Below, one piece after another: positions 1 to 64,000 of a DNA stretch of 64,000 nucleotides. This DNA is from Nonomuraea montanisoli. Lineage in GTDB: Bacteria > Actinomycetota > Actinomycetes > Streptosporangiales > Streptosporangiaceae. The notes beneath the pieces were generated by a model. That model saw nothing but the letters and a program-made list of their open reading frames with translations. It was not told the DNA's origin and made no database searches. The position numbers were made by a program, and so were the translations under genes. The stretch spans positions 51,636-115,635 of the forward strand of contig NZ_JABWGN010000013.1 of NCBI RefSeq assembly GCF_013363975.1. The letters are read 5' to 3'. Each line of letters opens with the position of its first letter. The stretch's first letter is position 1.

Positions 1-22
1 CCCCGCGGGGCCCCCCGGCGGC

Positions 23-52
23 GCCCCGCCCCCCCCCCCCCTCGGGCGGGGC
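23..52 (-). terminator. GC hairpin downstream of HNH gene
   Basis: A 9-bp perfect inverted repeat (GCCCCGCCC and GGGCGGGGC) flanks a 12-nt loop that is almost all C. It begins 13 nt beyond the stop of the leftward HNH gene, so it probably ends that transcript. The first 65 bases hold nothing else I can read. Confidence 0.5.
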
Positions 53-65
53 CCGCCGCTCGCCG

Positions 66-575
66 CTACGCGGCCTCTTCCAGGTAGGGCGCCCATTGGG
101 GGTCGCCGACGAGCGAGGCGCCGATCAGTCTCCAGTGGGCGCCCCGTGGCACCGCCGGGGTGACGCGCAGCGCCCACCCCAGCTCCTCCAGGTACTTGTC
201 GGCCTTGCGGTGGTTGCACGTCGTGCACGAGGCCACGCAGTTCTCCCACGTGTGGGGTCCGCCACGGGAACGGGGGATCACATGGTCGATGGTCTCGGCC
301 CGCTGGCCGCAGTAGGCGCAGCGGTAGTCGTCGCGGCGCATGAGCGCCGCCCTGGTCAGGGGAATGCGCGATCGATAAGGGATGCGGACATATCGCCTCA
401 GCCGGATCACCGAGGGGACGTCCAGCGTCCGGCTGGCCGAGCGCAGCACCGCGCCCCGCCCGTCTCGGTGCACGACTTCGGCCTTCTCCCGCAGCACCAG
501 CACGATGGCCCGGTGCAGCGACAGAGTGGTGAGCGGCTCGTAGGTGGCATTCAGCAGCAGGACCTGGCGCATCAT
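66..575 (-). CDS. HNH endonuclease family protein
   Basis: A 169-residue protein with a C-terminal HNH nuclease fold of the McrA type. The zinc knuckle is made by C86-x-x-C89 and C117-x-x-C120; the H98 of IDHVIP, N112 and H122 give the His-Asn-His signature. The N-terminal 80 residues (MMRQVLLLNATYEPL...) are typical of the small stand-alone actinobacterial HNH proteins found in nearly every genome of the group. It would cut DNA with a single metal ion, but the biological role of these housekeeping-like HNH proteins is not established. Two ATG codons sit in tandem; either may be the start. It is transcribed away from the S9 peptidase gene, with a perfect palindrome in between. Confidence 0.85.
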   Translation of the reverse strand: MMRQVLLLNATYEPLTTLSLHRAIVLVLREKAEVVHRDGRGAVLRSASRTLDVPSVIRLRRYVRIPYRSRIPLTRAALMRRDDYRCAYCGQRAETIDHVIPRSRGGPHTWENCVASCTTCNHRKADKYLEELGWALRVTPAVPRGAHWRLIGASLVGDPQWAPYLEEAA

Positions 576-606
576 CGGGCCTCATCCCGCCGCGCGCGTA
601 TCAAAG

Positions 607-628
607 GGGACATGCCATGGCATGTCCC
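607..628. promoter_or_regulatory. Perfect 22-bp palindrome, operator-like
   Basis: The half site GGGACATGCCA is followed at once by its exact reverse complement, with no spacer. It sits 32 bp upstream of the HNH start and about 228 bp upstream of the divergent peptidase start, the usual place for a repressor dimer site. No candidate regulator gene adjoins it. Confidence 0.5.
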
Positions 629-821
629 GGCTGTCGGCCCCTCCTGGGGCATGGATGCTTCCGTCACGTGGACCTCCGCCGGACGGTCCAGCGGATGAAC
701 ACCACGGCACCGTCCTGTCACCCAGTTTGGCGTTTCCCGCGTGGTCCCCGCCACCCCATAACCTCCAGCCCGGAATGACCAGAGGGACGCACGGTACGTT
801 TTATGCCCGTAACACCCGGAC

Positions 822-848
822 TTTACGCGCGTTCCTTCGCAGTAGGGT
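822..848 (+). promoter_or_regulatory. Promoter of leaderless S9 peptidase mRNA
   Basis: A TAGGGT -10 hexamer (843-848) lies 7 nt before the ATG at 856, the spacing seen in actinobacterial leaderless transcripts. A TTTACG at 822-827 is a possible -35. There is no Shine-Dalgarno sequence before this start, which agrees with leaderless translation. Confidence 0.5.
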
Positions 849-855
849 TCGGGAC

Positions 856-2910
856 ATGACGCGAGAGCCGTATCCCACCGCGCGCCGTGCGGACACCGTC
901 GACGTCCTGCACGAGACGCCCGTCCCCGACCCCTACCGGTGGCTGGAGGATCCCGACAGTCCCGAGACGCAGGGGTGGCTGCTGGCTCAGGCCGACCTGT
1001 TCAAGCGGGAGAGCGGGCCGCAGCGCTTCCGGGAGCGCATCGGCGAGCTGCTCAGGTCGGGCTCGGTGGGCACTCCCGCCTGGCGCGGCGGGCGCGCGTT
1101 CTTCAGCCGCCGCACGCCCGACCAGGAGCACGCGGTCTACTACGTCGCCGAGCCCGACGGCACCGAGCGGGCGCTGATCGACCCCATGGAGCTCGACCCG
1201 TCCGGGCTGACCACGCTCGACGCCGTCCAGCCCGACAAGGAGGGGCGTCTCCTCGCGTACCAGATCTCGGTGGGCGGCACCGAGGAGTCGGTCCTGTACG
1301 TCATCGACGTCGCGACCGGCTCCCGCGTCGAGGGCCCGATCGACCGCTGCCGCTACTCCCCCGTGGCCTGGCTCCCGGGCGGCGAGGCGTTCTACTACGT
1401 GCGCCGCCTGCCGAGCACCGAAGTGCCGGAGAACGAGTCGCAGTTCCACCGCCGCGTCTACCTGCACCGGGTCGGCACGTCCACCGAGGACGACGTCATG
1501 ATCTTCGGCCAGGGCCTGAAGATGACCAACTACTACGGCGTCTCGGTCTCGCGCGACGGCCGGTGGCTCCAGGTCTCCGCGCACGAGGGCACGGCCCCGC
1601 GCAACGACCTGTGGGTGGCCGACCTGACCGCCTCGCCGCCGGAGCGGCCCGAGCTCGTGGTCGTCCAGGAGGGCGTGGACGCGCAGACCGGGCTGACGTT
1701 CGGCCGCGACGGGCGGCTGTACGTCCACACCGACCGTGACGCGTCCCGGGGCCGCGTCTGCGTGACCGACCCGGCGACGCCCGGGGCCGAGGGATGGCGC
1801 GACCTCATTCCCGAGGACCCCGAGGCGGTGCTGTCCGACTACGCCGTCCTCGACGACCTGGAACGCCCGATCATGCTGGTGGGCTGGACGCGCCACGCCA
1901 TCAGCGAGATCTCGGTGCACGACCTGGCCACGGGCGAGCGCCTCGGCGAGGTGCCCACGCCGGGCCTCGGCTCGATCGGCGGCCTGTCGGAGCGGCCCGA
2001 GGGCGGGTTCGAGGCGTGGTTCGGCTACACCGACAACACCACGCCGCCGACCATCCAGCGCTACGACGCCCGCACGGGCGAGACCACGCTGTGGGCGGCC
2101 TCACCGGGCGCGGTCGAGGTGCCGGCGGTGCGCACCTCCCAGGAGGTCTACCGGTCCAAGGACGGCACCGAGGTGCGGATGCTCGTCATCTCCCCGGTCG
2201 ACGCCGAGGGGCCGCGCCCCACCATCCTGTACGGCTACGGCGGCTTCGGCCTGTCGATGACGCCCGGCTACTCCGCCTCCATCCTGGCCTGGGTCGAGGC
2301 GGGCGGCGTGTACGCCATCGCCAACCTGCGCGGCGGCGGCGAGGAGGGCGAGGACTGGCACCGCGCCGGCATGCTCGGCCACAAGCAGAACGTCTTCGAC
2401 GACTTCCACGCGGCGGCCGAGCACCTCGTCGCCACCGGCGTCACGACGCCCGAGCAGCTCGCCATCTCCGGCGGCTCCAACGGCGGCCTGCTCGTCGGCG
2501 CCGCCCTGACGCAGCGGCCCGACCTGTACGCGGCCGTGGCCTGCTCGGCGCCGCTGCTCGACATGGTGCGCTACGAGCTGTTCGGGCTGGGGGCGACCTG
2601 GAACGTCGAGTACGGCTCGGCCGAGGATCCCGAGCAGTTCGGGTGGCTGCGGTCGTACTCGCCGTACCACCAGGTGCGCGAGGGCGTGGAGTACCCGGCG
2701 GTGCTGTTCACGGTGTTCCAGTCGGACACGCGGGTGCATCCGCTGCACGCGTGGAAGATGTGCGCGGCGCTGCAGCACGCCTCCGCGTCGGACCGGCCGG
2801 TGCTGCTGCGCAACGAGGCCGAGGTGGGACACGGGGCCCGCTCGATCAGCCGCACGGTGGACCTGTCGGCCGACACCCTCACCTTCCTGGCCCACCACAC
2901 CGGGCTGTAA
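856..2910 (+). CDS. Prolyl oligopeptidase family (S9A) serine peptidase
   Basis: A 684-residue cytoplasmic serine peptidase that cleaves after proline in short peptides. The first ~420 residues form the beta-propeller; the N-terminal signature [11 protein letters not shown] is typical of the family. The alpha/beta-hydrolase domain carries the nucleophile Ser541 in GGSNGG, Asp624 in QSDTRVHP and His659 in VGHGAR, so the triad is complete. Length is normal for S9A (about 690-710). The open frame extends upstream to 544, but that stretch looks like low-quality translation of intergenic DNA; ATG 856 begins the conserved part and has a leaderless promoter just before it. No signal peptide is present. 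A hairpin at 2921-2954 ends the transcript. Confidence 0.92.
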
Positions 2911-2920
2911 CCGCGCCGCC

Positions 2921-2954
2921 CCGCCCGGCCAGGGACTGTGCCCTGGCCGGGCGG
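2921..2954 (+). terminator. Hairpin terminator after S9 peptidase
   Basis: A 14-bp perfect stem (CCGCCCGGCCAGGG and its complement) with the 6-nt loop ACTGTG begins 10 nt after the peptidase stop. There is no T tract, as usual in high-GC actinomycetes. It may also serve the convergent YciI-like gene. Confidence 0.75.
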
Positions 2955-2988
2955 CTCTCGTCGGACGTCAGTCCTCGGGCGTCGGGCG

Positions 2989-3417
2989 TCAGGCGTCGAG
3001 TGCGGCGCCGGGGCCCTCGTCGATCGGCCGCACGTCCACGTACAGGCCGGAGGTGTCGCCCCCCGGGTGCGGGCACGTCGCGATCCGGGCCGCGATCTCC
3101 GTGGCCCGGTCGAAGCTGTCGCACTCGACGATCGTGTACCCGGCGAGCACCTCCTCGGTCTCCGGGTACGGCCCGTCGGTCACGACCGGCACGCCGTCAC
3201 GCAGTCCCTGGATCCGCCTGGTGTGGACCGGAGCCGCGAGGCCGCGGGCGTCGACGAACTCGCCGGACTCGACCAGCTCCTGGTTCCACCGGCCCATGAA
3301 CGCGTGCATCGCGGCCACGTCCTCGGCGGTCCACCCGACCTCACCCGCCTCGGCGGGCTTGCCGGCCAGCAGGTCGTAGTCGCGCTGCGAGCCGTACAGC
3401 AGGATCATGTACTTCAC
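2989..3417 (-). CDS. YciI-like (DGPF/YCII) domain protein
   Basis: A 142-residue single-domain protein of the YCII superfamily (ferredoxin-like fold). It starts MKYMILLYG and carries the VVTDGPYPETEEVLAGY stretch, which holds the DGP(F/Y) motif that names these proteins. In actinomycetes such genes often sit near ECF sigma factors (the SigG/SigJ-type pairing); no sigma gene is next to this one. The start is GTG at 3417, with an AAGGAG ribosome site 5 nt upstream. Enzymatic role unknown; members are thought to bind small metabolites. It converges on the S9 peptidase and is followed upstream by purU on the same strand. Confidence 0.85.
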   Translation of the reverse strand: MKYMILLYGSQRDYDLLAGKPAEAGEVGWTAEDVAAMHAFMGRWNQELVESGEFVDARGLAAPVHTRRIQGLRDGVPVVTDGPYPETEEVLAGYTIVECDSFDRATEIAARIATCPHPGGDTSGLYVDVRPIDEGPGAALDA

Positions 3418-3435
3418 GATCGCTCCTTCTCCGCG

Positions 3436-3456
3436 CGGGAGCCCGTGCGGCTCCCG
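3436..3456 (-). terminator. Hairpin downstream of purU
   Basis: An 8-bp perfect stem CGGGAGCC / GGCTCCCG with loop CGTGC lies between the end of purU and the start of the YciI-like gene on the same strand. It is a possible terminator separating the two. Confidence 0.5.
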
Positions 3457-3502
3457 TCACCGGAGACGTCGGAGCGCACTCCCGTGACCGGACACGGGGG
3501 GC

Positions 3503-4354
3503 TCAGCGGGGGAAGACGATGGTCTTGTGGCCGTCGAGCAGGACCCGCTGCTCGGCGTGCCAGCGCACGGCCCTGGCCAGCGCCACGCACTCCACGTCAC
3601 GGCCGATGGCGGCGAGGTCGTCCGGCGAGTGGCTGTGGTTGACGCGGGCGACCTCCTGCTCGATGATCGGCCCCTCGTCCAGGTGGGACGTGACGTAGTG
3701 CGCGGTCGCGCCGATCAGCTTCACGCCCCGGTCGTGTGCCTGGTGGTAGGGCTTGGCGCCCTTGAACGACGGCAGGAACGAGTGGTGGATGTTGATCGCC
3801 CGGCCCGCCAGCTTGGCGCACAGGTCCTCCGACAGCACCTGCATGTAGCGGGCCAGCACCACGAGGTCGACCTGGTAGTGCTCCACCAGGGCCAGCACCT
3901 CGGCCTCCTGCCGGGGCTTGGTCTCCGGGGTGATCGGCAGGTGGTGGTAGTCGATCCCGTACGACTGGGTGAGCGGGCGCAGGTCGGGATGGTTGGAGGC
4001 GACGGCCACGACCTCGATGTCCAGGGTCTTCTTGCGCACCCGGTAGAGCAGGTCGTTGAGGCAGTGGTCGAACTTGCTGACCATGATGAGCACGCGCGGC
4101 TTCCTGGCCCTGTCGCGCAGCTCGAACTCCATGCCGAACTCCGGCGCGAGCGCGGCGAACGCGGCCCGCACCTCGTCCTCGGCCAGCGGCGAGGTGAACT
4201 GGACGCGCATGAAGAAGCGCCGCGCGGCCTGGTCGCCGAACTGCTGGCTCTCGGTGATGTTGCATCCGTGCCCGGCCAGCAGCCCGGAGACGGCGGCCAC
4301 CACCCCTGGCCGGTCGGGACACGACAGGGTCAGGACGTACTCGGCTGGGCTCAT
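3503..4354 (-). CDS. purU: Formyltetrahydrofolate deformylase PurU
   Basis: A 283-residue enzyme that hydrolyses 10-formyl-tetrahydrofolate to formate and tetrahydrofolate, balancing the one-carbon pool and feeding formate to PurT-type purine synthesis. The N-terminal ~80 residues form an ACT domain (YVLTLSCPDRPGVVAAVSGL), the usual site of methionine/glycine control. The formyltransferase domain follows, with catalytic Asn188 and His190 in NIHHSFLPSF and Asp226 in HLDEGPI. Length and domain order are standard. ATG 4354 is chosen because it leads straight into the ACT domain. The gene is transcribed divergently from the phosphate permease; I see no riboswitch in the gap. Confidence 0.95.
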   Translation of the reverse strand: MSPAEYVLTLSCPDRPGVVAAVSGLLAGHGCNITESQQFGDQAARRFFMRVQFTSPLAEDEVRAAFAALAPEFGMEFELRDRARKPRVLIMVSKFDHCLNDLLYRVRKKTLDIEVVAVASNHPDLRPLTQSYGIDYHHLPITPETKPRQEAEVLALVEHYQVDLVVLARYMQVLSEDLCAKLAGRAINIHHSFLPSFKGAKPYHQAHDRGVKLIGATAHYVTSHLDEGPIIEQEVARVNHSHSPDDLAAIGRDVECVALARAVRWHAEQRVLLDGHKTIVFPR

Positions 4355-4691
4355 GTCATTACTTTCGCGGACGTGGGATGGTAGGCGCGCTCGATGCCGG
4401 CCCGGGCAGGTTCCTGCCCGACTGCCGACCCGGGCAGGTTACCGCCCGGCGGCCGGCCCCACCGGGCCGTTCGGCATCTGGGACTCACCACTCGGCTCGA
4501 TTCGCGCGTCCAACGAGCGTACCCGTCACTCCGACCTCGGCAGATGCCCCTTACCGGCGCCTCCGCCACACAAGTCCCATCGAACCCCGTTCTCCAGCAG
4601 AATGGAAGTTCATCCATCATCGAGCCGATCACGGGTATGCGCCCTGCGACGCCGGTCGCGGGCGCCGGCCGGAACGGAGGCACGCTCACCG
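4355..4691. other. purU/pit intergenic region with hairpin
   Basis: This 337-bp gap has no convincing gene. It contains a compact 8-bp inverted repeat, CGGGCAGG-TT-CCTGCCCG (4403-4420), and a second copy of the left arm (CCCGGGCAGGTT, 4429-4440), so alternative pairings are possible. The promoters of both flanking genes should be here, but I cannot place them. Confidence 0.4.
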
Positions 4692-5624
4692 TTGGACTTC
4701 GCCGTGCTGGTCGCCGTCGCCTGCCTGTTCGCGCTCGTCACCGGAATGAACGACGGTGGCGCTCTCCTGGCCACGGGGCTCAAGCTGCCCACGGTACGGC
4801 CCGCCACCGGGATCCTCGCCCTCGTCGTCATGGTGGCGCTGGTGCCGCTGGCGACCCAGGCGGTGGCGCGGACGTTCGTGCACCGATTGGCCACCTTCGA
4901 CGAACCCGGCGGGCGGACCGCGATGACGGTCGCCGTGCTCTCCGCCCTCACCGTCGTCACCGTGCTGAGCGCGAAGGGCCGTCCGACGAGCCTCACCCTG
5001 GCCGTGGTCGGCGGCCTCACCGGGGCCGGGATCGGCTGGGGGCTGCCCGTCTCGGCCTCGGCGGTCGCGCTGGTGCTGGCCTTCGGCCTGGCCGCGCCGT
5101 TCGTCGGCGGGCTGGTGGCGTGGGGCGTCGCGCTGCTGCTGGTGCGCTGGTCCAGCGCGCGGGGGCTGGGACGCTGGCACTGGGCCGGGTTCCTGCTGCA
5201 GACCGTCGCCTACGCCGCCAACGACGGCCAGAAGATGCTCGCCGTGTTCATGATCGCGCTCGGCTTCTCGGGCGCGCCGCTGCCGTACACGTCGCTGGTC
5301 GCGGTCCTGTTCGGGCTCGGCGCGCTGTACGGCCTGCCCAGGGCGGGCCGCACGCTCGGCCAGGAGATCATCGCCTCCCGGCCGCTGCACGGCGTCTCGG
5401 CGGAGCTGGCGTCGGGCACGGCCGTGATCGCCTGCGCGCTGCTCGGCATGCCGGTGAGCATGACGCAGTCCGTGGCCGGCGGCCTCATCGGGGCCGGCAT
5501 GGCCACGGGCGGGGGGCGGGTGCGCTGGTACGCCGCCGTCAAGATCGTCGTGGCCTGGCTGCTCACCCTCCCGGCGAGCGCCCTGCTGGCGGGCACCGTC
5601 GCCTTAATCCTCTCCTCCACCTGA
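4692..5624 (+). CDS. PiT-family inorganic phosphate permease
   Basis: A 310-residue, highly hydrophobic protein with about 9-10 membrane segments. The PiT family moves phosphate as a metal complex with protons. Its two inverted repeats carry the diagnostic Asn-Asp motifs: TGMNDGGALLATGLK near the N terminus and YAANDGQKMLAVF in the second half; canonical GANDVANA is degenerate here. The best start is TTG 4692: a GGAGG at 4676-4680 precedes it, and the sequence upstream lacks hydrophobic character. It is shorter than most PiT permeases (330-500 residues), so substrate specificity could differ. The DUF47/PhoU-like gene 149 bp downstream is the usual partner. Confidence 0.85.
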   Translation: MDFAVLVAVACLFALVTGMNDGGALLATGLKLPTVRPATGILALVVMVALVPLATQAVARTFVHRLATFDEPGGRTAMTVAVLSALTVVTVLSAKGRPTSLTLAVVGGLTGAGIGWGLPVSASAVALVLAFGLAAPFVGGLVAWGVALLLVRWSSARGLGRWHWAGFLLQTVAYAANDGQKMLAVFMIALGFSGAPLPYTSLVAVLFGLGALYGLPRAGRTLGQEIIASRPLHGVSAELASGTAVIACALLGMPVSMTQSVAGGLIGAGMATGGGRVRWYAAVKIVVAWLLTLPASALLAGTVALILSST

Positions 5625-5773
5625 CCCCATGCGCCGGACACCAGAGCCTTCGAAGGAGCGGCGGCACCCCGACCGGCCCCGGCTCATTCCTCTGACCGCC
5701 TCCCGACCAGCCGTGCCCGCGCGGGCATGACTCTCACGAGCTTTGATGCGGCGCGAGCCGTGGAAGGAGTGTG

Positions 5774-6406
5774 ATGAAGCGACTTCGGCGCATCCGCGCT
5801 CTCATGACCGGCCGGATGGACAGCGCGCTGACGGAGGCCCTGCTCGGCCAGCTGGAAGCGACCAAGCAGGGAGCCTGGCTGGCCATGGCCATGATCGGCG
5901 GCGAGGTCGGCCGTACCGGGGCGCACGAGCAGATGCGCACGATCGAGCACCTCGGCGACGAGGAGCGCCGCCGCCTGGTCGACGAGCTGCGCAACGCCCT
6001 GGTCACCCCCATCGACCGGGAGGACCTGTTCCGGCTCTCCCGCTCCATCGACGACGTGCTCGACTCTCTGCGCGACTTCGTGCGGGAGTCGCACCTGTAC
6101 CGGGTGCCGGACCAGATCCGCTTCAGCCCCCTCCTCGACCAGGTGATCGCCGGGATCGACGCGCTGGAGAACGCGGTGCGCGACCTCGCCTCCCGCCCCT
6201 CGGCCGTGGTGCACGACGCCTTGGAGGCCAAGAAGATGGGCGGTCAGATCCGGCGGATGTACCAGTACGAGATCTCCCGCATCTTCTCCGGCGAGATCAC
6301 CGCGGACGCCCTCAAGCAGCGTGAGCTGGTGCGGCGACTGGAGATCGTCGGCATGGCGATCGGCGAGGCCGCGGACGCCATCGCGGACGGCGCCATGAAA
6401 CGCTGA
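5774..6406 (+). CDS. DUF47 (PhoU-like) phosphate-transport regulator
   Basis: A 210-residue all-helical protein of the DUF47 family, a PhoU-like four-helix-bundle type found beside PiT permeases. These proteins are thought to bind metals and hold the permease in check when phosphate is ample. Here it follows the permease gene; in many genomes the order is reversed. ATG 5774 is preferred over the GTG immediately before it at 5771 because GGAAGGA (5762-5768) is well spaced. No membrane segment or DNA-binding motif is seen. Downstream, an inverted repeat at 6445-6473 probably ends the pair. Confidence 0.82.
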   Translation: MKRLRRIRALMTGRMDSALTEALLGQLEATKQGAWLAMAMIGGEVGRTGAHEQMRTIEHLGDEERRRLVDELRNALVTPIDREDLFRLSRSIDDVLDSLRDFVRESHLYRVPDQIRFSPLLDQVIAGIDALENAVRDLASRPSAVVHDALEAKKMGGQIRRMYQYEISRIFSGEITADALKQRELVRRLEIVGMAIGEAADAIADGAMKR

Positions 6407-6444
6407 CGCCGGGACGGCCGCGCGGAACGCTCACACCGGACGGC

Positions 6445-6541
6445 GGCTCTGCCCTCGATCGCCGCCCAGAGCCTGGTGCCCGCCCAGCCCCCGAGACGAC
6501 CGCCCAGACCCTGGTGACCGCCCAGACCCCGAGGCGACCGT
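6445..6541. repeat. Terminator-like inverted repeat and degenerate direct repeats
   Basis: GGCTCTG (6445-6451) and CAGAGCC (6467-6473) pair as a possible terminator for the DUF47 gene. It is followed by several imperfect copies of a GACCGCCCAGACCC-like unit that run to the end of the convergent LLM gene. Confidence 0.4.
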
Positions 6542-7495
6542 TCAGACTCCCGCGACCGTTCGGGCGCCAACCTCTGGCTGGGCGCCGGCTGCCTGCCGGG
6601 CGCCGGCTGCCGGTTCGATGCCCAGGGCCGGGGCGAGTCGGCGGAGCTGGGTGAGCGCGTCGGTCAGGTCAAGGGCGCCGGGGGCGAGGGGCTGGATGGC
6701 GACGTGGTCGGCGCCCGCGTCGAGGTGGGCGCGCACCCGTGCGGCGATGGCGGCGGCGTCGCCCCAGGCCACGATCGCGTCGGCGAGCCGGTCGCTGCCC
6801 CCATCCGCGAGGTCGTCGTCGGTGTAGCCGAGCTCGCGCAGGTTGTTGGTGTAGTTGGGCAGGTTGAGGTAGTAGGCCATGTGGGCGCGGGCGATCTCGC
6901 GGGCGCGCACGGGATCGGTCTCCAGGACGACGGCCTGCTCCGGGATGAGCAGCCGGTCGGGGCCGAGAATCCCGCGGGCCGCGGCCGTGTGCTCCGGAGG
7001 CACGAAGTAGGTGTGCGCCCCGTCGGCGCGGTCGCGAGAGAGTTCCAGCATGCGCGGACGCAGCGCGGCCAGGACGCGTGGCGCGCCGGCCGGGGGCAGG
7101 TCGCGGGCGGCCTCGTCCATGCCGTCGAGGTAGGCGCGCATCGTCGTCAGGGGCTTGCCGTAGTCGTGGCCCCGCCGCCCGGCGACCGTGCTGTGGCTGA
7201 CCCCGACGCCCAGCAGGAAGCGGCCGGGGAAGGCGTCGCTCAGCGTGGCGGCTCCCGCGGCCATGGCCGTGGCGTCGCGCGCCCAGAGGCTGGCGATGCC
7301 GGTGCCCACGGCCAGACGGGTGGTGGCCGCCAGCAGGACCCCGGCGTTGGCCAGCGGCTCCTTGCTCCCGGGCGCCTCGTTGAGCCAGACGGACCCGTAA
7401 CCGAGCCGCTCGATCTCCGTGGCGGCGGCCCGAGCCTCACCGGCGGGCGCCCTGTTGAGCAGCGGGTGCCACACGCCTACGTGTCCGGTGTCCAT
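6542..7495 (-). CDS. F420/FMN-dependent luciferase-like oxidoreductase
   Basis: A 317-residue TIM-barrel protein of the luciferase-like monooxygenase (LLM) class. The VWLNEAPGSKEP, TRLAVGTGIASLWARD and FLLGVGVSHS segments are the strand-loop regions that hold the flavin or F420 phosphate in this class. Actinomycete members of this length mostly use F420; the substrate cannot be read from sequence. The last ~20 residues (AGARQAAGAQPEVGARTVAG) are an internal low-complexity repeat beyond the conserved barrel, probably added by local duplication. It diverges from an ArsR-type regulator, which probably controls it through the palindromes at 7517-7565. Confidence 0.85.
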   Translation of the reverse strand: MDTGHVGVWHPLLNRAPAGEARAAATEIERLGYGSVWLNEAPGSKEPLANAGVLLAATTRLAVGTGIASLWARDATAMAAGAATLSDAFPGRFLLGVGVSHSTVAGRRGHDYGKPLTTMRAYLDGMDEAARDLPPAGAPRVLAALRPRMLELSRDRADGAHTYFVPPEHTAAARGILGPDRLLIPEQAVVLETDPVRAREIARAHMAYYLNLPNYTNNLRELGYTDDDLADGGSDRLADAIVAWGDAAAIAARVRAHLDAGADHVAIQPLAPGALDLTDALTQLRRLAPALGIEPAAGARQAAGAQPEVGARTVAGV

Positions 7496-7516
7496 GAGCC
7501 CTCCCGGGGACTAGGA

Positions 7517-7536
7517 TGTTCGATCGAGATGGAACA
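7517..7536. promoter_or_regulatory. Operator-like palindrome 1 (ArsR/LLM)
   Basis: TGTTCGA-N6-TGGAACA, an imperfect inverted repeat (6 of 7 pairs) of the same form as the perfect copy 29 bp downstream. It overlaps the last base of a TAGGAT -10 element (7512-7517) and the likely transcription start of the ArsR gene, so occupancy should block transcription. Confidence 0.65.
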
Positions 7537-7924
7537 CTACACCAATGTTCGACCGTCGTCGAACACCTCAGCGTCCAGCAGGTCGAGAAGCCTGACCCAC
7601 ACCTCACCCGCGGAGGTGTCGCTCCAGGCGGCCCTCGACGCCCTCGGCGACCCGGTCCGCCGCCGGATCGTGCGCGAGCTGGCCGAGGTGCCCGACTGGT
7701 CCCGTCCGTGCGGCACGTTCACGCATCTGCCGGTGGCGAAGTCGACGCTCAGCCACCACTTCTCGGTGCTGCGCAACGTCGGGCTGCTGGAGCAGCGCGA
7801 CGAGGGCGCACGCCGTCTCAACCGGCTGCGCCGGGACGAGTTCGAGGGCCGCTTCCCCGGCCTGCTCTCCCTCGTCCTGGACGAGGAGCCGGCCGAGACC
7901 GCAGGTGAGGAGGAAGACGGCTGA
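7529..7924 (+). CDS. ArsR-family winged-helix transcriptional regulator
   Basis: A 131-residue DNA-binding repressor. The core starts at SLQAALDALGDPVRRRIVREL and includes the recognition helix region KSTLSHHFSVLRNVGLLEQRDEGARR, typical of ArsR-type regulators without an obvious metal site. The tail (DEEPAETAGEEEDG) is acidic. The start is uncertain: ATG 7529 follows a -10 TAGGAT by 11 nt, while GTG 7616 begins exactly at the conserved core. The second operator would lie inside the coding region if 7529 is correct. It diverges from the LLM gene with only 33 bp between the annotated starts, suggesting shared, autoregulated control. Confidence 0.85.
   Translation: MEHYTNVRPSSNTSASSRSRSLTHTSPAEVSLQAALDALGDPVRRRIVRELAEVPDWSRPCGTFTHLPVAKSTLSHHFSVLRNVGLLEQRDEGARRLNRLRRDEFEGRFPGLLSLVLDEEPAETAGEEEDG
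7546..7565. promoter_or_regulatory. Operator-like palindrome 2 (ArsR/LLM), perfect
   Basis: TGTTCGA-CCGTCG-TCGAACA, a perfect 7-bp inverted repeat with a 6-bp spacer. Together with palindrome 1 it forms a tandem pair with identical geometry, 29 bp start to start, which suggests cooperative binding of two dimers. Confidence 0.7.
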
Positions 7925-8239
7925 CGGCAGGGAGAAGGCGATCGGTGACGGCGGGCTTGAGGAGCCCGTGAGGCACGTGATCGCCAGAGGCCGGCAGACG
8001 ACATCGCGACAGGCGGCGCATGACGGCTGACCGTCCCGGATGGCACGCGATGGACGGCGAGCGGGCGCGGATGAGCGAGCGATGGGTGGCGGGCGGCCCT
8101 GGGTGAGGGGGTACGAGGTCGCGAAGACGGCTGGAGGCCGGTGACGGTAGCGCAGGGGACGTGGTGACCGGGGTGACTCGGGCAGAGGTGGTGACGGTGG
8201 GGAGGCGTCAGGGCGGCGCGGGGGCCTGTGAGGCCGGCG
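7925..8239. other. Gene-free interval
   Basis: About 315 bp between the ArsR gene and the convergent MBL gene. It is purine-rich on the plus strand (many GACGG/GGTGACGG words) and I find no credible ORF, RNA gene or strong hairpin in it. Confidence 0.4.
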
Positions 8240-8980
8240 TCAGAAGGAGACCGTGAGGCCGCCTTCGGCCGCCATGAGCTCTCCCGTGTACTCCTTTGCC
8301 GCCGCCTCCAGTGCCGGCTCCGGCGGGGTGTCCGGCCACAGGTGGGTGAGCACCAGACGGGCCGCGCCGGCCCGCGACGCCGTACGCCCCGCGTCCAGGG
8401 CGCTCGACAGGAACGGCGCGTCCTCCTCGGGCACCCGCTCGGGATAGGTGGCCTCCGCCAGCAGCAGGTCGGCGTCGCGCGCCAGCTCGGTCAGCTCCGC
8501 GGCGGGCCCCGTGTCGCCGGTGTAGGCGAGCGTCCGGCCACCGGCGGTGAGCCGCAGCCCGGCGTTCGGCACGTGGTGCGGCAGTGACCAGGCGTCCACC
8601 CGGAACGGGCCGAGCTCCACCGGCGCGCCCGGCGCCAGCTCGTACAGCACGTAGCTGGACGCCAGCATGCCCGGCCGGTCCAGGGCGAGCACGACGTCGA
8701 GCGCTCCGGGCGGCGCGTGCACGGGCAGTGCGGCCGGCGGCCTCTCGCCCAGCGCGCGGGCGCGCAGCAGCGGGTTGAGGTCGGCGCAGTGGTCGGGGTG
8801 GCCGTGGCTGACGAGCACCGCGTCGACGTCCTCGGCCGCCGTCGACGCCAGCAGCCTGGGCAGTACGGCGTAGCCGGGGTCGATCAGCACCCGGAACCCG
8901 TCGTGCTCCACCAGGTAGCCGCTGCACGCCTGACCGGCGGCGGGCCAAGCCCCGCATCCGCCCAGCACCGTCAGCTTCAC
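8240..8980 (-). CDS. MBL-fold metal-dependent hydrolase (RNase Z-like)
   Basis: A 246-residue metallo-beta-lactamase-fold protein. The metal-binding motif is H59-G-H61-P-D63-H64 (SHGHPDHC), followed by the LPHHVPN and YTGDTGP segments that supply further metal ligands. The layout resembles tRNase Z/phosphodiesterase-type members (ElaC-like small hydrolases), with no signal peptide. Substrate unknown: it could be a cyclic phosphodiesterase or an RNA-processing paralogue. The start is GTG 8980, with AGGAGA 4 nt upstream. The 60 bp upstream contain four imperfect copies of a CACGTCACCCGCC word. Confidence 0.85.
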   Translation of the reverse strand: MKLTVLGGCGAWPAAGQACSGYLVEHDGFRVLIDPGYAVLPRLLASTAAEDVDAVLVSHGHPDHCADLNPLLRARALGERPPAALPVHAPPGALDVVLALDRPGMLASSYVLYELAPGAPVELGPFRVDAWSLPHHVPNAGLRLTAGGRTLAYTGDTGPAAELTELARDADLLLAEATYPERVPEEDAPFLSSALDAGRTASRAGAARLVLTHLWPDTPPEPALEAAAKEYTGELMAAEGGLTVSF

Positions 8981-8993
8981 GCGCTCTCCTTCA

Positions 8994-9060
8994 TGTCACC
9001 CGCCGGGCACGTCACCCACCGGCACGTCACCCGCCCGGGTAGGTCACTCGCCGGGAACCC
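8994..9060. repeat. Degenerate tandem repeat upstream of MBL gene
   Basis: Four imperfect units built on (G)TCACCCGCCGGGCACG lie immediately upstream of the MBL start. They could bind a regulator or simply reflect local slippage. Confidence 0.4.
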
Positions 9061-9156
9061 GCATCGCCCGGACCCGCCGCGATCGCTCACGCCCGAGGGA
9101 CCCGGCGTGATCCCACCGGGCGCCTCCGGGCCATCATGCCGCACGCCCTCCCGGCC

Positions 9157-9939
9157 TCAGCCGCCCGGCGTCTCCCCCAGCTCGGTCAGGGTGGTGCGCA
9201 GCAGGCCGCGCAGCAGCGCGCCGCCCGCCTTCTCGTGCTCCGCCTCGACCGGCAGCCCCTCGGCCACCCGCGCCTGGTAGATGTCGCGTTCCAGCTCGTC
9301 GGTGTAGGGCTGCGCGGTCATGCCGACCACGACCACCACCCGGTTCGCCTCCGGGGTCAGCACGCCCACGGCGTGGGTGCGCAGGAACGTCTCCTCCATC
9401 CCGCCGTACCAGCCGCACTTGACCGCCGCCTCCGGCGCCGCGAGCGCCTCCCTGGCGCCGAACGTCTGGTCGCCGCCCACCAGCCGCATCCACTCCAGGA
9501 TCGCCCCCGCCACCGGCTCGCCCGCCAGGGCGGCCTGGGCCAGCTCCACGTACGCGGCGGCGACCTCGGCGGCGGACACCTCCACGGACCCGAACCTCGA
9601 CGGGTCGCCGTTCGGCGGCGCCCACCGGACACCGGTGCGCCGGTGGATCCCGTCGAGCACGGCACGCGGGCCGGCGGACAGCCACAGGGCGAGCGTGTCG
9701 GCGTTGGAGGAGACGACCACGGCCGGCTCCGCGTGGCGGCGCCACCGCTCGTGGTCACCGACCAGCTCGGCCGTCGCCCACGCGTACAGCGGTTTCAGCA
9801 GGGAGGCGCAGCGCAGCCGGTCCGGGCCCGAGGTGAGGGCCAGGGAGCGCGGCGGCGGCCCTCCGTAACCGCGTCTGATGCCGGCGGCCTGCGCGCCGGC
9901 GCCCGGCTGGAGTTCTCGCAGCAGCTCGTCGAAGCCCAC
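9157..9939 (-). CDS. Class A beta-lactamase-like serine hydrolase, no signal peptide
   Basis: A 260-residue protein with the three active-site elements of the penicillin-binding/beta-lactamase fold in order: S46-L-L-K49 (SxxK), S77-S78-N79 (SxN) and K174-C175-G176 (KTG-like). The tail segment VVVVVGMTAQPYTDEL fits the last strands of the domain. No export signal is visible and the protein starts directly at GTG 9939, so it looks cytoplasmic; true beta-lactamases and PBPs are exported. It may therefore be an esterase or peptidase that borrowed the fold. KCG in place of KTG/KSG is atypical. A leaderless promoter (TACGGT at 9946-9951) abuts a 22-bp repeat array. Confidence 0.7.
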   Translation of the reverse strand: MGFDELLRELQPGAGAQAAGIRRGYGGPPPRSLALTSGPDRLRCASLLKPLYAWATAELVGDHERWRRHAEPAVVVSSNADTLALWLSAGPRAVLDGIHRRTGVRWAPPNGDPSRFGSVEVSAAEVAAAYVELAQAALAGEPVAGAILEWMRLVGGDQTFGAREALAAPEAAVKCGWYGGMEETFLRTHAVGVLTPEANRVVVVVGMTAQPYTDELERDIYQARVAEGLPVEAEHEKAGGALLRGLLRTTLTELGETPGG

Positions 9940-9945
9940 GCGCCT

Positions 9946-9951
9946 ACCGTA
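9946..9951 (-). promoter_or_regulatory. -10 element of serine hydrolase gene
   Basis: On the minus strand TACGGT lies 6 nt before the GTG start, the spacing of a leaderless mRNA. The repeat array begins on its upstream edge, so any -35 or activator site must lie within repeat units. Confidence 0.45.
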
Positions 9952-10038
9952 GTCCTCCCGTCGCCGGACGTCAGTCCTCCCGTCGCCGGACGTCAGTCCT
10001 CCCGTCGCCGGACGTCAGTCCTCCCGTCGCCGGACGTC
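9951..10038. repeat. Four perfect 22-bp tandem repeats
   Basis: Unit AGTCCTCCCGTCGCCGGACG followed by TC, four identical copies with no spacer. Each unit contains the palindrome GACGTC across its junction region. The array fills the promoter-proximal region of the leftward serine hydrolase gene; the unit is two helical turns long, so each copy would present the same DNA face. Confidence 0.95.
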
Positions 10039-10137
10039 GCGGGTCAGTGGCCGATCGCCTGCCCGAGGTCGTCCGCGGAAGCGAGCCGCGAACCGATCAT
10101 CCCCGAAAACGGGTCACACCCAGATCCGGGAAACGAG

Positions 10138-10635
10138 TCACGAGGCGGTCGTCCACAGGAGGACGAGCGTCGCCGGCGGCAGGACCGCCAGGGCCAGGAC
10201 CAGCGCCAGCTTCCAGCGTCCGGGCGGCTCGGGCGCCGTGAGGAAGGCCGCCGCCGCGCCCGCCGCCGCGAACGCCGTCGCCGACAGCACCGCGTGCGCC
10301 GGCGGCCAGGCCCACGACGGCAGCACCTGCCCGAGCAGCCCGAGCGAGACCAGCACCCCAGCCGCCACCGCGGCGGTCCGGCGGCCGGGACGGACCGCCA
10401 CGCGCTCCAGGGCCCACGCACCGCCGGCGAGCACCGCGACCGTGACCAGGACCGCCAGGCCCGAGACGGGCGCGAGGCATCCCCAGTCGTCGCAGCCGAC
10501 TGCCGTCCACGCCATGCGGACGCTCGCCCACCACAGCACGCCCAGCGCCGCGAACACCGCCGCCGCCCGGCCCACCCGCGCGCGAGCACGGCGGGCGTCA
10601 CGTCCGGGGGCGCCTTCTTCGGTCATGCCGGTCAT
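10138..10635 (-). CDS. Small four-helix membrane protein
   Basis: A 165-residue protein I do not recognise. After a basic cytosolic N terminus (RDARRARARVGR) there are about four hydrophobic segments, roughly residues 25-45, 57-77, 88-108 and 110-130, plus a fifth near the C terminus (WKLALVLALAVLPPATLVLLW). Two cysteines lie in an extracytoplasmic loop (GCDDWGCLAP), possibly a disulfide. It lies between the TPR gene and the serine hydrolase gene, all on the minus strand, with tandem repeats on both sides. A second in-frame ATG at 10626 is an alternative start. Confidence 0.6.
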   Translation of the reverse strand: MTGMTEEGAPGRDARRARARVGRAAAVFAALGVLWWASVRMAWTAVGCDDWGCLAPVSGLAVLVTVAVLAGGAWALERVAVRPGRRTAAVAAGVLVSLGLLGQVLPSWAWPPAHAVLSATAFAAAGAAAAFLTAPEPPGRWKLALVLALAVLPPATLVLLWTTAS

Positions 10636-10659
10636 GCCGTCATGCTGCCAGCCCCGCGG

Positions 10660-10739
10660 CCTGCCCGCCCCACAGTCTGGCCGCCCCGCAGCCTGCCCGC
10701 CCCGCAGCCTGCCCGCCCCGTAGCCTGGCCGCCCCGCAG
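10660..10739. repeat. Five 16-bp tandem repeats
   Basis: Five near-identical units of CCTGCCCGCCCCGCAG (variants with one or two changes) lie in the gap between the TPR gene and the small membrane protein gene. A 16-bp unit would destroy any reading frame, so the array is non-coding. Confidence 0.9.
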
Positions 10740-10741
10740 AG

Positions 10742-12448
10742 TCACCCGCCCGCCGCGCGTTCCTCGTCCGCCTCCGCCTCCGCCGTACGGCCGAGCGAGC
10801 GCAGCGCCACCGCCCGGTTGGCGTACAGGTCGGGATGCGGGTCGAGGCCGATCGCCTGCGCGAGGTCGTCCACGGCCCCCTCGGCGTCGCCCTCCGCGAA
10901 CCGCAGCACCCCGCGGTTGCCCCACGCCGCGGCCAGCCACGGCGCCCGCGCGATGACGGCGTCCAGCGTCGCGCGCGCCTCCTCCAGCCTGCCCGCGGCC
11001 GTCTCCAGTTGCCCGCGGACCACGAGCAGGTGCGGGTCGCCGGGGGCCAGCGCGAGCCCGGCCCGCACGTCGGCCCAGGCGTCCTCGTCGCGTTCGAGGG
11101 CGGCCAGCAGCCCGGCCCGGTTGATGTACGCGTCCACGTAGCCGGGGTCGAGCTCCAGCACGCGCCCCAGGTCGGCCAGCGCGCCCTCCGTGTCGTCGCG
11201 GGCGATCCGCAGCTCGGCGCGGTTGTAGTACGCCTCGGGCATCGGCGGGCCGGCCCGGATGGCGCTCTCGTAGTCGGCCAGCGCCTCGTCCGGCAGGCCG
11301 AGCCGGGCCAGCAGGTTGCCCCGGTCCAGGTAGTGGTCGGGGAAGCCGGGGTCGAGGGCGATGGCCGCGGCGTACTCGGCGAGCGCCTCCTTCGTTCGGC
11401 CGAGCGCGGCCAGCAGCCGCCCGCGGTTGGCGTGCAGCACCAGGCGGTGCAGCGGATGCCGCTCCCCCAGCTCGCCGGCCAGCTCCAGGGCCGACTCCAC
11501 CAGGGCGAGCGCCGCCTCCGCCCGTCCCTCGCGCAGCTCCACGAGCGCCAGGCCGTTGCGGTCGAAGCCCAGCTTGAACGCCCGCTCGAACGGGTCGGGC
11601 AGCAGCGTCGAGATGGCGATGGCCTCGTTGACCCATTCCCGCGCCCGGCCGAGGTCGCGCCGCGCCGGGTCGGGGTGCCGGGCGTCGAGCATCGCCAGGC
11701 CGTACGCGGCGGCGGCGTGGACCGCCGGGTCCTGGCTGCACCTGCGGGCCCGCGCCCACACCTCGCGCGCCTCCTCGGTACGGCCGAGGCCGCCGAGCGC
11801 CGTAGCGGTGCGCTGCGCGAAGCGCCACCACAGCTCGCCTCCCGGCTCGGCCGCCTCCAGCCCGCGCGTGCCGAGCTCGGTCACGGCGTGCAGGAACCCC
11901 TCGTGGACGCACCGGTCCACCACCTGCCACAGCTCTGCGGGGCCGCGGGTGTCCGGTGCCGGCTCGGGGCCGCCCTCGTACACGACGACGGTGAGCACGC
12001 CGGGCGGGACGCGCCGGGTCAAGACGTCGAGCAGCTCGGCGTCCGTCGGGTCGGTCTCGGCGCCGTTGCACACGACCAGGGTGTGTCCCGGCGGCACGGC
12101 CTCGCGGACGAACTCGGCGAGCCCGTTGGCCAGCCGCAGCGTGCGGCGGGGCGCGGGCACGAGGATGCGCTCGTCCTCGGGCAGGGCCGCCTCGACGCTC
12201 ACGCGCCGGGCGGGGACCAGGTCGCGCAGCCCGGGGGCCGCCGCCCGGATCTCGATGTCGTGGGCGGCGACCAGGTCCGGGGAACGTTCCAGGACAGCCG
12301 GCACGAGGTGGTGCAGCAGTGCGGAGGCGACGGTGTAGGGGCCATGGGGCCGGCGGTGTCCGTCGATCATCGGCATCAGCAGCCGCACGGCCCCCGTTTC
12401 TTCTGGCGGATCGCTCTGCACCCGATGATGCGAACCGCTCCCGGTCAC
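10742..12448 (-). CDS. TPR protein coupled to a 24-residue peptide gene
   Basis: A 568-residue protein. Residues ~20-190 form a non-TPR domain (PYTVASALLHHLVPAVLER, HDIEIRAAAPGLRDLVP) with no Walker motif that I can see. From ~residue 195 to the end run about ten tetratricopeptide-like repeats, recognisable by repeats such as HANRGRLLAALGRTKEAL, DRGNLLARLGLPDEALADYE and NRAELRIARDDTEGAL. TPR domains bind peptides or proteins. The GTG start overlaps the TGA of the upstream 24-codon gene (GTGA), so translation is coupled and the TPR protein probably acts with that peptide. No catalytic domain is evident. Downstream lie the 16-bp repeats. Confidence 0.8.
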   Translation of the reverse strand: MTGSGSHHRVQSDPPEETGAVRLLMPMIDGHRRPHGPYTVASALLHHLVPAVLERSPDLVAAHDIEIRAAAPGLRDLVPARRVSVEAALPEDERILVPAPRRTLRLANGLAEFVREAVPPGHTLVVCNGAETDPTDAELLDVLTRRVPPGVLTVVVYEGGPEPAPDTRGPAELWQVVDRCVHEGFLHAVTELGTRGLEAAEPGGELWWRFAQRTATALGGLGRTEEAREVWARARRCSQDPAVHAAAAYGLAMLDARHPDPARRDLGRAREWVNEAIAISTLLPDPFERAFKLGFDRNGLALVELREGRAEAALALVESALELAGELGERHPLHRLVLHANRGRLLAALGRTKEALAEYAAAIALDPGFPDHYLDRGNLLARLGLPDEALADYESAIRAGPPMPEAYYNRAELRIARDDTEGALADLGRVLELDPGYVDAYINRAGLLAALERDEDAWADVRAGLALAPGDPHLLVVRGQLETAAGRLEEARATLDAVIARAPWLAAAWGNRGVLRFAEGDAEGAVDDLAQAIGLDPHPDLYANRAVALRSLGRTAEAEADEERAAGG

Positions 12449-12519
12449 CCCTTGTGGATGACGCTCGCAGTCCCCGTGAGCTTCGCTGAGCCCGGCTTGT
12501 GCACGACGATGCGCTTCAT
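12445..12519 (-). CDS. 24-residue basic peptide gene, coupled to TPR gene
   Basis: ATG 12519 is preceded by a strong GGAGGGG ribosome site (12531-12537 on the plus strand) and opens a 24-codon frame. The product begins MKRIVVHKPGSAKLTG and ends ASVIHKG: five Lys, one Arg, two His, no acidic residue and no Cys. The TGA overlaps the GTG start of the TPR gene (12445-12448), the classic arrangement for coupled translation. It is too short for ordinary gene finders. Possible roles are a signalling or RiPP-type precursor peptide recognised by the TPR protein, or a leader that only sets TPR expression. I see no RiPP maturase in the window. Confidence 0.7.
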   Translation of the reverse strand: MKRIVVHKPGSAKLTGTASVIHKG

Positions 12520-12535
12520 GGTGTCCTACCCCTCC

Positions 12536-12645
12536 GTTGGGACTAATCCACCATTATTCGGCCACTTCAGCGATTATCAAGGTTTAGGACATATAAGTAA
12601 GTGGGTAATAGCTAAGGCGCTGTTTATTCAGCGATTTCCAGCCGT
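12536..12645 (-). promoter_or_regulatory. AT-rich promoter region of peptide-TPR operon
   Basis: This stretch is far richer in A+T than its surroundings (for example GACATATAAGTAAG and ACCATTATTCGG on the plus strand). It also holds a 5-bp hairpin CGCTG-TTTATT-CAGCG (12617-12632) just past the EamA stop. It is the likely promoter of the peptide gene; I cannot fix the hexamers. Confidence 0.45.
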
Positions 12646-13989
12646 TCAGCCGGGCCGAAACCAGCACGGCTTCGCCGCCTCCCCGTTCTTCTCGGCCTCT
12701 TCGATCAGCGAGCACAGACAGCGACCGGTCAGCGTGACCGACTGGCAGCAACCGGGGCCGGGCAGGTTCCTCGCCCGGACGATGATCGTCGCCCGCTGGA
12801 TCAGCCGGTCCAGGCTGGGCTGGCCGCTGCCCTTGATCTGGTGCGTCTGCAGCCGGCACGCCTGGGTGTCGAGGCACACCTGAGCGGCGCCCGGCGACGC
12901 GGGCGGCGCCGGCTGCTCCTCGACCCCGACGGAATCCTCGACGGACTCCTCCGCCTGGTCGCGGACGTCCCGTTTGACCTTGAGGTCGGCCAGCCGCCTG
13001 GACGCCTGGCGTGACACGGCGAGCAGGTGGTTGCGGCGCGACGCCTCCTCCCCCACGGGCCGCGACGGTTCGACCCGCTGGACGGACACCGGGGACGGCG
13101 ACTCGGCGATGCGCGAGGGCACGGCCAGCAGCATCGCCGCCCCCATGAGCCCGCCGCCGAGGGCCATGCTCCAGTCCGCCGGCTCGTGGAACCAGATCAC
13201 CGCGATCCCCGCCACCCACAGCGGCTGCGACGACATGAGCACCGCGCTGGGCACGGCGGCCACGTGCGTCTGGCCGTACGAGCGGGCCAGGAAGCCCAGC
13301 GCGCACGAGACCACCGACAGGTGGCCCAGCGCGATCCAGTCCGAGGGACCGGCCGGGAGGCTCAGCCCGTCGCGGACCGCGTAGCCGCCCGTCATGAGGC
13401 CGATGGTGGCGAGCTGGATGACGGTCAGGGCGTAGGCGTTGAAGCCCTCGCGGGTGCGGGTGAGCCGGGCCAGGAGCAGCGTGTGCCCCGCGTACAGGGC
13501 CGCGGCGGTGAGCGTGACGCCGAGCGCCAGCAGCGAGATCGGGCCCTCCTCGACGCCGCGCAGGAGCGTGAACACCGTCATGCCGGCCACCGCCAGCGCG
13601 ACGCCCACCCACACCCGGACGGGCATGTGCGTCCTGAACAGCAGGAGCGCCAGGATCGGCGTGAAGATCACGCTGCACCCGACCGCGAAGCCCGACACGG
13701 CCGAGGGCAGGCTGTGCAGCGCGACGGCCTGCCCGAGCTGGCCGACGCCGAACATGACCCCCAGGACGACCCCGTGCCCCCACGTGCGCCACGCAAGCCC
13801 CCGCAGCGTGCCGGGACGCAGGAGAAGGAGCGTCAGCGCCGCGAGGGCGTAACGCTCGGCCAGCAGATCCTCCACCGGTAACCGGACGATGAGATCCTTC
13901 ATCAGCGGGAACGCCGACCCCCATGCGGCGCTGACGAACAACAGAAGCACGGCTCCCAGGAGGGGTCGGGGAGCGGCCACGACTGCCAT
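12646..13989 (-). CDS. EamA/DMT-family transporter with cysteine-rich tail
   Basis: A 447-residue protein. Residues ~1-295 make ten membrane helices of two EamA repeats (AWGSAFPLMKDLIVRLP at the start, MSSQPLWVAGIAVIWFHEP near the end), typical of drug/metabolite exporters. Unusually, ~150 hydrophilic residues follow. This tail has a basic, coiled part (SRRNHLLAVSRQASRRLADL), an acidic linker, then a segment with seven cysteines arranged CLDTQAC, GCC, GRCLC and PCW. That could bind a metal such as zinc or form disulfides. No stop or frameshift separates the parts. It precedes the peptide/TPR genes on the same strand, so export of a related product is possible but unproven. Confidence 0.78.
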   Translation of the reverse strand: MAVVAAPRPLLGAVLLLFVSAAWGSAFPLMKDLIVRLPVEDLLAERYALAALTLLLLRPGTLRGLAWRTWGHGVVLGVMFGVGQLGQAVALHSLPSAVSGFAVGCSVIFTPILALLLFRTHMPVRVWVGVALAVAGMTVFTLLRGVEEGPISLLALGVTLTAAALYAGHTLLLARLTRTREGFNAYALTVIQLATIGLMTGGYAVRDGLSLPAGPSDWIALGHLSVVSCALGFLARSYGQTHVAAVPSAVLMSSQPLWVAGIAVIWFHEPADWSMALGGGLMGAAMLLAVPSRIAESPSPVSVQRVEPSRPVGEEASRRNHLLAVSRQASRRLADLKVKRDVRDQAEESVEDSVGVEEQPAPPASPGAAQVCLDTQACRLQTHQIKGSGQPSLDRLIQRATIIVRARNLPGPGCCQSVTLTGRCLCSLIEEAEKNGEAAKPCWFRPG

Positions 13990-14201
13990 GGCGGAAGCAT
14001 CTCATTACGAAACGCAGCCGCGGATGTACTCCGAGCAGCCGGTGATGCTCCTCTACCACCGGGAGTGAAGAGGCTCACTCGGGGGCTCGTACATCCATAT
14101 CCGCAGAGGTGATCGAATCCCCCATTTCTCTCGTCACCCCGTTGCCCGGGCGCCCCAGGCGTCTCCCGCCCTCGTTGGGCACCGCCGGGCCGCTCCGGCA
14201 C

Positions 14202-14244
14202 GCCACCGGCCGCCGCCGGGCATGGTCCGGCGGCGGCCGGTGGC
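14202..14244 (-). terminator. 18-bp perfect hairpin after GNAT gene
   Basis: An 18-bp perfect stem (left arm GCCACCGGCCGCCGCCGG) with a 7-nt loop lies 27 bp beyond the GNAT stop. It is the probable terminator of the XRE-GNAT operon and insulates it from the EamA gene. Confidence 0.8.
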
Positions 14245-14271
14245 ACGAAGGGACGGAGGGACGGAGCGGGG

Positions 14272-14760
14272 TCAGGCGTCGAGGACGGCGGCGGGCACGA
14301 GCCGCTTCTCGCCATACACCACGATGAGGTCGCCGACGCGGGCGCGGGAGATCTCCCGCCACCCCTGCCGCGCGTAGAGCGCGAGGGCGGCCTCCTGGCG
14401 CAACGTGGTGTCGCCGCGGACGCTGTGGAAGCCCAGCGCGACCGCCCGCTTCTCCAGAGCGGTCAGCATCTCGGCGCCGTAACCGCGCCGCTGGTGGTCG
14501 GGGTGGACGCGCAGCCGGCAGATCTCGGCCAGGCCGCAGTCGATGGGCCGCAGGCCCCCCATGGCGACGACCCGGCCGTCCGCCTCGCCCACGAGGAAGT
14601 CGCCGCCGCAGACCAGGTAGAGCTCCTGGATGCGCGGGAAGTCGTCGTCGTAGTAGACCCCGTCACCGGGGAACAGGCCGACCTGGGCCAGGCAGATCTG
14701 GTGCAGCGCCAGGATGGTGTCCAGGTCGGACCAGCGGTAACGGCGGATCTTCAGGTTCAT
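14272..14760 (-). CDS. GNAT-family N-acetyltransferase
   Basis: A 162-residue single-domain acetyltransferase. The acetyl-CoA pyrophosphate loop is in VHPDHQRRGYGAEML (RxxGxG/A pattern), preceded by the strand ICRLRV and followed by ALALYARQGWREI. Acceptor unknown; such enzymes acetylate amines on small molecules or protein N termini. ATG 14760 overlaps the TGA of the upstream regulator gene (ATGA), so the two are co-translated and the acetyltransferase probably belongs to that regulator's pathway. The extended upstream open frame is a shadow of the regulator gene. Confidence 0.85.
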   Translation of the reverse strand: MNLKIRRYRWSDLDTILALHQICLAQVGLFPGDGVYYDDDFPRIQELYLVCGGDFLVGEADGRVVAMGGLRPIDCGLAEICRLRVHPDHQRRGYGAEMLTALEKRAVALGFHSVRGDTTLRQEAALALYARQGWREISRARVGDLIVVYGEKRLVPAAVLDA

Positions 14761-16319
14761 GCACCGGCCTTTCCATCGTTCGCGGGCGCCTCCTGGCGCA
14801 GCTGCTCGCGGTAGTCGGCCAGGCCCGGGTGGTTGCGGTCGCGCTGCATGACCGCCTGCTCGAAGGCGAGCGCGGGACGCATGATGAACTCGGTGCGGTA
14901 CTCGGGCCCGACCAGCTTCAGCGCCTCGGTGCCGATCTGCAGCGCCTCGGTGACGTCGCCCTCGATGAGGCGGCACTGCGCCCGGTCGAGCCTGATCAGC
15001 GTCTGGTCGAGGATGTGGTCCTGGTACTTGTCCAGGGCCTGCTCCAGCACCACCTCGGCCTCCAGCGTCTGGCCGAGCTTGGTGAGCACGTCGCCCTGGT
15101 AGAAGTAGAGCTGGCGCTCGGTGTAGCCGAAGGCCATGTCCTCGCGCTCGTCGCCCTTGATGTGGCTGAAGGCGTTGCGGGCCCGGGCCATCGCGCGCTT
15201 GGCCTGGTCGACGATCTCCTTCTTGCTGTCGGTGCCCGACAGCATCGCCAGCGCGCGGGCCTCCACGACCGGGGCCATGGCCTGCGCGGCGCACGGCACG
15301 GTGCCGGCCAGGTCGCGGCTCTTCTTGGCCAGGTTGAGCGCCTCGCGGGCGTCGCCGTAGTAGAGCGGGACGAGCGACTCGCGGGCCGTCACCCAGGCGC
15401 GCAGCGCGCGGTCGCCGGTCTCGTCGGCGGCGATGCGGCCGGTGCGGAAGAAAGAGCGCGCCAGGCGGTGGTCGCCCAGGTTGATCATGATCATGCCGCA
15501 GAGGCCGGCGAGCTGCGCGGCCATGCGGCACAGGCGCTCCTGCAGGTCGATCGGCTGGCGACGGTTCAGCGCGTTGCGGACGGCGCTCAGCTCCAGCGCC
15601 ACGTCGCACAGCAGCCGCTGCGGGGCGGTGGTCGTGTACTGCCGGCCGAAGGCCTGCGTGACCTCCTCCCACTGGTCGAGCATGGCCGGCGAGACCGTGG
15701 CGCAGACGAGCGTCTCGTCCATCCGCCGCCTGATGCCCTCCAGGGCGCCGAGCACCGGCCCTTCGAGCTTGACGGAGGAGGACTTGCTGTCGAGGAGGTG
15801 GAGCAGGGTGCGGCGCAGGATGTTCTCGTCCTCCTGGCCTTCGTGCGGCGTCTCCTCGTCACCGGACTGCCTGATGCGCGGCTCGCGGGTGTCGACCGAG
15901 AGAGGGGCGCCGTCCGCGACGTCGAAGGCGGCCGCGGCGGGCCCCCGATGGCCGTGGCCGCAGATGCACGGGCCGTCGTAGCCGAGGGCGGCGGGTTCGA
16001 CGCGGTAGACGGTGCACAGGTAATGGAGGTATTCGGGGCCGGGACGTTTCAGGCCGCTCTCGTACGCCGACAGCAGGGTCTCGCCGATGCCGGGCGGCGC
16101 CTTGGCGTCGCGATCGAACAGCGCGCGCACCTGCTCGATGACGTCGGCCAGGGCGATGCCGTGGGAGAGGCGATGACCCTTGATCCGCGTCGTGCCGAAC
16201 TGAGGCGAGCATGCCTCATGTATTTCTTCGGCGATCTGGGCGGGCATGCGGCCGGCGGCGAGTCCTCTGGCCCGGATGCGCCGCGCCATCTCCGTTTCCC
16301 TGTGCTGCCTGCCGGACAT
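14757..16319 (-). CDS. XRE-type regulator with C-terminal TPR-like domain
   Basis: A 520-residue regulator. Residues ~40-110 resemble a Cro/C1-type helix-turn-helix (HGIALADVIEQVRALF, LLSAYESGLKRPGPEYLHYL). A small CICGHGH motif follows. From ~residue 190 the protein is helical repeats (RSFFRTGRIAADETGDRALRA and similar), the arrangement used by actinobacterial regulators of development and secondary metabolism. ATG 16319 is chosen because GAGAGGGG precedes it; upstream in-frame codons run through promoter-like DNA. It is coupled to the GNAT gene and divergent from a small acidic protein gene. A 13-bp palindrome lies 77 bp upstream. Confidence 0.75.
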   Translation of the reverse strand: MSGRQHRETEMARRIRARGLAAGRMPAQIAEEIHEACSPQFGTTRIKGHRLSHGIALADVIEQVRALFDRDAKAPPGIGETLLSAYESGLKRPGPEYLHYLCTVYRVEPAALGYDGPCICGHGHRGPAAAAFDVADGAPLSVDTREPRIRQSGDEETPHEGQEDENILRRTLLHLLDSKSSSVKLEGPVLGALEGIRRRMDETLVCATVSPAMLDQWEEVTQAFGRQYTTTAPQRLLCDVALELSAVRNALNRRQPIDLQERLCRMAAQLAGLCGMIMINLGDHRLARSFFRTGRIAADETGDRALRAWVTARESLVPLYYGDAREALNLAKKSRDLAGTVPCAAQAMAPVVEARALAMLSGTDSKKEIVDQAKRAMARARNAFSHIKGDEREDMAFGYTERQLYFYQGDVLTKLGQTLEAEVVLEQALDKYQDHILDQTLIRLDRAQCRLIEGDVTEALQIGTEALKLVGPEYRTEFIMRPALAFEQAVMQRDRNHPGLADYREQLRQEAPANDGKAGA

Positions 16320-16395
16320 CCCGGCCCCTCTCACACACGTCCCGTACGATCCGTGACCGATCACTGAGCGTAGTCTCTGGGTTGCAGAGCGCCTA

Positions 16396-16408
16396 CCATA
16401 GACTATGG
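16396..16408. promoter_or_regulatory. 13-bp palindrome in XRE/small protein intergenic region
   Basis: CCATAG-A-CTATGG is a perfect inverted repeat around one base, in the AT-richer middle of the 272-bp divergent region. It is a good candidate site for the adjacent XRE-type regulator. Confidence 0.5.
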
Positions 16409-16591
16409 ACCATTGTGGACGGGAAGAAAACGTCCTCTTGAAGCTTACGGTTAAGGATCGTCCTCCGGCGGACTGTTTCTTACAACCCACGGGTGAATAG
16501 CCACTCCCTGTGATCGGGATGTGCTCGTTGCGTAGCGCGCTCAGTTGAGTCATCTTTGGCGCACCGGCAACGAGCGAGGGAGGGACGAAAG

Positions 16592-16876
16592 GTGGGGGAC
16601 GACGACTTCGAGCACCTGGAGCGTCTGGTAACGGAGCTCGACGCACGCGGTTTGCTCGCACGCGTGGTCCGCACCCAGACCGGCAGGCTGTTCGTACGGG
16701 TGATCAACCCGAACGCGACGAGCCTGTCCGAGAACGTCACCTGTCGGCCGACAGCGGTCTCCGACCTTCCGGACTGGTGGTACTGCTGGTCCTGGGGAGA
16801 GCGGATGCACACGGCCGAGGACCCGGCTGGTGCGGCGACGAAGGTCGCCCGGGTGCTCGCCGCGGTGGGCGAATGA
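16592..16876 (+). CDS. Small acidic protein divergent from XRE regulator
   Basis: A 94-residue protein I cannot name. It has a helical N terminus (MGDDDFEHLERLVTELDARGL), a beta-rich middle (RLFVRVINP) and a Trp/Cys-rich motif DWWYCWSWGERM, then a helix (AATKVARVLAAVG). GTG 16592 follows GAGGGAGGGA; the frame upstream to 16556 has no better start. It is transcribed away from the XRE/TPR regulator gene. In actinomycetes XRE regulators are often paired with a small partner protein (as in WhiJ/DUF397-type pairs), so a role as its co-regulator is a reasonable guess only. Confidence 0.7.
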   Translation: MGDDDFEHLERLVTELDARGLLARVVRTQTGRLFVRVINPNATSLSENVTCRPTAVSDLPDWWYCWSWGERMHTAEDPAGAATKVARVLAAVGE

Positions 16877-17023
16877 CGCAGGCGGTGATCCGGGTGGAGC
16901 GCAGCCACCACGGCTCACCGCGCCCACCGCGGCTTCGCGGAGCCGGCGGGGCGGCCGGTGCGGAGGGCCTCCCGTTCGCGGGGGCCCTGGCCGTCCCGCC
17001 GGTTCCATTCAGTTCGGCAAGCG

Positions 17024-17067
17024 CCCTCCGGGTCACACCGGAGGGTCCCGGGGTGTACGCCCCGGGA
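17024..17067 (+). terminator. Two contiguous perfect hairpins
   Basis: CCCTCCGG-GTCACA-CCGGAGGG is followed directly by TCCCGGGG-TGTACG-CCCCGGGA. Both have 8-bp perfect stems and 6-nt loops. They lie about 150 bp after the small protein gene and 210 bp before mscS, so tandem termination is the simplest reading. The remaining parts of the 16877-17277 gap hold no convincing gene. Confidence 0.65.
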
Positions 17068-17277
17068 GAAACGGTATGGGACGCGCTTCCGGGTGCGCGC
17101 CCCTGCCGGGCCGCACGTCACCGGAGCATCAGGCCCCGCCCTCCGCGGCCCCGGGCTCTGATGACCCCGTCTTCCCCGGCGTGATGTGACGGCGGCCGGT
17201 TCGGTCGGCGGTATCTTGTGGATCGAAACGGTCCAGATCCGCCGACCGAACCGCTTTCCCGAAGGGGGATCCTCCCA

Positions 17278-18270
17278 GTGTTCCTGGCGACGCCGGCGCC
17301 ATCACCCACTCCAGCGTCCGTGCTCCCCAGCTTCGACGCGCTGAACCAGCAGATGTCCAGCGTCTGCGAGGGCGACACGCTGCTCTGCTCCACGCTGGCC
17401 GGGCTGTTCGACGGAGCGACGTGGGCGCCGCTGGTGGCGACCCTGATCACGATCGTGCTGATCCTGATCCTCGCGATCGCCATCCGGAAGGTCGCGCACC
17501 GCGTCATCACCCGCGTGGTCACCCGCGCCGCGACCGGCGGCTCGATCATGACCCGCTTCCGCCGGACCGGCGCCGGCTCCGAGAGCATCGACGTGCTGCT
17601 GCACGAGCGGCGCAAGCAGCGGGCCGAGACCATGGGATCGGTGCTGCGGCACATCGCCTCGATCGTCATCCTCGGCACGGCCGTGCTCACCGTGCTCGAC
17701 CGGCTGACCATCCCCATCGCCCCGCTGCTGACCAGCGTCGGCATCCTGGGCGTGGCGATCGGCTTCGGCGCGCAGGAGCTGGTCAAGGACTTCATCGCGG
17801 GCATGTTCATGCTGCTGGAGGACCAGTACGGCGTGGGCGACGTGATCGACGCGGGCGCCGCCGTCGGCACGGTCGAGGCGGTCACGCTGCGGATCACGCG
17901 GCTGCGCGACGCCGACGGCCGGGTCTGGTACGTGCGCAACGGCACCATCACCCGCGTCGGCAACGAGTCGCAGGGCTGGTCGCGGGCCTACGTGGACGTC
18001 CCGGTCGGCTACGCCACCGACGTCTCGGCGGTGCGCGACGTGCTGGAGGGCATCGCCAAGGACATGTGGGACGACCCCGAGTTCCGCGAGACGGTGATCG
18101 TGGAGCGGCCCGACGTGTTCGGCGTCGAGCAGTTGTCCGACAGCACGATCGTCTTCCGCATCTCCGCCAAGACGCTGCCCTCCAAGCAGGCGCAGGTCGC
18201 GCGGGAGATGCGGCTGAAGGTCAAGAGCGCGCTCGACACCGCAGGCATCGCACTGGCGCCCGGCGCGTAG
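17278..18270 (+). CDS. Small-conductance mechanosensitive channel (MscS family)
   Basis: A 330-residue MscS-type channel that opens on membrane tension to release solutes after hypo-osmotic shock. Membrane segments are at about residues 48-68, 124-144 and 150-175. The pore helix region and the start of the beta domain read VGILGVAIGFGAQELVKDFIAGMFMLLEDQYGVGDVI, the MscS hallmark. The C-terminal alpha/beta vestibule domain follows (YVDVPVGYATDVSAV). GTG 17278 is preceded by GAAGGGGGA. The cytosolic loop HERRKQRAETMGSVLRH links the first and second segments. The glbO promoter overlaps its end. Confidence 0.92.
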   Translation: MFLATPAPSPTPASVLPSFDALNQQMSSVCEGDTLLCSTLAGLFDGATWAPLVATLITIVLILILAIAIRKVAHRVITRVVTRAATGGSIMTRFRRTGAGSESIDVLLHERRKQRAETMGSVLRHIASIVILGTAVLTVLDRLTIPIAPLLTSVGILGVAIGFGAQELVKDFIAGMFMLLEDQYGVGDVIDAGAAVGTVEAVTLRITRLRDADGRVWYVRNGTITRVGNESQGWSRAYVDVPVGYATDVSAVRDVLEGIAKDMWDDPEFRETVIVERPDVFGVEQLSDSTIVFRISAKTLPSKQAQVAREMRLKVKSALDTAGIALAPGA

Positions 18271-18273
18271 GCT
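18268..18273 (+). promoter_or_regulatory. Leaderless -10 of glbO
   Basis: TAGGCT, which includes the stop codon of mscS, lies 6 nt before the GTG start of glbO. This is the spacing expected for a leaderless transcript; no ribosome site is present. Confidence 0.4.
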
Positions 18274-18279
18274 TGCACC

Positions 18280-18660
18280 GTGACTGAGACCTCCTTCTAC
18301 GAGGCCGTCGGGGGCGAGGAGACCTTCCGCCGGCTGGTGCACCGCTTCTACGAGGGGGTGGCCCAGGACCCGCTGCTCCGCCCCCTCTACCCGGAGGAGG
18401 ACCTCACCGGCGCGGAGGATCGGCTGCGCGGCTTCCTGATCCAGTACTGGGGCGGGCCCAACACCTACAGCCAGGAGCGCGGGCACCCCCGTCTGCGCAT
18501 GCGCCACGTGCCGTTCGTGATCGGCGAGGCCGAGCGCGACGCCTGGCTCAAGCACATGCGAGACGGCGTGGAGTCGCTGGAACTGCCGGAGGAGCAGGAG
18601 AAGCGGCTCTGGGACTACCTGGTGTACGCGGCGCACAGCCTGGTGAACTCGCCCACATAA
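18280..18660 (+). CDS. glbO: Group II truncated haemoglobin (GlbO-type)
   Basis: A 126-residue 2-on-2 globin. The family motif YWGGP ([13 protein letters not shown]) and the heme-proximal region [12 protein letters not shown] are both present, as is the Trp of AWLKHMRDG (G8 position) that marks group II. Such proteins bind oxygen at or near the membrane and protect against nitric oxide and peroxide in actinobacteria. Length equals that of mycobacterial GlbO. Just 9 bp separate it from the mscS stop, and 16 bp from the GH13 gene downstream, so limited read-through between them is likely. Confidence 0.93.
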
Positions 18661-18676
18661 CGGGCATGACCGCCCC

Positions 18677-20371
18677 ATGACTATCCCCTGGTGGCGTGAT
18701 GCGGTCGTTTACGAAATCTATGTACGCAGTTTCGCCGACGCCTCGGGTGACGGCGTCGGCGACCTCGCCGGCATCCGGCGGCGCCTGCCGTACCTCCGCG
18801 ACCTGGGCGTCGACGCCGTCTGGCTGACGCCCTTCTACCCCTCCCCCATGGCCGACGGCGGCTACGACGTGGCCGACTACCGCGGCGTGGATCCCCTGTT
18901 CGGGTCGCTGGCCGACTTCGAGGCGCTGGTGGCCGACGCGCACGAGCTGGGGCTGCGGGTGCTCGTCGACATCGTGCCCAACCACAGCTCCGCCCAGCAC
19001 CCGTGGTTCCAGGCGGCGCTGCGCGGGGAACGGCGCGAGCGCTACCTCTTCCGCGACCGGACGAACAACTGGCAGTCCACCTTCGGCGGGCCCGCCTGGA
19101 CGCAGGTGGCCGACGGGCAGTGGTACCTCCACCTGTTCGCGCCGGAGCAGCCCGACTTCAACTGGCGGGAGCCGGAGGTCCACGAGGAGTTCCTGGACGT
19201 CCTGCGCTTCTGGCTGGACCGGGGCGTCGACGGGTTCCGCATCGACGTGGCGATGGGCCTGTACAAGGCGGAGGACCTGCCGGACCTGCCCGCGGTGGAC
19301 GACCAGGCGTTCGGGGCGCGCTCGCCGGTGTGGGGACAGCCCGAGGTGCACGAGGTCTACCGGTCGTGGCGCAAGCTGCTCGACGGCTACCCGGGCGAGC
19401 GCATGGCGGTGGGCGAGGTGTGGACCGACGACCCGGAGGACCTGGCCCGCTACGTCCGGCCGGACGAGCTGCACCAGAGCTTCAACTTCGCCTGGCTCCA
19501 GGCGCCCTGGTCGGCGACGGCGTTCCGCAAGGTGATCGACGACACGCTGACGACCGTGCCGTTCGCCACGTGGGTGCTGTCCAACCACGATGTCGTACGG
19601 CACCGCACCCGCTACGAGACGGCCGACCCGGGAACCGGGCTCGCCCGGGCAAAAGCGGCACTTCTTGCCATGTTGGCGCTTCCCGGGTCTGCATACCTCT
19701 ACCAGGGGGAGGAACTAGGTCTCCCCGAGGTGAAGAATCTTCCCCCGGAGGCGCGGCAGGACCCGGTCTTCTTCCAGTCGGAGGGCAAGCTGCCGGGCCG
19801 CGACGGCTGCCGGGTGCCGCTGCCGTGGGAGACGTCGGGGCCGTCGCACGGGTTCTCGCCGGGCGACGCGCGGCCGTGGCTGCCGCAGCCCGAGGAGTTC
19901 GGCGCGCTGAGCGTCGCGGCCCAGACGGGCGACCCGGCCTCGACGCTGGAGTTCTACCGGGCGGCGCTGGCCTGCCGGCGGGAGGTGGTGGAGGACGTCC
20001 CGCACGCGATCGAGTGGCTGGACTCGCACGAGGACGCGCTGGTCTTCCGGCGCGGATCGCTGGTGTGCGCGCTCAACTGCGGCACCGACGCCGTACGACT
20101 GCCGCCGCACGAACGCGTCCTGCTGGCGAGCGGCCCCCTGGCGGACGGAGCGGTGGCAGGCGGACCCGCGGCGGGCGGGCCTGCGGCGAGCGGGCCTACG
20201 GTGGGCGGGCCTACGGTGGGCGGGCCTACGGTGGGCGGGCCTACGGTGGGCGGGCCTACGGTGGGCGGGCCTACGGTGGGCGGGCCTACGGTGGGCGGGC
20301 CGCTGACCGGCGGCGTCCTGCCTCCGGACACGGCCGTCTGGCTTCAGGTCGCGCCCGGCCCCGTCAGGTGA
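18677..20371 (+). CDS. GH13 alpha-glucosidase with GGPTV repeat near C terminus
   Basis: A 564-residue cytoplasmic glycoside hydrolase, family 13 (oligo-1,6-glucosidase/alpha-glucosidase group). The (beta/alpha)8 barrel begins WWRDAVVYEIYVRSFAD; conserved regions are DIVPNHSS, the nucleophile Asp in DGFRIDVAMG, the acid/base Glu in AVGEVWTDD and the stabiliser Asp in LSNHDVV. It should release glucose from maltose-type or isomaltose-type sugars. The C-terminal beta domain is interrupted near residues ~500-545 by a GGPTV pentapeptide repeat encoded by a 15-bp tandem array; the frame resumes with LPPDTAVWLQVAPG, so the domain closes normally. It overlaps the convergent MFS gene by 8 bp. Confidence 0.92.
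   Translation: MTIPWWRDAVVYEIYVRSFADASGDGVGDLAGIRRRLPYLRDLGVDAVWLTPFYPSPMADGGYDVADYRGVDPLFGSLADFEALVADAHELGLRVLVDIVPNHSSAQHPWFQAALRGERRERYLFRDRTNNWQSTFGGPAWTQVADGQWYLHLFAPEQPDFNWREPEVHEEFLDVLRFWLDRGVDGFRIDVAMGLYKAEDLPDLPAVDDQAFGARSPVWGQPEVHEVYRSWRKLLDGYPGERMAVGEVWTDDPEDLARYVRPDELHQSFNFAWLQAPWSATAFRKVIDDTLTTVPFATWVLSNHDVVRHRTRYETADPGTGLARAKAALLAMLALPGSAYLYQGEELGLPEVKNLPPEARQDPVFFQSEGKLPGRDGCRVPLPWETSGPSHGFSPGDARPWLPQPEEFGALSVAAQTGDPASTLEFYRAALACRREVVEDVPHAIEWLDSHEDALVFRRGSLVCALNCGTDAVRLPPHERVLLASGPLADGAVAGGPAAGGPAASGPTVGGPTVGGPTVGGPTVGGPTVGGPTVGGPTVGGPLTGGVLPPDTAVWLQVAPGPVR
20191..20295. repeat. Seven 15-bp tandem repeats in GH13 gene
   Basis: Seven perfect copies of CGGGCCTACGGTGGG, preceded by degenerate copies from ~20160. 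They encode repeated GGPTV within the last beta domain of the glucosidase. The unit is a multiple of three, so copy number can vary without frameshift. Confidence 0.95.
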
Positions 20372-21578
20372 CGCCGGTCGGGGTGGTGTGCGCGCCGCGC
20401 TCGCCGCGTGCCGGGATGACCGGGACGGAGACGAGCGCGCACACCAGCCCCGCCGCGAACCCCGCCCAGTAGCCCGCATGCGTGATCAGCAGACCGGCCA
20501 GCGGGGTCACGGCGAGGGCGACGACGTTCTGGATCGTGTTGTGGGTGCCCAGCACCCGCCCGGCCGCGCCGGGCCCGGCAAGCTCACCGGCCGCCAGGTA
20601 CGCCAGGCCGTTGCCCGCCACGGTGATGACCGCCGCCAGCGCCAGCATCACCGTGCCGGGCCACGACCCGGTGAAGGTGCCCAGGAGCAGCAGGGTCAGC
20701 ACCACTAGGCTGCCGAACGTCAGGAGCCGCAGCGGCGCCATCCGCAGACCCGTCCGGTCGGACCAGCGCCCCACCGCGATGCGCACCGCGGCGCCGCCGA
20801 CCGCCGCCACCCCGAACAGCCGTCCCGCCTGGACCCCGTCCCAGCCGTACACGTGGACGAGGCAGGCGACGCCGTACGTGCTGACCACGATCTGCGGCAC
20901 CGCCTGCAGCGCGCTGGTCGCGTGCACCCGCCACAGGGCCGGCTGCCGGTACGGCGAGCCGGCCGGCGCGGCCCCCGAACCGGGGGCGTCATGCGGCGGC
21001 TCGGCCAGGAACAGGGCGGCCAGGACGGCGGCGACGAGGCTCACGGCGGCGCAGACGCCCAGCACACCGGGGATGCCGTGGGCGCGTGACACGGGCGGCA
21101 GCACGAACGCGGCCATGGCCATGCCGAGCGTGTAGGACACCTGCCGCAGGCCCATGGCGACGCCGCGCTCCGGCGGCCGGAACCAGCGCAGCACGATCCG
21201 GCCGCCGCCCACCATCGCGGCCGAGCCCGCGGCGCCCGCCAGCGCCAGCAGCGCGACGACCGCCCAGACGCCGCTGACCAGCGTCACGGCCCCGAAGAAC
21301 ACCGCCGCCAGCCCCACGCCCACGCCCAGCACCAGCCGCTCGCCGTGCCGGTCGGCGAGCACGCCCCAGGGGACGAGGGCGAACAGCACGCCGATCGCCG
21401 GGGCGTTCGCCACGATGCCGGCGACCGGCAGCGACAGGTCGAAGAAACGCTGCAGGTCCGGCATGACCAGAGGAAGCCCGAACAGGCCCAGGGTGACGCT
21501 CGCATGCGCGTTGACGCCCAGGGCGAGCATCACCCAGCGCCTTCTGCCGTGCCTCTGTGTCCGCTCTCGCGCTGCCAC
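20364..21578 (-). CDS. MFS transporter
   Basis: A 404-residue major facilitator with 12 membrane segments. The segment WGVLADRHGERLVLG in the first cytoplasmic loop is the MFS motif A equivalent (GxLADrxGrr). A second copy, GRWSDRTGLRMAPLRLL, lies between helices 8 and 9. Substrate unknown; the pattern fits small-molecule exporters (CynX/nitrate-type or drug families). The start is GTG 21578, or ATG 21530 if the basic tail is not translated. The acyl-CoA thioesterase stop is only 4 nt upstream, so the two form an operon. Confidence 0.85.
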   Translation of the reverse strand: MAARERTQRHGRRRWVMLALGVNAHASVTLGLFGLPLVMPDLQRFFDLSLPVAGIVANAPAIGVLFALVPWGVLADRHGERLVLGVGVGLAAVFFGAVTLVSGVWAVVALLALAGAAGSAAMVGGGRIVLRWFRPPERGVAMGLRQVSYTLGMAMAAFVLPPVSRAHGIPGVLGVCAAVSLVAAVLAALFLAEPPHDAPGSGAAPAGSPYRQPALWRVHATSALQAVPQIVVSTYGVACLVHVYGWDGVQAGRLFGVAAVGGAAVRIAVGRWSDRTGLRMAPLRLLTFGSLVVLTLLLLGTFTGSWPGTVMLALAAVITVAGNGLAYLAAGELAGPGAAGRVLGTHNTIQNVVALAVTPLAGLLITHAGYWAGFAAGLVCALVSVPVIPARGERGAHTTPTGVT

Positions 21579-21582
21579 GCCG

Positions 21583-22026
21583 CTACGCGGTGATCTTGAA
21601 GCGTTCGAGGTACGCGACCTCCTGCGGCGACAGCCTGCGCGGCGCGGCGGCCTCGACGTCGTAGCCCACGACCACCGAGGTCGCCGTCACGAACACCTCG
21701 TCGTCGTCGCGGATCTCGTACGCCAGGGTGAAGCGCACCGGCTTGATCTCCGTCACCCACGTCTCCACCCGCACCGGCTCGGCCCGGAACGTCAGCGGCC
21801 GGCGGTAGTCGATCTCGTGCCGGGCGATGACGAGGCCCTTGAACGGCGCGTCACCCGCCCGGTACGGGTCGATGTGCAACATGCCGAGCCGGGCGTCCTC
21901 CAGGTAGTCGAAGAACCGGACGTTGTTCACGTGCCCGAGCGAGTCGATGTCCGCGAAGCGCACCATCCGGGGAAAGACGTGCCGCCGAGCGAGGGTTTCG
22001 AGGGATTCTTGCACCACGCCCGCCAC
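21583..22026 (-). CDS. Hot-dog fold acyl-CoA thioesterase (4HBT)
   Basis: A ~147-residue single hot-dog domain. The active-site region is VRFADIDSLGHVNNVRFFDYLEDAR, which has the Asp and the GHVNN turn of 4-hydroxybenzoyl-CoA thioesterase relatives (YbgC/FcbC type). It hydrolyses an acyl-CoA thioester; chain preference unknown. GTG 22026 is chosen because it gives the usual length; a longer frame to 22092 adds a basic segment without family similarity. It is followed within 4 nt by the MFS gene, suggesting that the acid product may be exported. Confidence 0.85.
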   Translation of the reverse strand: MAGVVQESLETLARRHVFPRMVRFADIDSLGHVNNVRFFDYLEDARLGMLHIDPYRAGDAPFKGLVIARHEIDYRRPLTFRAEPVRVETWVTEIKPVRFTLAYEIRDDDEVFVTATSVVVGYDVEAAAPRRLSPQEVAYLERFKITA

Positions 22027-22107
22027 GGTACCCGTCGGGGCGTCGTCCTCCTCACCTCGGGCCCGCCATGAGCCGCGCCTTGCGGACGGCACCCCCCTGG
22101 AACGCGC

Positions 22108-22175
22108 GAGAGCCGCGCTCGCCGTCGTCCCACCATCATCTGCGTGATGGAGGAATGACGGCGGGCGCGGCTCTC
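22108..22175 (-). terminator. Large stem-loop after ettA
   Basis: Outer arms of 19 bp (22108-22126 and 22157-22175, one G-U pair) enclose an inner 6-bp hairpin CCATCA-TCTGCG-TGATGG. It lies 78 bp beyond the ettA stop and just before the thioesterase gene on the same strand. A strong intrinsic terminator is the likely role. Confidence 0.8.
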
Positions 22176-22252
22176 ACGTCATACGCGGAAGAAACCGCCG
22201 ACCGCACAAGCCCTCGCTTGAGCCCTCAAACACCCGAACGCGTCGGGAGCGC

Positions 22253-23917
<1,665 letters not shown>

Positions 23918-24028
23918 GACATCTAGCTTAGGGGCTCCTGACGGGGCTTCCGCCGGTCGGGCACCGATCCCGGGCCAGGGTACGGGGTTGTGACGGCGAC
24001 GGCTGCGGAATGCCCGGCGCCGCCCGTC

Positions 24029-24436
24029 CTACATCTGCCGTTCGTCCCAGCGGCCGCGGGCGGCGGTGATGGCGTCCTTGTGGTCGCGGGACCAGTCGGC
24101 CAGCGCGGACACCATGGTCGCCAGGCTTTCGCCCATCGGAGTGAGCCGGTACTCCGTCTGCGGCGGGATGGTCGGGTAGACGGTCCGTTCGACGAGCCCG
24201 TCGCGGCACAGGCGTTTGGTCGTCACCGTGAGCATGCGCTGGGAGATGCCGGGGATCGCGCGTTCCAGCTCCCGGAAGCGGCGTGTGCCCTTGGACAGCT
24301 CGACCAGGACCAGCACGGTCCACCGGTCACCGAGCCGGTCGAGCACGTCGCGGATCCCGCAGTCGTCATCGCCACACGGCCCGGCGGGAACAGGGCCGCT
24401 GACCTGCGGGGTTACCGCCGTGTTCGTGACTGACAC
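24029..24436 (-). CDS. HxlR-family transcriptional regulator
   Basis: A 135-residue winged-helix regulator. The family signature is C-(x)n-CGIRDVLDRLGDRWTVLVLVEL, followed by FRELERAIPGISQRMLT and the wing ERTVYPTIPPQTEYRLT. Cysteines in the N-terminal CGDDDCG could sense electrophiles or oxidants, as in HypR/YodB relatives. It is divergent from the NmrA-like reductase gene across an 82-bp gap, the common layout for HxlR regulators that control a quinone or azo reductase. Confidence 0.9.
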   Translation of the reverse strand: MSVTNTAVTPQVSGPVPAGPCGDDDCGIRDVLDRLGDRWTVLVLVELSKGTRRFRELERAIPGISQRMLTVTTKRLCRDGLVERTVYPTIPPQTEYRLTPMGESLATMVSALADWSRDHKDAITAARGRWDERQM

Positions 24437-24518
24437 GAGAGTGCCTCCTTACGGCGTCGCCGCCCGGCGCGGATGATCGGTGCTGTTTCTCTCCAGCACC
24501 AACGTCAAGGAGCGGCAA

Positions 24519-25418
24519 ATGATTCTGGTCACCGGCATCTCCGGCGGGCTCGGCAGCCTGATCTTCCATGGTCTCTCCGGCGAGGAGGGGCTCGACGTGG
24601 CCGGTGGCACCCGCTCGGGTGACGGGGTGACCGCCCGCCGGATCGACTTCGACGACCCGGCCTCGCTCGCCGAGGGCTTCCGCGGCGTGGACGTCCTGGT
24701 GTTCGTCTCGGCCGGGTACGCCGAGGACGACGTGGTGCTCGCCCGCCACGGCGCGGTGGTGAACGCGGCCGAGGCCGCGGGTGTCCGGCACGTCGTCTAC
24801 ACCAGCCTGGCGGGTTCGGGCAGCCTGATGTCGATCGCGTTGCCGCACCGCTGGACCGAGGCACGCCTCGCCGATGCCTCGTTCGACGTGACGATCCTGC
24901 GCAACGGCCTGTACGCCGAGCTCCCCGTCGGGCTGGCGGCGGCCGGGGCGGCGTCGGCGGCCGACACCGGCGTCTTCGCCGCCGCGTTCGGCGCGGGACG
25001 GATGTCCGTGGTGGCGAAGCAGGACCTGGCCGACGTGGCCGTCCGGGTGGCGGCGGAGATCCAGCACGACCTCGCCGGGGGCCGTCGCGGCCGTCACGCG
25101 GGCAGGACGTACGAGCTGGAAGGCGTCGAGGCGATCGGCGGCCAGGACATCGCCGACGCCTTGAGTGACGCGCTGGACCGCCGGGTCGACTACCAGCCGA
25201 TGTCCCTGTCCACGGCGCGCACCGCGCTGACCGGCCTCGGCCTGGAGCCCTACCAGACGGCCCACACGATCTCGCTGTTCTCGAACCTCAACGCCGGATA
25301 CCTCCAGGCCGGGGACACCGACCTGACCGCGCTCCTGCGCGCCGAGCCGCGCCGCGTACGGGACCTGCTGGTCGAGGCCATCCCGGCGAGCTCCCCGTCC
25401 GTCGCCGGTTCGATCTGA
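24519..25418 (+). CDS. NmrA-like NAD(P)-binding oxidoreductase
   Basis: A 299-residue atypical short-chain dehydrogenase (NmrA/QOR2 type). The Rossmann motif is ILVTGISGGLGSLI, followed by DVLVFVSAGY and HVVYTSLAGSG. These proteins are NADPH-dependent quinone reductases or redox sensors rather than classical SDRs; the YxxxK catalytic pair is not present. ATG 24519 has AAGGA about 7 nt upstream. The divergent HxlR gene is its probable repressor. Confidence 0.87.
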   Translation: MILVTGISGGLGSLIFHGLSGEEGLDVAGGTRSGDGVTARRIDFDDPASLAEGFRGVDVLVFVSAGYAEDDVVLARHGAVVNAAEAAGVRHVVYTSLAGSGSLMSIALPHRWTEARLADASFDVTILRNGLYAELPVGLAAAGAASAADTGVFAAAFGAGRMSVVAKQDLADVAVRVAAEIQHDLAGGRRGRHAGRTYELEGVEAIGGQDIADALSDALDRRVDYQPMSLSTARTALTGLGLEPYQTAHTISLFSNLNAGYLQAGDTDLTALLRAEPRRVRDLLVEAIPASSPSVAGSI

Positions 25419-25767
25419 ACAGCGGTGGGGGGAGCGGAACGCTCCCGGGTCCCGCCACGCGCCTGGGCGCGCCGGGTCCCTCGCAGCGCCGGCCAGCCGC
25501 GCGGGCACGCCCCGGCGGCCCTGGCGCGCCCGCAAGCCGCGGAGGCGACCGACGGGAACCCGCCTCGACGCCCGCCCTTCACCTGAGTCCGCCATAGGAC
25601 AGACCCGCGTACCGCCGGCACAGCCGCGCGGGCAGGCCGGGAGAACCGGAGCGGAAGGTCGGGAGAACCAGGGCGGGAGATCGGGAGAACCAGGGCGGGA
25701 GGTCGGGAGGGCTCGGGGAAGACCAGGAGAGGGCCGAGCGGCAGATCGGAAGAGCGGCCGCGGAAGG
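25419..25767. repeat. Gene-free gap with 22-bp repeats
   Basis: About 350 bp between convergent genes. At 25631-25710 there are three imperfect copies of a ~22-bp unit containing TCGGGAGAACCAGGGCGGGA. I see no gene or clear terminator hairpin in the rest. Confidence 0.6.
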
Positions 25768-26391
25768 TCACGAGGGCCGGATGAGGCCCTTCCTGATGGC
25801 CGCGGCGACCGCCGCCGTGCGCGAGTCGACGCCGAGCTTGGCGTAGATGTGCACCAGGTGGGTCTTGACGGTGGTCTCGCTCAGGAACATCTCCCTGCTG
25901 ATCTGCCGGTTGCCCAGCCCGGCGGCGACATGGCCGAGCACCTCCAGCTCGCGCGGGGTGAGCGTCGCGTCGGGGGCGCGCACCCTGCCCAGCAGGCGGA
26001 AGGCGACGCTGGGCGCCAGCGTGCTGCTCCCGGCCGCGGCCGAGCGGATCGCGGTGTGGAGGTCGCCGGAGGGGGCGTCCTTGAGGAGGTAGCCGGTCGC
26101 GCCCGCGTCGATCGCGGCCAGGATGTCGGCGTCGGTGTCGAAGGTGGTGAGCACCAGCACGCGCGGACCGCCCAGGGCGACGATCCGCCTGGTCGCCTCG
26201 CTCCCGTGGATGCCCGCGCCGAGCTGGAGGTCCATCAGGACCACGTCGGGCGCGAGCCGCCGGGCCAGCTCGACGCCGTCCTCGCCGGTGGCCGCCTCGC
26301 CGACCAGCTCGACGTCGGGTTGCCCGGCGAGCATGGCGCGGATGCCCGAACGCACCACGGGGTGATCATCGACCAGGACGACGCGGATCAC
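25768..26391 (-). CDS. NarL/LuxR-type response regulator
   Basis: A 207-residue response regulator. The receiver domain starts IRVVLVDDHPVVRSG and has the phospho-acceptor Asp in DVVLMDLQLG, the Thr of VLVLTTFDT and the Lys of YLLKDAPSG. The LuxR-type HTH is TPRELEVLGHVAAGLGNRQISREMFLSETTVKTHL. It should be phosphorylated by the kinase encoded upstream: its GTG start overlaps the kinase stop (GTGA), so both are made in one ratio. Target genes are not obvious; the convergent ABC genes beyond the kinase are candidates. Confidence 0.93.
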   Translation of the reverse strand: MIRVVLVDDHPVVRSGIRAMLAGQPDVELVGEAATGEDGVELARRLAPDVVLMDLQLGAGIHGSEATRRIVALGGPRVLVLTTFDTDADILAAIDAGATGYLLKDAPSGDLHTAIRSAAAGSSTLAPSVAFRLLGRVRAPDATLTPRELEVLGHVAAGLGNRQISREMFLSETTVKTHLVHIYAKLGVDSRTAAVAAAIRKGLIRPS

Positions 26392-27908
26392 CGCACTTCC
26401 CTCACGACTTCCCTCACGACTTCCTTCGTGACTTCCTTCGTGACTTCCCTCGTGACTTCCCTCGCGGGCAACGGCAGCGTGGCCGCGACGGCGGTTCCCT
26501 CGCCGGGGGCCGACTCGACGGTGAGGGTGCCGCCCAGGGCGGTCACCCGGTCGCGCATGACCCGCAGCCCGTAGCCGGTGCCCGCCCGCGGGTCCGCGGG
26601 CCAGTGCGGGTCGGCCGGCCGGTGCGGGTCCGCGGGCCGGTGCGGGTCCGCGGGCCGGTGCGGGTCCGCGGGCCGGTGCGGGTCCGCGGGCCGGTGCGGG
26701 TCCGCGGGCCGGTGCGGGTCCGCGGGCCGGTGCGGGTCGAAGCCGCGCCCGTCGTCGTAGACGTCCAGCACCACCATGTCGTCCAGGTAGGTGAGGGTCA
26801 CCCGGCCGTTGGCGGCTCCGGAGTGACGGCTGACGTTGCCCAGCGCGCCCTGGGCGACCCGCAGCAGCACCAGGTCGTAGTCGGCGGGCAGCGGCACCGG
26901 CACGCCGGACACCTCGAACCGCGCCCGCGTGGAGCTGCCGGCGACGGCCGATTCGCTGATCCGGCGCAGGGCGGCGGTCAGCGAGGAGTGCTGCAGGGCG
27001 GGCGGCGCCAGGGCCCTGACGAAGTTGCGCGCTTCCTCCAGGTTGTCCTGCGCCGCCTGCTCGGCCTCGGCGATGCGCAGGGCGGCCTCGCGCGGGTGGT
27101 CGTCCAGGTCGCGGCGGGCGGCGCGCAGCAGCAGGATGATGCTGGACATGCCCTGCGCCAGCGTGTCATGGATCTCCCTGGCCAGGCGTTCGCGCTCGGT
27201 CAGCCGGGCCGCGTCGCTCTCCGCCTCGACGAGCTTGCCGCGGGTGCGTACCAGGTCGTCGATCAGGATCCGGCGCTGCTCGCTCTCGACGTACAGGGCC
27301 TTGTAGACCAGCGCCATCAACGTGGCCACGACCGCGCCGATCGTGGGCCCGATCACCTGCGCCGCGGTCATCGTGCCGGTGTGCCAGCTCGCCGCCGCGA
27401 TGGCTCCCACGGTCAGCACGGCCACCCCGGGCAGCGCGACGGCCAGCGGCAGCAGGTGCAGGTAGGCGAAGAAGAGCGGGAAGGCCAGCCAGACGAACTG
27501 CGGCGCCGCCAGCACCAGCAGCGCCCAGCCGAGGGTGACCGCCACCAGCCAGATCCGGCCCAGCAGCAGGTGCGCGCGCCCACCGAAACGTGGCAACCAC
27601 CCCGCGACGAGGCCTCCCGCGTAGTCGAAGTGCGGCAACCGCCCCTCAACCACATCCCCCGCCGCATGGTCAATGTGCGGCAACCGCCCCTCAACCACAT
27701 CCCCCACCGCATGGTCGAAGTGCGGCAACCGCCCCTCGACGACGATCCCCGCCGCGTAGAGGACGAGCAGCAGCACGCCGCCCACCACCAGGGCGTCGCG
27801 TCCCTCTCGTGCGACTCCGGCGACCGCGATCACCAGGAGGATCGCGAACGTGCCGTGAATGGCCCACCTGAGGAGCCGGAGGGCGGGCGGGAACGGGAAG
27901 TCCATCAT
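26388..27908 (-). CDS. Sensor histidine kinase with three internal repeat tracts
   Basis: A 506-residue membrane kinase of the NarL/DesK type. The N-terminal half has about six membrane segments; the dimerisation domain carries the phospho-His in EIHDTLAQGMSSIILLL; the ATPase domain has the Asn-box region and the DDGRGFDP G1 box, then GTGYGLRVMRDR (G2). Three tandem expansions are unusual: a 15-residue unit (VVEGRLPHFDHAVGD-like) in a sensor loop, PHRPAD eight times between the G1 and G2 boxes, that is, in the ATP lid, and a REV(T/V) tetrapeptide tract at the extreme C terminus. All keep frame. The kinase-essential residues are intact. It is coupled to the response regulator. Confidence 0.9.
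   Translation of the reverse strand: MMDFPFPPALRLLRWAIHGTFAILLVIAVAGVAREGRDALVVGGVLLLVLYAAGIVVEGRLPHFDHAVGDVVEGRLPHIDHAAGDVVEGRLPHFDYAGGLVAGWLPRFGGRAHLLLGRIWLVAVTLGWALLVLAAPQFVWLAFPLFFAYLHLLPLAVALPGVAVLTVGAIAAASWHTGTMTAAQVIGPTIGAVVATLMALVYKALYVESEQRRILIDDLVRTRGKLVEAESDAARLTERERLAREIHDTLAQGMSSIILLLRAARRDLDDHPREAALRIAEAEQAAQDNLEEARNFVRALAPPALQHSSLTAALRRISESAVAGSSTRARFEVSGVPVPLPADYDLVLLRVAQGALGNVSRHSGAANGRVTLTYLDDMVVLDVYDDGRGFDPHRPADPHRPADPHRPADPHRPADPHRPADPHRPADPHRPADPHWPADPRAGTGYGLRVMRDRVTALGGTLTVESAPGEGTAVAATLPLPAREVTREVTKEVTKEVVREVVREVR
26391..26465. repeat. 12-bp tandem repeats at kinase 3' end
   Basis: Six imperfect copies of a GACTTCC(C/T)TCGT-type unit encode the kinase tail REVTREVTKEVTKEVV. 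The array runs right up to the overlap with the response-regulator start and so sits in the coupling region. Confidence 0.9.
26587..26730. repeat. 18-bp tandem repeats in kinase ATP lid
   Basis: Eight copies of TGCGGGTCCGCGGGCCGG, the last six perfect (26623-26730). On the coding strand they give PHRPAD. They fall between the G1 and G2 boxes of the ATPase domain. Confidence 0.95.
27631..27750. repeat. 45-bp tandem repeats in kinase sensor region
   Basis: Copies start at 27631, 27676 and 27721, exactly 45 bp apart, and encode three 15-residue units with the core EGRLPHFDHA in a loop between membrane segments of the sensor. Confidence 0.92.
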
Positions 27909-28071
27909 TTCTCGCTCAGCATTTCCCGCTCAGCTTAGGCGAGGCCCGTCGCGCGCCACATCGTACAAAAGGTGTATTCCAGCCGGGCCGAAGGAGCGAC
28001 GCACAGGTACGACCGGCTGCCGCAGCCTGGATCAGTTCGTGTCCGACCCATACACAACGGGGGGCTGCGCC

Positions 28072-29133
28072 GTGTTCGTGGCGCTCAGAGACCTGCGCTT
28101 CGCCAAGGGCCGCTTCGCCCTCATGGGCGGGGTCGTCTTCCTCATCACGCTCTTGGTGACCATGCTGTCCGGCCTCACCGCCGGGCTGGCCCGGGAGAAC
28201 ATCTCGGCGGTGGAGAGCCTGCCCGCCGACCACATCGTCTTCGACGGCGGCGACAAGCCCGCCTTCTCCGACAGCCGCATCACCGACCGGACCTGGCAGG
28301 AATGGCGCAAGGTGGGCGGCGTCACCGCCGAGCGGCTCGGCGTTTCCATGGGACGGCTCAGCTACGGCGACGCCGGCGCCGCGGCGGCCGTCTTCGGCGT
28401 CCAGCCCGGCGGCGAACTGTCCCCGCCGTCAGTCGGCACGGGCAAGATCGTGCTGTCGGGCGCGCTCGCCGCCGACAGCGGCCTCGCGGCCGGCGACAAG
28501 GTACAGCTCGCCGGCCGGGACCTCACCGTCGCCGGTACCGGCGGCGACGCCTCCTACAGCCATACCCCGGTCGCCTGGATCAGCATCGACGACTGGGAAT
28601 GGCTGGGCCGCCAAGGCGGCGCCGACACCGTGGCGACCGTCCTGGCCCTGCGCACCGACGGCACGCCCGATCTCGCAGGGGCCGACGAGCGGCTGGGCAC
28701 CATGACGGTCCCCCTGGCCGACGCGCCCGCCGCCATCGGCTCCTTCTCCTCGGAGAACGGCTCGCTCCAGCTCATGCGCGGGTTCCTGTTCGCGATCTCC
28801 GCGCTGGTCATCGGCGCGTTCTTCACCGTCTGGACGATCCAGCGGCGCGGCGACGTCGCCGTGCTCAAGGCGCTCGGCGCGAGCACCGGCTACCTGCTGC
28901 TCGACGCGCTGGCCCAGGCCGTCATCGTCCTCCTCCTCGGGGCCGGCGTCGGCGGCGCGCTCGGCGCGGCGCTCGGCGCGCTGGCGGAGGGCACGGTCCC
29001 GTTCGTGCTGTCGGTGGCCACCACCGTGCTGCCCGTGACCGTCATGATCCTGCTCGGCGCCCTCGGGGCGGCGCTGGCCATCCGCAAGATCACCTCCGTC
29101 GACCCGCTGACCGCCCTGGGAGCGTCCCGATGA
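28072..29133 (+). CDS. ABC transporter permease (FtsX/MacB type)
   Basis: A 353-residue FtsX-family permease. One membrane segment near residues 15-37 is followed by a ~220-residue extracytoplasmic domain and three C-terminal segments (FLFAISALVIGAFFTVW onwards). The cytoplasmic loop RRGDVAVLKALGASTGYLL is the coupling-helix region of the family. It belongs to the LolC/MacB-like exporters of lipids, peptides or antibiotics; substrate unknown. GTG 28072 follows an ACGGGGGG ribosome site. Its TGA overlaps the ATG of the ATPase gene. Confidence 0.88.
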   Translation: MFVALRDLRFAKGRFALMGGVVFLITLLVTMLSGLTAGLARENISAVESLPADHIVFDGGDKPAFSDSRITDRTWQEWRKVGGVTAERLGVSMGRLSYGDAGAAAAVFGVQPGGELSPPSVGTGKIVLSGALAADSGLAAGDKVQLAGRDLTVAGTGGDASYSHTPVAWISIDDWEWLGRQGGADTVATVLALRTDGTPDLAGADERLGTMTVPLADAPAAIGSFSSENGSLQLMRGFLFAISALVIGAFFTVWTIQRRGDVAVLKALGASTGYLLLDALAQAVIVLLLGAGVGGALGAALGALAEGTVPFVLSVATTVLPVTVMILLGALGAALAIRKITSVDPLTALGASR

Positions 29134-29828
29134 CCCTCAAGCTCACCGACATCGTCCTGACCTATCCCGACGGCGACCGGACGCTGACCGCGCTCGACCA
29201 CGTCGACCTGGCCGTCGCTCCGGGAGAGTTCACCGCCGTCGTCGGCCCGTCCGGCTCGGGCAAGTCCAGCCTGCTGGCCGTGGCCGCCACCCTGATCACC
29301 CCCACCTCCGGCACCGTGTCCGTGGCCGGACGCGAGGTGTCGGCCATGACCCAGGCGGCCAGGACCCGCGTCCGCCGCGACCACGTCGGGATCGTGTTCC
29401 AGCAGGCGAACCTGCTGCCCTCCCTCACCGCCCTCGACCAACTGCTGGTCGTGGCGCACCTGGCCGGCGGCTCGCCCCGCGCGGCGGCCGCCCGGGCCCG
29501 TGAGCTGCTGCTGTCCGTGGACCTGTGCGGCAAGGAACACAAACGCCCCCACCAGATGTCGGGCGGCGAGCGACAGCGAGTCAACATCGCCCGTGCCTTG
29601 ATGAACGAGCCCGAGGTGCTGCTCGTCGACGAACCCACCAGCGCGCTCGACCATGAGCGCGGCGAGCGGGTCGTCTCCCTTCTGGCTGAGCTGACCAGGC
29701 GCAACGACCTGGCCACGGTGATGGTCACGCACGACCTGGGCAGCCTGTCGGCCGTGGACATGGTACTGACCATGCGTGATGGCCGGCTCACAGCCGGGGA
29801 CATCCGCGGCGTGCACAGCGCCGGTTGA
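29130..29828 (+). CDS. ABC transporter ATP-binding protein (LolD/MacB type)
   Basis: A 232-residue ATPase. Walker A is GPSGSGKSS, the Q-loop QQANLLPSL, the signature MSGGERQRVNIARAL and Walker B LLVDEPTSALD, then the H-loop VTHDLGS: all are intact. Similarity is to the LolD/MacB/YknY group that powers FtsX-type permeases. The ATG overlaps the permease stop (ATGA), so it forms one transporter with that permease. The two-component genes 160 bp upstream are transcribed away from it and may regulate it. Confidence 0.93.
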   Translation: MTLKLTDIVLTYPDGDRTLTALDHVDLAVAPGEFTAVVGPSGSGKSSLLAVAATLITPTSGTVSVAGREVSAMTQAARTRVRRDHVGIVFQQANLLPSLTALDQLLVVAHLAGGSPRAAAARARELLLSVDLCGKEHKRPHQMSGGERQRVNIARALMNEPEVLLVDEPTSALDHERGERVVSLLAELTRRNDLATVMVTHDLGSLSAVDMVLTMRDGRLTAGDIRGVHSAG

Positions 29829-30251
29829 GGGGGGTGGCCGCGAAGCCGTACCGGGTGGGACAAGACGCCAGGCCGGACGAGACCCGAGGGCCGGACCAAA
29901 CCCCAGGCCGCACGAGACTCCACGTCGGGCGAGACCCGGGCCGCACGAGAACCCGAGGGTTGGGCAAAACCCCAGGCCGCACGAGACTTCAGGCCGGGCG
30001 AACCCCCGGGGCGGGCGAACCCCGGGGCGGGTGAGACCTCGGGCCGGGTGAGCCCCCCGGGCGGGTGAGCCCCCCGGGCGGGTGAGACCTCGGGGCGGCT
30101 TGCCTGGTGGCTGGTTGGTGGGTCACTGTCGACAGCGGCAGGTTGCCGTCGAGGGGAGGCGTGGGCGGCATGGCCGGCTGGAGCGCGGCGGGACCTGCCT
30201 GCCGCGACTGCCGCGCCTCTTTCGACACAACCTATTGAGATTCGACGCTAC
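29829..30251. repeat. Gene-free region dense in degenerate repeats
   Basis: About 420 bp between convergent genes. It contains many imperfect copies of CCAGGCCGCACGAGAC and, at 30040-30095, three copies of a 17-bp CCGGGCGGGTGAGCCCC-type unit. No gene is supported. Units of 17 bp confirm that the stretch is non-coding. Confidence 0.7.
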
Positions 30252-32492
30252 CTACTGAGAGTGGCGCTCCTCAGGCGACCGGCCGGTGTGATCGCCGATT
30301 TCTGGCGAGTCGGCGGCTTGTGAAGGCTCAGAAGACGAGAGCGGGACCTGCGTCGTCGGCGGCCGATCGACGGGTGATGGCCCGTCGCGGAGAGCCCGGA
30401 GTTCAGATATTGCCGAATGACCGGCGATGGGGGCTGATGCCGTATGTGGAGGGTGTTCTGAAAGCTGTGGAGGCGTTGGCGGGGGTTCGTCCGTCTGCGA
30501 CGGCTCAGCGGATGCTCGCGGCTCTGAGGCGGGGGGCGGACTCTGGAGGGTGGAAAAGTTGAAAGAACCTGCGGTCAGGGATCCGTCCATCGGGGAGGGC
30601 TCGGGGGTGGATAGGGGCTTCGGGATGTGTGACGGGCCCGGGATGGGTGGACGGTCAGGTGCCGGGTGAACCTCCGCGACCGATGAGCGGTCCGACCCGG
30701 GATATGTGTTCGTGACCAGCGAACGATCCGACCCTGGATGCGCAGCCGGGGCCGAGGAGCAGTCCGGCGTCACGAGAGGGTCAGGGGCGGATGAGCGATC
30801 CGGCATAGGAAGGGGGTCTGGGTCCGGTGGGCGGTTTGGCGGTGGCTGCGAGTCTTTGAAGTGTGAGTCTTCCGAGCGCGAGTCCTCGGCGTATGGGGCT
30901 TCCGAGCGTGAATTTTCGCGTGAATTTTCGGGGTGTGGATCTCCGGGATTTGGGTCGCCAGGGTGTGGATCTCCGGGATGTGGATCGCCGGGATGTGGGT
31001 CGCCGGGATGTGGATCGCCGGGATGTGGGTCGCCGGGATGTGGGTCGCCAGGGTGCGGGTCCCCAGAAAGCGGGTCGCCAAGGTGCGGGTCCCCAGAAAG
31101 CGGGTCGCCAAGGTGCGGGTCCCCAGAAAGCGGGTCGCCAAGGTGCGGGTCCCCAGAAAGCGGGTCGCCAAGGTGCGGGTCCCCGGAGAGTGACGGGACC
31201 GGGATGGCGGCCGTCTGGGGGTCGGCGAGATGGGTGGGCTGGATGACCGGGAGGCAGATGCGGTCGCGGCCCAGTTCTTTGGCCCGGTAGAGGGCCAGGT
31301 CGGCGGCGGCCAGAAGCTCTATGAGATCGTCGCCGTGCAGGCTCATGATGGCGACGCCCACCGAGATGGTCACGGTGATCATGGCGTCGTCGGCGGCGAC
31401 CGCCATGTGGCTGATGCGGTTGCGCAGGCGTTCGGCGACCTGGCGCGCCTCGTGGACGTCGGCCCCGGGCAGCAGGACCACGAACTCCTCCCCGCCGAAG
31501 CGGCCCACCACGTCGTACTCGCGCAGCTGGCTCCGCAGCGTGGCCGCCACTCCGGCCAGCACCTGGTCGCCGACGAGGTGGCCGTGACGGTCGTTGACCC
31601 GCTTGAAGTGGTCGATGTCGACGATGAGCAGTGCCAGCGTCTCGCCGGTGCGGCGGGCGCGGACGATCTCCGTGTCGGCCTCGCGCTGCCACGCCGCCGC
31701 GTTCAGCAGGCCGGTCTTGGGGTCGGTACGGGCGGCCGCCTGGAGCTGGGCGTGCAGGAGGCTGCGCTGCAGCAGCACGACCGGGGGCAGCGCGAGGATC
31801 AGCAGGGCGAGGTTGAGGCCGGCCGAGATGGCCACGCTGACGCCCAGGCACAGCTCCACCACGTCGAGCAGGGCGCTCTCCTTGTCCCACAGGACCGACC
31901 GCCACGGCACCTCCGGGTCGGCCATGTGCGCGGCCAGGGCGATGAGCGACGTGTTGAGCAGGGCGAACACCACCGCGGCCGCCACCGCCCAGCCGATCGG
32001 CTCGATGGCGCCCCTGGTCAGCGCCGCGGGATCGGGCACCAGCCGGTGGAACGTCATCGAGGCGGCGCAGCCCGCGAGCCCGATGGCGGCCGAGCTGAAC
32101 ACCCGGCGGTGCAGCACCGTCGCCCTCACCCGCCATTGCAGGAGGATCTGCAACACGATCGGCGCGAGCAGGGCGTACAAGGACGGCAGCAGCAACGCCA
32201 CCGGCAGCCACCAGGCCGACAGCAGGTCGCGGGAGACGCCGGCGGGCATGCCGAGACGTCTGGTCGCCTCGATGCACGCCGCGCCGCATGCCATGAGTGC
32301 GACGAACGCCATGATGTCCGGCCAGCGGAGCGGGTTGGACGCCGCCAACAGGACGATCGCGACGAGATCGAGAGTCACGACCCCGACGAGATAGACCACG
32401 AGGGGACGCCGTTGCCCGAGGAGGGGCCAGCGGCCGACCAGGGTGGACACTCCGTCGCGAGGCGTGATCGGGGTGTGACGAGGGGCCGCCAT
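30252..32492 (-). CDS. Membrane GGDEF diguanylate cyclase with long repeat tail
   Basis: A 746-residue protein. Residues ~1-240 hold about seven membrane segments. The GGDEF domain follows (~250-410): DPKTGLLNAAAWQREAD at the start, VDIDHFKRVNDRHGH, and the catalytic loop RFGGEEFVVLLPG. It should make cyclic di-GMP, a regulator of development in actinomycetes; the inhibitory-site motif upstream is not obvious. From ~residue 430 the protein is disordered: first GDPHL/GDPLS and GDPHP repeats, then a 230-residue Pro/Ser-rich tail. ATG 32492 has GGGAGGAG 4-5 nt upstream; the frame extends further but those codons lack support. No EAL domain is present. Confidence 0.9.
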   Translation of the reverse strand: MAAPRHTPITPRDGVSTLVGRWPLLGQRRPLVVYLVGVVTLDLVAIVLLAASNPLRWPDIMAFVALMACGAACIEATRRLGMPAGVSRDLLSAWWLPVALLLPSLYALLAPIVLQILLQWRVRATVLHRRVFSSAAIGLAGCAASMTFHRLVPDPAALTRGAIEPIGWAVAAAVVFALLNTSLIALAAHMADPEVPWRSVLWDKESALLDVVELCLGVSVAISAGLNLALLILALPPVVLLQRSLLHAQLQAAARTDPKTGLLNAAAWQREADTEIVRARRTGETLALLIVDIDHFKRVNDRHGHLVGDQVLAGVAATLRSQLREYDVVGRFGGEEFVVLLPGADVHEARQVAERLRNRISHMAVAADDAMITVTISVGVAIMSLHGDDLIELLAAADLALYRAKELGRDRICLPVIQPTHLADPQTAAIPVPSLSGDPHLGDPLSGDPHLGDPLSGDPHLGDPLSGDPHLGDPLSGDPHPGDPHPGDPHPGDPHPGDPHPGDPHPGDPHPGDPNPGDPHPENSRENSRSEAPYAEDSRSEDSHFKDSQPPPNRPPDPDPLPMPDRSSAPDPLVTPDCSSAPAAHPGSDRSLVTNTYPGSDRSSVAEVHPAPDRPPIPGPSHIPKPLSTPEPSPMDGSLTAGSFNFSTLQSPPPASEPRASAEPSQTDEPPPTPPQLSEHPPHTASAPIAGHSAISELRALRDGPSPVDRPPTTQVPLSSSEPSQAADSPEIGDHTGRSPEERHSQ
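30931..31185. repeat. 17 tandem 15-bp units in GGDEF gene
   Basis: Seventeen 15-bp units, changing from GGATGTGGATCGCCG-type (30931-31050) to an alternating pair that forms a 30-bp higher-order repeat (AGGTGCGGGTCCCCA then GAAAGCGGGTCGCCA, 31051-31185). On the coding strand they give GDPHP and GDPLSGDPHL. The frame is kept throughout. Confidence 0.95.
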
Positions 32493-32576
32493 CACGTCTC
32501 CTCCCTGACTAACGATATGTAACACAATAGTTGCGGAGTGTGCGTTGTGCGATCGGAACCGCTACGTTGGGCACCG

Positions 32577-32602
32577 GGACCACCTGGGTCATCGTGGTCC
32601 CT
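32577..32602 (+). promoter_or_regulatory. 8-bp inverted repeat in leader region
   Basis: GGGACCAC and GTGGTCCC pair around CTGGGTCATC. It lies ~53 bp upstream of the short ORF, and could be part of a structured 5' leader or an operator. Confidence 0.4.
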
Positions 32603-32654
32603 AAGGGAGATTCCGCTCACGCCCAGAGCGGGAAAACACGGGAAAGGAGCAGCC

Positions 32655-32681
32655 ATGGCGCGAGGTGTGACCTGGACTTGA
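32655..32681 (+). CDS. Possible 8-codon leader peptide
   Basis: ATG 32655 is preceded by AAAGGAGC with 4-5 nt spacing, and encodes MARGVTWT before TGA. No downstream gene on this strand is recognised before the convergent SSB-like gene, so its purpose is unclear. It may be a leader, the 5' end of a decayed gene, or chance. Confidence 0.3.
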   Translation: MARGVTWT

Positions 32682-33091
32682 CGCCAAGCCGGAGCCCGGA
32701 GTGCGGGTCTTCGCCCCCCGTGAACCGGTCCATCCCTCTGATCCACTGATTCGCTGCTCGCGTGCCACCGCGGTATGCGGCCAGGGCGGCGCTCGGCGGC
32801 TCGGTATTCGCTGCGTCCCTCCGCCGCCTCGTTGCTCTTCCCCCCCTCTCCCGGATCCAGCTTCCGGAGCTCCCCTCCTGGTCTTGGTCACTGGAGCCCG
32901 CCGGATCTGACCTCTCGAAGTCTCCTGAGGCCGGGCTTTCGCGTTCGCCGGGGCCGACCTCACGGAGCCGGCCGCATCCGGCCTCTCGGCTCTCCCGCGG
33001 GCCATGACTCCCGGTCGTCCTCTGGCCCGCCGTCGCCGGCCCGATGGCCGAACATTCGTCGGCGGCATCGGGCCGGCTGAGACGGGTCAGG

Positions 33092-33991
33092 TCAGGCGGC
33101 GATGCGCTCGCTCAGGGGCCACCGCGCGTCTTCCGACTCGGGCTCGTTGTCGTCCTCGCCGCCGAGGACGCGGAGGGCAGCGTCGTCGGCGTGGGCGGAG
33201 CGGCTCCTCGTGCGGGCGGGCTTGGCGGGCGCCTTGCCGCCGGGAGCCTGGACGGCGGCAGCAGCGGCAACGGCAGGGACGGTGGCAGCGGCAGGGACGG
33301 TGGCAGCGACAGTGTCAGGGGCGGCGACGGTGGCAAGGGCGGCGGTCGCTTGAGCTTCGCTGTGCGCCTTCGCGGGGACATCGTTCTTCTCCGCGATCTC
33401 GACCTGGTCGTTCTGCATGGGCGCAGTGGTCTCCACCTCGCGGTCGGTCCCGTTCTGCGTGGCGGCGCCGATGCCTTCCGCGGTGGACACGCCGCCCGCC
33501 ATGGCCGCTCCGCCGCCTCCCATGGCGTTCCTGCCCGCGGGCATGCGGGTGCTCGCGCCCATGGCCCAGTCCTCGGTCTCGGCGTCGAGGAGGTCGCGCA
33601 TCTCCTTGCTGACCGTGGCCGGGCCGCCGGACCGCTCCGGCTTGACGAACGTGCCGGCGCCCCAGCGCAGGTCGTGACCCACCGCGCTGGCCTCGATCTC
33701 GGGCATGAAGCGGCGGTCTCCTTCCGGGCCGAACTCGCGGATGCGCAGCTTGCCGGACACCACCACGGGATGGCCCATCTTGATCGACCGCGCCACGTTG
33801 TCGCCGAGGGAGCGCCAGCAGCGCACGGCGAAGCAGACCCGCTCACCGTCGGTCCACTGGCCGGTCTTCCTGTCGAAGTAGCGGTGCGAGGTCAGGACCC
33901 GGAGCGAGGTCACCCTGGCGCCGTCCTCGAAGGTGTACTGGCGGGGCTCTGCTGCGACGTTGCCGGTGAGCGTGATGTAGATGTCGTTCAT
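33092..33991 (-). CDS. Long single-stranded DNA-binding protein paralogue
   Basis: A 299-residue protein with an N-terminal OB-fold SSB domain (~1-115): MNDIYITLTGNVAAEPRQY, then RVCFAVRCWRSLGDNVA and GHPVVVSGKLRIREF. The rest is low-complexity: an Ala/Val/Pro tract (ATVPAAATVPAVAAAA) and a Lys/Arg-Ser-rich part. Unlike house-keeping SSB (~160-200 residues) it lacks the acidic DDDIPF-type tip and ends RWPLSERIAA, so it probably does not recruit the usual SSB partners. ATG 33991 has GGGAGG 7 nt upstream. It follows the two dynamin-like GTPase genes on the same strand. Confidence 0.85.
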   Translation of the reverse strand: MNDIYITLTGNVAAEPRQYTFEDGARVTSLRVLTSHRYFDRKTGQWTDGERVCFAVRCWRSLGDNVARSIKMGHPVVVSGKLRIREFGPEGDRRFMPEIEASAVGHDLRWGAGTFVKPERSGGPATVSKEMRDLLDAETEDWAMGASTRMPAGRNAMGGGGAAMAGGVSTAEGIGAATQNGTDREVETTAPMQNDQVEIAEKNDVPAKAHSEAQATAALATVAAPDTVAATVPAAATVPAVAAAAAVQAPGGKAPAKPARTRSRSAHADDAALRVLGGEDDNEPESEDARWPLSERIAA

Positions 33992-34174
33992 CCGTTTGCC
34001 TCCCATGCCTGCGGGCGGGGTGCCCGCGACCTGGGATCACGGTGCCGGAGGGGGTGGTGGCTCCGGGGATCCGAGCGGCGTTCTGTGGATGGAGGACGGG
34101 GAGGCGGGGGCGGTTGTGGACAATCGCGCGACAACCGCGCGACAAGCGCCCGCGCGCCCGCGACGGCCGTCCGG

Positions 34175-35797
34175 TCAGCCAGCGAGGGCGCGCATGGCCG
34201 TGTAGAAGGCGTGGTGGCGGCCGAGCTCGCGCTCCACCGGCTCCACCACCGCCGACTCGGCCACCGCCGCGACCCGGCGCCGCATCTCCCGCTCCAGCCG
34301 TTCACGTTCCTTCGACGCTCCCAGCTCCACGAAGTTGCGCGCGGCGATCCCCGACAGAACCCCCAGACCGAGCACCGAGGCCATCATCAGCCCCACCCAC
34401 GGCAGCGCCGCCGTGTCGCCCAGGAGCTGGAAGCCCAGCGGCGCCTGGCCGGCGAACAGCAGGCCGGACACGAGCCAGCCCAGCCCCAGCACGAACGCCG
34501 CCACCAGCAGGTACTGCCAGATCTTCAGCAGCCACCACCAGCCCGGAACGTGGTCGAGCCGGGGCGCCACCTCCGACAGCTCCTCCGTGAGCGTCTGCGG
34601 GAGCTGCTTGAGGTGCGAGCGGGCCGCGTGCTGCAGGGACGTCCGCCACACCGGGTGCATGTCGGCCGACAGCCCGTCGGCCAGCGCCTGCACCGCGTTG
34701 ACGACCTCCGCCTTCTGCGCGCTGACCGTGCCGGTGGTGATGCCGCGGATCTCGTCCCCGACGTCCTGCAGGCGCAGCGTCTTGACGGGGTCGGGGCGCA
34801 GCTTGGAGATCCAGCGCGGGTACGGCCAGCCGACCCACTGCATGGAACGCTCGGCGTAGACGTTCTCCATGGCCTCGCCCACCGCCGGGACGCCCACGGC
34901 GTCGCACAGCGCGTCGGTCAGCCCGAGCCGCCGGGCGTCGTCGACCGTCGAGGGGGCCGACAGCGCCTCCCCCACCGGCATGGACTTGGCCACCCGCTGT
35001 TCGAGCCGCTGCAGGTCCGCCTCCATCTTCTGGATGGCCGCCCGGCGTCGCGAGACCGCCGCCGCGACGACGCTCTTGAGGCTGTCGATGCCGCGTCCCG
35101 TGGTCGCCGAGGTGGGGACGACCGTCGGGTGCTCGACGCCCTCGCGGCGCAGCAGGTCGTTGAGGTCGATGACGAGCTCGGCGAGCTCGGCGGCGCTCAG
35201 CTTGTCGGCCTGGTTGAGCGCGAACACCGTCACCGCCTCGTGTCCGGCGAGCTCCGTGACGTAGCGGCGGTGGGTGGAGGCGTCGGCGTACTTCTGCGGG
35301 TCGAGCACCCACACCACCAGGTCGGCCAGGCCGATGAGGCGGTCGGCCTCGTTGTCGGTGAGCGCCCTGATCGAGTCGTGGTCGGGCAGGTCGAGCAGGA
35401 TCAGCCCGTGGAGCTGGCTCTCGCCCCGGTCGAGCGCGCTGGCGCGGGTGAACCGGTGCCGCTCCTGGATCTGCAGCCAGTCGAGCAGCGGCCCTGAGCC
35501 CTCCAGGCCCCACACGCAGGCATGGGTACGGGCCGTGGTGGGGCGGCGCACGCCCGTGGGCGACAGCTCCAGCCCGGAGACGGCGTTGAACAACGACGAC
35601 TTGCCGCTGCCCGTGCCGCCCGCCAGCGCGACCACGGTGTGCTCCGAGGACAGCTTGAGCCGCTCGCCGGCGCGCTTGAGCAGCGTGCTCGCCTCGGCCA
35701 GCAGCTTGGGCTCCAGGCGTCCCGGGCCCAGCTCAACGATCTTGGTGAGCGCCGTGAGGCGCGGCGCCAGGCCGGGCCTGGTGGTCATGGTGCTCAT
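34175..35797 (-). CDS. Dynamin-like membrane GTPase (DynB-type)
   Basis: A 540-residue GTPase. The P-loop is GGTGSGKSS (residues 60-68), the G3 region LLDLPDHDS, and the G4 region LNQADK. The C-terminal half is helical with two membrane segments (WWWLLKIWQYLLVAAFVLGLGW and WVGLMMASVLGLGVLS). The layout matches the paired bacterial dynamin-like proteins DynA/DynB, which in Streptomyces stabilise FtsZ rings at sporulation septa. A second GTPase gene lies just upstream on the same strand, as expected for that pair. The gene name is by analogy, not by orthology test. Confidence 0.82.
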   Translation of the reverse strand: MSTMTTRPGLAPRLTALTKIVELGPGRLEPKLLAEASTLLKRAGERLKLSSEHTVVALAGGTGSGKSSLFNAVSGLELSPTGVRRPTTARTHACVWGLEGSGPLLDWLQIQERHRFTRASALDRGESQLHGLILLDLPDHDSIRALTDNEADRLIGLADLVVWVLDPQKYADASTHRRYVTELAGHEAVTVFALNQADKLSAAELAELVIDLNDLLRREGVEHPTVVPTSATTGRGIDSLKSVVAAAVSRRRAAIQKMEADLQRLEQRVAKSMPVGEALSAPSTVDDARRLGLTDALCDAVGVPAVGEAMENVYAERSMQWVGWPYPRWISKLRPDPVKTLRLQDVGDEIRGITTGTVSAQKAEVVNAVQALADGLSADMHPVWRTSLQHAARSHLKQLPQTLTEELSEVAPRLDHVPGWWWLLKIWQYLLVAAFVLGLGWLVSGLLFAGQAPLGFQLLGDTAALPWVGLMMASVLGLGVLSGIAARNFVELGASKERERLEREMRRRVAAVAESAVVEPVERELGRHHAFYTAMRALAG

Positions 35798-35986
35798 CGG
35801 GTCACGCCGGGGGTCGTCGTCATCGTGCTCATCGGGTCGTCCCGGGGGTCGTCGGGGTGTGGTTCATCGGGTCACCTGAGAGGCGTCGTGGGGGTCGGCG
35901 CGTCGGTCATCGCGCCCCCGCAAGGGGCGTCCATCGCGCCCCCGCAGGGGGCGTCCATCGCGTCCTCACCAGGGGCGTCCGGGGGG
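35798..35986. repeat. Repeat-rich gap between the two GTPase genes
   Basis: About 190 bp with two repeat families: near 35790-35870 imperfect copies of ATCGGGTCGTCCCGGGGGTCG, and at 35908-35985 a ~24-bp unit CGCGCCCCCGCAGGGGGCGTCC (with variants), each able to form a 7-bp hairpin. It may separate or stabilise the message of the two GTPases. Confidence 0.7.
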
Positions 35987-38224
35987 TCATCGCGCCACCT
36001 CCAGGTTGTACGTGGCCTGGTAGAGGCGCGTCGCGATGGACTCGTCCGGGATCCCCGCCGAGTCGAGCGCCTGCACGTACCGCATGGACTCCTCGTCGAA
36101 CAGCATCCCGATGCGGGCGCGCAGGTCGCTGAGCGCCTTGGCGCCGATGCCGCGCAGCGACTCGGCGCCCAGCAGCGCGTTGACCAGCCGGTGCGGAACC
36201 CCCGTGGTCGCGCCGCTGAACATCGCCACCATGAAGATCAACGACAGCGAGTCGGCGTCGAACGACACCAGCTTGGACACCGAACGCTTGGCCACCCCGT
36301 CGGTACGCACCAGCTCGGTGACGTGGTCCTGCCAGGCGGCGATGGCGCGGGCGGCGTGCCGTACGAGATCGTCGGAGGGCCGGTCGAGGTCGGCGACCAG
36401 CGTGGCACCGAGCGACGAGCGGTGGCGCCAGCGGGCCGCCACCTCGTCGGCGGCGCGCGTGGCCGCGGCGACGATCACCGACTCCAGGCCGGAGCGCAGC
36501 GCGGCCCGGAACGCCAGCACCCGCTCGGGAGCCTGCCGGGCCGCCCGGCCACGCCTGCGCAGCTGGAGCGTGCGCATGAGGTCGCCCGAGCCCGCGAAGT
36601 CCTGCCACCGCGCGAGCACCTCGCCGTGGATGAGCGAGCCGCCGCGGAAGGCCCGGTCGATGTCGCCCAGCGCGTTGCGGTACGCGGCGTCCACGTCCGA
36701 GCGCAGCTCGGTCCGGAACGCGACCTGGGTCTCCATGTGCTTGGCGAGGGCGGGCACGCGGGTGCGGAAGCTGTTCAGCACGCCGTCCAGGGTCTCCCGC
36801 ACGGCCTTCGCCCGTCGCTCCTCGTCGACCGACAGCTCCGCCAGCCACAGGCGCAGATCGGTCACCTCGCTGTCGGGCAGCCGGCCGTCGACGACCTTGG
36901 ACTCGCCGATGACGAACCGGTCGATCTCCCCCAGGCCGTACTCGGCGAGCATGCGGGCGAAGTGCTTGAGCACCACGTCGCGGGCCTTCGGCTGGATCCG
37001 CGACAGGACGATGGCCAGGCGGGCGCCGCGCTCCTTCGCCATGCGCAGGAGGTTCCAGGCGGGCGCGTCGGCGTAGCGGGCGGCGGTGGTGACGAAGACC
37101 CACAGGTCGGCGGCGTCGAGCATGCGCTGGGCGATCTCGTGGTGCTTCTCGACGACCGAGTCGATGTCGGGGGTGTCGAGCAGCGCCACGCCCTGGGGCA
37201 GCTTCTCGGTGGGGACGACGACGAGGCTGTCGGGGCCGGCCTCGGGCGTCGGCTTGTCGATGCGCCGCAGGCCGCCGAGCAGCTCTCCCTCGGCGAACCA
37301 GCGCTGGTCGTCCGGGTGGCAGGCCAGGACGGGCACGCCGGTGGTGGGACGGCGCACGCCGGTGCGGGAGACGTTCTTCTCGGCCAGGGAGTTGACCAGC
37401 GTGGACTTGCCCGCGCCGGTCGAGCCGGCCACCACGATGAGGGCCGGCGCGGTGCTGGTGCGCACCCGGGGCAGCACGTAGTCCTGGAGCTGGGCCAGGA
37501 GGTCGGCGCGCGCCTGCCGGGCCTCGTCGGCGCCGGGCAGGTCGAGGCCGAAGCGCAGGTCGGCGACGCTGACGCGGAGGGTGTCGAGGGCTGAGGCGAG
37601 GGCGGCGATGGTCTCAGGAGGGAGGACGTGCACCTCCGCGCGCGCGCCGTTCTCCGACACCGACTCGGGCTCGGGTTCAGGTTCCGGCTCGGGCTCGGGC
37701 TCGGGTTCCGGCTCGGGCGCGGGTTCCGGCTCTGCATCCGAGGACGCCGCCGGCTCCGGCTCCGAGGACGTCTCCGGCTCCTCCGGCTCCTCGGGCTGCG
37801 GGGTCGCCTCCGCGTCGTCCTCCTGCTCCAGGGCGACGGGCTCAGGCTCGGGCTCGGAGGAGTCAGGCTCGGGCTCGGAGGAGTCAGGCTCGGGCTCGGA
37901 GGAGTCAGGCTCGGGCTCGGGGGTGGCGTCGGCCTCAAGCACTGTGTCCGCGACGGTGTCCTCCGGCTCCGGGGCCTCCTCATGCGCGGAAGGCTCGGCC
38001 TCGTCAGGCTGGTCGGCTTCGTCGGCGACGACAGGCCCGGGGGCGGTGTCGGCGTCGGGCTCCGGTACGGCGTCCGAGGACTCCGAGGCCGGTCGTGCGG
38101 CCTCCTCCTCCGGCGGCGCTCCCGCGTCGTCGGGCCCGGCCGCGTCCTCGTCCCTGATGGCGCGGAAGCTCAACGTCTGCTCACCCGGCGACTCCTGGCG
38201 CCCGTCATCCATGGCCGTGCTCAC
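35987..38224 (-). CDS. Dynamin-like GTPase with long acidic N terminus (DynA-type)
   Basis: A 745-residue GTPase. Residues 1-195 are acidic and disordered, with EPEPDSS repeats and a poly(Pro-Glu) tract. The GTPase domain begins ~260: P-loop AGSTGAGKS (~267-274), G3 region LLDTPDIDS, and a ~200-residue helical part behind. A hydrophobic segment near residues 660-690 (LSLIFMVAMFSGATTG) may contact membrane. It pairs with the following GTPase gene as in the DynA/DynB system, and the acidic arm could bind a basic surface. Its GTG start overlaps the stop of the cysG-like gene (GTGA), so it is translated from the siroheme/cobalamin message. ATG 38212 is an alternative start. Confidence 0.82.
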   Translation of the reverse strand: MSTAMDDGRQESPGEQTLSFRAIRDEDAAGPDDAGAPPEEEAARPASESSDAVPEPDADTAPGPVVADEADQPDEAEPSAHEEAPEPEDTVADTVLEADATPEPEPDSSEPEPDSSEPEPDSSEPEPEPVALEQEDDAEATPQPEEPEEPETSSEPEPAASSDAEPEPAPEPEPEPEPEPEPEPEPESVSENGARAEVHVLPPETIAALASALDTLRVSVADLRFGLDLPGADEARQARADLLAQLQDYVLPRVRTSTAPALIVVAGSTGAGKSTLVNSLAEKNVSRTGVRRPTTGVPVLACHPDDQRWFAEGELLGGLRRIDKPTPEAGPDSLVVVPTEKLPQGVALLDTPDIDSVVEKHHEIAQRMLDAADLWVFVTTAARYADAPAWNLLRMAKERGARLAIVLSRIQPKARDVVLKHFARMLAEYGLGEIDRFVIGESKVVDGRLPDSEVTDLRLWLAELSVDEERRAKAVRETLDGVLNSFRTRVPALAKHMETQVAFRTELRSDVDAAYRNALGDIDRAFRGGSLIHGEVLARWQDFAGSGDLMRTLQLRRRGRAARQAPERVLAFRAALRSGLESVIVAAATRAADEVAARWRHRSSLGATLVADLDRPSDDLVRHAARAIAAWQDHVTELVRTDGVAKRSVSKLVSFDADSLSLIFMVAMFSGATTGVPHRLVNALLGAESLRGIGAKALSDLRARIGMLFDEESMRYVQALDSAGIPDESIATRLYQATYNLEVAR
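37842..37923. repeat. 21-bp tandem repeats in DynA-like gene
   Basis: Three perfect and one partial copy of TCAGGCTCGGGCTCGGAGGA followed by G, encoding EPEPDSS. A second low-complexity tract at 37660-37740 encodes poly(EP). Both keep frame. Confidence 0.9.
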
Positions 38225-39453
38225 GGCAAGCGCTCCGCTCGAACCATCTCGACCTCCTGGCCGACCCTGACGACATCACCGACGACGACGATGGCCGGCG
38301 GCCGTATGCCGGCCGCGGACACGCGGTCGGCCACGGTGGAAAGGGGAGCGACAACCGTCCGCTGGGTCGGAAGGGTACCGTCCTGCACCACCATTACGGG
38401 AGTCTCCGGTGAGCGTCCGTCTCGCAGGAGCGCCTCGGCGACCTTGGCGAGCCGTTCGACGGCCATCAGCAGGACCAACGTGCCCTGCGAGCGGGCCATG
38501 GCGGGCCAGTCGACGGTGGAGGCGGGGTCGTCGGGCGCCACGTGCACGGACACCACGTGGAACTCCTGGCTGACGCCCCGGTGGGTGACCGGGACCCCGG
38601 CGGCGGAGGGCACGGCGACGGCGCTGGTGATGCCGGGCACGACCAGCACCGGGATCCCGGCCCGGGCGCAGGCGATCATCTCCTCGCCGCCGCGGCCGAA
38701 CACGAACGGGTCGCCGCCCTTGAGCCGCACCACGAACTTCCCCTGCCGGGCCCGGTCCACGAGGATCTCGTTGATCTTGTTCTGGGCCAGCGACCTGCCG
38801 TACGGGACCTTGGCGGCGTCGATGAGCTCGACGTCGGGCGCGAGCTCGTCGAGCAGGGCGCGCGGCGCGAGACGGTCGGCGACCACGACGTCGGCCTGGG
38901 CGAGGAGCTGGCGGCCGCGCACGGTGATGAGCCCGGGGTCGCCGGGCCCGCCGCCGACGAGGGCGACGCCCACGGGCTTGGTGCGGCTGCGGCGCGCGTC
39001 CACGGTGCCGTCGCGCAGGGCTCCGACGACGGCGTCCCTGATGCCGGCGGCCCGGCGCGGGTCGCCGCCCGCGGTGACCGCCACGCTGATCTCGTCGACC
39101 CGCCCGGAGGCGGGGGTCCAGGCGGCGGAGGCTTCCTTGTCGTCGGCACGCACGCACCAGATGTGCTTGGCCTCGGCCTCGGCGGCGACGGCCGTGTTGA
39201 CGGCCCGGTCGTCGGTGCAGGCCTGGACGAGCCAGGCGCCGTCGCAGTCGCCCACCTCGTACGGCCGGGCGTGCCAGGTGACGCGGCCCCCGGCGATGAG
39301 GTCGTCGAGGGCGGGTGTGACGCTGGGCGACACCAGGGTGATCACCGCGCCCGCCTCCAGCAGGGCGGGCACCCGGCGTTGGGCGACGTGGCCTCCCCCC
39401 ACGACGAGGACCCGGCGACCGGAGAGCCGCAGGCCGAGGAGGTAGGGCCCCAT
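38221..39453 (-). CDS. cysG: Bifunctional precorrin-2 dehydrogenase / uroporphyrinogen-III C-methyltransferase
   Basis: A 410-residue enzyme of siroheme and cobalamin synthesis. N-terminal part (~1-150): Rossmann fold, VLVVGGGHVAQRRVPALLEAG, the NAD-dependent precorrin-2 oxidation domain of CysG/SirC type. C-terminal part (~160-405): SUMT, with VALVGGGPGDPGLITVRG, RLKGGDPFVFGRGGEE and VVPGITSAVAVPSAAGVPVTHRG. It dimethylates uroporphyrinogen III with SAM, then oxidises precorrin-2. The ferrochelatase part of E. coli CysG is not separately evident. ATG 39453 has a GGGAG ribosome site. Its stop overlaps the start of a dynamin-like GTPase gene. Confidence 0.9.
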   Translation of the reverse strand: MGPYLLGLRLSGRRVLVVGGGHVAQRRVPALLEAGAVITLVSPSVTPALDDLIAGGRVTWHARPYEVGDCDGAWLVQACTDDRAVNTAVAAEAEAKHIWCVRADDKEASAAWTPASGRVDEISVAVTAGGDPRRAAGIRDAVVGALRDGTVDARRSRTKPVGVALVGGGPGDPGLITVRGRQLLAQADVVVADRLAPRALLDELAPDVELIDAAKVPYGRSLAQNKINEILVDRARQGKFVVRLKGGDPFVFGRGGEEMIACARAGIPVLVVPGITSAVAVPSAAGVPVTHRGVSQEFHVVSVHVAPDDPASTVDWPAMARSQGTLVLLMAVERLAKVAEALLRDGRSPETPVMVVQDGTLPTQRTVVAPLSTVADRVSAAGIRPPAIVVVGDVVRVGQEVEMVRAERLP

Positions 39454-39587
39454 GGTGGGATTCTCCCGTTCGCGAAGGTTGGGCTGTGTCAGGAGGTAAA
39501 CCTACCGGGTCCGGGCCCGCCCGGTGTTTCGCCCGCGTCAACCCGTGTCAACCCGTGTCATCAGCCGCCATCACGGCACGTCACCTG
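39454..39587. other. cobT-cysG spacer, no cobalamin riboswitch seen
   Basis: 134 bp without a gene. It contains two copies of CGTGTCAACCC. I looked for the cobalamin riboswitch box GCCACTG and the multi-stem fold and did not find them here or upstream of cobL, so B12 control, if any, must lie elsewhere. Confidence 0.4.
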
Positions 39588-40658
39588 TCACACGGGTTTC
39601 TCGGTCACTCCCGCCGAGTCGAACGTGGCCACCTCGTGCATGACCCGGACGGCCGCGCAGACGAGGGGATGGGCGAGCAGGCCGCCGGTCCCCTCGCCAA
39701 GCCGGAGCTCCAGGTCGACGAGGGGGTGCAGCCCGAGGGCGGTCAGCGCGACGGTGTGCCCGGGCTCGGCCGAGCGGTGCCCGGCGAGGCAGTGGTCGAC
39801 GGCGGCCGGGTCGAGGGCCGCGGCGGCGAGGGCGGCGGCGCCGGCGATGACGCCGTCGAGGATCACCGGCACGCGCGCGGCGGCGCCGCCGAGGATGTAG
39901 CCGGCGATCGCCGCGTGCTCGAACCCGCCGACGGCGGCGAGCACGCGCAGCGCGTCGCTCGCCTCGGAGCCGGCCCGCGTGACGCCGTTGACGCGCAGGG
40001 CCTCACGGACGACGCCGACCTTCCGCTCGTACGTGGCGTCGTCCACGCCGGTGCCGCGTCCCGTGACCTCGCCGGGGTCGGCCCCGGTGAAGGCGGCGAC
40101 GAGCGCGGCCGAGGCCGTGGTGTTGGCGATGCCCATGTCGCCGGTGATCAGGCAGCGGGCCCCCTGGGCGACCAGGTCGCGGGCCACCTCGATGCCCGCC
40201 TCGATGGCGCGCGCCGCCTGGTCGACGGTCATCGCCGGGCCCTTGGACAGGTCGGCGGTGCCGTACCCGATCTTCCGCTTGACCAGCGCGGGCGCGTCGG
40301 GCAGGTCGGCCGCGACGCCGATGTCCACCACGGTCACCGAGACGCCCGCCTGGGCGGCGAAGGCGTTGGCCACGCCGCCGCCCGCAAGGAAGTTGGCGAC
40401 CATCTGGACGGTCACCTCCTGCGGCCACGGCGTGACGCCGCGGGCGTGGACGCCGTGGTCGGCCGCGAAGATGGCGAGGACCGCGGGTTCGGGCATGGGC
40501 GGCGGGCAGACGCCGGCCGCCCCGGCGAGGCGTACGGCGACCTCCTCCAGCGCCCCGAGCGAGCCCTTGGGCTTGGTGAGCCGATCCTGGTGGGCGCGGG
40601 CCTCGGCCACCGCCCGCGGATCGGCGGGGCGGATCGCGGCGAGCGTCTCTGCGAGCAC
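39588..40658 (-). CDS. cobT: Nicotinate-nucleotide-dimethylbenzimidazole phosphoribosyltransferase CobT
   Basis: A 356-residue enzyme that makes alpha-ribazole 5'-phosphate, the lower ligand of cobalamin, from dimethylbenzimidazole and NaMN. Family signatures are present: FAADHGVHARGVTPWPQEVT, ITGDMGIANTTASAALVAA (conserved GEMGIGNTT-like), and the C-terminal GGLLAHPLVCAAVRVMHE region. The catalytic Glu region (ELRLGEGTGGLLA) is intact. GTG 40658 is chosen because GGAGG precedes it by about 6 nt; the longer frame to 40721 overlaps the cbiX-like gene and adds unrelated sequence. 19 bp after the upstream cbiX-like gene. Confidence 0.95.
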   Translation of the reverse strand: MLAETLAAIRPADPRAVAEARAHQDRLTKPKGSLGALEEVAVRLAGAAGVCPPPMPEPAVLAIFAADHGVHARGVTPWPQEVTVQMVANFLAGGGVANAFAAQAGVSVTVVDIGVAADLPDAPALVKRKIGYGTADLSKGPAMTVDQAARAIEAGIEVARDLVAQGARCLITGDMGIANTTASAALVAAFTGADPGEVTGRGTGVDDATYERKVGVVREALRVNGVTRAGSEASDALRVLAAVGGFEHAAIAGYILGGAAARVPVILDGVIAGAAALAAAALDPAAVDHCLAGHRSAEPGHTVALTALGLHPLVDLELRLGEGTGGLLAHPLVCAAVRVMHEVATFDSAGVTEKPV

Positions 40659-40677
40659 GGCGAACCTCCGTGGGGAA

Positions 40678-41520
40678 TCAGGCGGGTTGGAGTGCTTCCT
40701 CGTAACGGTCGATGACCACATCGGCCAGGGTGTCGCAGTCGCCGATCACCTCGGCGCAGCGGATGTCGAGGTCGGGGTGGCCCGCGCCGTAGGCGAGCGC
40801 CTGCGCCCAGACCCGCTCCAGCACCCCGCCCGCGAACAACAGGTAGGGCACCACGATGACCCGCTTGGCGCCGAGGCGGCGGCAGCGCTCCAGGCCGCCC
40901 GGCACGCCGGGGGGCGTGACGGAGACGAACGCGGTCTCGACGGTCATGAAGTCGTAGGCGTGGGTCTCCCAGAACAGCCGGGACACGCGGTGGATCTCGG
41001 CGTTGGCGGCCGGGTCGGTCGAGCCCTCGCCGACCAGCACGACCGCGGTCTCGCCCGGCTCGACGTGGCCGAGCTGGTGGTCGGGGGGCGTGTCGACGGC
41101 GCGGAGCTGGCGATACCTGCCGCCCACGGCCTCCAGGGGCCGCAGCCGCGGCATCTCGGTCGCGGCGTCCTTGAGCCGCTCGGCCAGCAGGGCGAGCACG
41201 CGGGGGTCGGGGCCGAGGGGACGGCCGTAGTCGTACATCAGCGTGGGGTGGCGGCGCGCCTCGGCCTCCAGCGCGGCGGGCCATTCCTCGCCCACGCGGC
41301 TGAGGCTCAGCGGCAGCGCGACCAGGCGGTGGTGTCCGCGGGCGACCAGGGAGGCGACGGACTCGCTCAACCGCGGCGTGGCCCGCTCCAGGTAGCCGCC
41401 GGAGACGTCGGCGGCCCGCTGGTCCAGCCGGCAGCGGAGCCGGTGGACGAACCTGCCGAACTCCGCTGAGTCGGCGTCATCGTTCGAGCCCTGCCCGATC
41501 AGCAGGAGCGGCGGCTTCAT
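40678..41520 (-). CDS. CbiX-like sirohydrochlorin chelatase, metal-site His missing
   Basis: A 280-residue protein of two CbiX-type domains, the length of the long (CbiX-L) chelatases that insert cobalt or iron into sirohydrochlorin. Domain 1 begins LLLIGQGSNDDADSAEF, domain 2 VVLVGEGSTDPAANAEI. In active enzymes I expect GHGS with a catalytic His, and a second His ~60-70 residues later (HAKxDIP-like). Here the first is Gln and the second position reads SLSRVGEEWP, without His. So either this protein uses other ligands or is not a chelatase. The operon location (between cobL and cobT) still ties it to corrinoid synthesis. Confidence 0.75.
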   Translation of the reverse strand: MKPPLLLIGQGSNDDADSAEFGRFVHRLRCRLDQRAADVSGGYLERATPRLSESVASLVARGHHRLVALPLSLSRVGEEWPAALEAEARRHPTLMYDYGRPLGPDPRVLALLAERLKDAATEMPRLRPLEAVGGRYRQLRAVDTPPDHQLGHVEPGETAVVLVGEGSTDPAANAEIHRVSRLFWETHAYDFMTVETAFVSVTPPGVPGGLERCRRLGAKRVIVVPYLLFAGGVLERVWAQALAYGAGHPDLDIRCAEVIGDCDTLADVVIDRYEEALQPA

Positions 41521-41586
41521 CGAGGGATTCTCCGGAGGTAGACAAAGACACGCGAGGATAACCGATGCGCGCCCGTGAGCGACAGG

Positions 41587-42762
41587 TCACGCGGGGTATG
41601 CGGGCACCCCGTGGACGACGAACACCGGGTCGGTGGCGGCCAGGCCGTGGGAGCCGTCGGGCTGGACGGTGAACCTGGAGGCCAGGATCTGCGTGCCCTC
41701 GGCGCGGTAGCCGTGCTCGCGCAGCCGGTCGAGGACGGCGGGCACGCGTTCCAGGGTCCTGACGGCGCACACGAGCGAGCGGGGACGGCGCGCGGCGCAG
41801 GCGACGATCACGTCGATGCCGCCTCCTCCGACGAACACGGCGTCGGGGTCGGGCAGGGGCTCCAGCGCGGGCGGCGCCTGGCCGCGGGTGAGTGCGACCT
41901 TGACGCCGTGGGCCAGCACGGTGGAGCGCAGCCGGGCGCAGGACTCCTCGTCTCTCTCGACGGCCATGACGGCCGCGCCGAGCCGCGCGCACTCGACCGC
42001 GATCTCGCCGGAGCCGGCGCCGACGTCCCACACCAGGTCGCCGAGCCGGGGCCCGAGCTTGGCCAGGATGTACGCCTTGACCTCCGGCGGGAGCGGCCCG
42101 CCGAGCGGCAGCGCCCACTCGGCCGGGCCGGGCTGCGCGCCCGCCACCCAGCCGGGCGGCCCGGCCCGGTGCAGCGGGTCGATGACCAGCACCACGTCCG
42201 GGTCCTTCCACGGGCGGGTGGTGGCCTCGCCCATGCGGCTGTAGGTGACGCGCTGGTCGGGGCCGCCGAGGTCCTCGCAGACCAGCAGGGCGCGTGGCGT
42301 GGTGGGGGCCAGCTCGCGGGCGATCTCGCCGGGCCCGACGCCGGGGGTGACGAGGACGGCCACCTTGGGGTGGGCGCGGCAGGCGTTGACGACCCGGTCG
42401 AGCTGGCGCGGGCCGGCCGGGGCGACGACGAGGGCGTCCTCCCAGTTGAGCCCGGCGCAGGCGAACGCGCGGGTGACGAGCGAGGTCGCGGGCAGCACCT
42501 CGGGCTCCAGGCCGTGGCGCCGCAGGGCGCGGACGACGCCGAAGAAGCCGGGGTCGCCCTGGGTGACGACGACGGCCGGGCCCCCGCCCTCGCCGATGTG
42601 CCGGTCGAGGGTCTCCAGGAGGGCGTCGTCGGGCACGACCGGCGCGGCCGGCCCGAACCGGCCGGCGAGGGACGGGGGGCCCACCACCAGCGCCGCCGCG
42701 TGGAGCCGGTCGGCGGCCTTGGCCGACAGTTCCGATCCGTCCCACCCGACCACCGTGATCAT
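41587..42762 (-). CDS. cobL: Precorrin-6Y C5,15-methyltransferase CobL (CbiE-CbiT)
   Basis: A 391-residue bifunctional methyltransferase of the aerobic or anaerobic corrin pathway. The N-terminal CbiE half (ITVVGWDGSELSAKAADRL; VTQGDPGFFGVVRALRR) is a class III SAM methyltransferase; the C-terminal CbiT half has the SAM motif VWDVGAGSGEIAVECARLG and the ALEPLPDPDAVFVGGGG region. It adds methyls at C5 and C15 and decarboxylates the acetate side chain. It is the first cob gene of the minus-strand run cobL-cbiX-cobT-cysG. Confidence 0.93.
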   Translation of the reverse strand: MITVVGWDGSELSAKAADRLHAAALVVGPPSLAGRFGPAAPVVPDDALLETLDRHIGEGGGPAVVVTQGDPGFFGVVRALRRHGLEPEVLPATSLVTRAFACAGLNWEDALVVAPAGPRQLDRVVNACRAHPKVAVLVTPGVGPGEIARELAPTTPRALLVCEDLGGPDQRVTYSRMGEATTRPWKDPDVVLVIDPLHRAGPPGWVAGAQPGPAEWALPLGGPLPPEVKAYILAKLGPRLGDLVWDVGAGSGEIAVECARLGAAVMAVERDEESCARLRSTVLAHGVKVALTRGQAPPALEPLPDPDAVFVGGGGIDVIVACAARRPRSLVCAVRTLERVPAVLDRLREHGYRAEGTQILASRFTVQPDGSHGLAATDPVFVVHGVPAYPA

Positions 42763-42837
42763 GCCGCCTCACCGTCCTCACCACCAAGAGTGACGGCTTC
42801 CCGGTCGTTTCACCAGGGGTCACCCGGTCCGGGGGGG

Positions 42838-43935
42838 CTACGGCAGGTCGGACGGGACCAGGCTGTAGACGACGAGATCCTCGCCGCGCAGCGCCCCGCG
42901 GGCGACGCCCTCGCGGACGAAGCCCGCCTTCTCGGCCACGCGCTGCGAGGCGGGGTTGGCGACGGCCGCCCGCAGGACGAGCCGCTGGAAGCGCCGCACC
43001 TGGAACAGCCACCGGGCGATGCCGAGCACCGCCTCCCCCGCGTACCCGTTGCCGCGCGCCCACGGCGCGGTCATGTAGCCGACCTCGGCCGAGCCGTCGC
43101 GCCAGTCGAGGTCCCGCAGGTCCACGTTCGCGGCGAACCGGCCGCCGTCCAGCTCGACGGCGGCCCAGGCGACGCCGTCGCCCCTGATCCGCATCTGCTC
43201 CCTCAGGGCGACGAAGGCCCGGGCGTCGGCCTCGGAGTACCCGCGGGGCACGCCGGTCATGGCCTGGGTGAGGGCGTCGGCGCCGGTGGCGGTCAGCCCG
43301 GGCACGTCCTCCTCCGACAGCGGGCGCAGCAGCAGGCGCTCGGTGCGCAGCTCGGCGGCGGGCAGGATCTCGGCGGGGGCGCGGCCGTCCCGGCGGAGCA
43401 GGCCGAAGACGACGAGGTCGTGCGGGCCGTCGTCCTCCAGGCTGGCCTCGCGCAGCACGCCCTCCCAGGTGAAGCCGGCCTTCTGGGCGACGCGCAGCGA
43501 GGCGAGGTTGTCGAGGTTGGCCGTGAGGTCCACGCGGCGCAGGTCGGTGGTCGCGAACACCCACTCGGTCAGCCCGCGTACGGCCTCGGTGGCGAAGCCG
43601 CGGTTGCGGTGCAGCGGGTGGACACCGTAGCCGACCTCGGTCGTGCCCGCACCCCAGGACGTCTTGAACAGGCCGATGGCGCCCACGATGCGCCCCTCGG
43701 CGTCGGCCATCGCGAGATGGACGCCCTGGCCGGAGTCGCGCAGCTCGTGCACGCCGGCCTCCAGCCAGCGGGGGACGCCGGCGACGTGCGTGGGCGCCCC
43801 GGGCGGCAGGAAGCGGGCGCCGGACTCCACGATCGACCTGACGCGCGGGGCGTCCGCCGGGCCGAAGGGGCGCAGCGTGAGCCGGGGTGTGACGACCTTC
43901 ACGTCGGCATCGAACACGACCGGCAGCGTACACAT
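42838..43935 (-). CDS. Tandem GNAT acetyltransferase (two domains)
   Basis: About 365 residues with two GNAT domains of the RimJ/RimL type in one chain. Domain 1: VTPRLTLRPFGPADAPRV ... GYGVHPLHRNRGFATEAVRGL; domain 2: LRTERLLLRPLSEEDVPGL ... GYMTAPWARGNGYAGEAVLG. Each has the RxxGxA acetyl-CoA loop. They may modify ribosomal proteins or small amines; substrate unknown. The start is uncertain: ATG 43935 gives a six-residue leader, while GTG 43917 or GTG 43902 fit the family better but lack a ribosome site. It is divergent from the DUF2795 gene by about 70 bp. Confidence 0.85.
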   Translation of the reverse strand: MCTLPVVFDADVKVVTPRLTLRPFGPADAPRVRSIVESGARFLPPGAPTHVAGVPRWLEAGVHELRDSGQGVHLAMADAEGRIVGAIGLFKTSWGAGTTEVGYGVHPLHRNRGFATEAVRGLTEWVFATTDLRRVDLTANLDNLASLRVAQKAGFTWEGVLREASLEDDGPHDLVVFGLLRRDGRAPAEILPAAELRTERLLLRPLSEEDVPGLTATGADALTQAMTGVPRGYSEADARAFVALREQMRIRGDGVAWAAVELDGGRFAANVDLRDLDWRDGSAEVGYMTAPWARGNGYAGEAVLGIARWLFQVRRFQRLVLRAAVANPASQRVAEKAGFVREGVARGALRGEDLVVYSLVPSDLP

Positions 43936-44004
43936 CCGCGATGTCGTTCGCGATGTTTGCCCATGAAAGCGGGGGTAGGGCGGCAAGGGAGAGGAGTGAG
44001 AACC

Positions 44005-44412
44005 ATGGATCGAGGGAGCGCCAAGCACACCCGTCGCGTCGACGAGCAGCAGAAGCACGAGACCGAGGGGATGGTACGCGGCGGCGGCCCGACCCACGCG
44101 GAGGAGTGGAAGGAGCCCGAACCCACGCCCGCCCCCGGCGAGGAGGACCACACCCGGTACCCGCCCGGACACGAGCCCGGCACTCCGGAGGGCATCAGCC
44201 AGCAAGGCGTGGAGGCCCGCAGCGACCTGGCCCGATGGCTCAGCGACAGCCGCTTCCCCTCCTCCAAGGACGAGCTGGTGCGGCACGCCGAGGACGCGAA
44301 CGCGCCCGACCACATCGTCGAGATGGTGCGCTCGCTGCCGGACCGCGGGTTCGACAACGTCGCCCAGGTGGCCGACGCGCTGGGACTCGGCAAGGAGAGG
44401 CGGAGGTGGTGA
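44005..44412 (+). CDS. DUF2795 protein
   Basis: A 135-residue protein. The first 60 residues are polar and disordered (rich in Glu, Pro, Gly, His). The C-terminal ~65 residues form the DUF2795 helical domain (SDLARWLSDSRFPSSKDELVRHAEDANAPDHIVEMV ... NVAQVADALG is the family pattern, shown here in parts). Function unknown; related to small stress-linked actinobacterial proteins. ATG 44005 is preceded by GGAGAGGAG. The baeRF-type gene follows after 3 nt, indicating one operon and a shared role. Confidence 0.8.
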   Translation: MDRGSAKHTRRVDEQQKHETEGMVRGGGPTHAEEWKEPEPTPAPGEEDHTRYPPGHEPGTPEGISQQGVEARSDLARWLSDSRFPSSKDELVRHAEDANAPDHIVEMVRSLPDRGFDNVAQVADALGLGKERRRW

Positions 44413-44415
44413 CCC

Positions 44416-45432
44416 GTGCGGCTCGACTTCATCCGGCCGCTGTACGAGCGCCGCGGGCCGTACGCGTCGGTCTACACGGGCGCGCTCACCGAGCGGGACC
44501 GTGAGTCCCGCTGGCACGCCGTACGCGACCGGCTCGACACCGTGGCGGACCCCGACACGGTCAAGGCCCTGGAGAGTCACGCGCGACGGCCGGGGACGGG
44601 AGAGGCGGTGTTCGCCACGCACGGCGACGTCGTCCTAGCCGAGCCGCTGGCCGAGCCGCCGCCGAGCGAGCTCGCGGTCTGGTCGCCGCTGCCGCGCGTG
44701 ACCCCGCTGCTCATGGCCAGGGGGGAGAACGTGCCGCACCTGCGGGTCATCGTGGACCACGCGGGCGCCGAGGTCACGGTCTTCGGCGGCGGCTCGCCGC
44801 GTACGGCGGTGGTGGAGGCGCAGGACTGGCCGCTGCAGAAGACCGCGCAGGGCGGGTGGTCGCAGCGACGGTACGAGAGCGCGGTGGAGGACACCTGGGA
44901 GAAGAACGCCGCGGCCGTGGCGAAGGAGGTGGACGAGCAGGTGCGCCGGATCGGCGCGGAGCTCGTCCTCGTGGCCGGCGACCCGAGGTCGCGGGCCATG
45001 CTCACCGACCACCTCGGCACGAAGACGTCGGACCGGGTCGTCATGGTCGAGCACGGCAGCCGCAAGGATCACGGGACGTTCGAGCGCGACGTGGAGGAGG
45101 CGCTCGACACGTGGCTGGAGGAGAGGCGCGCCGAGCTGCTCGACCGGCACCGCGAGGCGTCCGGGCCGGCCGGGCCGGCCCAGGTGTTCCATGCCCTGCG
45201 CGAGGGACGGGTGCACGCCGTGCTGTCGCCCGGCGAGCTGCCCCAGGAGGTGTGGATCGGCGAGGGAGGCACGCAGGTCTCCACCGACGCGGGCGAGCTG
45301 CGCCTCTGGGGCGTCGAGGAGCCGGTGCGCGAGCGCGCCGACTCGGCGCTGGCCAGGGCCGCGGCGATGACGGACGCGGAGCTCTGGTTCACCGACAAGG
45401 TGTCCGAGGTCGCGGCCGTCATCCGCTACTAG
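44416..45432 (+). CDS. baeRF-family (release factor-like) protein
   Basis: A 338-residue protein of the bacterial archaeo-eukaryotic release factor group (relatives of Rv2629 of M. tuberculosis and of Vms1/ANKZF1). The key loop is GGWSQRR (146-152), the place held by GGQ in eRF1; Gln150 is the expected catalytic residue. Such proteins are thought to cleave peptidyl-tRNA or rescue stalled ribosomes, often under hypoxia or in dormancy. The C-terminal half has the eRF1 domain 3-like part (VSTDAGELRLWG). GTG 44416 has GGAGG about 10 nt upstream. It is translated with the DUF2795 gene. Confidence 0.82.
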   Translation: MRLDFIRPLYERRGPYASVYTGALTERDRESRWHAVRDRLDTVADPDTVKALESHARRPGTGEAVFATHGDVVLAEPLAEPPPSELAVWSPLPRVTPLLMARGENVPHLRVIVDHAGAEVTVFGGGSPRTAVVEAQDWPLQKTAQGGWSQRRYESAVEDTWEKNAAAVAKEVDEQVRRIGAELVLVAGDPRSRAMLTDHLGTKTSDRVVMVEHGSRKDHGTFERDVEEALDTWLEERRAELLDRHREASGPAGPAQVFHALREGRVHAVLSPGELPQEVWIGEGGTQVSTDAGELRLWGVEEPVRERADSALARAAAMTDAELWFTDKVSEVAAVIRY

Positions 45433-45450
45433 TCATGAGACGGCTACCAG

Positions 45451-46041
45451 TCATGAGACGGCGACCAGGACCTCCAGCGTCCTGGGGCCGTGGACGCCCT
45501 CCACGCGGTTGAGCTCGATGTCGCTCGTCGCGGAGGGCCCGCTGATCCAGGTGAGCGGGCGGATCGGATCGAGCCGGGAGACCGCTTCGGGCACCCCGGC
45601 CACGATCTGGTCCGCCCGCACCACGCACAGGTGGTAGTCGGGGACCAGCGTCTGCGCCCTGCTGCCCTGGCCGGGCCCCGTGTCGAGGACGATCGTGCCG
45701 GTCTCGGCGATCGCGACGGCGCATCCGGTGATGACGCCGTCCGCCGTGTACGGGTCGGCCGGGCCCGCGTCCGAGGCGTCCGGGGGCGTCCACTCGGCGG
45801 GGAGCCCGTCGGGGACGACCATGCGCCGCCCCGCGACGATCCCGGCGATCCGGGCCGGGACCTCGGCCTCCGGGACGACGTGGACGATCGCCCGGTAGTC
45901 GCCGACCCGCTCGGTGAACAGCCCCACCAGGTCGTCCACCCGGGCCGTCGCGCGGTAGCGCCGGGGGATCTCCACCTCCGGGGCGCCGTCCACGGCCCGG
46001 CTGATCCGGGCGAGGATGTCCTCGCGCGCGCTCCTGCTCAT
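45451..46041 (-). CDS. lutC: LutC-type L-lactate utilisation protein (LUD domain)
   Basis: A 196-residue LUD-domain protein, third gene of lutABC. Features: ADGVITGCAVAIAETGTIVLDTGPGQGS, the conserved LUD core (AETGTI is the key word), shown here in two overlapping parts. LutABC oxidises L-lactate to pyruvate using iron-sulfur clusters instead of an FMN enzyme. The ATG overlaps the lutB stop (ATGA). It converges with the baeRF gene over an 18-bp gap, with a short direct repeat TCATGAGACGGC in between. Confidence 0.92.
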   Translation of the reverse strand: MSRSAREDILARISRAVDGAPEVEIPRRYRATARVDDLVGLFTERVGDYRAIVHVVPEAEVPARIAGIVAGRRMVVPDGLPAEWTPPDASDAGPADPYTADGVITGCAVAIAETGTIVLDTGPGQGSRAQTLVPDYHLCVVRADQIVAGVPEAVSRLDPIRPLTWISGPSATSDIELNRVEGVHGPRTLEVLVAVS

Positions 46042-47423
46042 CCTTCTCGCTCCCACCAGTCTCTGAAGGATTCCTCCGGGATGTCGGGCAGGTCCCGGGT
46101 GTCGGTCCAGGCCGACAGGGGGCCCGGCAGCCGCCTGGGCACCAGCCCGCGCAGCCGGGTGGCCGCCCGCTGCGCCGCCGCCAGCCGGGCCTGGTCGTTG
46201 AGCACCCAGCCGGCCACGCGCATGCCGGCCCGCTCGGCGGCGCCGTGGGGGGCCTTGGCGCGCAGGTCCACGAGCACCTCGGGAATGTCGATGGCGACCG
46301 GGCACACCTCGTAGCAGGCGCCGCACAGGCTGGAGGCGTACGGCAGCGACGCGTCGAGCTCCGAGCCCATGCCGCGGAGCTGCGGGGTGAGGATGGCGCC
46401 GATGGGGCCGGGATAGACCGAGCCGTACGCGTGGCCGCCCGCCCGCTCGTAGACGGGGCAGACGTTGAGGCAGGCCGAGCAGCGGATGCAGCGCAGGGCC
46501 TGGCGGCCGACCTCGTCGGCCAGGACGTCCGTGCGGCCGTTGTCGAGGAGCACGAGGTGGAAGTCCTGTCCCTCGGCGGAGCCGGTCCACGTGCTCGTGT
46601 ACGGGTTCATGCGCTCGCCGGTGGAGCTGCGCGGCAGGAGCTGGAGGAACACCTCCAGGTCGCGCCAGGTGGGCAGCACCTTCTCGATGCCGACCACGCT
46701 GATCAGCGTCTCGGGCAGGGTCAGGCACATGCGGCCGTTGCCCTCGGACTCCAGCACGACGAGGGTGCCGGTCTCGGCGATCATGAAGTTGGCGCCCGAG
46801 ACGGCGACCCTGCTGCGCAGGAACCGTTCGCGCAGGTGCACGCGGGCGGCCTCGGCCAGGGCGGCGGGCTCGTCGGTCAGGCCGGGCGGCGCGTCCTCCA
46901 TCCGGTCGAGGAAGATCTCGCGGATCTCGGCGCGGTTGCGGTGGATGGCGGGCACCAGGATGTGGCTGGGGAAGTCGTCGCCGAGCTGGACGATGAGCTC
47001 GGCCAGGTCGGTCTCGTACGCGGTGATCCCCTCGGCGGCCAGCGCCTCGTTGAGCCCGATCTCCTGGGTGGCCATCGACTTGACCTTGACGACCTCGCGC
47101 TCGCCGGTGGCCTTGACCAGGCCGGCGACGATGCGGTTGGCCTCGGCGGCGTCCCTGGCCCAGTGGACGTGGCCGCCGGCCGCGGTGACGGCCTCCTCCA
47201 GTTGCAGGAGGTAGCGGTCGAGGTGGCGCAGGGTCTCGTCCTTGATCGCCTTGCCGGCCGCGCGCAGCTCCTGCCAGTCGGGCAGCTCGCCGACGACGCT
47301 CGCGCGCTTGCCGCGGATGGTGTGCGTGGCCTTGCGGAGGTTGTAGCGGAGCTGCGAGTTCTGCACGGCCTGCGCGGAGTTCTTCGGGAAATTTCCGGGC
47401 ATGCCGATGAAGGTGGCGCTCAT
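46038..47423 (-). CDS. lutB: LutB-type iron-sulfur L-lactate oxidation protein
   Basis: A 461-residue protein. The N-terminal ~330 residues form the LUD domain (AETGTLVVLESEGNGRM; DRYLLQLEEAV). The C-terminal ferredoxin-like part binds two 4Fe-4S clusters via CIRCSACLNVCPVYER and CGACYEVCPVAIDIPE. It is the core electron-transfer subunit of the LutABC lactate dehydrogenase. ATG 47423 overlaps the lutA stop (ATGA), so all three subunits are translationally coupled. Confidence 0.95.
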   Translation of the reverse strand: MSATFIGMPGNFPKNSAQAVQNSQLRYNLRKATHTIRGKRASVVGELPDWQELRAAGKAIKDETLRHLDRYLLQLEEAVTAAGGHVHWARDAAEANRIVAGLVKATGEREVVKVKSMATQEIGLNEALAAEGITAYETDLAELIVQLGDDFPSHILVPAIHRNRAEIREIFLDRMEDAPPGLTDEPAALAEAARVHLRERFLRSRVAVSGANFMIAETGTLVVLESEGNGRMCLTLPETLISVVGIEKVLPTWRDLEVFLQLLPRSSTGERMNPYTSTWTGSAEGQDFHLVLLDNGRTDVLADEVGRQALRCIRCSACLNVCPVYERAGGHAYGSVYPGPIGAILTPQLRGMGSELDASLPYASSLCGACYEVCPVAIDIPEVLVDLRAKAPHGAAERAGMRVAGWVLNDQARLAAAQRAATRLRGLVPRRLPGPLSAWTDTRDLPDIPEESFRDWWEREG

Positions 47424-48157
47424 GATGCTTTGACCTCTTCGGTGGAGGCGAGGATCTCGGCCAGGTGCATGACCCGGACACCGGTCCGCTGGCGGCCCAG
47501 CATGCCGCCGATGTGCATGAGACAGGAGTTGTCGGCCGCGCAGAGCACCTCGGCGCCCGTGTCGAGGACGCCGCGCACCTTGTCGGCGCCCATCGCCGAG
47601 GAGACGGCCGGGTTCTTGACCGCGAACGTGCCGCCGAACCCGCAGCACTCCTCGGCCCCGGGCAACGGGACCAGGTCGAGGCCCCGGACGTTGCGCAGCA
47701 GCCGGGCCGGGCGGTCGCCGAGGCGCAGGCCGCGCAGCGAGTGACACGTCGGGTGGTAGGTCACCCGGTGCGGGAAGTACGCGCCGACGTCCTCGACCTT
47801 CAGCACGTCGACCAGGAACTCGCTCAGCTCGTACACCTTGGGCGCGACCGCGGCGACGGCCGCCGCGCCCCTGCTGCCCGGCCGCACGAGCTTGGGGTAC
47901 TGCTCGCGCACCATCGCGGCGCAGGAGCCGGACGGCGCGACGACGGCGTCGTACCCGGCGAACACCTCGGTGAAGTGGCGGGCCAGGCGCACGCCCTCCT
48001 CGCGGTAGCCCGTGTTGACGTGCATCTGGCCGCAGCACGTCTGGGCGGCGGGGAAGTCGACCTCGCAGCCCAGCCGACGCAGGAGTGACACGACGGCCTT
48101 GCCGGTGCCGGGGAAGAGCGTGTCGTTCACGCACGTGATGAACAGGGCGACTCGCAC
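47420..48157 (-). CDS. lutA: LutA-type L-lactate utilisation protein
   Basis: A 245-residue protein with two cysteine-rich CCG domains: FITCVNDTLFPGTGKAVV ... AAQTCCGQMHVNTGY, and THPTCH-like YHPTCHSLRGLR ... EECCGFGGTFAVK. Such domains occur in heterodisulfide reductase and glycolate oxidase and hold an iron-sulfur cluster. First gene of the lactate operon. GTG 48157 has GGAAGGAGAG upstream. The promoter and regulator sites lie in the 63-bp gap to the divergent FadR-type gene. Confidence 0.95.
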   Translation of the reverse strand: MRVALFITCVNDTLFPGTGKAVVSLLRRLGCEVDFPAAQTCCGQMHVNTGYREEGVRLARHFTEVFAGYDAVVAPSGSCAAMVREQYPKLVRPGSRGAAAVAAVAPKVYELSEFLVDVLKVEDVGAYFPHRVTYHPTCHSLRGLRLGDRPARLLRNVRGLDLVPLPGAEECCGFGGTFAVKNPAVSSAMGADKVRGVLDTGAEVLCAADNSCLMHIGGMLGRQRTGVRVMHLAEILASTEEVKAS

Positions 48158-48173
48158 CGCTCTCCTTCCGAGG

Positions 48174-48188
48174 TATGGTCAGACCACA
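48174..48188. promoter_or_regulatory. LutR operator site 1
   Basis: TATGGTC-A-GACCACA, an inverted repeat matching the TGGTCnGACCA core bound by FadR-subfamily GntR regulators. It lies 17 bp upstream of the lutA start. Confidence 0.8.
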
Positions 48189-48189
48189 G

Positions 48190-48204
48190 TATGGTCAGAC
48201 CATA
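48190..48204. promoter_or_regulatory. LutR operator site 2
   Basis: TATGGTC-A-GACCATA, a perfect 15-bp palindrome 16 bp from site 1, just upstream of the regulator's ribosome site. The pair should give co-ordinate control of lutABC and autoregulation. Confidence 0.88.
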
Positions 48205-48220
48205 GCAGCAGGGGGAACCG

Positions 48221-48922
48221 TTGACCGGCACCGGCTGGCAGCCCGTCAGGAAGACCCGCACGTTCGAGGACGTCCTCGCGCAGGTCGAGCGCCGCATCGC
48301 CGAGGACGGCCTGACGGCGGGCGACCGGCTGCCCGCCGAGCGGCAGCTCGCCGAGCAGCTCGGCGTGAGCCGGTCCTCGGTGCGCGAGGCGATGCGCGTG
48401 CTGGAGACGCTCGGCGTGGTGTCCTCGCAGGTGGGCCGGGGCCCGGACGCGGGGGCCGTGCTCGTCTCCAAGCCCGACGCGGCGCTGACCGACCTGCTGC
48501 GGCTGCATCTCGGCCTGGCCTCGCTGGAGCCGCGCGAGGTGATCGACACGCGCCTGATGATCGAGCGCTGGACCGCGGCGCGGGCGGCGCTGACCCGGCC
48601 GGACGTCTCGGTGCTGGCCGAGGCGATCGCTGGGATGGACCGGGCGGCCTCGCCGGAGGAGTTCGTGGAGCACGACACGGCCTTCCACTGCGCGCTGGCC
48701 GAGGCGTCCGGCAACCGGCTGATCGCCGCGTTCATGCGCTCGCTGCGCGACTCGTTGCGCAGGTACGCGGTGGAGGCGGTCGTGCGGCTGGGCGACACCT
48801 CGGGGCTCCAGACCGACCACCGCCGCATCCTGCGGGCCGTGCTGGAGGGCGACCCCGACGAGGCCACCGAGGCGGTGACCGCCCACCTGGCGCGCGCCTA
48901 CCCCGACCTCTGCGGCGAGTGA
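48221..48922 (+). CDS. FadR-subfamily GntR regulator of lactate utilisation (LutR/LldR-type)
   Basis: A 233-residue regulator. The N-terminal winged helix reads GDRLPAERQLAEQLGVSRSSVREAMRVLETLGVVSSQVGRG (GntR signature, shown as the family pattern). The C-terminal FCD helical domain contains the metal/carboxylate ligand residues of HDTAFHCALAEASGN and the TDHRRIL motif. Ligand is probably L-lactate: it is divergent from lutABC with two TATGGTCAGACCATA-type sites between. TTG 48221 is the start, supported by GGGGGAA 4-5 nt upstream. Confidence 0.93.
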   Translation: MTGTGWQPVRKTRTFEDVLAQVERRIAEDGLTAGDRLPAERQLAEQLGVSRSSVREAMRVLETLGVVSSQVGRGPDAGAVLVSKPDAALTDLLRLHLGLASLEPREVIDTRLMIERWTAARAALTRPDVSVLAEAIAGMDRAASPEEFVEHDTAFHCALAEASGNRLIAAFMRSLRDSLRRYAVEAVVRLGDTSGLQTDHRRILRAVLEGDPDEATEAVTAHLARAYPDLCGE

Positions 48923-48941
48923 CGGATCACCTCCGCGGGAC

Positions 48942-50393
48942 CTACTCCTTCACGTCGGCCTGCCGGCAGGTCGCGCCCGAGCAGGAGACCATCGCCTGGA
49001 GCCGGTCCTGCAGGTTGCGCACCAGTTGCGGATCCGCGCCGGCGGCCAGGTTGGTGAGCTGGTAGGGGTCCTTGGTGAGGTCGTAGAGCTGGGTCTCCCC
49101 CGTCGCGTACTTGACGTAGGTGTAGCCCTCGGTGCGCAGCGCCTGGTAGTTGGGCACGGGCGTCTGGGCGGCCGAGGACTTGTCGGCGGGCCGGGAGAAC
49201 TCGACCAGCGCGTTCTTGCGCCACGGCGTGGGATGCTGCCCGCGCAGCAGCGGCATCAGCGAGCGCCCCTCGGCGAGGGACGGCAGCGTGGTCCCGCCCA
49301 GCTCGGCGAAGGTGGGCGCGAGGTCCACGGTCTGCGCCATCTCGTGGATCACCGAACCCGCCGGCACGCCCGGCCCCCGCACCACGAGCGGCACCCGGAT
49401 CGCCTCCTCGAACGGCGTGGTCTTGCCCTGCTTGAGGCGATGGGTGCCGAGATGGAAGCCGTTGTCGCTGGTGAAGATGATGTAGGTGTTGTCCAGCTTG
49501 CCCGCGGCGCGCAGCGACTCGACGACCGAGCCGACGAGGTCGTCCACGCCCAGCATGGCGCGCATGCGCGCCTGGTAGCGCTCGTCGATCCGGTCGATGA
49601 CGTGCTCGGACAGCCTCGGGCGCTCCCGCAGCCAGGCGGGCTCGCGGCTGACGTCCGGCTGGTCGAACGAGGGCGTGCGCGGCGCCTGGGCGCCGATGAA
49701 CGCGTCGGCGTGCCGGACGGCCGGGTTGTCCGGGTTGTGCGGCCCGACCGGCGCGAGGTAGAGGAAGAACGGCTGGTCGGAGGCGGTGAAGAAGGCGCCG
49801 GCCTTGCGGGCGAGCACGTCGGACAGGTAGTCGTCCTCGGCCCAGCCGTAGTCGACCGTGGTGCCGTTCTCGTTGAGGCGGTAGCCGTACTCCTCGTAGA
49901 GGCGGCGGACGGGCACGTCCCACTCGTTCCAGCCGGGCGGCACGAACGTCTCCTCGGCGCTGCGGCCGGGATAGTGGTTGAGGTACTTGCCCATGAGCCC
50001 GGTGCGGTATCCGGCCTGCTGCATCCACAGGCCGAGATCGGAACGTTCCAAACCACTGGTGTGGAACTTGTCGAAACCGCCCTCGGGCGGGGTGTTGGTC
50101 CACACGCCGTGGCTGTGCACGTACTGCGAGCGCAGGATCGACGAGCGCGACGGGCAGCACCAGGAGTTGGTCACGAAGTACCGGTCGAAGGACGCGCCCT
50201 GGCGCACCACCTCGCGGGTGATGTTGGGGAAGTACGGCAAAGTGCCCGATTCCAGGTCGTCGGCGAGCACCATGACAATGTTCGGCTTGGCCGCCGGGCC
50301 CTGGGCGCAGGCCGTGCGGGGAAGGACCGCGGGAACGGCCCCGGCGACGAGAACGACCAGGGCAGAGGCTATGTGGCGCAAACCCTTGAGCAC
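48942..50393 (-). CDS. Exported formylglycine-dependent sulfatase
   Basis: A 483-residue type I sulfatase. A signal peptide is clear (LRHIASALVVLVAGAVPAVLP ending near TACAQ). The metal Asp pair is in VMVLADDLES; the FGly precursor Cys79 lies in C-x-P-S-R (CCPSRSS, 79-83); GKYLNHY and TSDNGFHLGTHRLKQGKTTP complete the active site. It should hydrolyse a sulfate ester outside the cell, after FGE converts Cys79. The FGE gene is not in the window. GTG 50393 has GGGGAGG upstream. C-terminal SCSGATC may form a disulfide. Confidence 0.92.
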   Translation of the reverse strand: MLKGLRHIASALVVLVAGAVPAVLPRTACAQGPAAKPNIVMVLADDLESGTLPYFPNITREVVRQGASFDRYFVTNSWCCPSRSSILRSQYVHSHGVWTNTPPEGGFDKFHTSGLERSDLGLWMQQAGYRTGLMGKYLNHYPGRSAEETFVPPGWNEWDVPVRRLYEEYGYRLNENGTTVDYGWAEDDYLSDVLARKAGAFFTASDQPFFLYLAPVGPHNPDNPAVRHADAFIGAQAPRTPSFDQPDVSREPAWLRERPRLSEHVIDRIDERYQARMRAMLGVDDLVGSVVESLRAAGKLDNTYIIFTSDNGFHLGTHRLKQGKTTPFEEAIRVPLVVRGPGVPAGSVIHEMAQTVDLAPTFAELGGTTLPSLAEGRSLMPLLRGQHPTPWRKNALVEFSRPADKSSAAQTPVPNYQALRTEGYTYVKYATGETQLYDLTKDPYQLTNLAAGADPQLVRNLQDRLQAMVSCSGATCRQADVKE

Positions 50394-50421
50394 AGCTCGA
50401 ACCTCCCCGGAAGATCATGCA

Positions 50422-50452
50422 TTGACACGCGAGGCCGTCGTTGCCGTAATAG
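50422..50452 (+). promoter_or_regulatory. Promoter of LLM oxidoreductase gene
   Basis: TTGACA (50422-50427) and TAATAG (50447-50452) are separated by 19 bp, 20 bp before the ATG. A GGAGG site lies between. The spacer is 1-2 bp longer than the optimum. Confidence 0.4.
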
Positions 50453-50472
50453 AACTAAATTCTGGAGGTGTC

Positions 50473-51474
50473 ATGAGACTCGGCCTCAACCTCGGCTACT
50501 GGCAGCGCCACCCCAATGACGCGACCGACCTCGTGCTGGCCGCCGAACGGCTCGGCTACGACTCGGTGTGGACCGCCGAGGCGTACGGCAGCGACGCCTT
50601 CACGCCGCTCGCGTGGTACGGGGCCCGCACGTCCCGCATCAAGCTTGGCACGTCCGTAGCCCAGCTCTCCGCCCGCCCCCCGGTCACCACCGCGATGACC
50701 GCCATGACGCTCGACCACCTCACGGGCGGCCGGCTGCTGCTCGGCGTCGGCGCCTCGGGGCCGCAGGTCGTCGAGGGCTGGTACGGACAGCCGTTCGCCC
50801 GGCCGCTGGCGCGCACGCGCGAGTACGTGGAGATCATGCGCAGGGTGTGGCGGCGCGAGGAGCCGGTGACCTCGGACGGCCCGCACTACCCGCTGCCCCT
50901 GCCGGGCGGGCTCGGCAAGCCGCTCAGGCTCATCACCCATCCGCTGCGCCCCGACATCCCCGTCTACCTCGGCGCCGAGGGCCCGAAGAACGTCGCCCTG
51001 GCGACGGAGGTCGCGCAGGGCTGGCTGCCGCTGTTCACGTTCCCCTCCAAGATCGAGGAGATGTACGGCGACGCGCTCGCGGCCCGCGGCCCGGACTTCG
51101 ACATCGCCGCCATGGTCATGGTGGTCATCTCCGACGACGTGCGGGCCGCGCTCGACGGCGTGAAGCTGATGCTCACGCTCTACATCGGCGGCATGGGCGC
51201 GCGGCACCGCAACTTCCACGCCGACATCATGGGCCGGATGGGCTACGCCGAGGCGGCCGAGCGGATCCAGGCGCTGTACCTCGCGGGGCGGAAGGGCGAG
51301 GCGTTCCAGGCGATACCGGACGAGCTGGCCGACGGCATCGCGCTCGTGGGCCCGCCGGAGCGCATCAAGGAGCGCCTCGAACTCTGGCGCGCCTCCCCCG
51401 TGACGTCGCTGCTCGTCATGGGGCCGCGCGACGAGGAGCAACTGGCCGTGATCCGCGACCTGGTGCTGGGCTGA
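50473..51474 (+). CDS. F420-dependent LLM-class oxidoreductase
   Basis: A 333-residue TIM-barrel flavin/F420 oxidoreductase (LLM class F420-dependent family). Family motifs: LNLGYWQRHPNDATDLVLAAE, YDSVWTAEAYGSDAFTPLAWYG, LLLGVGASGPQVVEGWYG and the insertion-region KPLRLITHPLRPDIPVYLGAEG (shown in parts). Substrate unknown; such enzymes reduce activated double bonds or oxidise alcohols. ATG 50473 follows GGAGG by 4 nt. It is divergent from the sulfatase gene; no functional link is evident. Confidence 0.88.
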   Translation: MRLGLNLGYWQRHPNDATDLVLAAERLGYDSVWTAEAYGSDAFTPLAWYGARTSRIKLGTSVAQLSARPPVTTAMTAMTLDHLTGGRLLLGVGASGPQVVEGWYGQPFARPLARTREYVEIMRRVWRREEPVTSDGPHYPLPLPGGLGKPLRLITHPLRPDIPVYLGAEGPKNVALATEVAQGWLPLFTFPSKIEEMYGDALAARGPDFDIAAMVMVVISDDVRAALDGVKLMLTLYIGGMGARHRNFHADIMGRMGYAEAAERIQALYLAGRKGEAFQAIPDELADGIALVGPPERIKERLELWRASPVTSLLVMGPRDEEQLAVIRDLVLG

Positions 51475-51523
51475 CCCACGCCCGCGCGCCCCGCCGCGAT
51501 CCTGCCCACGCCCGCGCGGCCGG

Positions 51524-53521
51524 TCAGTCGGGCCGGGGCGCCGGGTCGGCGGTCACCGAGCGCAGCAGCGGCCTGCTGAGCGCCCCCGCGCCCACGACCC
51601 CGGCGAAGCCGACGGCCACGCACACGACCAGCGTGACCAGCCCCGTGAGGTTCGGGTCAGTGATCATGAACGGGATCCCGCAGAAGGCCCCCACCAGGAT
51701 CGCCCCGCCGCCCATGACCGCCAGCGGGATCAGCGTCTCGGCGCGGCGGGCGCGGTCCAGCACCTCCAGCGGCGTGCCGGCCAGGCGCAGCAGCGCGTAC
51801 GTCTGCCGCCGGTCCAGCACGGACGAGGCGGCCGTGATGCCCGCGCTCGCGATCGCCACCAGGAACGACACCGACAGCACCACGACCGTGCCCACGGCGA
51901 TGTCGCCGAGGATCTCGCCGCCGAAGTACTCGTCGTCGGCCTGGGTCGTCGGCGTGCGGCCGGGTACGAGGCCCGCGAGCGCGGTCCGCGCCCGGTCGAG
52001 CGTCGCGGGGGCCGTCTGCGTGGGGAGTCCGTCCGGCGCTCTCCGGCGCGCGTCCTCGTCGGTGAGCGGGGTCGCGTCCTTCAGGGCGATCACGACGACG
52101 TCCTTCCGCGTCGTCACCGCGGCCGCCACCCCGGCCTTGCTCAGCCGGTCGCGCGCCCCCTGCGCCACGGTCGCGGCCTGCCCGGCGGGCGCGCTCACCC
52201 GCAGGTGGCCGGTGTCCTGCGTCCCGATCAGGGTGCCGGGGCTGAGCAGCCCGAGGAAGCCTGCGACGAAGCCGGTCAGGGCCACGCCGCTCACCGTGCG
52301 CCAGGCCGAGCGCGGGTCGTCGACCAGCCGCCGCCCGGCCAGCAGCCGGGCCGGGCGGCGGGCCGAGGCGGCGGCGATCCGGCCGATCAGGCCCACGACC
52401 CACGGGCCCACCAGGTTGATCGAGAGGAACGCCAGCCCGATCACCACCGCGATCAGGCCGGCGCTGTCGCCGCGGGAGACCACCGGGACGGCGACGAGCA
52501 CGGCGACCAGCGCGAGCAGCCGCACCCACCGCATGGCGGGCGGCGTCTCCCGCTTGGCCACGCCCAGCGGGCTGACCACGACCCGGCGCAGCCCCGCCAC
52601 GGCCGACAGGCCGGTCAGCAGCGGCACGGCGACCACGGCCCCCACCATCACCAGGGGGTGCGGCCACAGGTCGGCGACGAACCACGGGCCGCCGTCGATC
52701 TCCACGCGCGACAGCAGCGGCACGGCCAGCGCGTACGCCACGGCCCCCGCCAGCGCTCCCGCGAACGCGACGATCACCGCCTCCGCCACGGTCATGGCCA
52801 CCACCTGGCCGGGCGTCGCGCCGACCAGCCGCAGCGCGGCCAGGCGCTGGTCCCGCCGGGCCACCGTGAGCCGGGCGGCGGCCCCGCCGAACACCAGCAG
52901 CGGCACCACCATGAGCACGCTCGCGATGAGCGCGAGCACCTGGTAGCCCTCGGCGTCCTCCGTCGGCTCCCCCGCCAGCGAGGCGACCTTGACCGGCTGC
53001 GAGCCGACGATCCAGTCGGAGCTGCGCGCGGCCGTGAGCTCCGGCGCGTCCGGCGCGCGGCCGGCCACCACGATCAGCTCGTCCGGGTGGACCAGCGCCT
53101 CGTCGCCGAGCACGCCGGCCGGCTTGGGATAGCGGGCGGCCAGCTCGGCCGCGGGCAGCCGGCCCGCCAGCTCGGCGAGGGCGGGCGAGAGCCACACCTC
53201 GCCGGGCGCCGGGAAGCGTGACAGGCCGGGCGGCGGCTCGGGGCTCTTCCCCGGCAGGGCCGCCAGGTCCACCACCGTGATCTCCCTGCCGCGCACGTAG
53301 TCGTGCCTGCTCGCCTCGACCGCGACGGCCGGGCGCGAGCCGGCCGCGACCGGGTTGCGCCAGGCGCCCCGGTCGGCGCGGGCCGCGAAGGCGAAGTCCA
53401 CCGCGACCGCGAACAGCAGCAGCGCCGTGGACACCGCGACGGCGCCCAGGGTGAGCCAGGTGCCCAGCATGCCCCTGCGCCCGCCGCCCCTGAGCAGCCT
53501 CCAGGCCAGGCCCACGTTCAT
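51524..53521 (-). CDS. ABC exporter permease, FtsX type, two repeat halves
   Basis: A 665-residue permease with FtsX halves at each end: one N-terminal helix (GTWLTLGAVAVSTALLLFAVAV), three helices around residues ~215-340, a further cluster ~355-420, and three C-terminal helices (VVVLSVSFLVAIASAGITAAS onwards). Coupling-helix motifs are TVARRDQRLAALRLVGATPGQV and LDRRQTYALLRLAGTPLEVL. It resembles BceB-like/MacB-type exporters of antimicrobial peptides or lipids. The stop of the ATPase gene overlaps its ATG (ATGA). A long fused open frame to 54850 is an artefact of high GC. Confidence 0.87.
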   Translation of the reverse strand: MNVGLAWRLLRGGGRRGMLGTWLTLGAVAVSTALLLFAVAVDFAFAARADRGAWRNPVAAGSRPAVAVEASRHDYVRGREITVVDLAALPGKSPEPPPGLSRFPAPGEVWLSPALAELAGRLPAAELAARYPKPAGVLGDEALVHPDELIVVAGRAPDAPELTAARSSDWIVGSQPVKVASLAGEPTEDAEGYQVLALIASVLMVVPLLVFGGAAARLTVARRDQRLAALRLVGATPGQVVAMTVAEAVIVAFAGALAGAVAYALAVPLLSRVEIDGGPWFVADLWPHPLVMVGAVVAVPLLTGLSAVAGLRRVVVSPLGVAKRETPPAMRWVRLLALVAVLVAVPVVSRGDSAGLIAVVIGLAFLSINLVGPWVVGLIGRIAAASARRPARLLAGRRLVDDPRSAWRTVSGVALTGFVAGFLGLLSPGTLIGTQDTGHLRVSAPAGQAATVAQGARDRLSKAGVAAAVTTRKDVVVIALKDATPLTDEDARRRAPDGLPTQTAPATLDRARTALAGLVPGRTPTTQADDEYFGGEILGDIAVGTVVVLSVSFLVAIASAGITAASSVLDRRQTYALLRLAGTPLEVLDRARRAETLIPLAVMGGGAILVGAFCGIPFMITDPNLTGLVTLVVCVAVGFAGVVGAGALSRPLLRSVTADPAPRPD

Positions 53522-54195
53522 GCTCGCGCCCCCGCGGTGAGCAGCACGCCGTCCCGGACCTCGACCGTGCGGTCGCACCAGCCGGCCACGCCCGGGTCGT
53601 GGGTGACCACGATGAGCGAGGCGCCGTTGTGCTTGGTGGCCTCGACCAGCAGCCGCATCGTGTCGTGGCCGGTCGTCTGGTCGAGGGCGCCGGTCGGCTC
53701 GTCGGCGAAGACCACCGCGGGCCGGGTCACCAGGGCGCGGGCGATGGCCACCCGCTGCGCCTGGCCGCCGGACAGCTCGCCGGGCCGCCGCGCCTCCATG
53801 CCGCCCAGGCCGAGCGGGGCGAACCACTCCCGGCCCCGCCGCACCGCCTCCGCGCGCGCCACGCCGCCCAGCATGAGCGGGAGCGCCACGTTCTCGTCGG
53901 CGGGCAGCTCCGGCAGGAGCTGGCCGAACTGGAAGACGAAGCCGAAGCGGCTGCGGCGCAGGGCGCTGCGCCTGCGCTCGCCCATGTCGTCGATGCGGGT
54001 GCCCTCCAGGCGCACCTCGCCCGAGTCGGGCTTCATGATGCCGGCCAGGCAGTGGAGCAGCGTGGACTTCCCGGAGCCGCTCGGCCCCATGATGGCCACG
54101 GCCTCGCCGGGCCGCACCGCCATGTCCACGCCCGCCAGGGCGACCGTCTGCCCGAACCTCTTGGTCAGGGCTCGTCCAGCGAGCACGTCGTTCAT
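53518..54195 (-). CDS. ABC exporter ATP-binding protein
   Basis: A 225-residue ATPase: Walker A GPSGSGKSTLL, Q-loop VFQFGQLLPEL, signature LSGGQAQRVAIARAL, Walker B VVFADEPTGALD, H-loop VVTHDPGV. All key residues are intact. LolD/MacB class; drives the coupled permease. ATG 54195 starts MNDVLAGRALTKRFGQ. Divergent from an orphan response regulator gene, whose intergenic region contains several inverted repeats, so regulation by that protein is likely. Confidence 0.93.
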   Translation of the reverse strand: MNDVLAGRALTKRFGQTVALAGVDMAVRPGEAVAIMGPSGSGKSTLLHCLAGIMKPDSGEVRLEGTRIDDMGERRRSALRRSRFGFVFQFGQLLPELPADENVALPLMLGGVARAEAVRRGREWFAPLGLGGMEARRPGELSGGQAQRVAIARALVTRPAVVFADEPTGALDQTTGHDTMRLLVEATKHNGASLIVVTHDPGVAGWCDRTVEVRDGVLLTAGARA

Positions 54196-54286
54196 GCCGG
54201 AAAGTCTTCCGGCGCGACCCCGGCCGGCGGATCGGCCGTGCGTCCGGTTGTGCCTCGGCCGAACGGCCGATCCTAGAGTGTTCGCC
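54196..54286. promoter_or_regulatory. Divergent control region of ABC genes and response regulator
   Basis: Inverted repeats crowd 91 bp: GCCGGAA-AGTC-TTCCGGC (54196-54213), GGATCGGCCG (54229-54238) paired with CGGCCGATCC (54264-54273), and TCGGCCG-AA-CGGCCGA (54255-54270). A -10 TAGAGT (54274-54279) lies 7 nt before the regulator's GTG, a leaderless layout. TTGTGC at 54248 is a distant -35 candidate (20-bp gap). Confidence 0.6.
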
Positions 54287-54934
54287 GTGACTATTCGGGT
54301 TCTCATCGCAGACGACCAGCAACTGGTGCGTACCGGCTTCCAGATGATCCTGGACGCCCAGCCGGACATGGAGGTCGTGGCGGCCGTCGCCGACGGCGCC
54401 GAGGCCGTCTCCGAGGCCAGGCGGCTGCGGCCGGACGTGTGCCTGCTCGACATCAGGATGCCGAAGCTGGACGGGCTGGAGGTCACCCGCGCCCTGGCCG
54501 GGCCGGGGGTGGAGAACCCGATGCGGGTGGTCATCGTCACCACCTTCGACCTGGACGAGTACGTCTACGGCGCGCTGCGGGCCGGGGCCATCGGCTTCCT
54601 GCTCAAGGACAGCGGCCCGACGCTGCTCATCGAGGCGGTCCGGGCGGCGGCCGGCGGGGAGGCGCTGGTGTCGCCGTCGGTGACCGTACGGCTGCTGCGG
54701 CACCTGTCCCGGCCCGAGCGGGGCGCCCCCGCGCCCGACGAGCCGCTGACCGAACGGGAGCTCGACGTGGTGCGGCTGGTGGCCCGGGGCCGCACCAACC
54801 AGGAGGTGGCGGCCGAGCTGTTCGTCTCGCTGTCCACGGTCAAGACGCATCTCGGCAGCATCCAGGCCAAACTCGGTGTCCGGAATCGGGTGGAAATCGC
54901 AGCTTGGGCGTGGGAATCCGGCGTGGTGCGCTGA
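54287..54934 (+). CDS. Orphan NarL-type response regulator
   Basis: A 215-residue response regulator. The receiver has the acidic pair in RVLIADDQQLVRTG, phospho-Asp in DVCLLDIRMPKLDG, and the Lys in FLLKDSGPT. The output HTH reads LTERELDVVRLVARGRTNQEVAAELFVSLSTVKTHL (LuxR pattern). No histidine kinase gene is adjacent, so it is an orphan here. It is divergent from an ABC exporter pair, a common layout where the regulator controls the exporter. Confidence 0.92.
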   Translation: MTIRVLIADDQQLVRTGFQMILDAQPDMEVVAAVADGAEAVSEARRLRPDVCLLDIRMPKLDGLEVTRALAGPGVENPMRVVIVTTFDLDEYVYGALRAGAIGFLLKDSGPTLLIEAVRAAAGGEALVSPSVTVRLLRHLSRPERGAPAPDEPLTERELDVVRLVARGRTNQEVAAELFVSLSTVKTHLGSIQAKLGVRNRVEIAAWAWESGVVR

Positions 54935-55001
54935 TTAACAGCGAGCTCGGCGGGATAGAAGTGAATGAGAACCTCAGCGCATGGCCCGGGGGGAGAACAA
55001 C

Positions 55002-55688
55002 GTGCGCTACGCCCAGGCACCGCCCACGAGAGCCGCTTCCGCCGTGTACGCGTCGCTCGCCGCGCAGATCCTCTGCCTGAGCGCGCTCGTGACCTTCGAG
55101 CTGGTCCGCGGGCGCAGCCTCGCCGCCCAGCTCGCGGCGTTCGACGGGCGTCCTCGCGGCGCCGAGGCCGAGGCCGTCGTGGGCGCCGTCACGCTCTTCG
55201 CCGTCCTGATCCTGCTGCTCGGCGTCGCCACGATCGCCTGCGCCGCCGCGTACACCACCTGGCTGGTCCGCGCCCGGCACGTCGGCCACCGGCACGCCCC
55301 CTCCGGGCCGGTGGCCGCCGCCTGGCTCATCCCCGGCGTCAACCTCGTCGCGCCCGTCCTGCTGGTGGACGCCCTGTGGCGGGGCTCCCTGCCGCCGGAC
55401 GGCCGCCGGCGCCGCTGGCTCGTGCTGCTGGCGGCGTGGTGGGCGAGCTGGTTGACCACGCTGGCGCTGGTGACCGTACGGCTGCCGCTGGAGACGTCCG
55501 GCGGGCTGACCGGGGTCGGCGTGCCGGAGCTGGTGGCGCTGTCGGTGGCGGCGCTGCTGTGCGCGGCGACCGTCCGGGAGATCACGGCCGTGCAGTGCGC
55601 GGCGCGCGGGGTGGCCGTTCCCACGCTGCTGCGCCTGCGCCGGCCGGCGACGCCGCCGGAGTCGGCGCCGCTCGGCCAGGCGAGCTGA
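55002..55688 (+). CDS. DUF4328 membrane protein
   Basis: A 228-residue protein with four hydrophobic helices (about residues 18-38, 62-85, 130-150 and 155-175 and a last one near 185) and the loop AAWLIPGVNLVAPVLLVDALW, the DUF4328 signature (P-x-x-N-L-x-x-P). Function unknown. GTG 55002 is preferred over ATG 54981: a GGGGGGAG site lies 7 nt upstream of it. It follows the response regulator gene by 67 bp and may be its membrane partner. Confidence 0.8.
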   Translation: MRYAQAPPTRAASAVYASLAAQILCLSALVTFELVRGRSLAAQLAAFDGRPRGAEAEAVVGAVTLFAVLILLLGVATIACAAAYTTWLVRARHVGHRHAPSGPVAAAWLIPGVNLVAPVLLVDALWRGSLPPDGRRRRWLVLLAAWWASWLTTLALVTVRLPLETSGGLTGVGVPELVALSVAALLCAATVREITAVQCAARGVAVPTLLRLRRPATPPESAPLGQAS

Positions 55689-55702
55689 TCCCGGGTCCTC
55701 AC

Positions 55703-55800
55703 ACGGCGGTCGGGCCTGAGTCGCTTTCGGCTTTCACACCGCGGTCGGGCCTGAGCCGCTTTCGGCTTTCACGCGGCCGTCGGGCCTGAGCTGCCGGGGC
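55703..55800. repeat. Direct repeats at the 3' end of dnaE2
   Basis: Two 36-bp copies of a unit containing CGGTCGGGCCTGAG(T/C)CGCTTTC GGCTTTCAC and a third partial copy that overlaps the dnaE2 stop region. Each copy includes the mini-hairpin AGCCG-AAAG-CGGCT. The end of the gene has probably been duplicated in tandem. Confidence 0.75.
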
Positions 55801-58800
55801 TCGCGTGCCACAGCCGGCGCGGCGGCGACGCGACCGCCGGGCCGAGGTCGGAGTACGGCGAGAGCCGGAAGCCGTTGGCGTACTCGATCGGCCGCCCGCC
55901 GACACCGCCCCGCTGCTCCGCCTCGCGGGCCATCAGCGCCCGGACCGCCTCGATCCCCTCCGAACGCCACACCCGGTCGAGGTCGGCCAGGCTCCAGCAG
56001 TCCACCGCGCGCAGCGAGACCGCCCGCGTGCCGGTGCGGCGGACCACGCCCTTGGCCACCAGCAGCCACGCCCCGAACACCGTCGCCGCGCACCTGCCCT
56101 GCACCGACTCGAAGAACGTCAGGTCGACCGGTCCGGTCGAGTCGTCGAGCGTGGTGAAGATGACCCGCTGCCCCGAGCGCACCGCCGGCGTCTGCGTGGC
56201 CACCTTGACCCCGGCGACCAGCACCTCGGCGCCGTTGCGCTGACGGAGCAGGTCCTTGGAGCGCACCACGCCGAGCGCGTCGAGCAGCTCGTCGTGGAAG
56301 CTGATCACGTGCCGCGAGACGTCGATGCCGAGGATCTCCAGCTCGGCCTCCACCATCTCGGCCTCGGTCATCTCGGGCAGCTCGCCCGGCGGCACGTGCT
56401 CGCCGAACCCCAGCGGGAGCTGCACGGCCGCCGCCTCGCCCTCGCGCCCGCCGCCCGACGGGACGGGTCCGGCCGGGGCGTAGCGCCGGGAGCGGCCGGC
56501 GGTGGCGTGTCCCACGCCGGAGGCGGCGGAGGCGCGTTCGAGGGCGCCCACCTGGGCGACGAGGTCGCGGCGGGTCAGGCGGCCGGGCCGCCAGCGGTCG
56601 CCCGGGCCGCCCGGGCTCAGGCCGTGCAGCGCGTCCATCCCGCCCACCTGCACGATCCGCTCCATGATCGGCCGCGACGGCCGGGCGCGGTCCCAGAAGT
56701 CCGCGAGCGACGTGTACGGCCGGCCCGCGACCATGCGGTCCACCTCGGCCTCGCTCACCCCCTTGACCGCCGAGAACGGCACCCGCAGCGCGTACCCCCT
56801 GCCCAGCTCCTCGGCCTTGAAGGGGACACGCCGGGGCTTGTCCTCCTCCCCCAGGGCGTCCTTCCCCAGGGCGTCGGCCCGGACCTGGAGCCGCAGCGGC
56901 GGGCGCGGCCCGAGGCGCTCCACCTGCCAGTCGCGGCCCGAGCTGTTCACGTCGAGCGGCAGGATGGCGACCCCGCACTGCCGGGCCTCGTCGATGATGA
57001 CCCGCTGCGGGTACATGCCGGGCTCGTGCGTGAGCACCCCCGCGAAGAACGCCGCCGCGTGGTGCCGCTTGAGCCAGGCCGACTGGTAGGTGGGCAGCGC
57101 GAACGCCGCCGCGTGCGCCTTGCAGAACCCGAACCCGCCGAACGCGTCGAGCACCTGCCAGGCCCGCTCCACGGTCGCGTCGTCGAACCCGTTCGTCCTG
57201 GCCAGCGGCACGAACGTCTTGCGGACCAGCTCCCGCCCCTCGGACGTGCCCAGCGAGCGCCGCAGCATCTCGGCGAACGACAGGTCGCGGCCGGTCATCG
57301 CCGCGATGACCTTGAGCACCTGCTCGTGGAAGACCACGACGCCGTGCGTCTCCTTCAGCGGCTCGCGCAGCCGCTCGTGCGGGTAGTACGCCGCCCGCCA
57401 CCCGTGCCTGGCCTCCAGGTACGGGGTGACCATGTCGGAGTTCACCGGCCCGGGCCGGAACAGCGAGATGTCCACGATCAGGTCGTGCATCGCGCGCGGT
57501 TCCAGCTTGGCGACCAGCTCGCGCTGGCCGGGCGACTCGATCTGGAAGCAGCCCAGGGTGCGGGCGGCGCAGATCATGTCGTAGGTGTCCTGGTCGTCGT
57601 GCGGCACGTACCGCACCTCCGCGTCCTCCCGGGCCTCCTCGGGAGCCTCCTCGGCCTCCTGGGCCTCCTCTGGGGCGTTCTGCTCGTCCAGCCGGACCCT
57701 GACGCCGTCGACGCGCTCGATCTCGCCCAGCGCGTACGCCATCGCCGACTGCATGCGCACGCCCAGCACGTCCAGCTTGAGCAGCCCCGCCTCCTCCACG
57801 TCCTCCTTGTCGAACTGCGACATCGGGAAGCCCAGCAGGCTGCGCTCCACCGGCGTGCGGTCGCGCAGCCCGGCGTTGCCGATGAGCACCCCGCACGGGT
57901 GGAGCGCGACGTGCCGGGGCAGCCCGTCGAGCTTCTCGGCCAGCTTGAACACCCGGTCCAGCCCCGCCTCGCCCAGCCTGCTGTCGCGCAGCTCGGGCAG
58001 GTCGTTCAGCGACGCGGTGATCTGCCTGGCCCGGATGTGCGGGAACGCCTTGGCGATCGCGTCGATCTCGTACGGGGGCAGGCCCATCGCGCCCGCCACG
58101 TCGCGGATCGCGCTGCGGGCCCGGTAGGTCTCCATCATGGACACGCAGGCCACGCGCGCCTCGCCGTACCTGTCGAAGATGGCCTGGTAGCAGTCGAGCC
58201 GGCGCGCGGACTCCACGTCGACGTCGATGTCGGGCAGCCCGACGCGGCCCTCCGACAGGAAGCGCTCCATGAGCAGGCCGTGGTCCAGGGGGTTCACCTC
58301 GCCGATGCCGATGAGGTGGTTGACCAGGCTGCCCGCGCCGGAGCCGCGGATGGCGCACCGGACGCCCATGCGCCGGATCATGCCCGTGATGTCGGACACG
58401 GCGATGAAGTAACCGGACAGGCGCTTGCGCTCGATGATGGCCATCTCGTCCCGCAGCCGGTCCCGCGCCTCGCGCGAGCGGGCCAGGCCGCGCGCGGCCA
58501 TCCCGTCCTCCACCCGGCGGCGCAGCAGCGGCACCGGGTCGGCGCCGATCTCGGGCAGGTGCAGGGCGGGCGGGTCGCCGCGCAGCGCGAGCAGCTCGCC
58601 CGGGTCCATCACGCACTCCTCGGCGACCCTGCGGGTGGCGCGCAGCAGATCGGCGGCCCGGCGCGCGTCGGAGCCGCAGATCCTGGCGGCCACCCGGGCC
58701 ATGTCCTTGGAGCCCTTGAGGTAGGCGTGGGAGGTGGTGCGTTCCAGATGGCGCGGGTGCAGGGGGACGAGCTGGCGGGCCGCGTCGAGCACGTCGCCCA

Positions 58801-59560
58801 CCTGGTGGTCGTCCGGGTCGAGGTACCTGACGGCGTTGGTGAGCACGGCGGGCACGCCGGCGGACTCGGCCAGGGCCAGCATGTGGACGGCGGTGACGGC
58901 GTCGCGGAAGCCGTACTGGTCGACCAGCTCGACCACCACCCCGGGCACCAGGGAACGCCACAGCGCGAGCAGCGCCCGGGCCCGGTCGTCGCGGCGCGCG
59001 GCCATCGCCCGGCCCACGTCGGACCTCGGGCCGAGCAGCACCACGAGAGCGTCGTCGGGGGTGTCGCCGGGGCCGGCCCACGCGGCCACCATCTCGCGGG
59101 TCACACGGGGCTCGCCGCGCTCGCCCGCGTGGTGGGCGTCGGTGACCAGCCGGGCGAGGCGCGACCAGCCGCCCGAACGGGCCAGCACGGTGATCCGGTC
59201 CTCGGCGTCGGCCCCGGTGCGGGGGCGGTGCCGTCCGCGGCTCTCGCCCGGGGACCCCCGATGCCCGAGGCCGCCGAACACACCGTCGGGGGCGCCGTCG
59301 AGGGTGCCGCCGTACCCGAGGCCGTCGAGCGTGCCGTCGGGCTCGGCGAGGGCCAGGCTGACGCCGAAGACCGGCCCGATCCCCGCGTCCGCGCACGCCT
59401 GGGCATGCTTGACCGCGCCGTACAGGCCGTCGCGGTCGGTCAACGCGAGGATGTCCATGCCGTCGTCGGCCGCCCGCCGCGCCAGCTCGCGCGGGAACGC
59501 GGTGCCGTACCGCATCGAGTAGGCGGAGGCCACGTTGAGGTGCGGGAACGGCCCGGCCAT
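55769..59560 (-). CDS. dnaE2: DnaE2-type error-prone DNA polymerase III alpha
   Basis: A 1263-residue C-family polymerase of the actinobacterial DnaE2/ImuC lineage. The N-terminal PHP domain is degenerate (FPHLNVASAYSMRYG, TDRDG where TDHDG is expected), so no proofreading is likely. The palm carries SGAGSLVNHLIGIGEVNP, the catalytic Asps in LPDIDVDVE, and later FRPGPVNSDM. The finger and beta-binding part includes GFGFCKAHAAAFALPTYQ. The C-terminal OB domain (VAGVKVATQTPAVRSG) follows. It performs translesion synthesis. ATG 59560 is chosen because it overlaps the stop of the small upstream gene and begins MAGPFPHLN. It lacks an ImuB gene nearby. Confidence 0.9.
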   Translation of the reverse strand: MAGPFPHLNVASAYSMRYGTAFPRELARRAADDGMDILALTDRDGLYGAVKHAQACADAGIGPVFGVSLALAEPDGTLDGLGYGGTLDGAPDGVFGGLGHRGSPGESRGRHRPRTGADAEDRITVLARSGGWSRLARLVTDAHHAGERGEPRVTREMVAAWAGPGDTPDDALVVLLGPRSDVGRAMAARRDDRARALLALWRSLVPGVVVELVDQYGFRDAVTAVHMLALAESAGVPAVLTNAVRYLDPDDHQVGDVLDAARQLVPLHPRHLERTTSHAYLKGSKDMARVAARICGSDARRAADLLRATRRVAEECVMDPGELLALRGDPPALHLPEIGADPVPLLRRRVEDGMAARGLARSREARDRLRDEMAIIERKRLSGYFIAVSDITGMIRRMGVRCAIRGSGAGSLVNHLIGIGEVNPLDHGLLMERFLSEGRVGLPDIDVDVESARRLDCYQAIFDRYGEARVACVSMMETYRARSAIRDVAGAMGLPPYEIDAIAKAFPHIRARQITASLNDLPELRDSRLGEAGLDRVFKLAEKLDGLPRHVALHPCGVLIGNAGLRDRTPVERSLLGFPMSQFDKEDVEEAGLLKLDVLGVRMQSAMAYALGEIERVDGVRVRLDEQNAPEEAQEAEEAPEEAREDAEVRYVPHDDQDTYDMICAARTLGCFQIESPGQRELVAKLEPRAMHDLIVDISLFRPGPVNSDMVTPYLEARHGWRAAYYPHERLREPLKETHGVVVFHEQVLKVIAAMTGRDLSFAEMLRRSLGTSEGRELVRKTFVPLARTNGFDDATVERAWQVLDAFGGFGFCKAHAAAFALPTYQSAWLKRHHAAAFFAGVLTHEPGMYPQRVIIDEARQCGVAILPLDVNSSGRDWQVERLGPRPPLRLQVRADALGKDALGEEDKPRRVPFKAEELGRGYALRVPFSAVKGVSEAEVDRMVAGRPYTSLADFWDRARPSRPIMERIVQVGGMDALHGLSPGGPGDRWRPGRLTRRDLVAQVGALERASAASGVGHATAGRSRRYAPAGPVPSGGGREGEAAAVQLPLGFGEHVPPGELPEMTEAEMVEAELEILGIDVSRHVISFHDELLDALGVVRSKDLLRQRNGAEVLVAGVKVATQTPAVRSGQRVIFTTLDDSTGPVDLTFFESVQGRCAATVFGAWLLVAKGVVRRTGTRAVSLRAVDCWSLADLDRVWRSEGIEAVRALMAREAEQRGGVGGRPIEYANGFRLSPYSDLGPAVASPPRRLWHASPGSSGPTAA

Positions 59561-59826
59561 CAGTCCCACGCCCTCATGAGCAGCCATCCGCCGCTGGCGG
59601 TGTCGAATCTCAGCTCGTACGAGCCGGCCTCGCGCCCCGGGCTGGCCTCGACCCGCCAGAACTGGCGCTCACCGGGATCGCCCTCCCGGACCTTCCACCA
59701 CTCCCGCGCCACCACCCAGTGGTCGAGGACGCGGCGCACGAGGTAGAGCCGGTCGCGCCAGACGAACTGGCTGGGCTCGCCGTCGCGAGTCCACACCTCG
59801 ATCGGATCGCCATAGAGTCTGCTCAA
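59560..59826 (-). CDS. DUF6504 small protein linked to dnaE2
   Basis: An 88-residue protein of the DUF6504 type, often found beside actinobacterial mutasome genes (imuB/dnaE2). It is beta-rich with many Trp (PSQFVWRDRLYLVRRVL, REWWKVREG, GGWLLMRAWD). Role unknown; probably a factor of the translesion complex. TTG 59826 is the start, with GGGGAGAGG about 7 nt upstream. The stop and the dnaE2 ATG overlap (TGATG). The SOS box 68 bp upstream controls both. Confidence 0.78.
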   Translation of the reverse strand: MSRLYGDPIEVWTRDGEPSQFVWRDRLYLVRRVLDHWVVAREWWKVREGDPGERQFWRVEASPGREAGSYELRFDTASGGWLLMRAWD

Positions 59827-59893
59827 GACGCCTCTCCCCGCGGCTTCGTCGACTGTGTCCAGCCACCCGGGGGAAGGCGGGTGTTCTTACATA

Positions 59894-59909
59894 TCGAACA
59901 TATGTTCTT
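59894..59909 (-). promoter_or_regulatory. LexA-type SOS box of DUF6504-dnaE2
   Basis: TCGAAC-ATAT-GTTCTT on the plus strand, i.e. AAGAAC-ATAT-GTTCGA toward the operon. The actinobacterial consensus is TCGAAC-N4-GTTCGA; 14 of 16 positions match or fall in the free spacer. The core GAACATATGTTC is a perfect palindrome. Position 68 bp from the first start fits repression by LexA. Confidence 0.85.
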
Positions 59910-60024
59910 TGCGGCGCGGAGCGCAAGTCACTGACGCCCGCCCGGCCGGTGCGGGTGAGCCGGCCGGGGAAGCCCGTGTCGGCGGGGAGCCCGTGTCGGC
60001 CCGCCCGGACGAGGCCGATATCGG

Positions 60025-60030
60025 TAAGCT
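60025..60030 (+). promoter_or_regulatory. -10 element of Ser/Thr kinase gene
   Basis: TAAGCT lies 8 nt before the GTG start; no ribosome site is seen, suggesting a leaderless transcript. Confidence 0.35.
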
Positions 60031-60038
60031 AACCCGCC

Positions 60039-61763
60039 GTGAGCGGTGAAACCTCCCACATCGGGCGCTACAGGTTGCTGAGCGTGCTGGGCAGGGGCGG
60101 GATGGGCACGGTGCACCTCGCCGAGGACACCGCGGGGCAGCGCGTCGCCATCAAGGTGATCAACCCGGAGTTCAGCCAGCACGACCAGTTCCGCATGCGT
60201 TTCCGCCGGGAGGCGGACGCCGCCAGGCGGGTGCGCAGGTTCTGCACCGCCGCAGTGCTGGAGGCCGATCTCGACGGCCAGCTCCTCTACGTCGTCACCG
60301 AGTACGTGCCCGGCCCCAACCTGGAGCAGGCCGTCGAGCAGTCGGGGCCGCTGCGCGGGTCCAGCCTCGACGCGCTGGCCGTGAGCGTGGCCACCGCCCT
60401 CACCGCCATCCACGGGGCCGGGGTGGTCCACCGCGACCTCAAGCCGTCCAACGTGCTGCTGTCGCCCGTCGGCCCCCGGGTGATCGACTTCGGCATCGCG
60501 CGGGCGCTCGACACGCTCGGCGGGGTCACCGGCACCGGCGAGATCGTCGGCACGCCGCGTTACATGGCGCCCGAGGTGCTGCGGGGCGATCCGGTGTCCG
60601 CCGCGTGCGACGTGTTCTCGTGGGGCTGCCTGGTGGCGTACGCGGCCAGCGGCAGGGCCCCGTTCGGCGGCGAGACGCTGCCGGCGATCGTCTACCAGGT
60701 GCTCAACACCGAGCCCGACCTGAGCCAGGTGGATCCGGGGCTGCGCGAGCTGGTCGCCGCGGCCCTGCGCAAGGACCCGGCGGCCCGGCCGACTGCTCAG
60801 CAGCTCCTCGACCACCTGGTGGGACGTTCGGCGGCGCCGGAGCAGACGGCGCGGACGGTGCAGCTGAGCTGGCAGCAGCCGGGGACGACGCCGTTCACCC
60901 AGCCGGGGGTGCCCGGCGGGCCCTACGGCGACCCCGGGGCCTCGCACGGCGGCTCAGGGGGCTCGTACGGCGGTCCTGGGACCTCCTTCGGCGGCGGGTC
61001 CTCGGGTGGTGGGCGCAGGACGGCCCGGGGCCGGCTGGTGGCCGGGATCGCCGCCGCCGCGGTCGCCCTCGCCGGCGCGGGGATCGCGGGATGGGCGCTG
61101 CTCTCGCCCGGCAAGCCGCCCGAGGGTCCGGTGCTGCTCCAGGAGGACTTCACCCAGACCTCCGGCGGCTGGGGCGGCACCTACGACTCCGACGACACCG
61201 GGTCCTACGGCTACCGGAGCGACGGCACGTTCGGGATCGACGTGGAGGACACCTACGAGGAGCGCCGCGTCAAGGCGCCCACGTCGTACCTCATCGCCTC
61301 GCCCACGGGCGCGCCCCTGCCGTCCAGCACGCCGACGCCGATGATGCCCACGAGCGTGGTCGTCGGCGTCACCGCGCAGGTCCGGCAGGTCGTGGGCGGC
61401 GGCGAGTACGGGGTGTACTGCCGTTCGGCCGACGACTCGACGTCGTACGAGTTCGGGCTGGACACGAAGGGCCAGGCGCGCATCCGGCGCGTCCTGGACG
61501 GCTCGGGCGGCACGCTGGCGCAGCCCGTCAAGGTCGGCGGCGAGCCGGGCCGGGTCCGCATCGAGGCGTCGTGCGAGCAGCGCGGGAGCGGCGGCGTCCG
61601 GCTCACGATGTGGGTGAACGGCGAGCAGGTCCAGCAGGTGGACGATCCGAGCGGGCTCGGCAACGGGTACGTGGGACTGTTCGCCCGCACCCCCAAGGGG
61701 GACGACTCGGTGCTGAGGATGTCGTTCGACGACTTCGAACTGCGCGGCCAGAAGCAGACCTGA
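60039..61763 (+). CDS. Transmembrane Ser/Thr protein kinase with extracytoplasmic domain
   Basis: A 574-residue PknB-like (Hanks-type) kinase. Catalytic features are complete: GRGGMGTVHLAED (Gly-loop), K39 of AIKV, HRDLKPSN, DFG in VIDFGIARAL, and GTPRYMAPE of the activation segment. A Gly/Ser-rich juxtamembrane linker (~285-330) leads to one membrane helix (GIAAAAVALAGAGIAGWALL, ~345-365). The outer ~200 residues are not PASTA; they resemble a concanavalin-like carbohydrate-binding domain (DDSTSYEFGLDTKGQARIR ... RIEASCEQRGSGGVRLTMWVNG, shown in parts). It may sense a cell-wall or sugar ligand. Convergent with the TetR gene over 18 bp. Confidence 0.92.
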   Translation: MSGETSHIGRYRLLSVLGRGGMGTVHLAEDTAGQRVAIKVINPEFSQHDQFRMRFRREADAARRVRRFCTAAVLEADLDGQLLYVVTEYVPGPNLEQAVEQSGPLRGSSLDALAVSVATALTAIHGAGVVHRDLKPSNVLLSPVGPRVIDFGIARALDTLGGVTGTGEIVGTPRYMAPEVLRGDPVSAACDVFSWGCLVAYAASGRAPFGGETLPAIVYQVLNTEPDLSQVDPGLRELVAAALRKDPAARPTAQQLLDHLVGRSAAPEQTARTVQLSWQQPGTTPFTQPGVPGGPYGDPGASHGGSGGSYGGPGTSFGGGSSGGGRRTARGRLVAGIAAAAVALAGAGIAGWALLSPGKPPEGPVLLQEDFTQTSGGWGGTYDSDDTGSYGYRSDGTFGIDVEDTYEERRVKAPTSYLIASPTGAPLPSSTPTPMMPTSVVVGVTAQVRQVVGGGEYGVYCRSADDSTSYEFGLDTKGQARIRRVLDGSGGTLAQPVKVGGEPGRVRIEASCEQRGSGGVRLTMWVNGEQVQQVDDPSGLGNGYVGLFARTPKGDDSVLRMSFDDFELRGQKQT

Positions 61764-61781
61764 GCCCGCCCGCGGCTCGCC

Positions 61782-62375
61782 TCACAGGACTCCGGCGCGG
61801 GCGGCGGCGAGGGCGGCGTCGGCGGCCCGGCCGGCGTCCTCCCGGCTCACCGGCTCGTGCGCGACGAACAACCGGTAGTAGACGGGCGCCACCGCGACCC
61901 GGACCACCTCGCGGGCGTCGACCGTGACGGGCAGCTCCCCGCGCTCCACGCCCCGCCGTACGACCTGGGCCGACTGGTCGTGGCGGGCCTCGAAGAACGC
62001 GTGCAGCGCCCGCGCGGCCTCCGGGCTCTGCATGGCGGCCGCCACGAACGCCGACGAGACGGGCCCCAGCTCGGGGTCCTCGAACCCGCTGCGCACCAGC
62101 TCCACGACCCCGCGCAGGTCCCCCTCGACCGTGCCCGTGTCGGGGACCGGCCACGGCTCGTGGGCGGCCAGCTCCAGCGCGTCGGCGATGAGCCCTTCGA
62201 CGTTGCCCCACCGCCGGTAGACGGTCGTCTTGTGGACGCCCGACCGCTCCGCCACGTTCTCCACGGTCAGGCCGCGGAACCCGTGCTCGGCCAGCTCCGC
62301 GAGCGTGGCCTGCCGCACCGCGTCACGCACCCGCGCACTGCGTCCGCCGGGCCGCTTGGTCACATCCAAAGACAA
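61782..62375 (-). CDS. TetR-family regulator
   Basis: A ~197-residue repressor. The N-terminal HTH is ATLAELAEHGFRGLTVENVAERSGVHKTTVYRRWGNVEGLIADAL, the TetR pattern; the C-terminal helical ligand domain is variable. TTG 62375 has GGAG directly adjacent; GTG 62363 (VTKRPGG) would be more normally spaced, so the start is uncertain. It is divergent from the ABC-F gene, and two copies of GTTGCG(T/A)T in the gap (42 bp apart) plus CAACT-CC-AGTTG may be its operators. An antibiotic-responsive pair is likely. Confidence 0.9.
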   Translation of the reverse strand: MSLDVTKRPGGRSARVRDAVRQATLAELAEHGFRGLTVENVAERSGVHKTTVYRRWGNVEGLIADALELAAHEPWPVPDTGTVEGDLRGVVELVRSGFEDPELGPVSSAFVAAAMQSPEAARALHAFFEARHDQSAQVVRRGVERGELPVTVDAREVVRVAVAPVYYRLFVAHEPVSREDAGRAADAALAAARAGVL

Positions 62376-62442
62376 CTCCAGTTGCGTTAATTTCCCATCG
62401 CTGCCACACTAAAGCTACACCCGTTGCGATTGGAGCTCCATC
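62373..62442. promoter_or_regulatory. TetR/ABC-F divergent control region
   Basis: CAACT-CC-AGTTG (62373-62384), and GTTGCGTTAA (62381-62390) with GTTGCGATTGG (62423-62433), four helical turns apart. The middle is relatively AT-rich. These repeats are candidate operators for the TetR protein. Confidence 0.5.
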
Positions 62443-64000
62443 CTGACCATCCTGCTGCGAGACATCACCAAGTCCTACGGACACCGCAGGGTTCTGTCCG
62501 GCGTGTCCATGTCCGTCCGGCCGGGCGAGCGCCTGGGCATCGTGGGCGAGAACGGCTCGGGCAAGTCCACGCTGCTCCGGCTCCTGGCCGGCGCCGAGCG
62601 GCCCGACTCCGGCGAGGTCGTCGTGACAGGCGAGATCGGGCACCTCGGCCAGACGCTCGGCCAGACGCTCGGCCTGCCGCCGCATCTCACGGTGCGGCAG
62701 GCGATCGACGCCGCGCTGGCCGGGATCCGGGCGATCGAGCGCCGCCTGCGCGAGATCGAGGCCGCCCTGGCCGCCGACCCCGCCTCGGGCCACGAGGCCC
62801 TGCTGGAGGAGTACGGCGAGCTGCTCACGGAGTTCGAGGCGCGGGGCGGCTACAAGGCCGACGCCCGGGTCGACAGGTCCCTGCACGCCCTCGGCCTCCC
62901 CCACCTCGCCCCGGGCTCCGGCCGGGAGAGGCGGGACCGGGAGGAGACCGACGGCCCGAACCCCATGCCGAGCGACCGTGACCGCACCCTGGAGAGCCTG
63001 TCGGGAGGCGAGCAGGCCCGGCTCGGCCTGGCGTGCGTGCTGGCCGCCGCCCCCGCGACGCTGCTGCTGGACGAGCCCACCAACCATCTCGACGAGTCCG
63101 CGCTCGGCTGGCTGGAGGAGCGGCTGAGCGGCTACCCGGGCACGGTGGTGATCGTGTCGCACGACCGGATCTTCCTCGACCGGGTGGTCACGGCCGTGAT
63201 CGAGGTCGAGGGCGGCGACGTCACCCGCTTCGGCGGGGGCTACACCGGCTTCCTGGCCGCCAAGGCCGGGGCCAGGGCCCGCTGGGAGCAGGCGTACACC
63301 GCCTGGCGCGAGGAGGTCCGCCAGGTGCGCGAGCACGCCGCGACGACCGCCCACCGCGTGGCCGTCGGCCGCGTCATGCGCGACAACAACAAGATGGCCT
63401 ACGACCGCAACGCCGGCCGCGTCCAGAGCTCGATCGCCGGCCGCGTCCGCAACGCCCACGAACGCCTGCGCCGCCTGGAGGCCGACCCGGTGTCCCGGCC
63501 GCCCGACCCGCTCCGCTTCCACGGCGCCTTCACCACCCCCTCCCCCGAGCCCGCCACCGCCTCGGAAGACGCAACCTCTCGGCAGGACACCGCGCCGGGA
63601 CCCACTTCTTCCGGCACCACCGGGCCGCAGAGCCCTCCCCCTGCGCCTGTCACCCATGCACCCGCACGTGCGGCGGTGGCCGAGTTGCGCGACGTCCGCG
63701 TCGCCGACCGGCTGTGCGTCGAGTCGCTGGTCATCCGGTCCGGCGACCGGCTGCTCGTGCACGGGCACAACGGCGCGGGCAAGTCCACCCTGCTGGGGGC
63801 CATCGCCGAGCGGGCCCGTGGCCGGGTGGGCCACCTCGCCCAGGAGACGTGCTTCGACCCGTCCCTGCCGGTGCTGGAGGCGTACGGCCACGGCCGTCCC
63901 GGCGAGCGGCGGGCCGCGCTGCTCGCCACCGGCCTGTTCCGGGCCGAGACGCTCGACCTCAGGGTGGGCGCCCTGTCGGTGGGCCAGCGGCGCAGACTGG
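62443..64000 (+). CDS. ABC-F ATPase (antibiotic-resistance type), partial
   Basis: An ABC-F protein open to the window end (519 codons seen). Domain 1 Walker A is GENGSGKSTLL, its signature LSGGEQARLGL, Walker B LLLDEPTNHLD; a Lys/Arg-rich PtIM-like linker (TAHRVAVGRVMRDNNKMAYDRNAGR) follows, then a disordered link and domain 2 with Walker A GHNGAGKSTLL; it is cut before the second Walker B. ABC-F proteins protect ribosomes from antibiotics. The start is noteworthy: the only in-frame codon close to GGAG (62432-62435) is CTG 62443, giving MTILLRDITKSYG; ATG first appears inside the first strand pair (~62506). It is divergent from the TetR gene. Confidence 0.88.
   Translation, partial: MTILLRDITKSYGHRRVLSGVSMSVRPGERLGIVGENGSGKSTLLRLLAGAERPDSGEVVVTGEIGHLGQTLGQTLGLPPHLTVRQAIDAALAGIRAIERRLREIEAALAADPASGHEALLEEYGELLTEFEARGGYKADARVDRSLHALGLPHLAPGSGRERRDREETDGPNPMPSDRDRTLESLSGGEQARLGLACVLAAAPATLLLDEPTNHLDESALGWLEERLSGYPGTVVIVSHDRIFLDRVVTAVIEVEGGDVTRFGGGYTGFLAAKAGARARWEQAYTAWREEVRQVREHAATTAHRVAVGRVMRDNNKMAYDRNAGRVQSSIAGRVRNAHERLRRLEADPVSRPPDPLRFHGAFTTPSPEPATASEDATSRQDTAPGPTSSGTTGPQSPPPAPVTHAPARAAVAELRDVRVADRLCVESLVIRSGDRLLVHGHNGAGKSTLLGAIAERARGRVGHLAQETCFDPSLPVLEAYGHGRPGERRAALLATGLFRAETLDLRVGALSVGQRRRL

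Follow-up and report, generated by a model that had tools for sequence, protein, structure and literature searches.

A conserved 24-codon gene overlapping a TPR-protein gene in Nonomuraea: a candidate relative of RiPP-like operons

Results

The peptide gene and its TPR neighbour

The window, i.e., the whole stretch of 64,000 nucleotides analysed here, holds on its minus strand a 24-codon gene for the peptide MKRIVVHKPGSAKLTGTASVIHKG and, overlapping the stop of the latter as GTGA, a gene for a TPR protein of 568 residues (12448..10742). The plus-strand reading of the stretch occupied by the peptide gene contains an in-frame stop. The earlier note had described the small ORF, the GGAGGGG site and the stop/start overlap with the TPR gene without naming a strand; all of these are real and belong to the minus strand (Table 1). 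A promoter-like element further upstream recurs as CTTGATAtTCG...AATAAT in most of the 37 aligned orthologue regions, being missing in two of them (L061, L062) and deprived of its first half in another (L012), and it could act as the promoter of the peptide gene. At the Shine-Dalgarno place, the aligned orthologues carry a purine-rich GGAG/GAGG/GGAAG-like site. Neither Pfam nor NCBIfam yielded a match to the peptide at E 0.1 or better, and no signal sequence or other export signal is apparent within its 24 residues. A GC-rich tandem repeat with a 16-base unit and 5.9 copies (window 10645-10751) lies around the point where the TPR gene ends and in the interval preceding the gene of a small membrane protein.

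Table 1. Coordinates of the peptide gene, its start region and the parts of the TPR gene within the window.
Feature	Position	Strand	Basis
24-codon peptide gene, MKRIVVHKPGSAKLTGTASVIHKG	12445..12519	minus	ATG, 23 codons and TGA
Shine-Dalgarno-like GGAGGGG	12529..12535	minus	ATG 9 bases on; seen in the sequence
GTGA, overlap of peptide stop and TPR start	12445..12448	minus	NTGA in 37/37 orthologue loci
Candidate promoter-like element, TTGATA (12580..12575), 16 bases, AATAAT (12558..12553)	12553..12580	minus	Alignment of orthologues
N-terminal domain, residues about 27-165, STAND/LuxR-type NTPase relic without P-loop	11954..12370	minus	hhalign
TPR superhelix, residues 166-568, and stop codon	10742..11953	minus	Pfam TPR models, AlphaFold2, PDB matches

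The N-terminal domain of the TPR protein aligned in hhalign with P-loop-bearing ATPases (probability 96, E 4.3e-9), which places it among homologues of STAND NTPases, while the Walker A P-loop of these enzymes is found neither in the window protein nor in any of 80 relatives. No Pfam DNA-binding domain was detected in the protein. Its AlphaFold2 model (pLDDT 96.1, pTM 0.92) resembles, in a fold search of the PDB, peptide-bound TPR proteins such as LGN, PlcR-PapR and Rap, the last from phage and with its peptide. The alignments mostly span TPR residues 157-568 and hardly cover residues 1-156, so the kinship of the N-terminal domain rests on sequence profiles, and, since TPR folds resemble one another, the PDB matches show no function. 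Groove-facing TPR positions were more conserved than outward helix-B positions (0.94 vs 1.49 bits, permutation p 0.0015), given the TPR position numbers assumed here and bearing in mind that helix-A positions may be conserved for packing. The conserved groove and the resemblance of the model to peptide-binding TPR proteins are the two features that speak for the TPR protein as a peptide receptor or chaperone, which it may be.

Conservation within the genus

The first search, over 98 genomes, gave a TPR orthologue with at least 68% identity over its main piece for 53 of the 54 genus genomes, the window's own among them; the sole exception was G009. The orthologue is in two pieces in three genomes (G026, G015, G019) and has one internal stop in two others (G006, G031). 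The best match to residues 1-180 in the public set, a protein named from N. roseoviolacea, is 92% identical over 95% of them. Frame changes near residue 160 were located at 5954-5977 of L060 (G026) and 6049-6058 of L063 (G015); they fall in the segment that links the dead NTPase to the TPR part, and sequencing error, decay or a gene split would all fit.

The peptide ORF was present in all 30 same-genus orthologue loci fetched first, and in all 37 of the enlarged set, which derives from 37 genomes and comprises 34 distinct DNA sequences and 22 distinct peptides. Over these 37 loci, the peptide gene showed a pooled pN/pS of 0.20 with a pS of 0.33, and, judged by these sequence ratios, the peptide is under purifying selection. 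A chance ORF is thus ruled out by conservation and pN/pS together. The peptide stop overlaps the TPR start throughout, as GTGA in 36 loci and as ATGA in one (L005), and the TPR reading frame is open from the overlapping start in all loci except L007, where it is broken. The earlier note had staked its idea on a conserved peptide ORF with a GTGA/ATGA overlap upstream of TPR homologues; the finding of such an ORF in 37/37 same-genus loci means that the idea withstood its genomic test. The window's own genome holds two copies matching a peptide-only profile, each just upstream of a TPR gene of the same family.

The peptide family beyond the genus

Related peptides are encoded upstream of TPR relatives with 36-57% identity. 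Type I, to which the window peptide belongs, reads MKxIxVRKPGxxxLxGxSSVIHKG, type II reads MKxVxVHKPGTVxLxGAASPKHxx, and the more distant type III reads MKKMTIRRKSxxRLxSGARRLWIEWCW. A profile built from 12 type I and II peptides only (A4), used in six-frame genome searches, matched 93 of 200 genomes of the window's family and 29 of its 68 genera. In this and the other profile searches (A3, A5, A8) a limited number of candidates was scored per genome and long tables were used from the top; the counts are tallies or refer to fetched loci. The A3 tally of 123/200 family genomes includes weak matches of about E 1e-4 that resemble P-loop ATPases, and is not taken as a count of the family. None of seven peptide relatives (five from three-gene operons described below, one of type III, one beside a second TPR family) had an NCBIfam match up to E 10.

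Among 30 loci fetched from the best peptide-only matches, the TPR gene was adjacent in 27 and left no trace in three, while type III peptides had it beside them in 11/11 loci. In all ten larger peptide loci, picked because no TPR match was listed near the peptide and including the aforementioned three, no relative of the TPR gene was found within 15 kb. In five loci in which no TPR relative was found (L184-L188), the peptide is kept at a syntenic place beside an NsdA-like gene, accompanied by a GNAT-like gene in four, and in other genera the same place is occupied by the peptide together with the TPR gene. The peptide pN/pS was 0.32 over five TPR-less loci vs 0.24 over ten other-genus loci with the TPR gene. 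Some decay is possible in TPR-less loci, as suggested by a run-on C-terminus in L185 and loss of the Pro in L193. Peptide relatives devoid of a TPR relative could accordingly have another role or partner, or be decaying there.

Type II-like peptides were also seen to adjoin a second kind of TPR protein (cluster c46, TPR_12) in L192 (6494-7555), L200 and L201, which means that pairing of the peptide may extend to several TPR families. A different arrangement was observed on the minus strand of L056 (G044), upstream of 3768, where a secreted-looking Ala/Thr/Ser-rich ORF ending in VACIVAS is followed by a TPR protein with 29% identity.

With regard to the neighbouring genes, families of the EamA transporter, the small membrane protein and the serine hydrolase were each found in 12/12 same-genus loci (the window and L060-L070), two of the three lying on the other strand in L069, vs 0/11 type I loci of other genera. 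The latter loci have an NsdA-like regulator and a GNAT-like gene (GNAT assigned by inspection) beside the peptide/TPR pair. These three genes, which the earlier note had suggested as possible parts of the system, were therefore rejected as partners and are genus-specific neighbours of the pair. The EamA transporter (window 12646-13989, minus strand) is extended at its C-terminus by about 150 residues, several of which are Cys. A prolyl-oligopeptidase-like gene (c14, by inspection; window 856-2910, plus strand) belongs to a region conserved around the pair in several genera. Elsewhere in the window, a 15-base tandem repeat in 8.9 copies (20169-20301) codes for a PTVGG repeat near the C-terminus of a glycosidase-like protein.

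A three-gene operon with an RRE-S2P protease

Weak matches of the peptide-only profile were located 1.5-1.8 kb upstream of other TPR relatives. The order at such loci is the peptide (MKKIKIRKAGPVRLTAAACSIYKNVS in L059), a HExxH protein rich in hydrophobic stretches, and the TPR protein. Seven HExxH proteins were aligned and used to scan genomes, resulting in 119 relatives of this protein, here called RRE-S2P, the best 80 of which were kept. A homologue of the TPR protein's N-terminal domain lies directly downstream in all of these best 80 of 119 loci, and an upstream peptide is present in 79, 77 of them recognized by automatic score and two (L244, L261) by eye; L281 alone has none. Hosts include Streptosporangium, Lentzea, Streptomyces, Kitasatospora, Amycolatopsis, Micromonospora and Nocardia, and the operon is patchy, with a protease relative in four of 296 genomes drawn from the phylum, one of them marginal. 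Frequent, although not constant, neighbours of the 80 loci are flavin-reductase-like proteins (34/80), SARP-like regulators (28/80) and old-yellow-enzyme-like proteins (7/80), all named by inspection, and an AfsR-like family with BTAD and NB-ARC domains (14/80).

Peptides of the three-gene operons have the form MKKIxVRKxGxVRLTxxAxxxY followed by a variable tail. Comparison of the 62 distinct ones from the 80 loci revealed invariant positions 7, 10 and 15, a Cys after position 15 in every peptide, Tyr at position 22 in 54, and entropies of 3.0-3.7 bits at positions 23-28. These relatives thus combine a conserved leader with a variable core, and the variability of their Cys- and Tyr-bearing tails is likewise known from RiPP precursors in general.

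The AlphaFold2 model of the protease (pLDDT 88.6) shows an N-terminal beta3-alpha3 domain and then long helices with the HExxH motif. The best domain-sized Foldseek matches of the N-terminal domain are RREs in complex with leader peptides, i.e., TbiB1 (probability 0.93-0.99 and target-normalized TM 0.62-0.68) and TfuB1 (0.97 and 0.70), followed at lower ranks by TigE, SkfB and McbBCD. None of these matches has an E-value below 0.46, and the list is mixed with unrelated membrane proteins of probability 0.2 or less, so the RRE assignment rests on the predicted fold. Sequence comparisons gave weak signals: TfuB1 was the sole match in a PDB sequence profile search (E 0.2); among four proteases in Pfam, one matched RsmI_C (E 0.031), another Peptidase_M50 (E 0.066), and two had no match; and one of three proteases in NCBIfam matched the lasso PqqD model (E 0.067) beside other weak matches. 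On the strength of the model, a leader-binding (RRE) domain is predicted to be encoded beside the three-gene precursors.

No RRE-S2P relative was found in the window's genome (G000, 0 matches), be it at the locus or elsewhere, or in its close kin G048 and G026; the pair is thus retained in genomes in which this leader peptidase was not found. Relatives of the protease, mostly distant (e.g., L286-L289), occur in 42 of the 54 genus genomes.

Kinship of the two forms

The leader of the 62 distinct three-gene precursors aligns free of gaps, K-K-I-x-V/I-R-K-x-G-x-V-R-L-T-x-x-A being common and low in entropy. Positions 1-15 of MKRIVVHKPGSAKLTGTASVIHKG align to the leader MKKIxVRKxGxVRLT likewise without gaps, and its position 18 is the shared A, while position 22 holds H where the peptides of the RRE-S2P operons mostly have Y. 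The 20 two-gene peptides compared have K2, P9 and G10 in common, L14 in 18 of them, A or S at position 18, H22 in 20/20, and no Cys in any; two further peptides of the 12-peptide profile depart at position 9 or 10. As a control, 388 genomes of the class were searched with a profile restricted to two-gene peptides, and matches outside the window's family occurred in four of them. Three of these genomes (G071, G336, G474) are the same three that have strong outside-family matches to the TPR protein's N-terminal domain, so a model made from two-gene peptides alone recovered three-gene precursors; the fourth match (G064) is weak and has an internal stop.

Hairpins placed after precursor genes are a usual way of yielding more peptide than enzyme. 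A strong hairpin follows the peptide gene in all 24 three-gene loci chosen from the 80 (-29 to -44 kcal/mol, z -1.9 to -6.9), whereas the window form has coupling instead. Type II peptide genes are followed by a hairpin with z below -2.5 in four of six loci. Ten type I loci of other genera comprised six without a gap before the called TPR start, one with a strong hairpin (L176) and three without, and the hairpins of two type III loci are stable yet not stronger than in shuffled sequence.

In an unrooted 64-row tree of TPR proteins, types I and II together with two related rows form one group (100/100 support), to the exclusion of the RRE-S2P rows and of type III, which has a long branch. In the genomes covered here, types I and II of the two-gene form come from the window's family only, while the three-gene form comes from eight families according to the names on the tree. 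This wider taxonomic spread makes loss of the protease the simpler reading of the unrooted tree, and we infer this direction of reduction from the spread only.

Discussion

The explanation that we favour, giving it about even chances, is that the analysed pair consists of a RiPP-type precursor and a TPR protein that handles it, and that this peptide-binding and probably intracellular pair is what remains of an actinobacterial RiPP-like operon after reduction to two genes. The suggestion of a RiPP-like system, made in the earlier note, finds support in the homology of the window peptide with the precursor-like peptides of RRE-S2P-TPR operons. The full form comprises a precursor with the basic leader MKKIxVRKxGxVRLT and a variable Cys/Tyr-bearing tail, a membrane protein in which a predicted RRE domain is fused to a site-2-type (HExxH) protease, and a TPR protein with a dead STAND NTPase as its N-terminal part. 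In the window's lineage, the protease gene would have become absent and the peptide tail fixed, devoid of Cys and with His for Tyr at position 22. The peptide would be expressed from its own promoter and the TPR protein co-translated by means of the shared GTGA. Conserved Asn and acidic residues line the TPR groove, where the peptide might then be captured by its basic leader, and alternation of the TPR protein between bound and free states might constitute a regulatory or handling switch inside the cell.

Alternatively, the peptide could be an exported signal or a RiPP that is processed by general proteases and transporters, with the TPR protein sensing its mature C-terminal piece inside the cell in the manner of Rap or PlcR. 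The homology with precursor-like peptides is consistent with such an origin too, as are the presence of PlcR-PapR and Rap among the structural matches, the C-terminal SVIHKG fixed in orthologues, and the prolyl-oligopeptidase-like c14 gene, located a few genes away on the other strand in 11 of 41 clustered loci and in the window. However, the 24 residues contain no apparent signal sequence, no transporter or peptidase shares the operon across genera (an MFS-like gene, c25, is present in 5/41 loci), and no Pfam DNA-binding domain was found in the TPR protein, and we regard this alternative as rather unlikely, even if it is the foremost among the rivals of the intracellular reading. It could also be supposed that the TPR protein is a chaperone or adaptor that hands the peptide over to a membrane protease or an exporter whose gene lies elsewhere in the genome, because the TPR gene travels with a membrane protease in all of the best 80 of 119 three-gene loci. 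The pair is nevertheless kept in the window's genome, G048 and G026, where no relative of this protease was found, and delivery of this kind appears improbable.

An equally slight chance is left for the ORF being a translational leader that controls or couples translation of the TPR gene, with a peptide sequence that matters to the ribosome only. Such a role would agree with the four-base overlap in 37/37 same-genus loci, the length of only 24 codons and the last codons being the least variable in DNA. On the other hand, a gap of 44-411 bases lies between the peptide gene and the gene that follows in all 24 three-gene and all six type II loci sampled, and these gaps hold a hairpin stronger than shuffled sequence (z -1.9 or lower) in 24/24 and 4/6 cases, respectively. 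Moreover, the last two residues vary in type II, and the peptide relative persists at its syntenic place even without the TPR gene, with the pN/pS of 0.32 over five loci given above.

The two-gene and three-gene forms share features with several known systems. The passages of PMC10036551 that deal with daptides present the leader peptidase MpaP as an RRE fused N-terminally to a site-2 protease, a leader motif ELExMEAP with a C-terminal Thr, and a pathway having MpaB, C, D and M. The same fusion of RRE and site-2 protease characterizes, by predicted fold, our three-gene relatives. In contrast to daptides, MKKIxVRKxGxVRLT serves as the leader here, a TPR protein is the constant partner, and a protease is missing from the window pair; ELExMEAP occurs in 0/62 of the relatives' peptides and is absent from the window peptide, and a C-terminal Thr is found in one of the 62 (L244). 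Similarity to RRNPP systems (Rap-Phr, PlcR-PapR) consists of the short peptide gene adjoining that of a TPR protein and of the superhelix fold, but the window pair is actinobacterial, its peptide has no apparent secretion signal, and its TPR protein possesses a dead NTPase domain instead of a Pfam DNA-binding domain. LuxR-type STAND regulators have a P-loop NTPase domain to which the N-terminal domain of the TPR protein is homologous; the window protein, however, lacks the P-loop, and no DNA-binding domain was found in it. The likeness to the lasso peptide RRE proteins TbiB1 and TfuB1 is confined to the predicted N-terminal fold of the protease in the three-gene relatives, no such gene having been found in the window's genome.

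No description of an operon of peptide, RRE-S2P and TPR genes was found in the open-licence PMC literature; the TPR mention in the relevant passage of PMC8068269 concerns a regulator with a BTAD domain, which is another system. Within what was searched there, the leader motif appears to be new, as do the partnership with a TPR protein and the reduction to two genes, while RRE-S2P fusions are already known from daptides. The pair is a candidate relative of RiPP systems.

In regard to its significance, the pair provides a small gene that is conserved and whose partner is defined, and the leader motif together with the gene order (peptide, RRE-S2P, TPR) can be mined across actinobacterial families. 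Comparison of the three-gene and two-gene forms could reveal how a RiPP-type precursor loses its processing machinery yet stays under selection with only a TPR protein beside it. Binding of the leader by the TPR protein, if it takes place, would mean that the RRE is joined by a novel type of leader-binding protein. It is also possible, although we consider it a speculative and on balance doubtful proposal, that the precursor, the RRE-site-2 protease and the STAND-derived pseudo-NTPase TPR protein define an unnamed class whose Streptosporangiaceae member has been domesticated: the protease lost, the core frozen, and the remainder now a vertically inherited intracellular peptide-receptor switch, with the TPR orthologue in 53/54 genus genomes. 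If this were true, a natural-product precursor would have turned into a core regulatory peptide.
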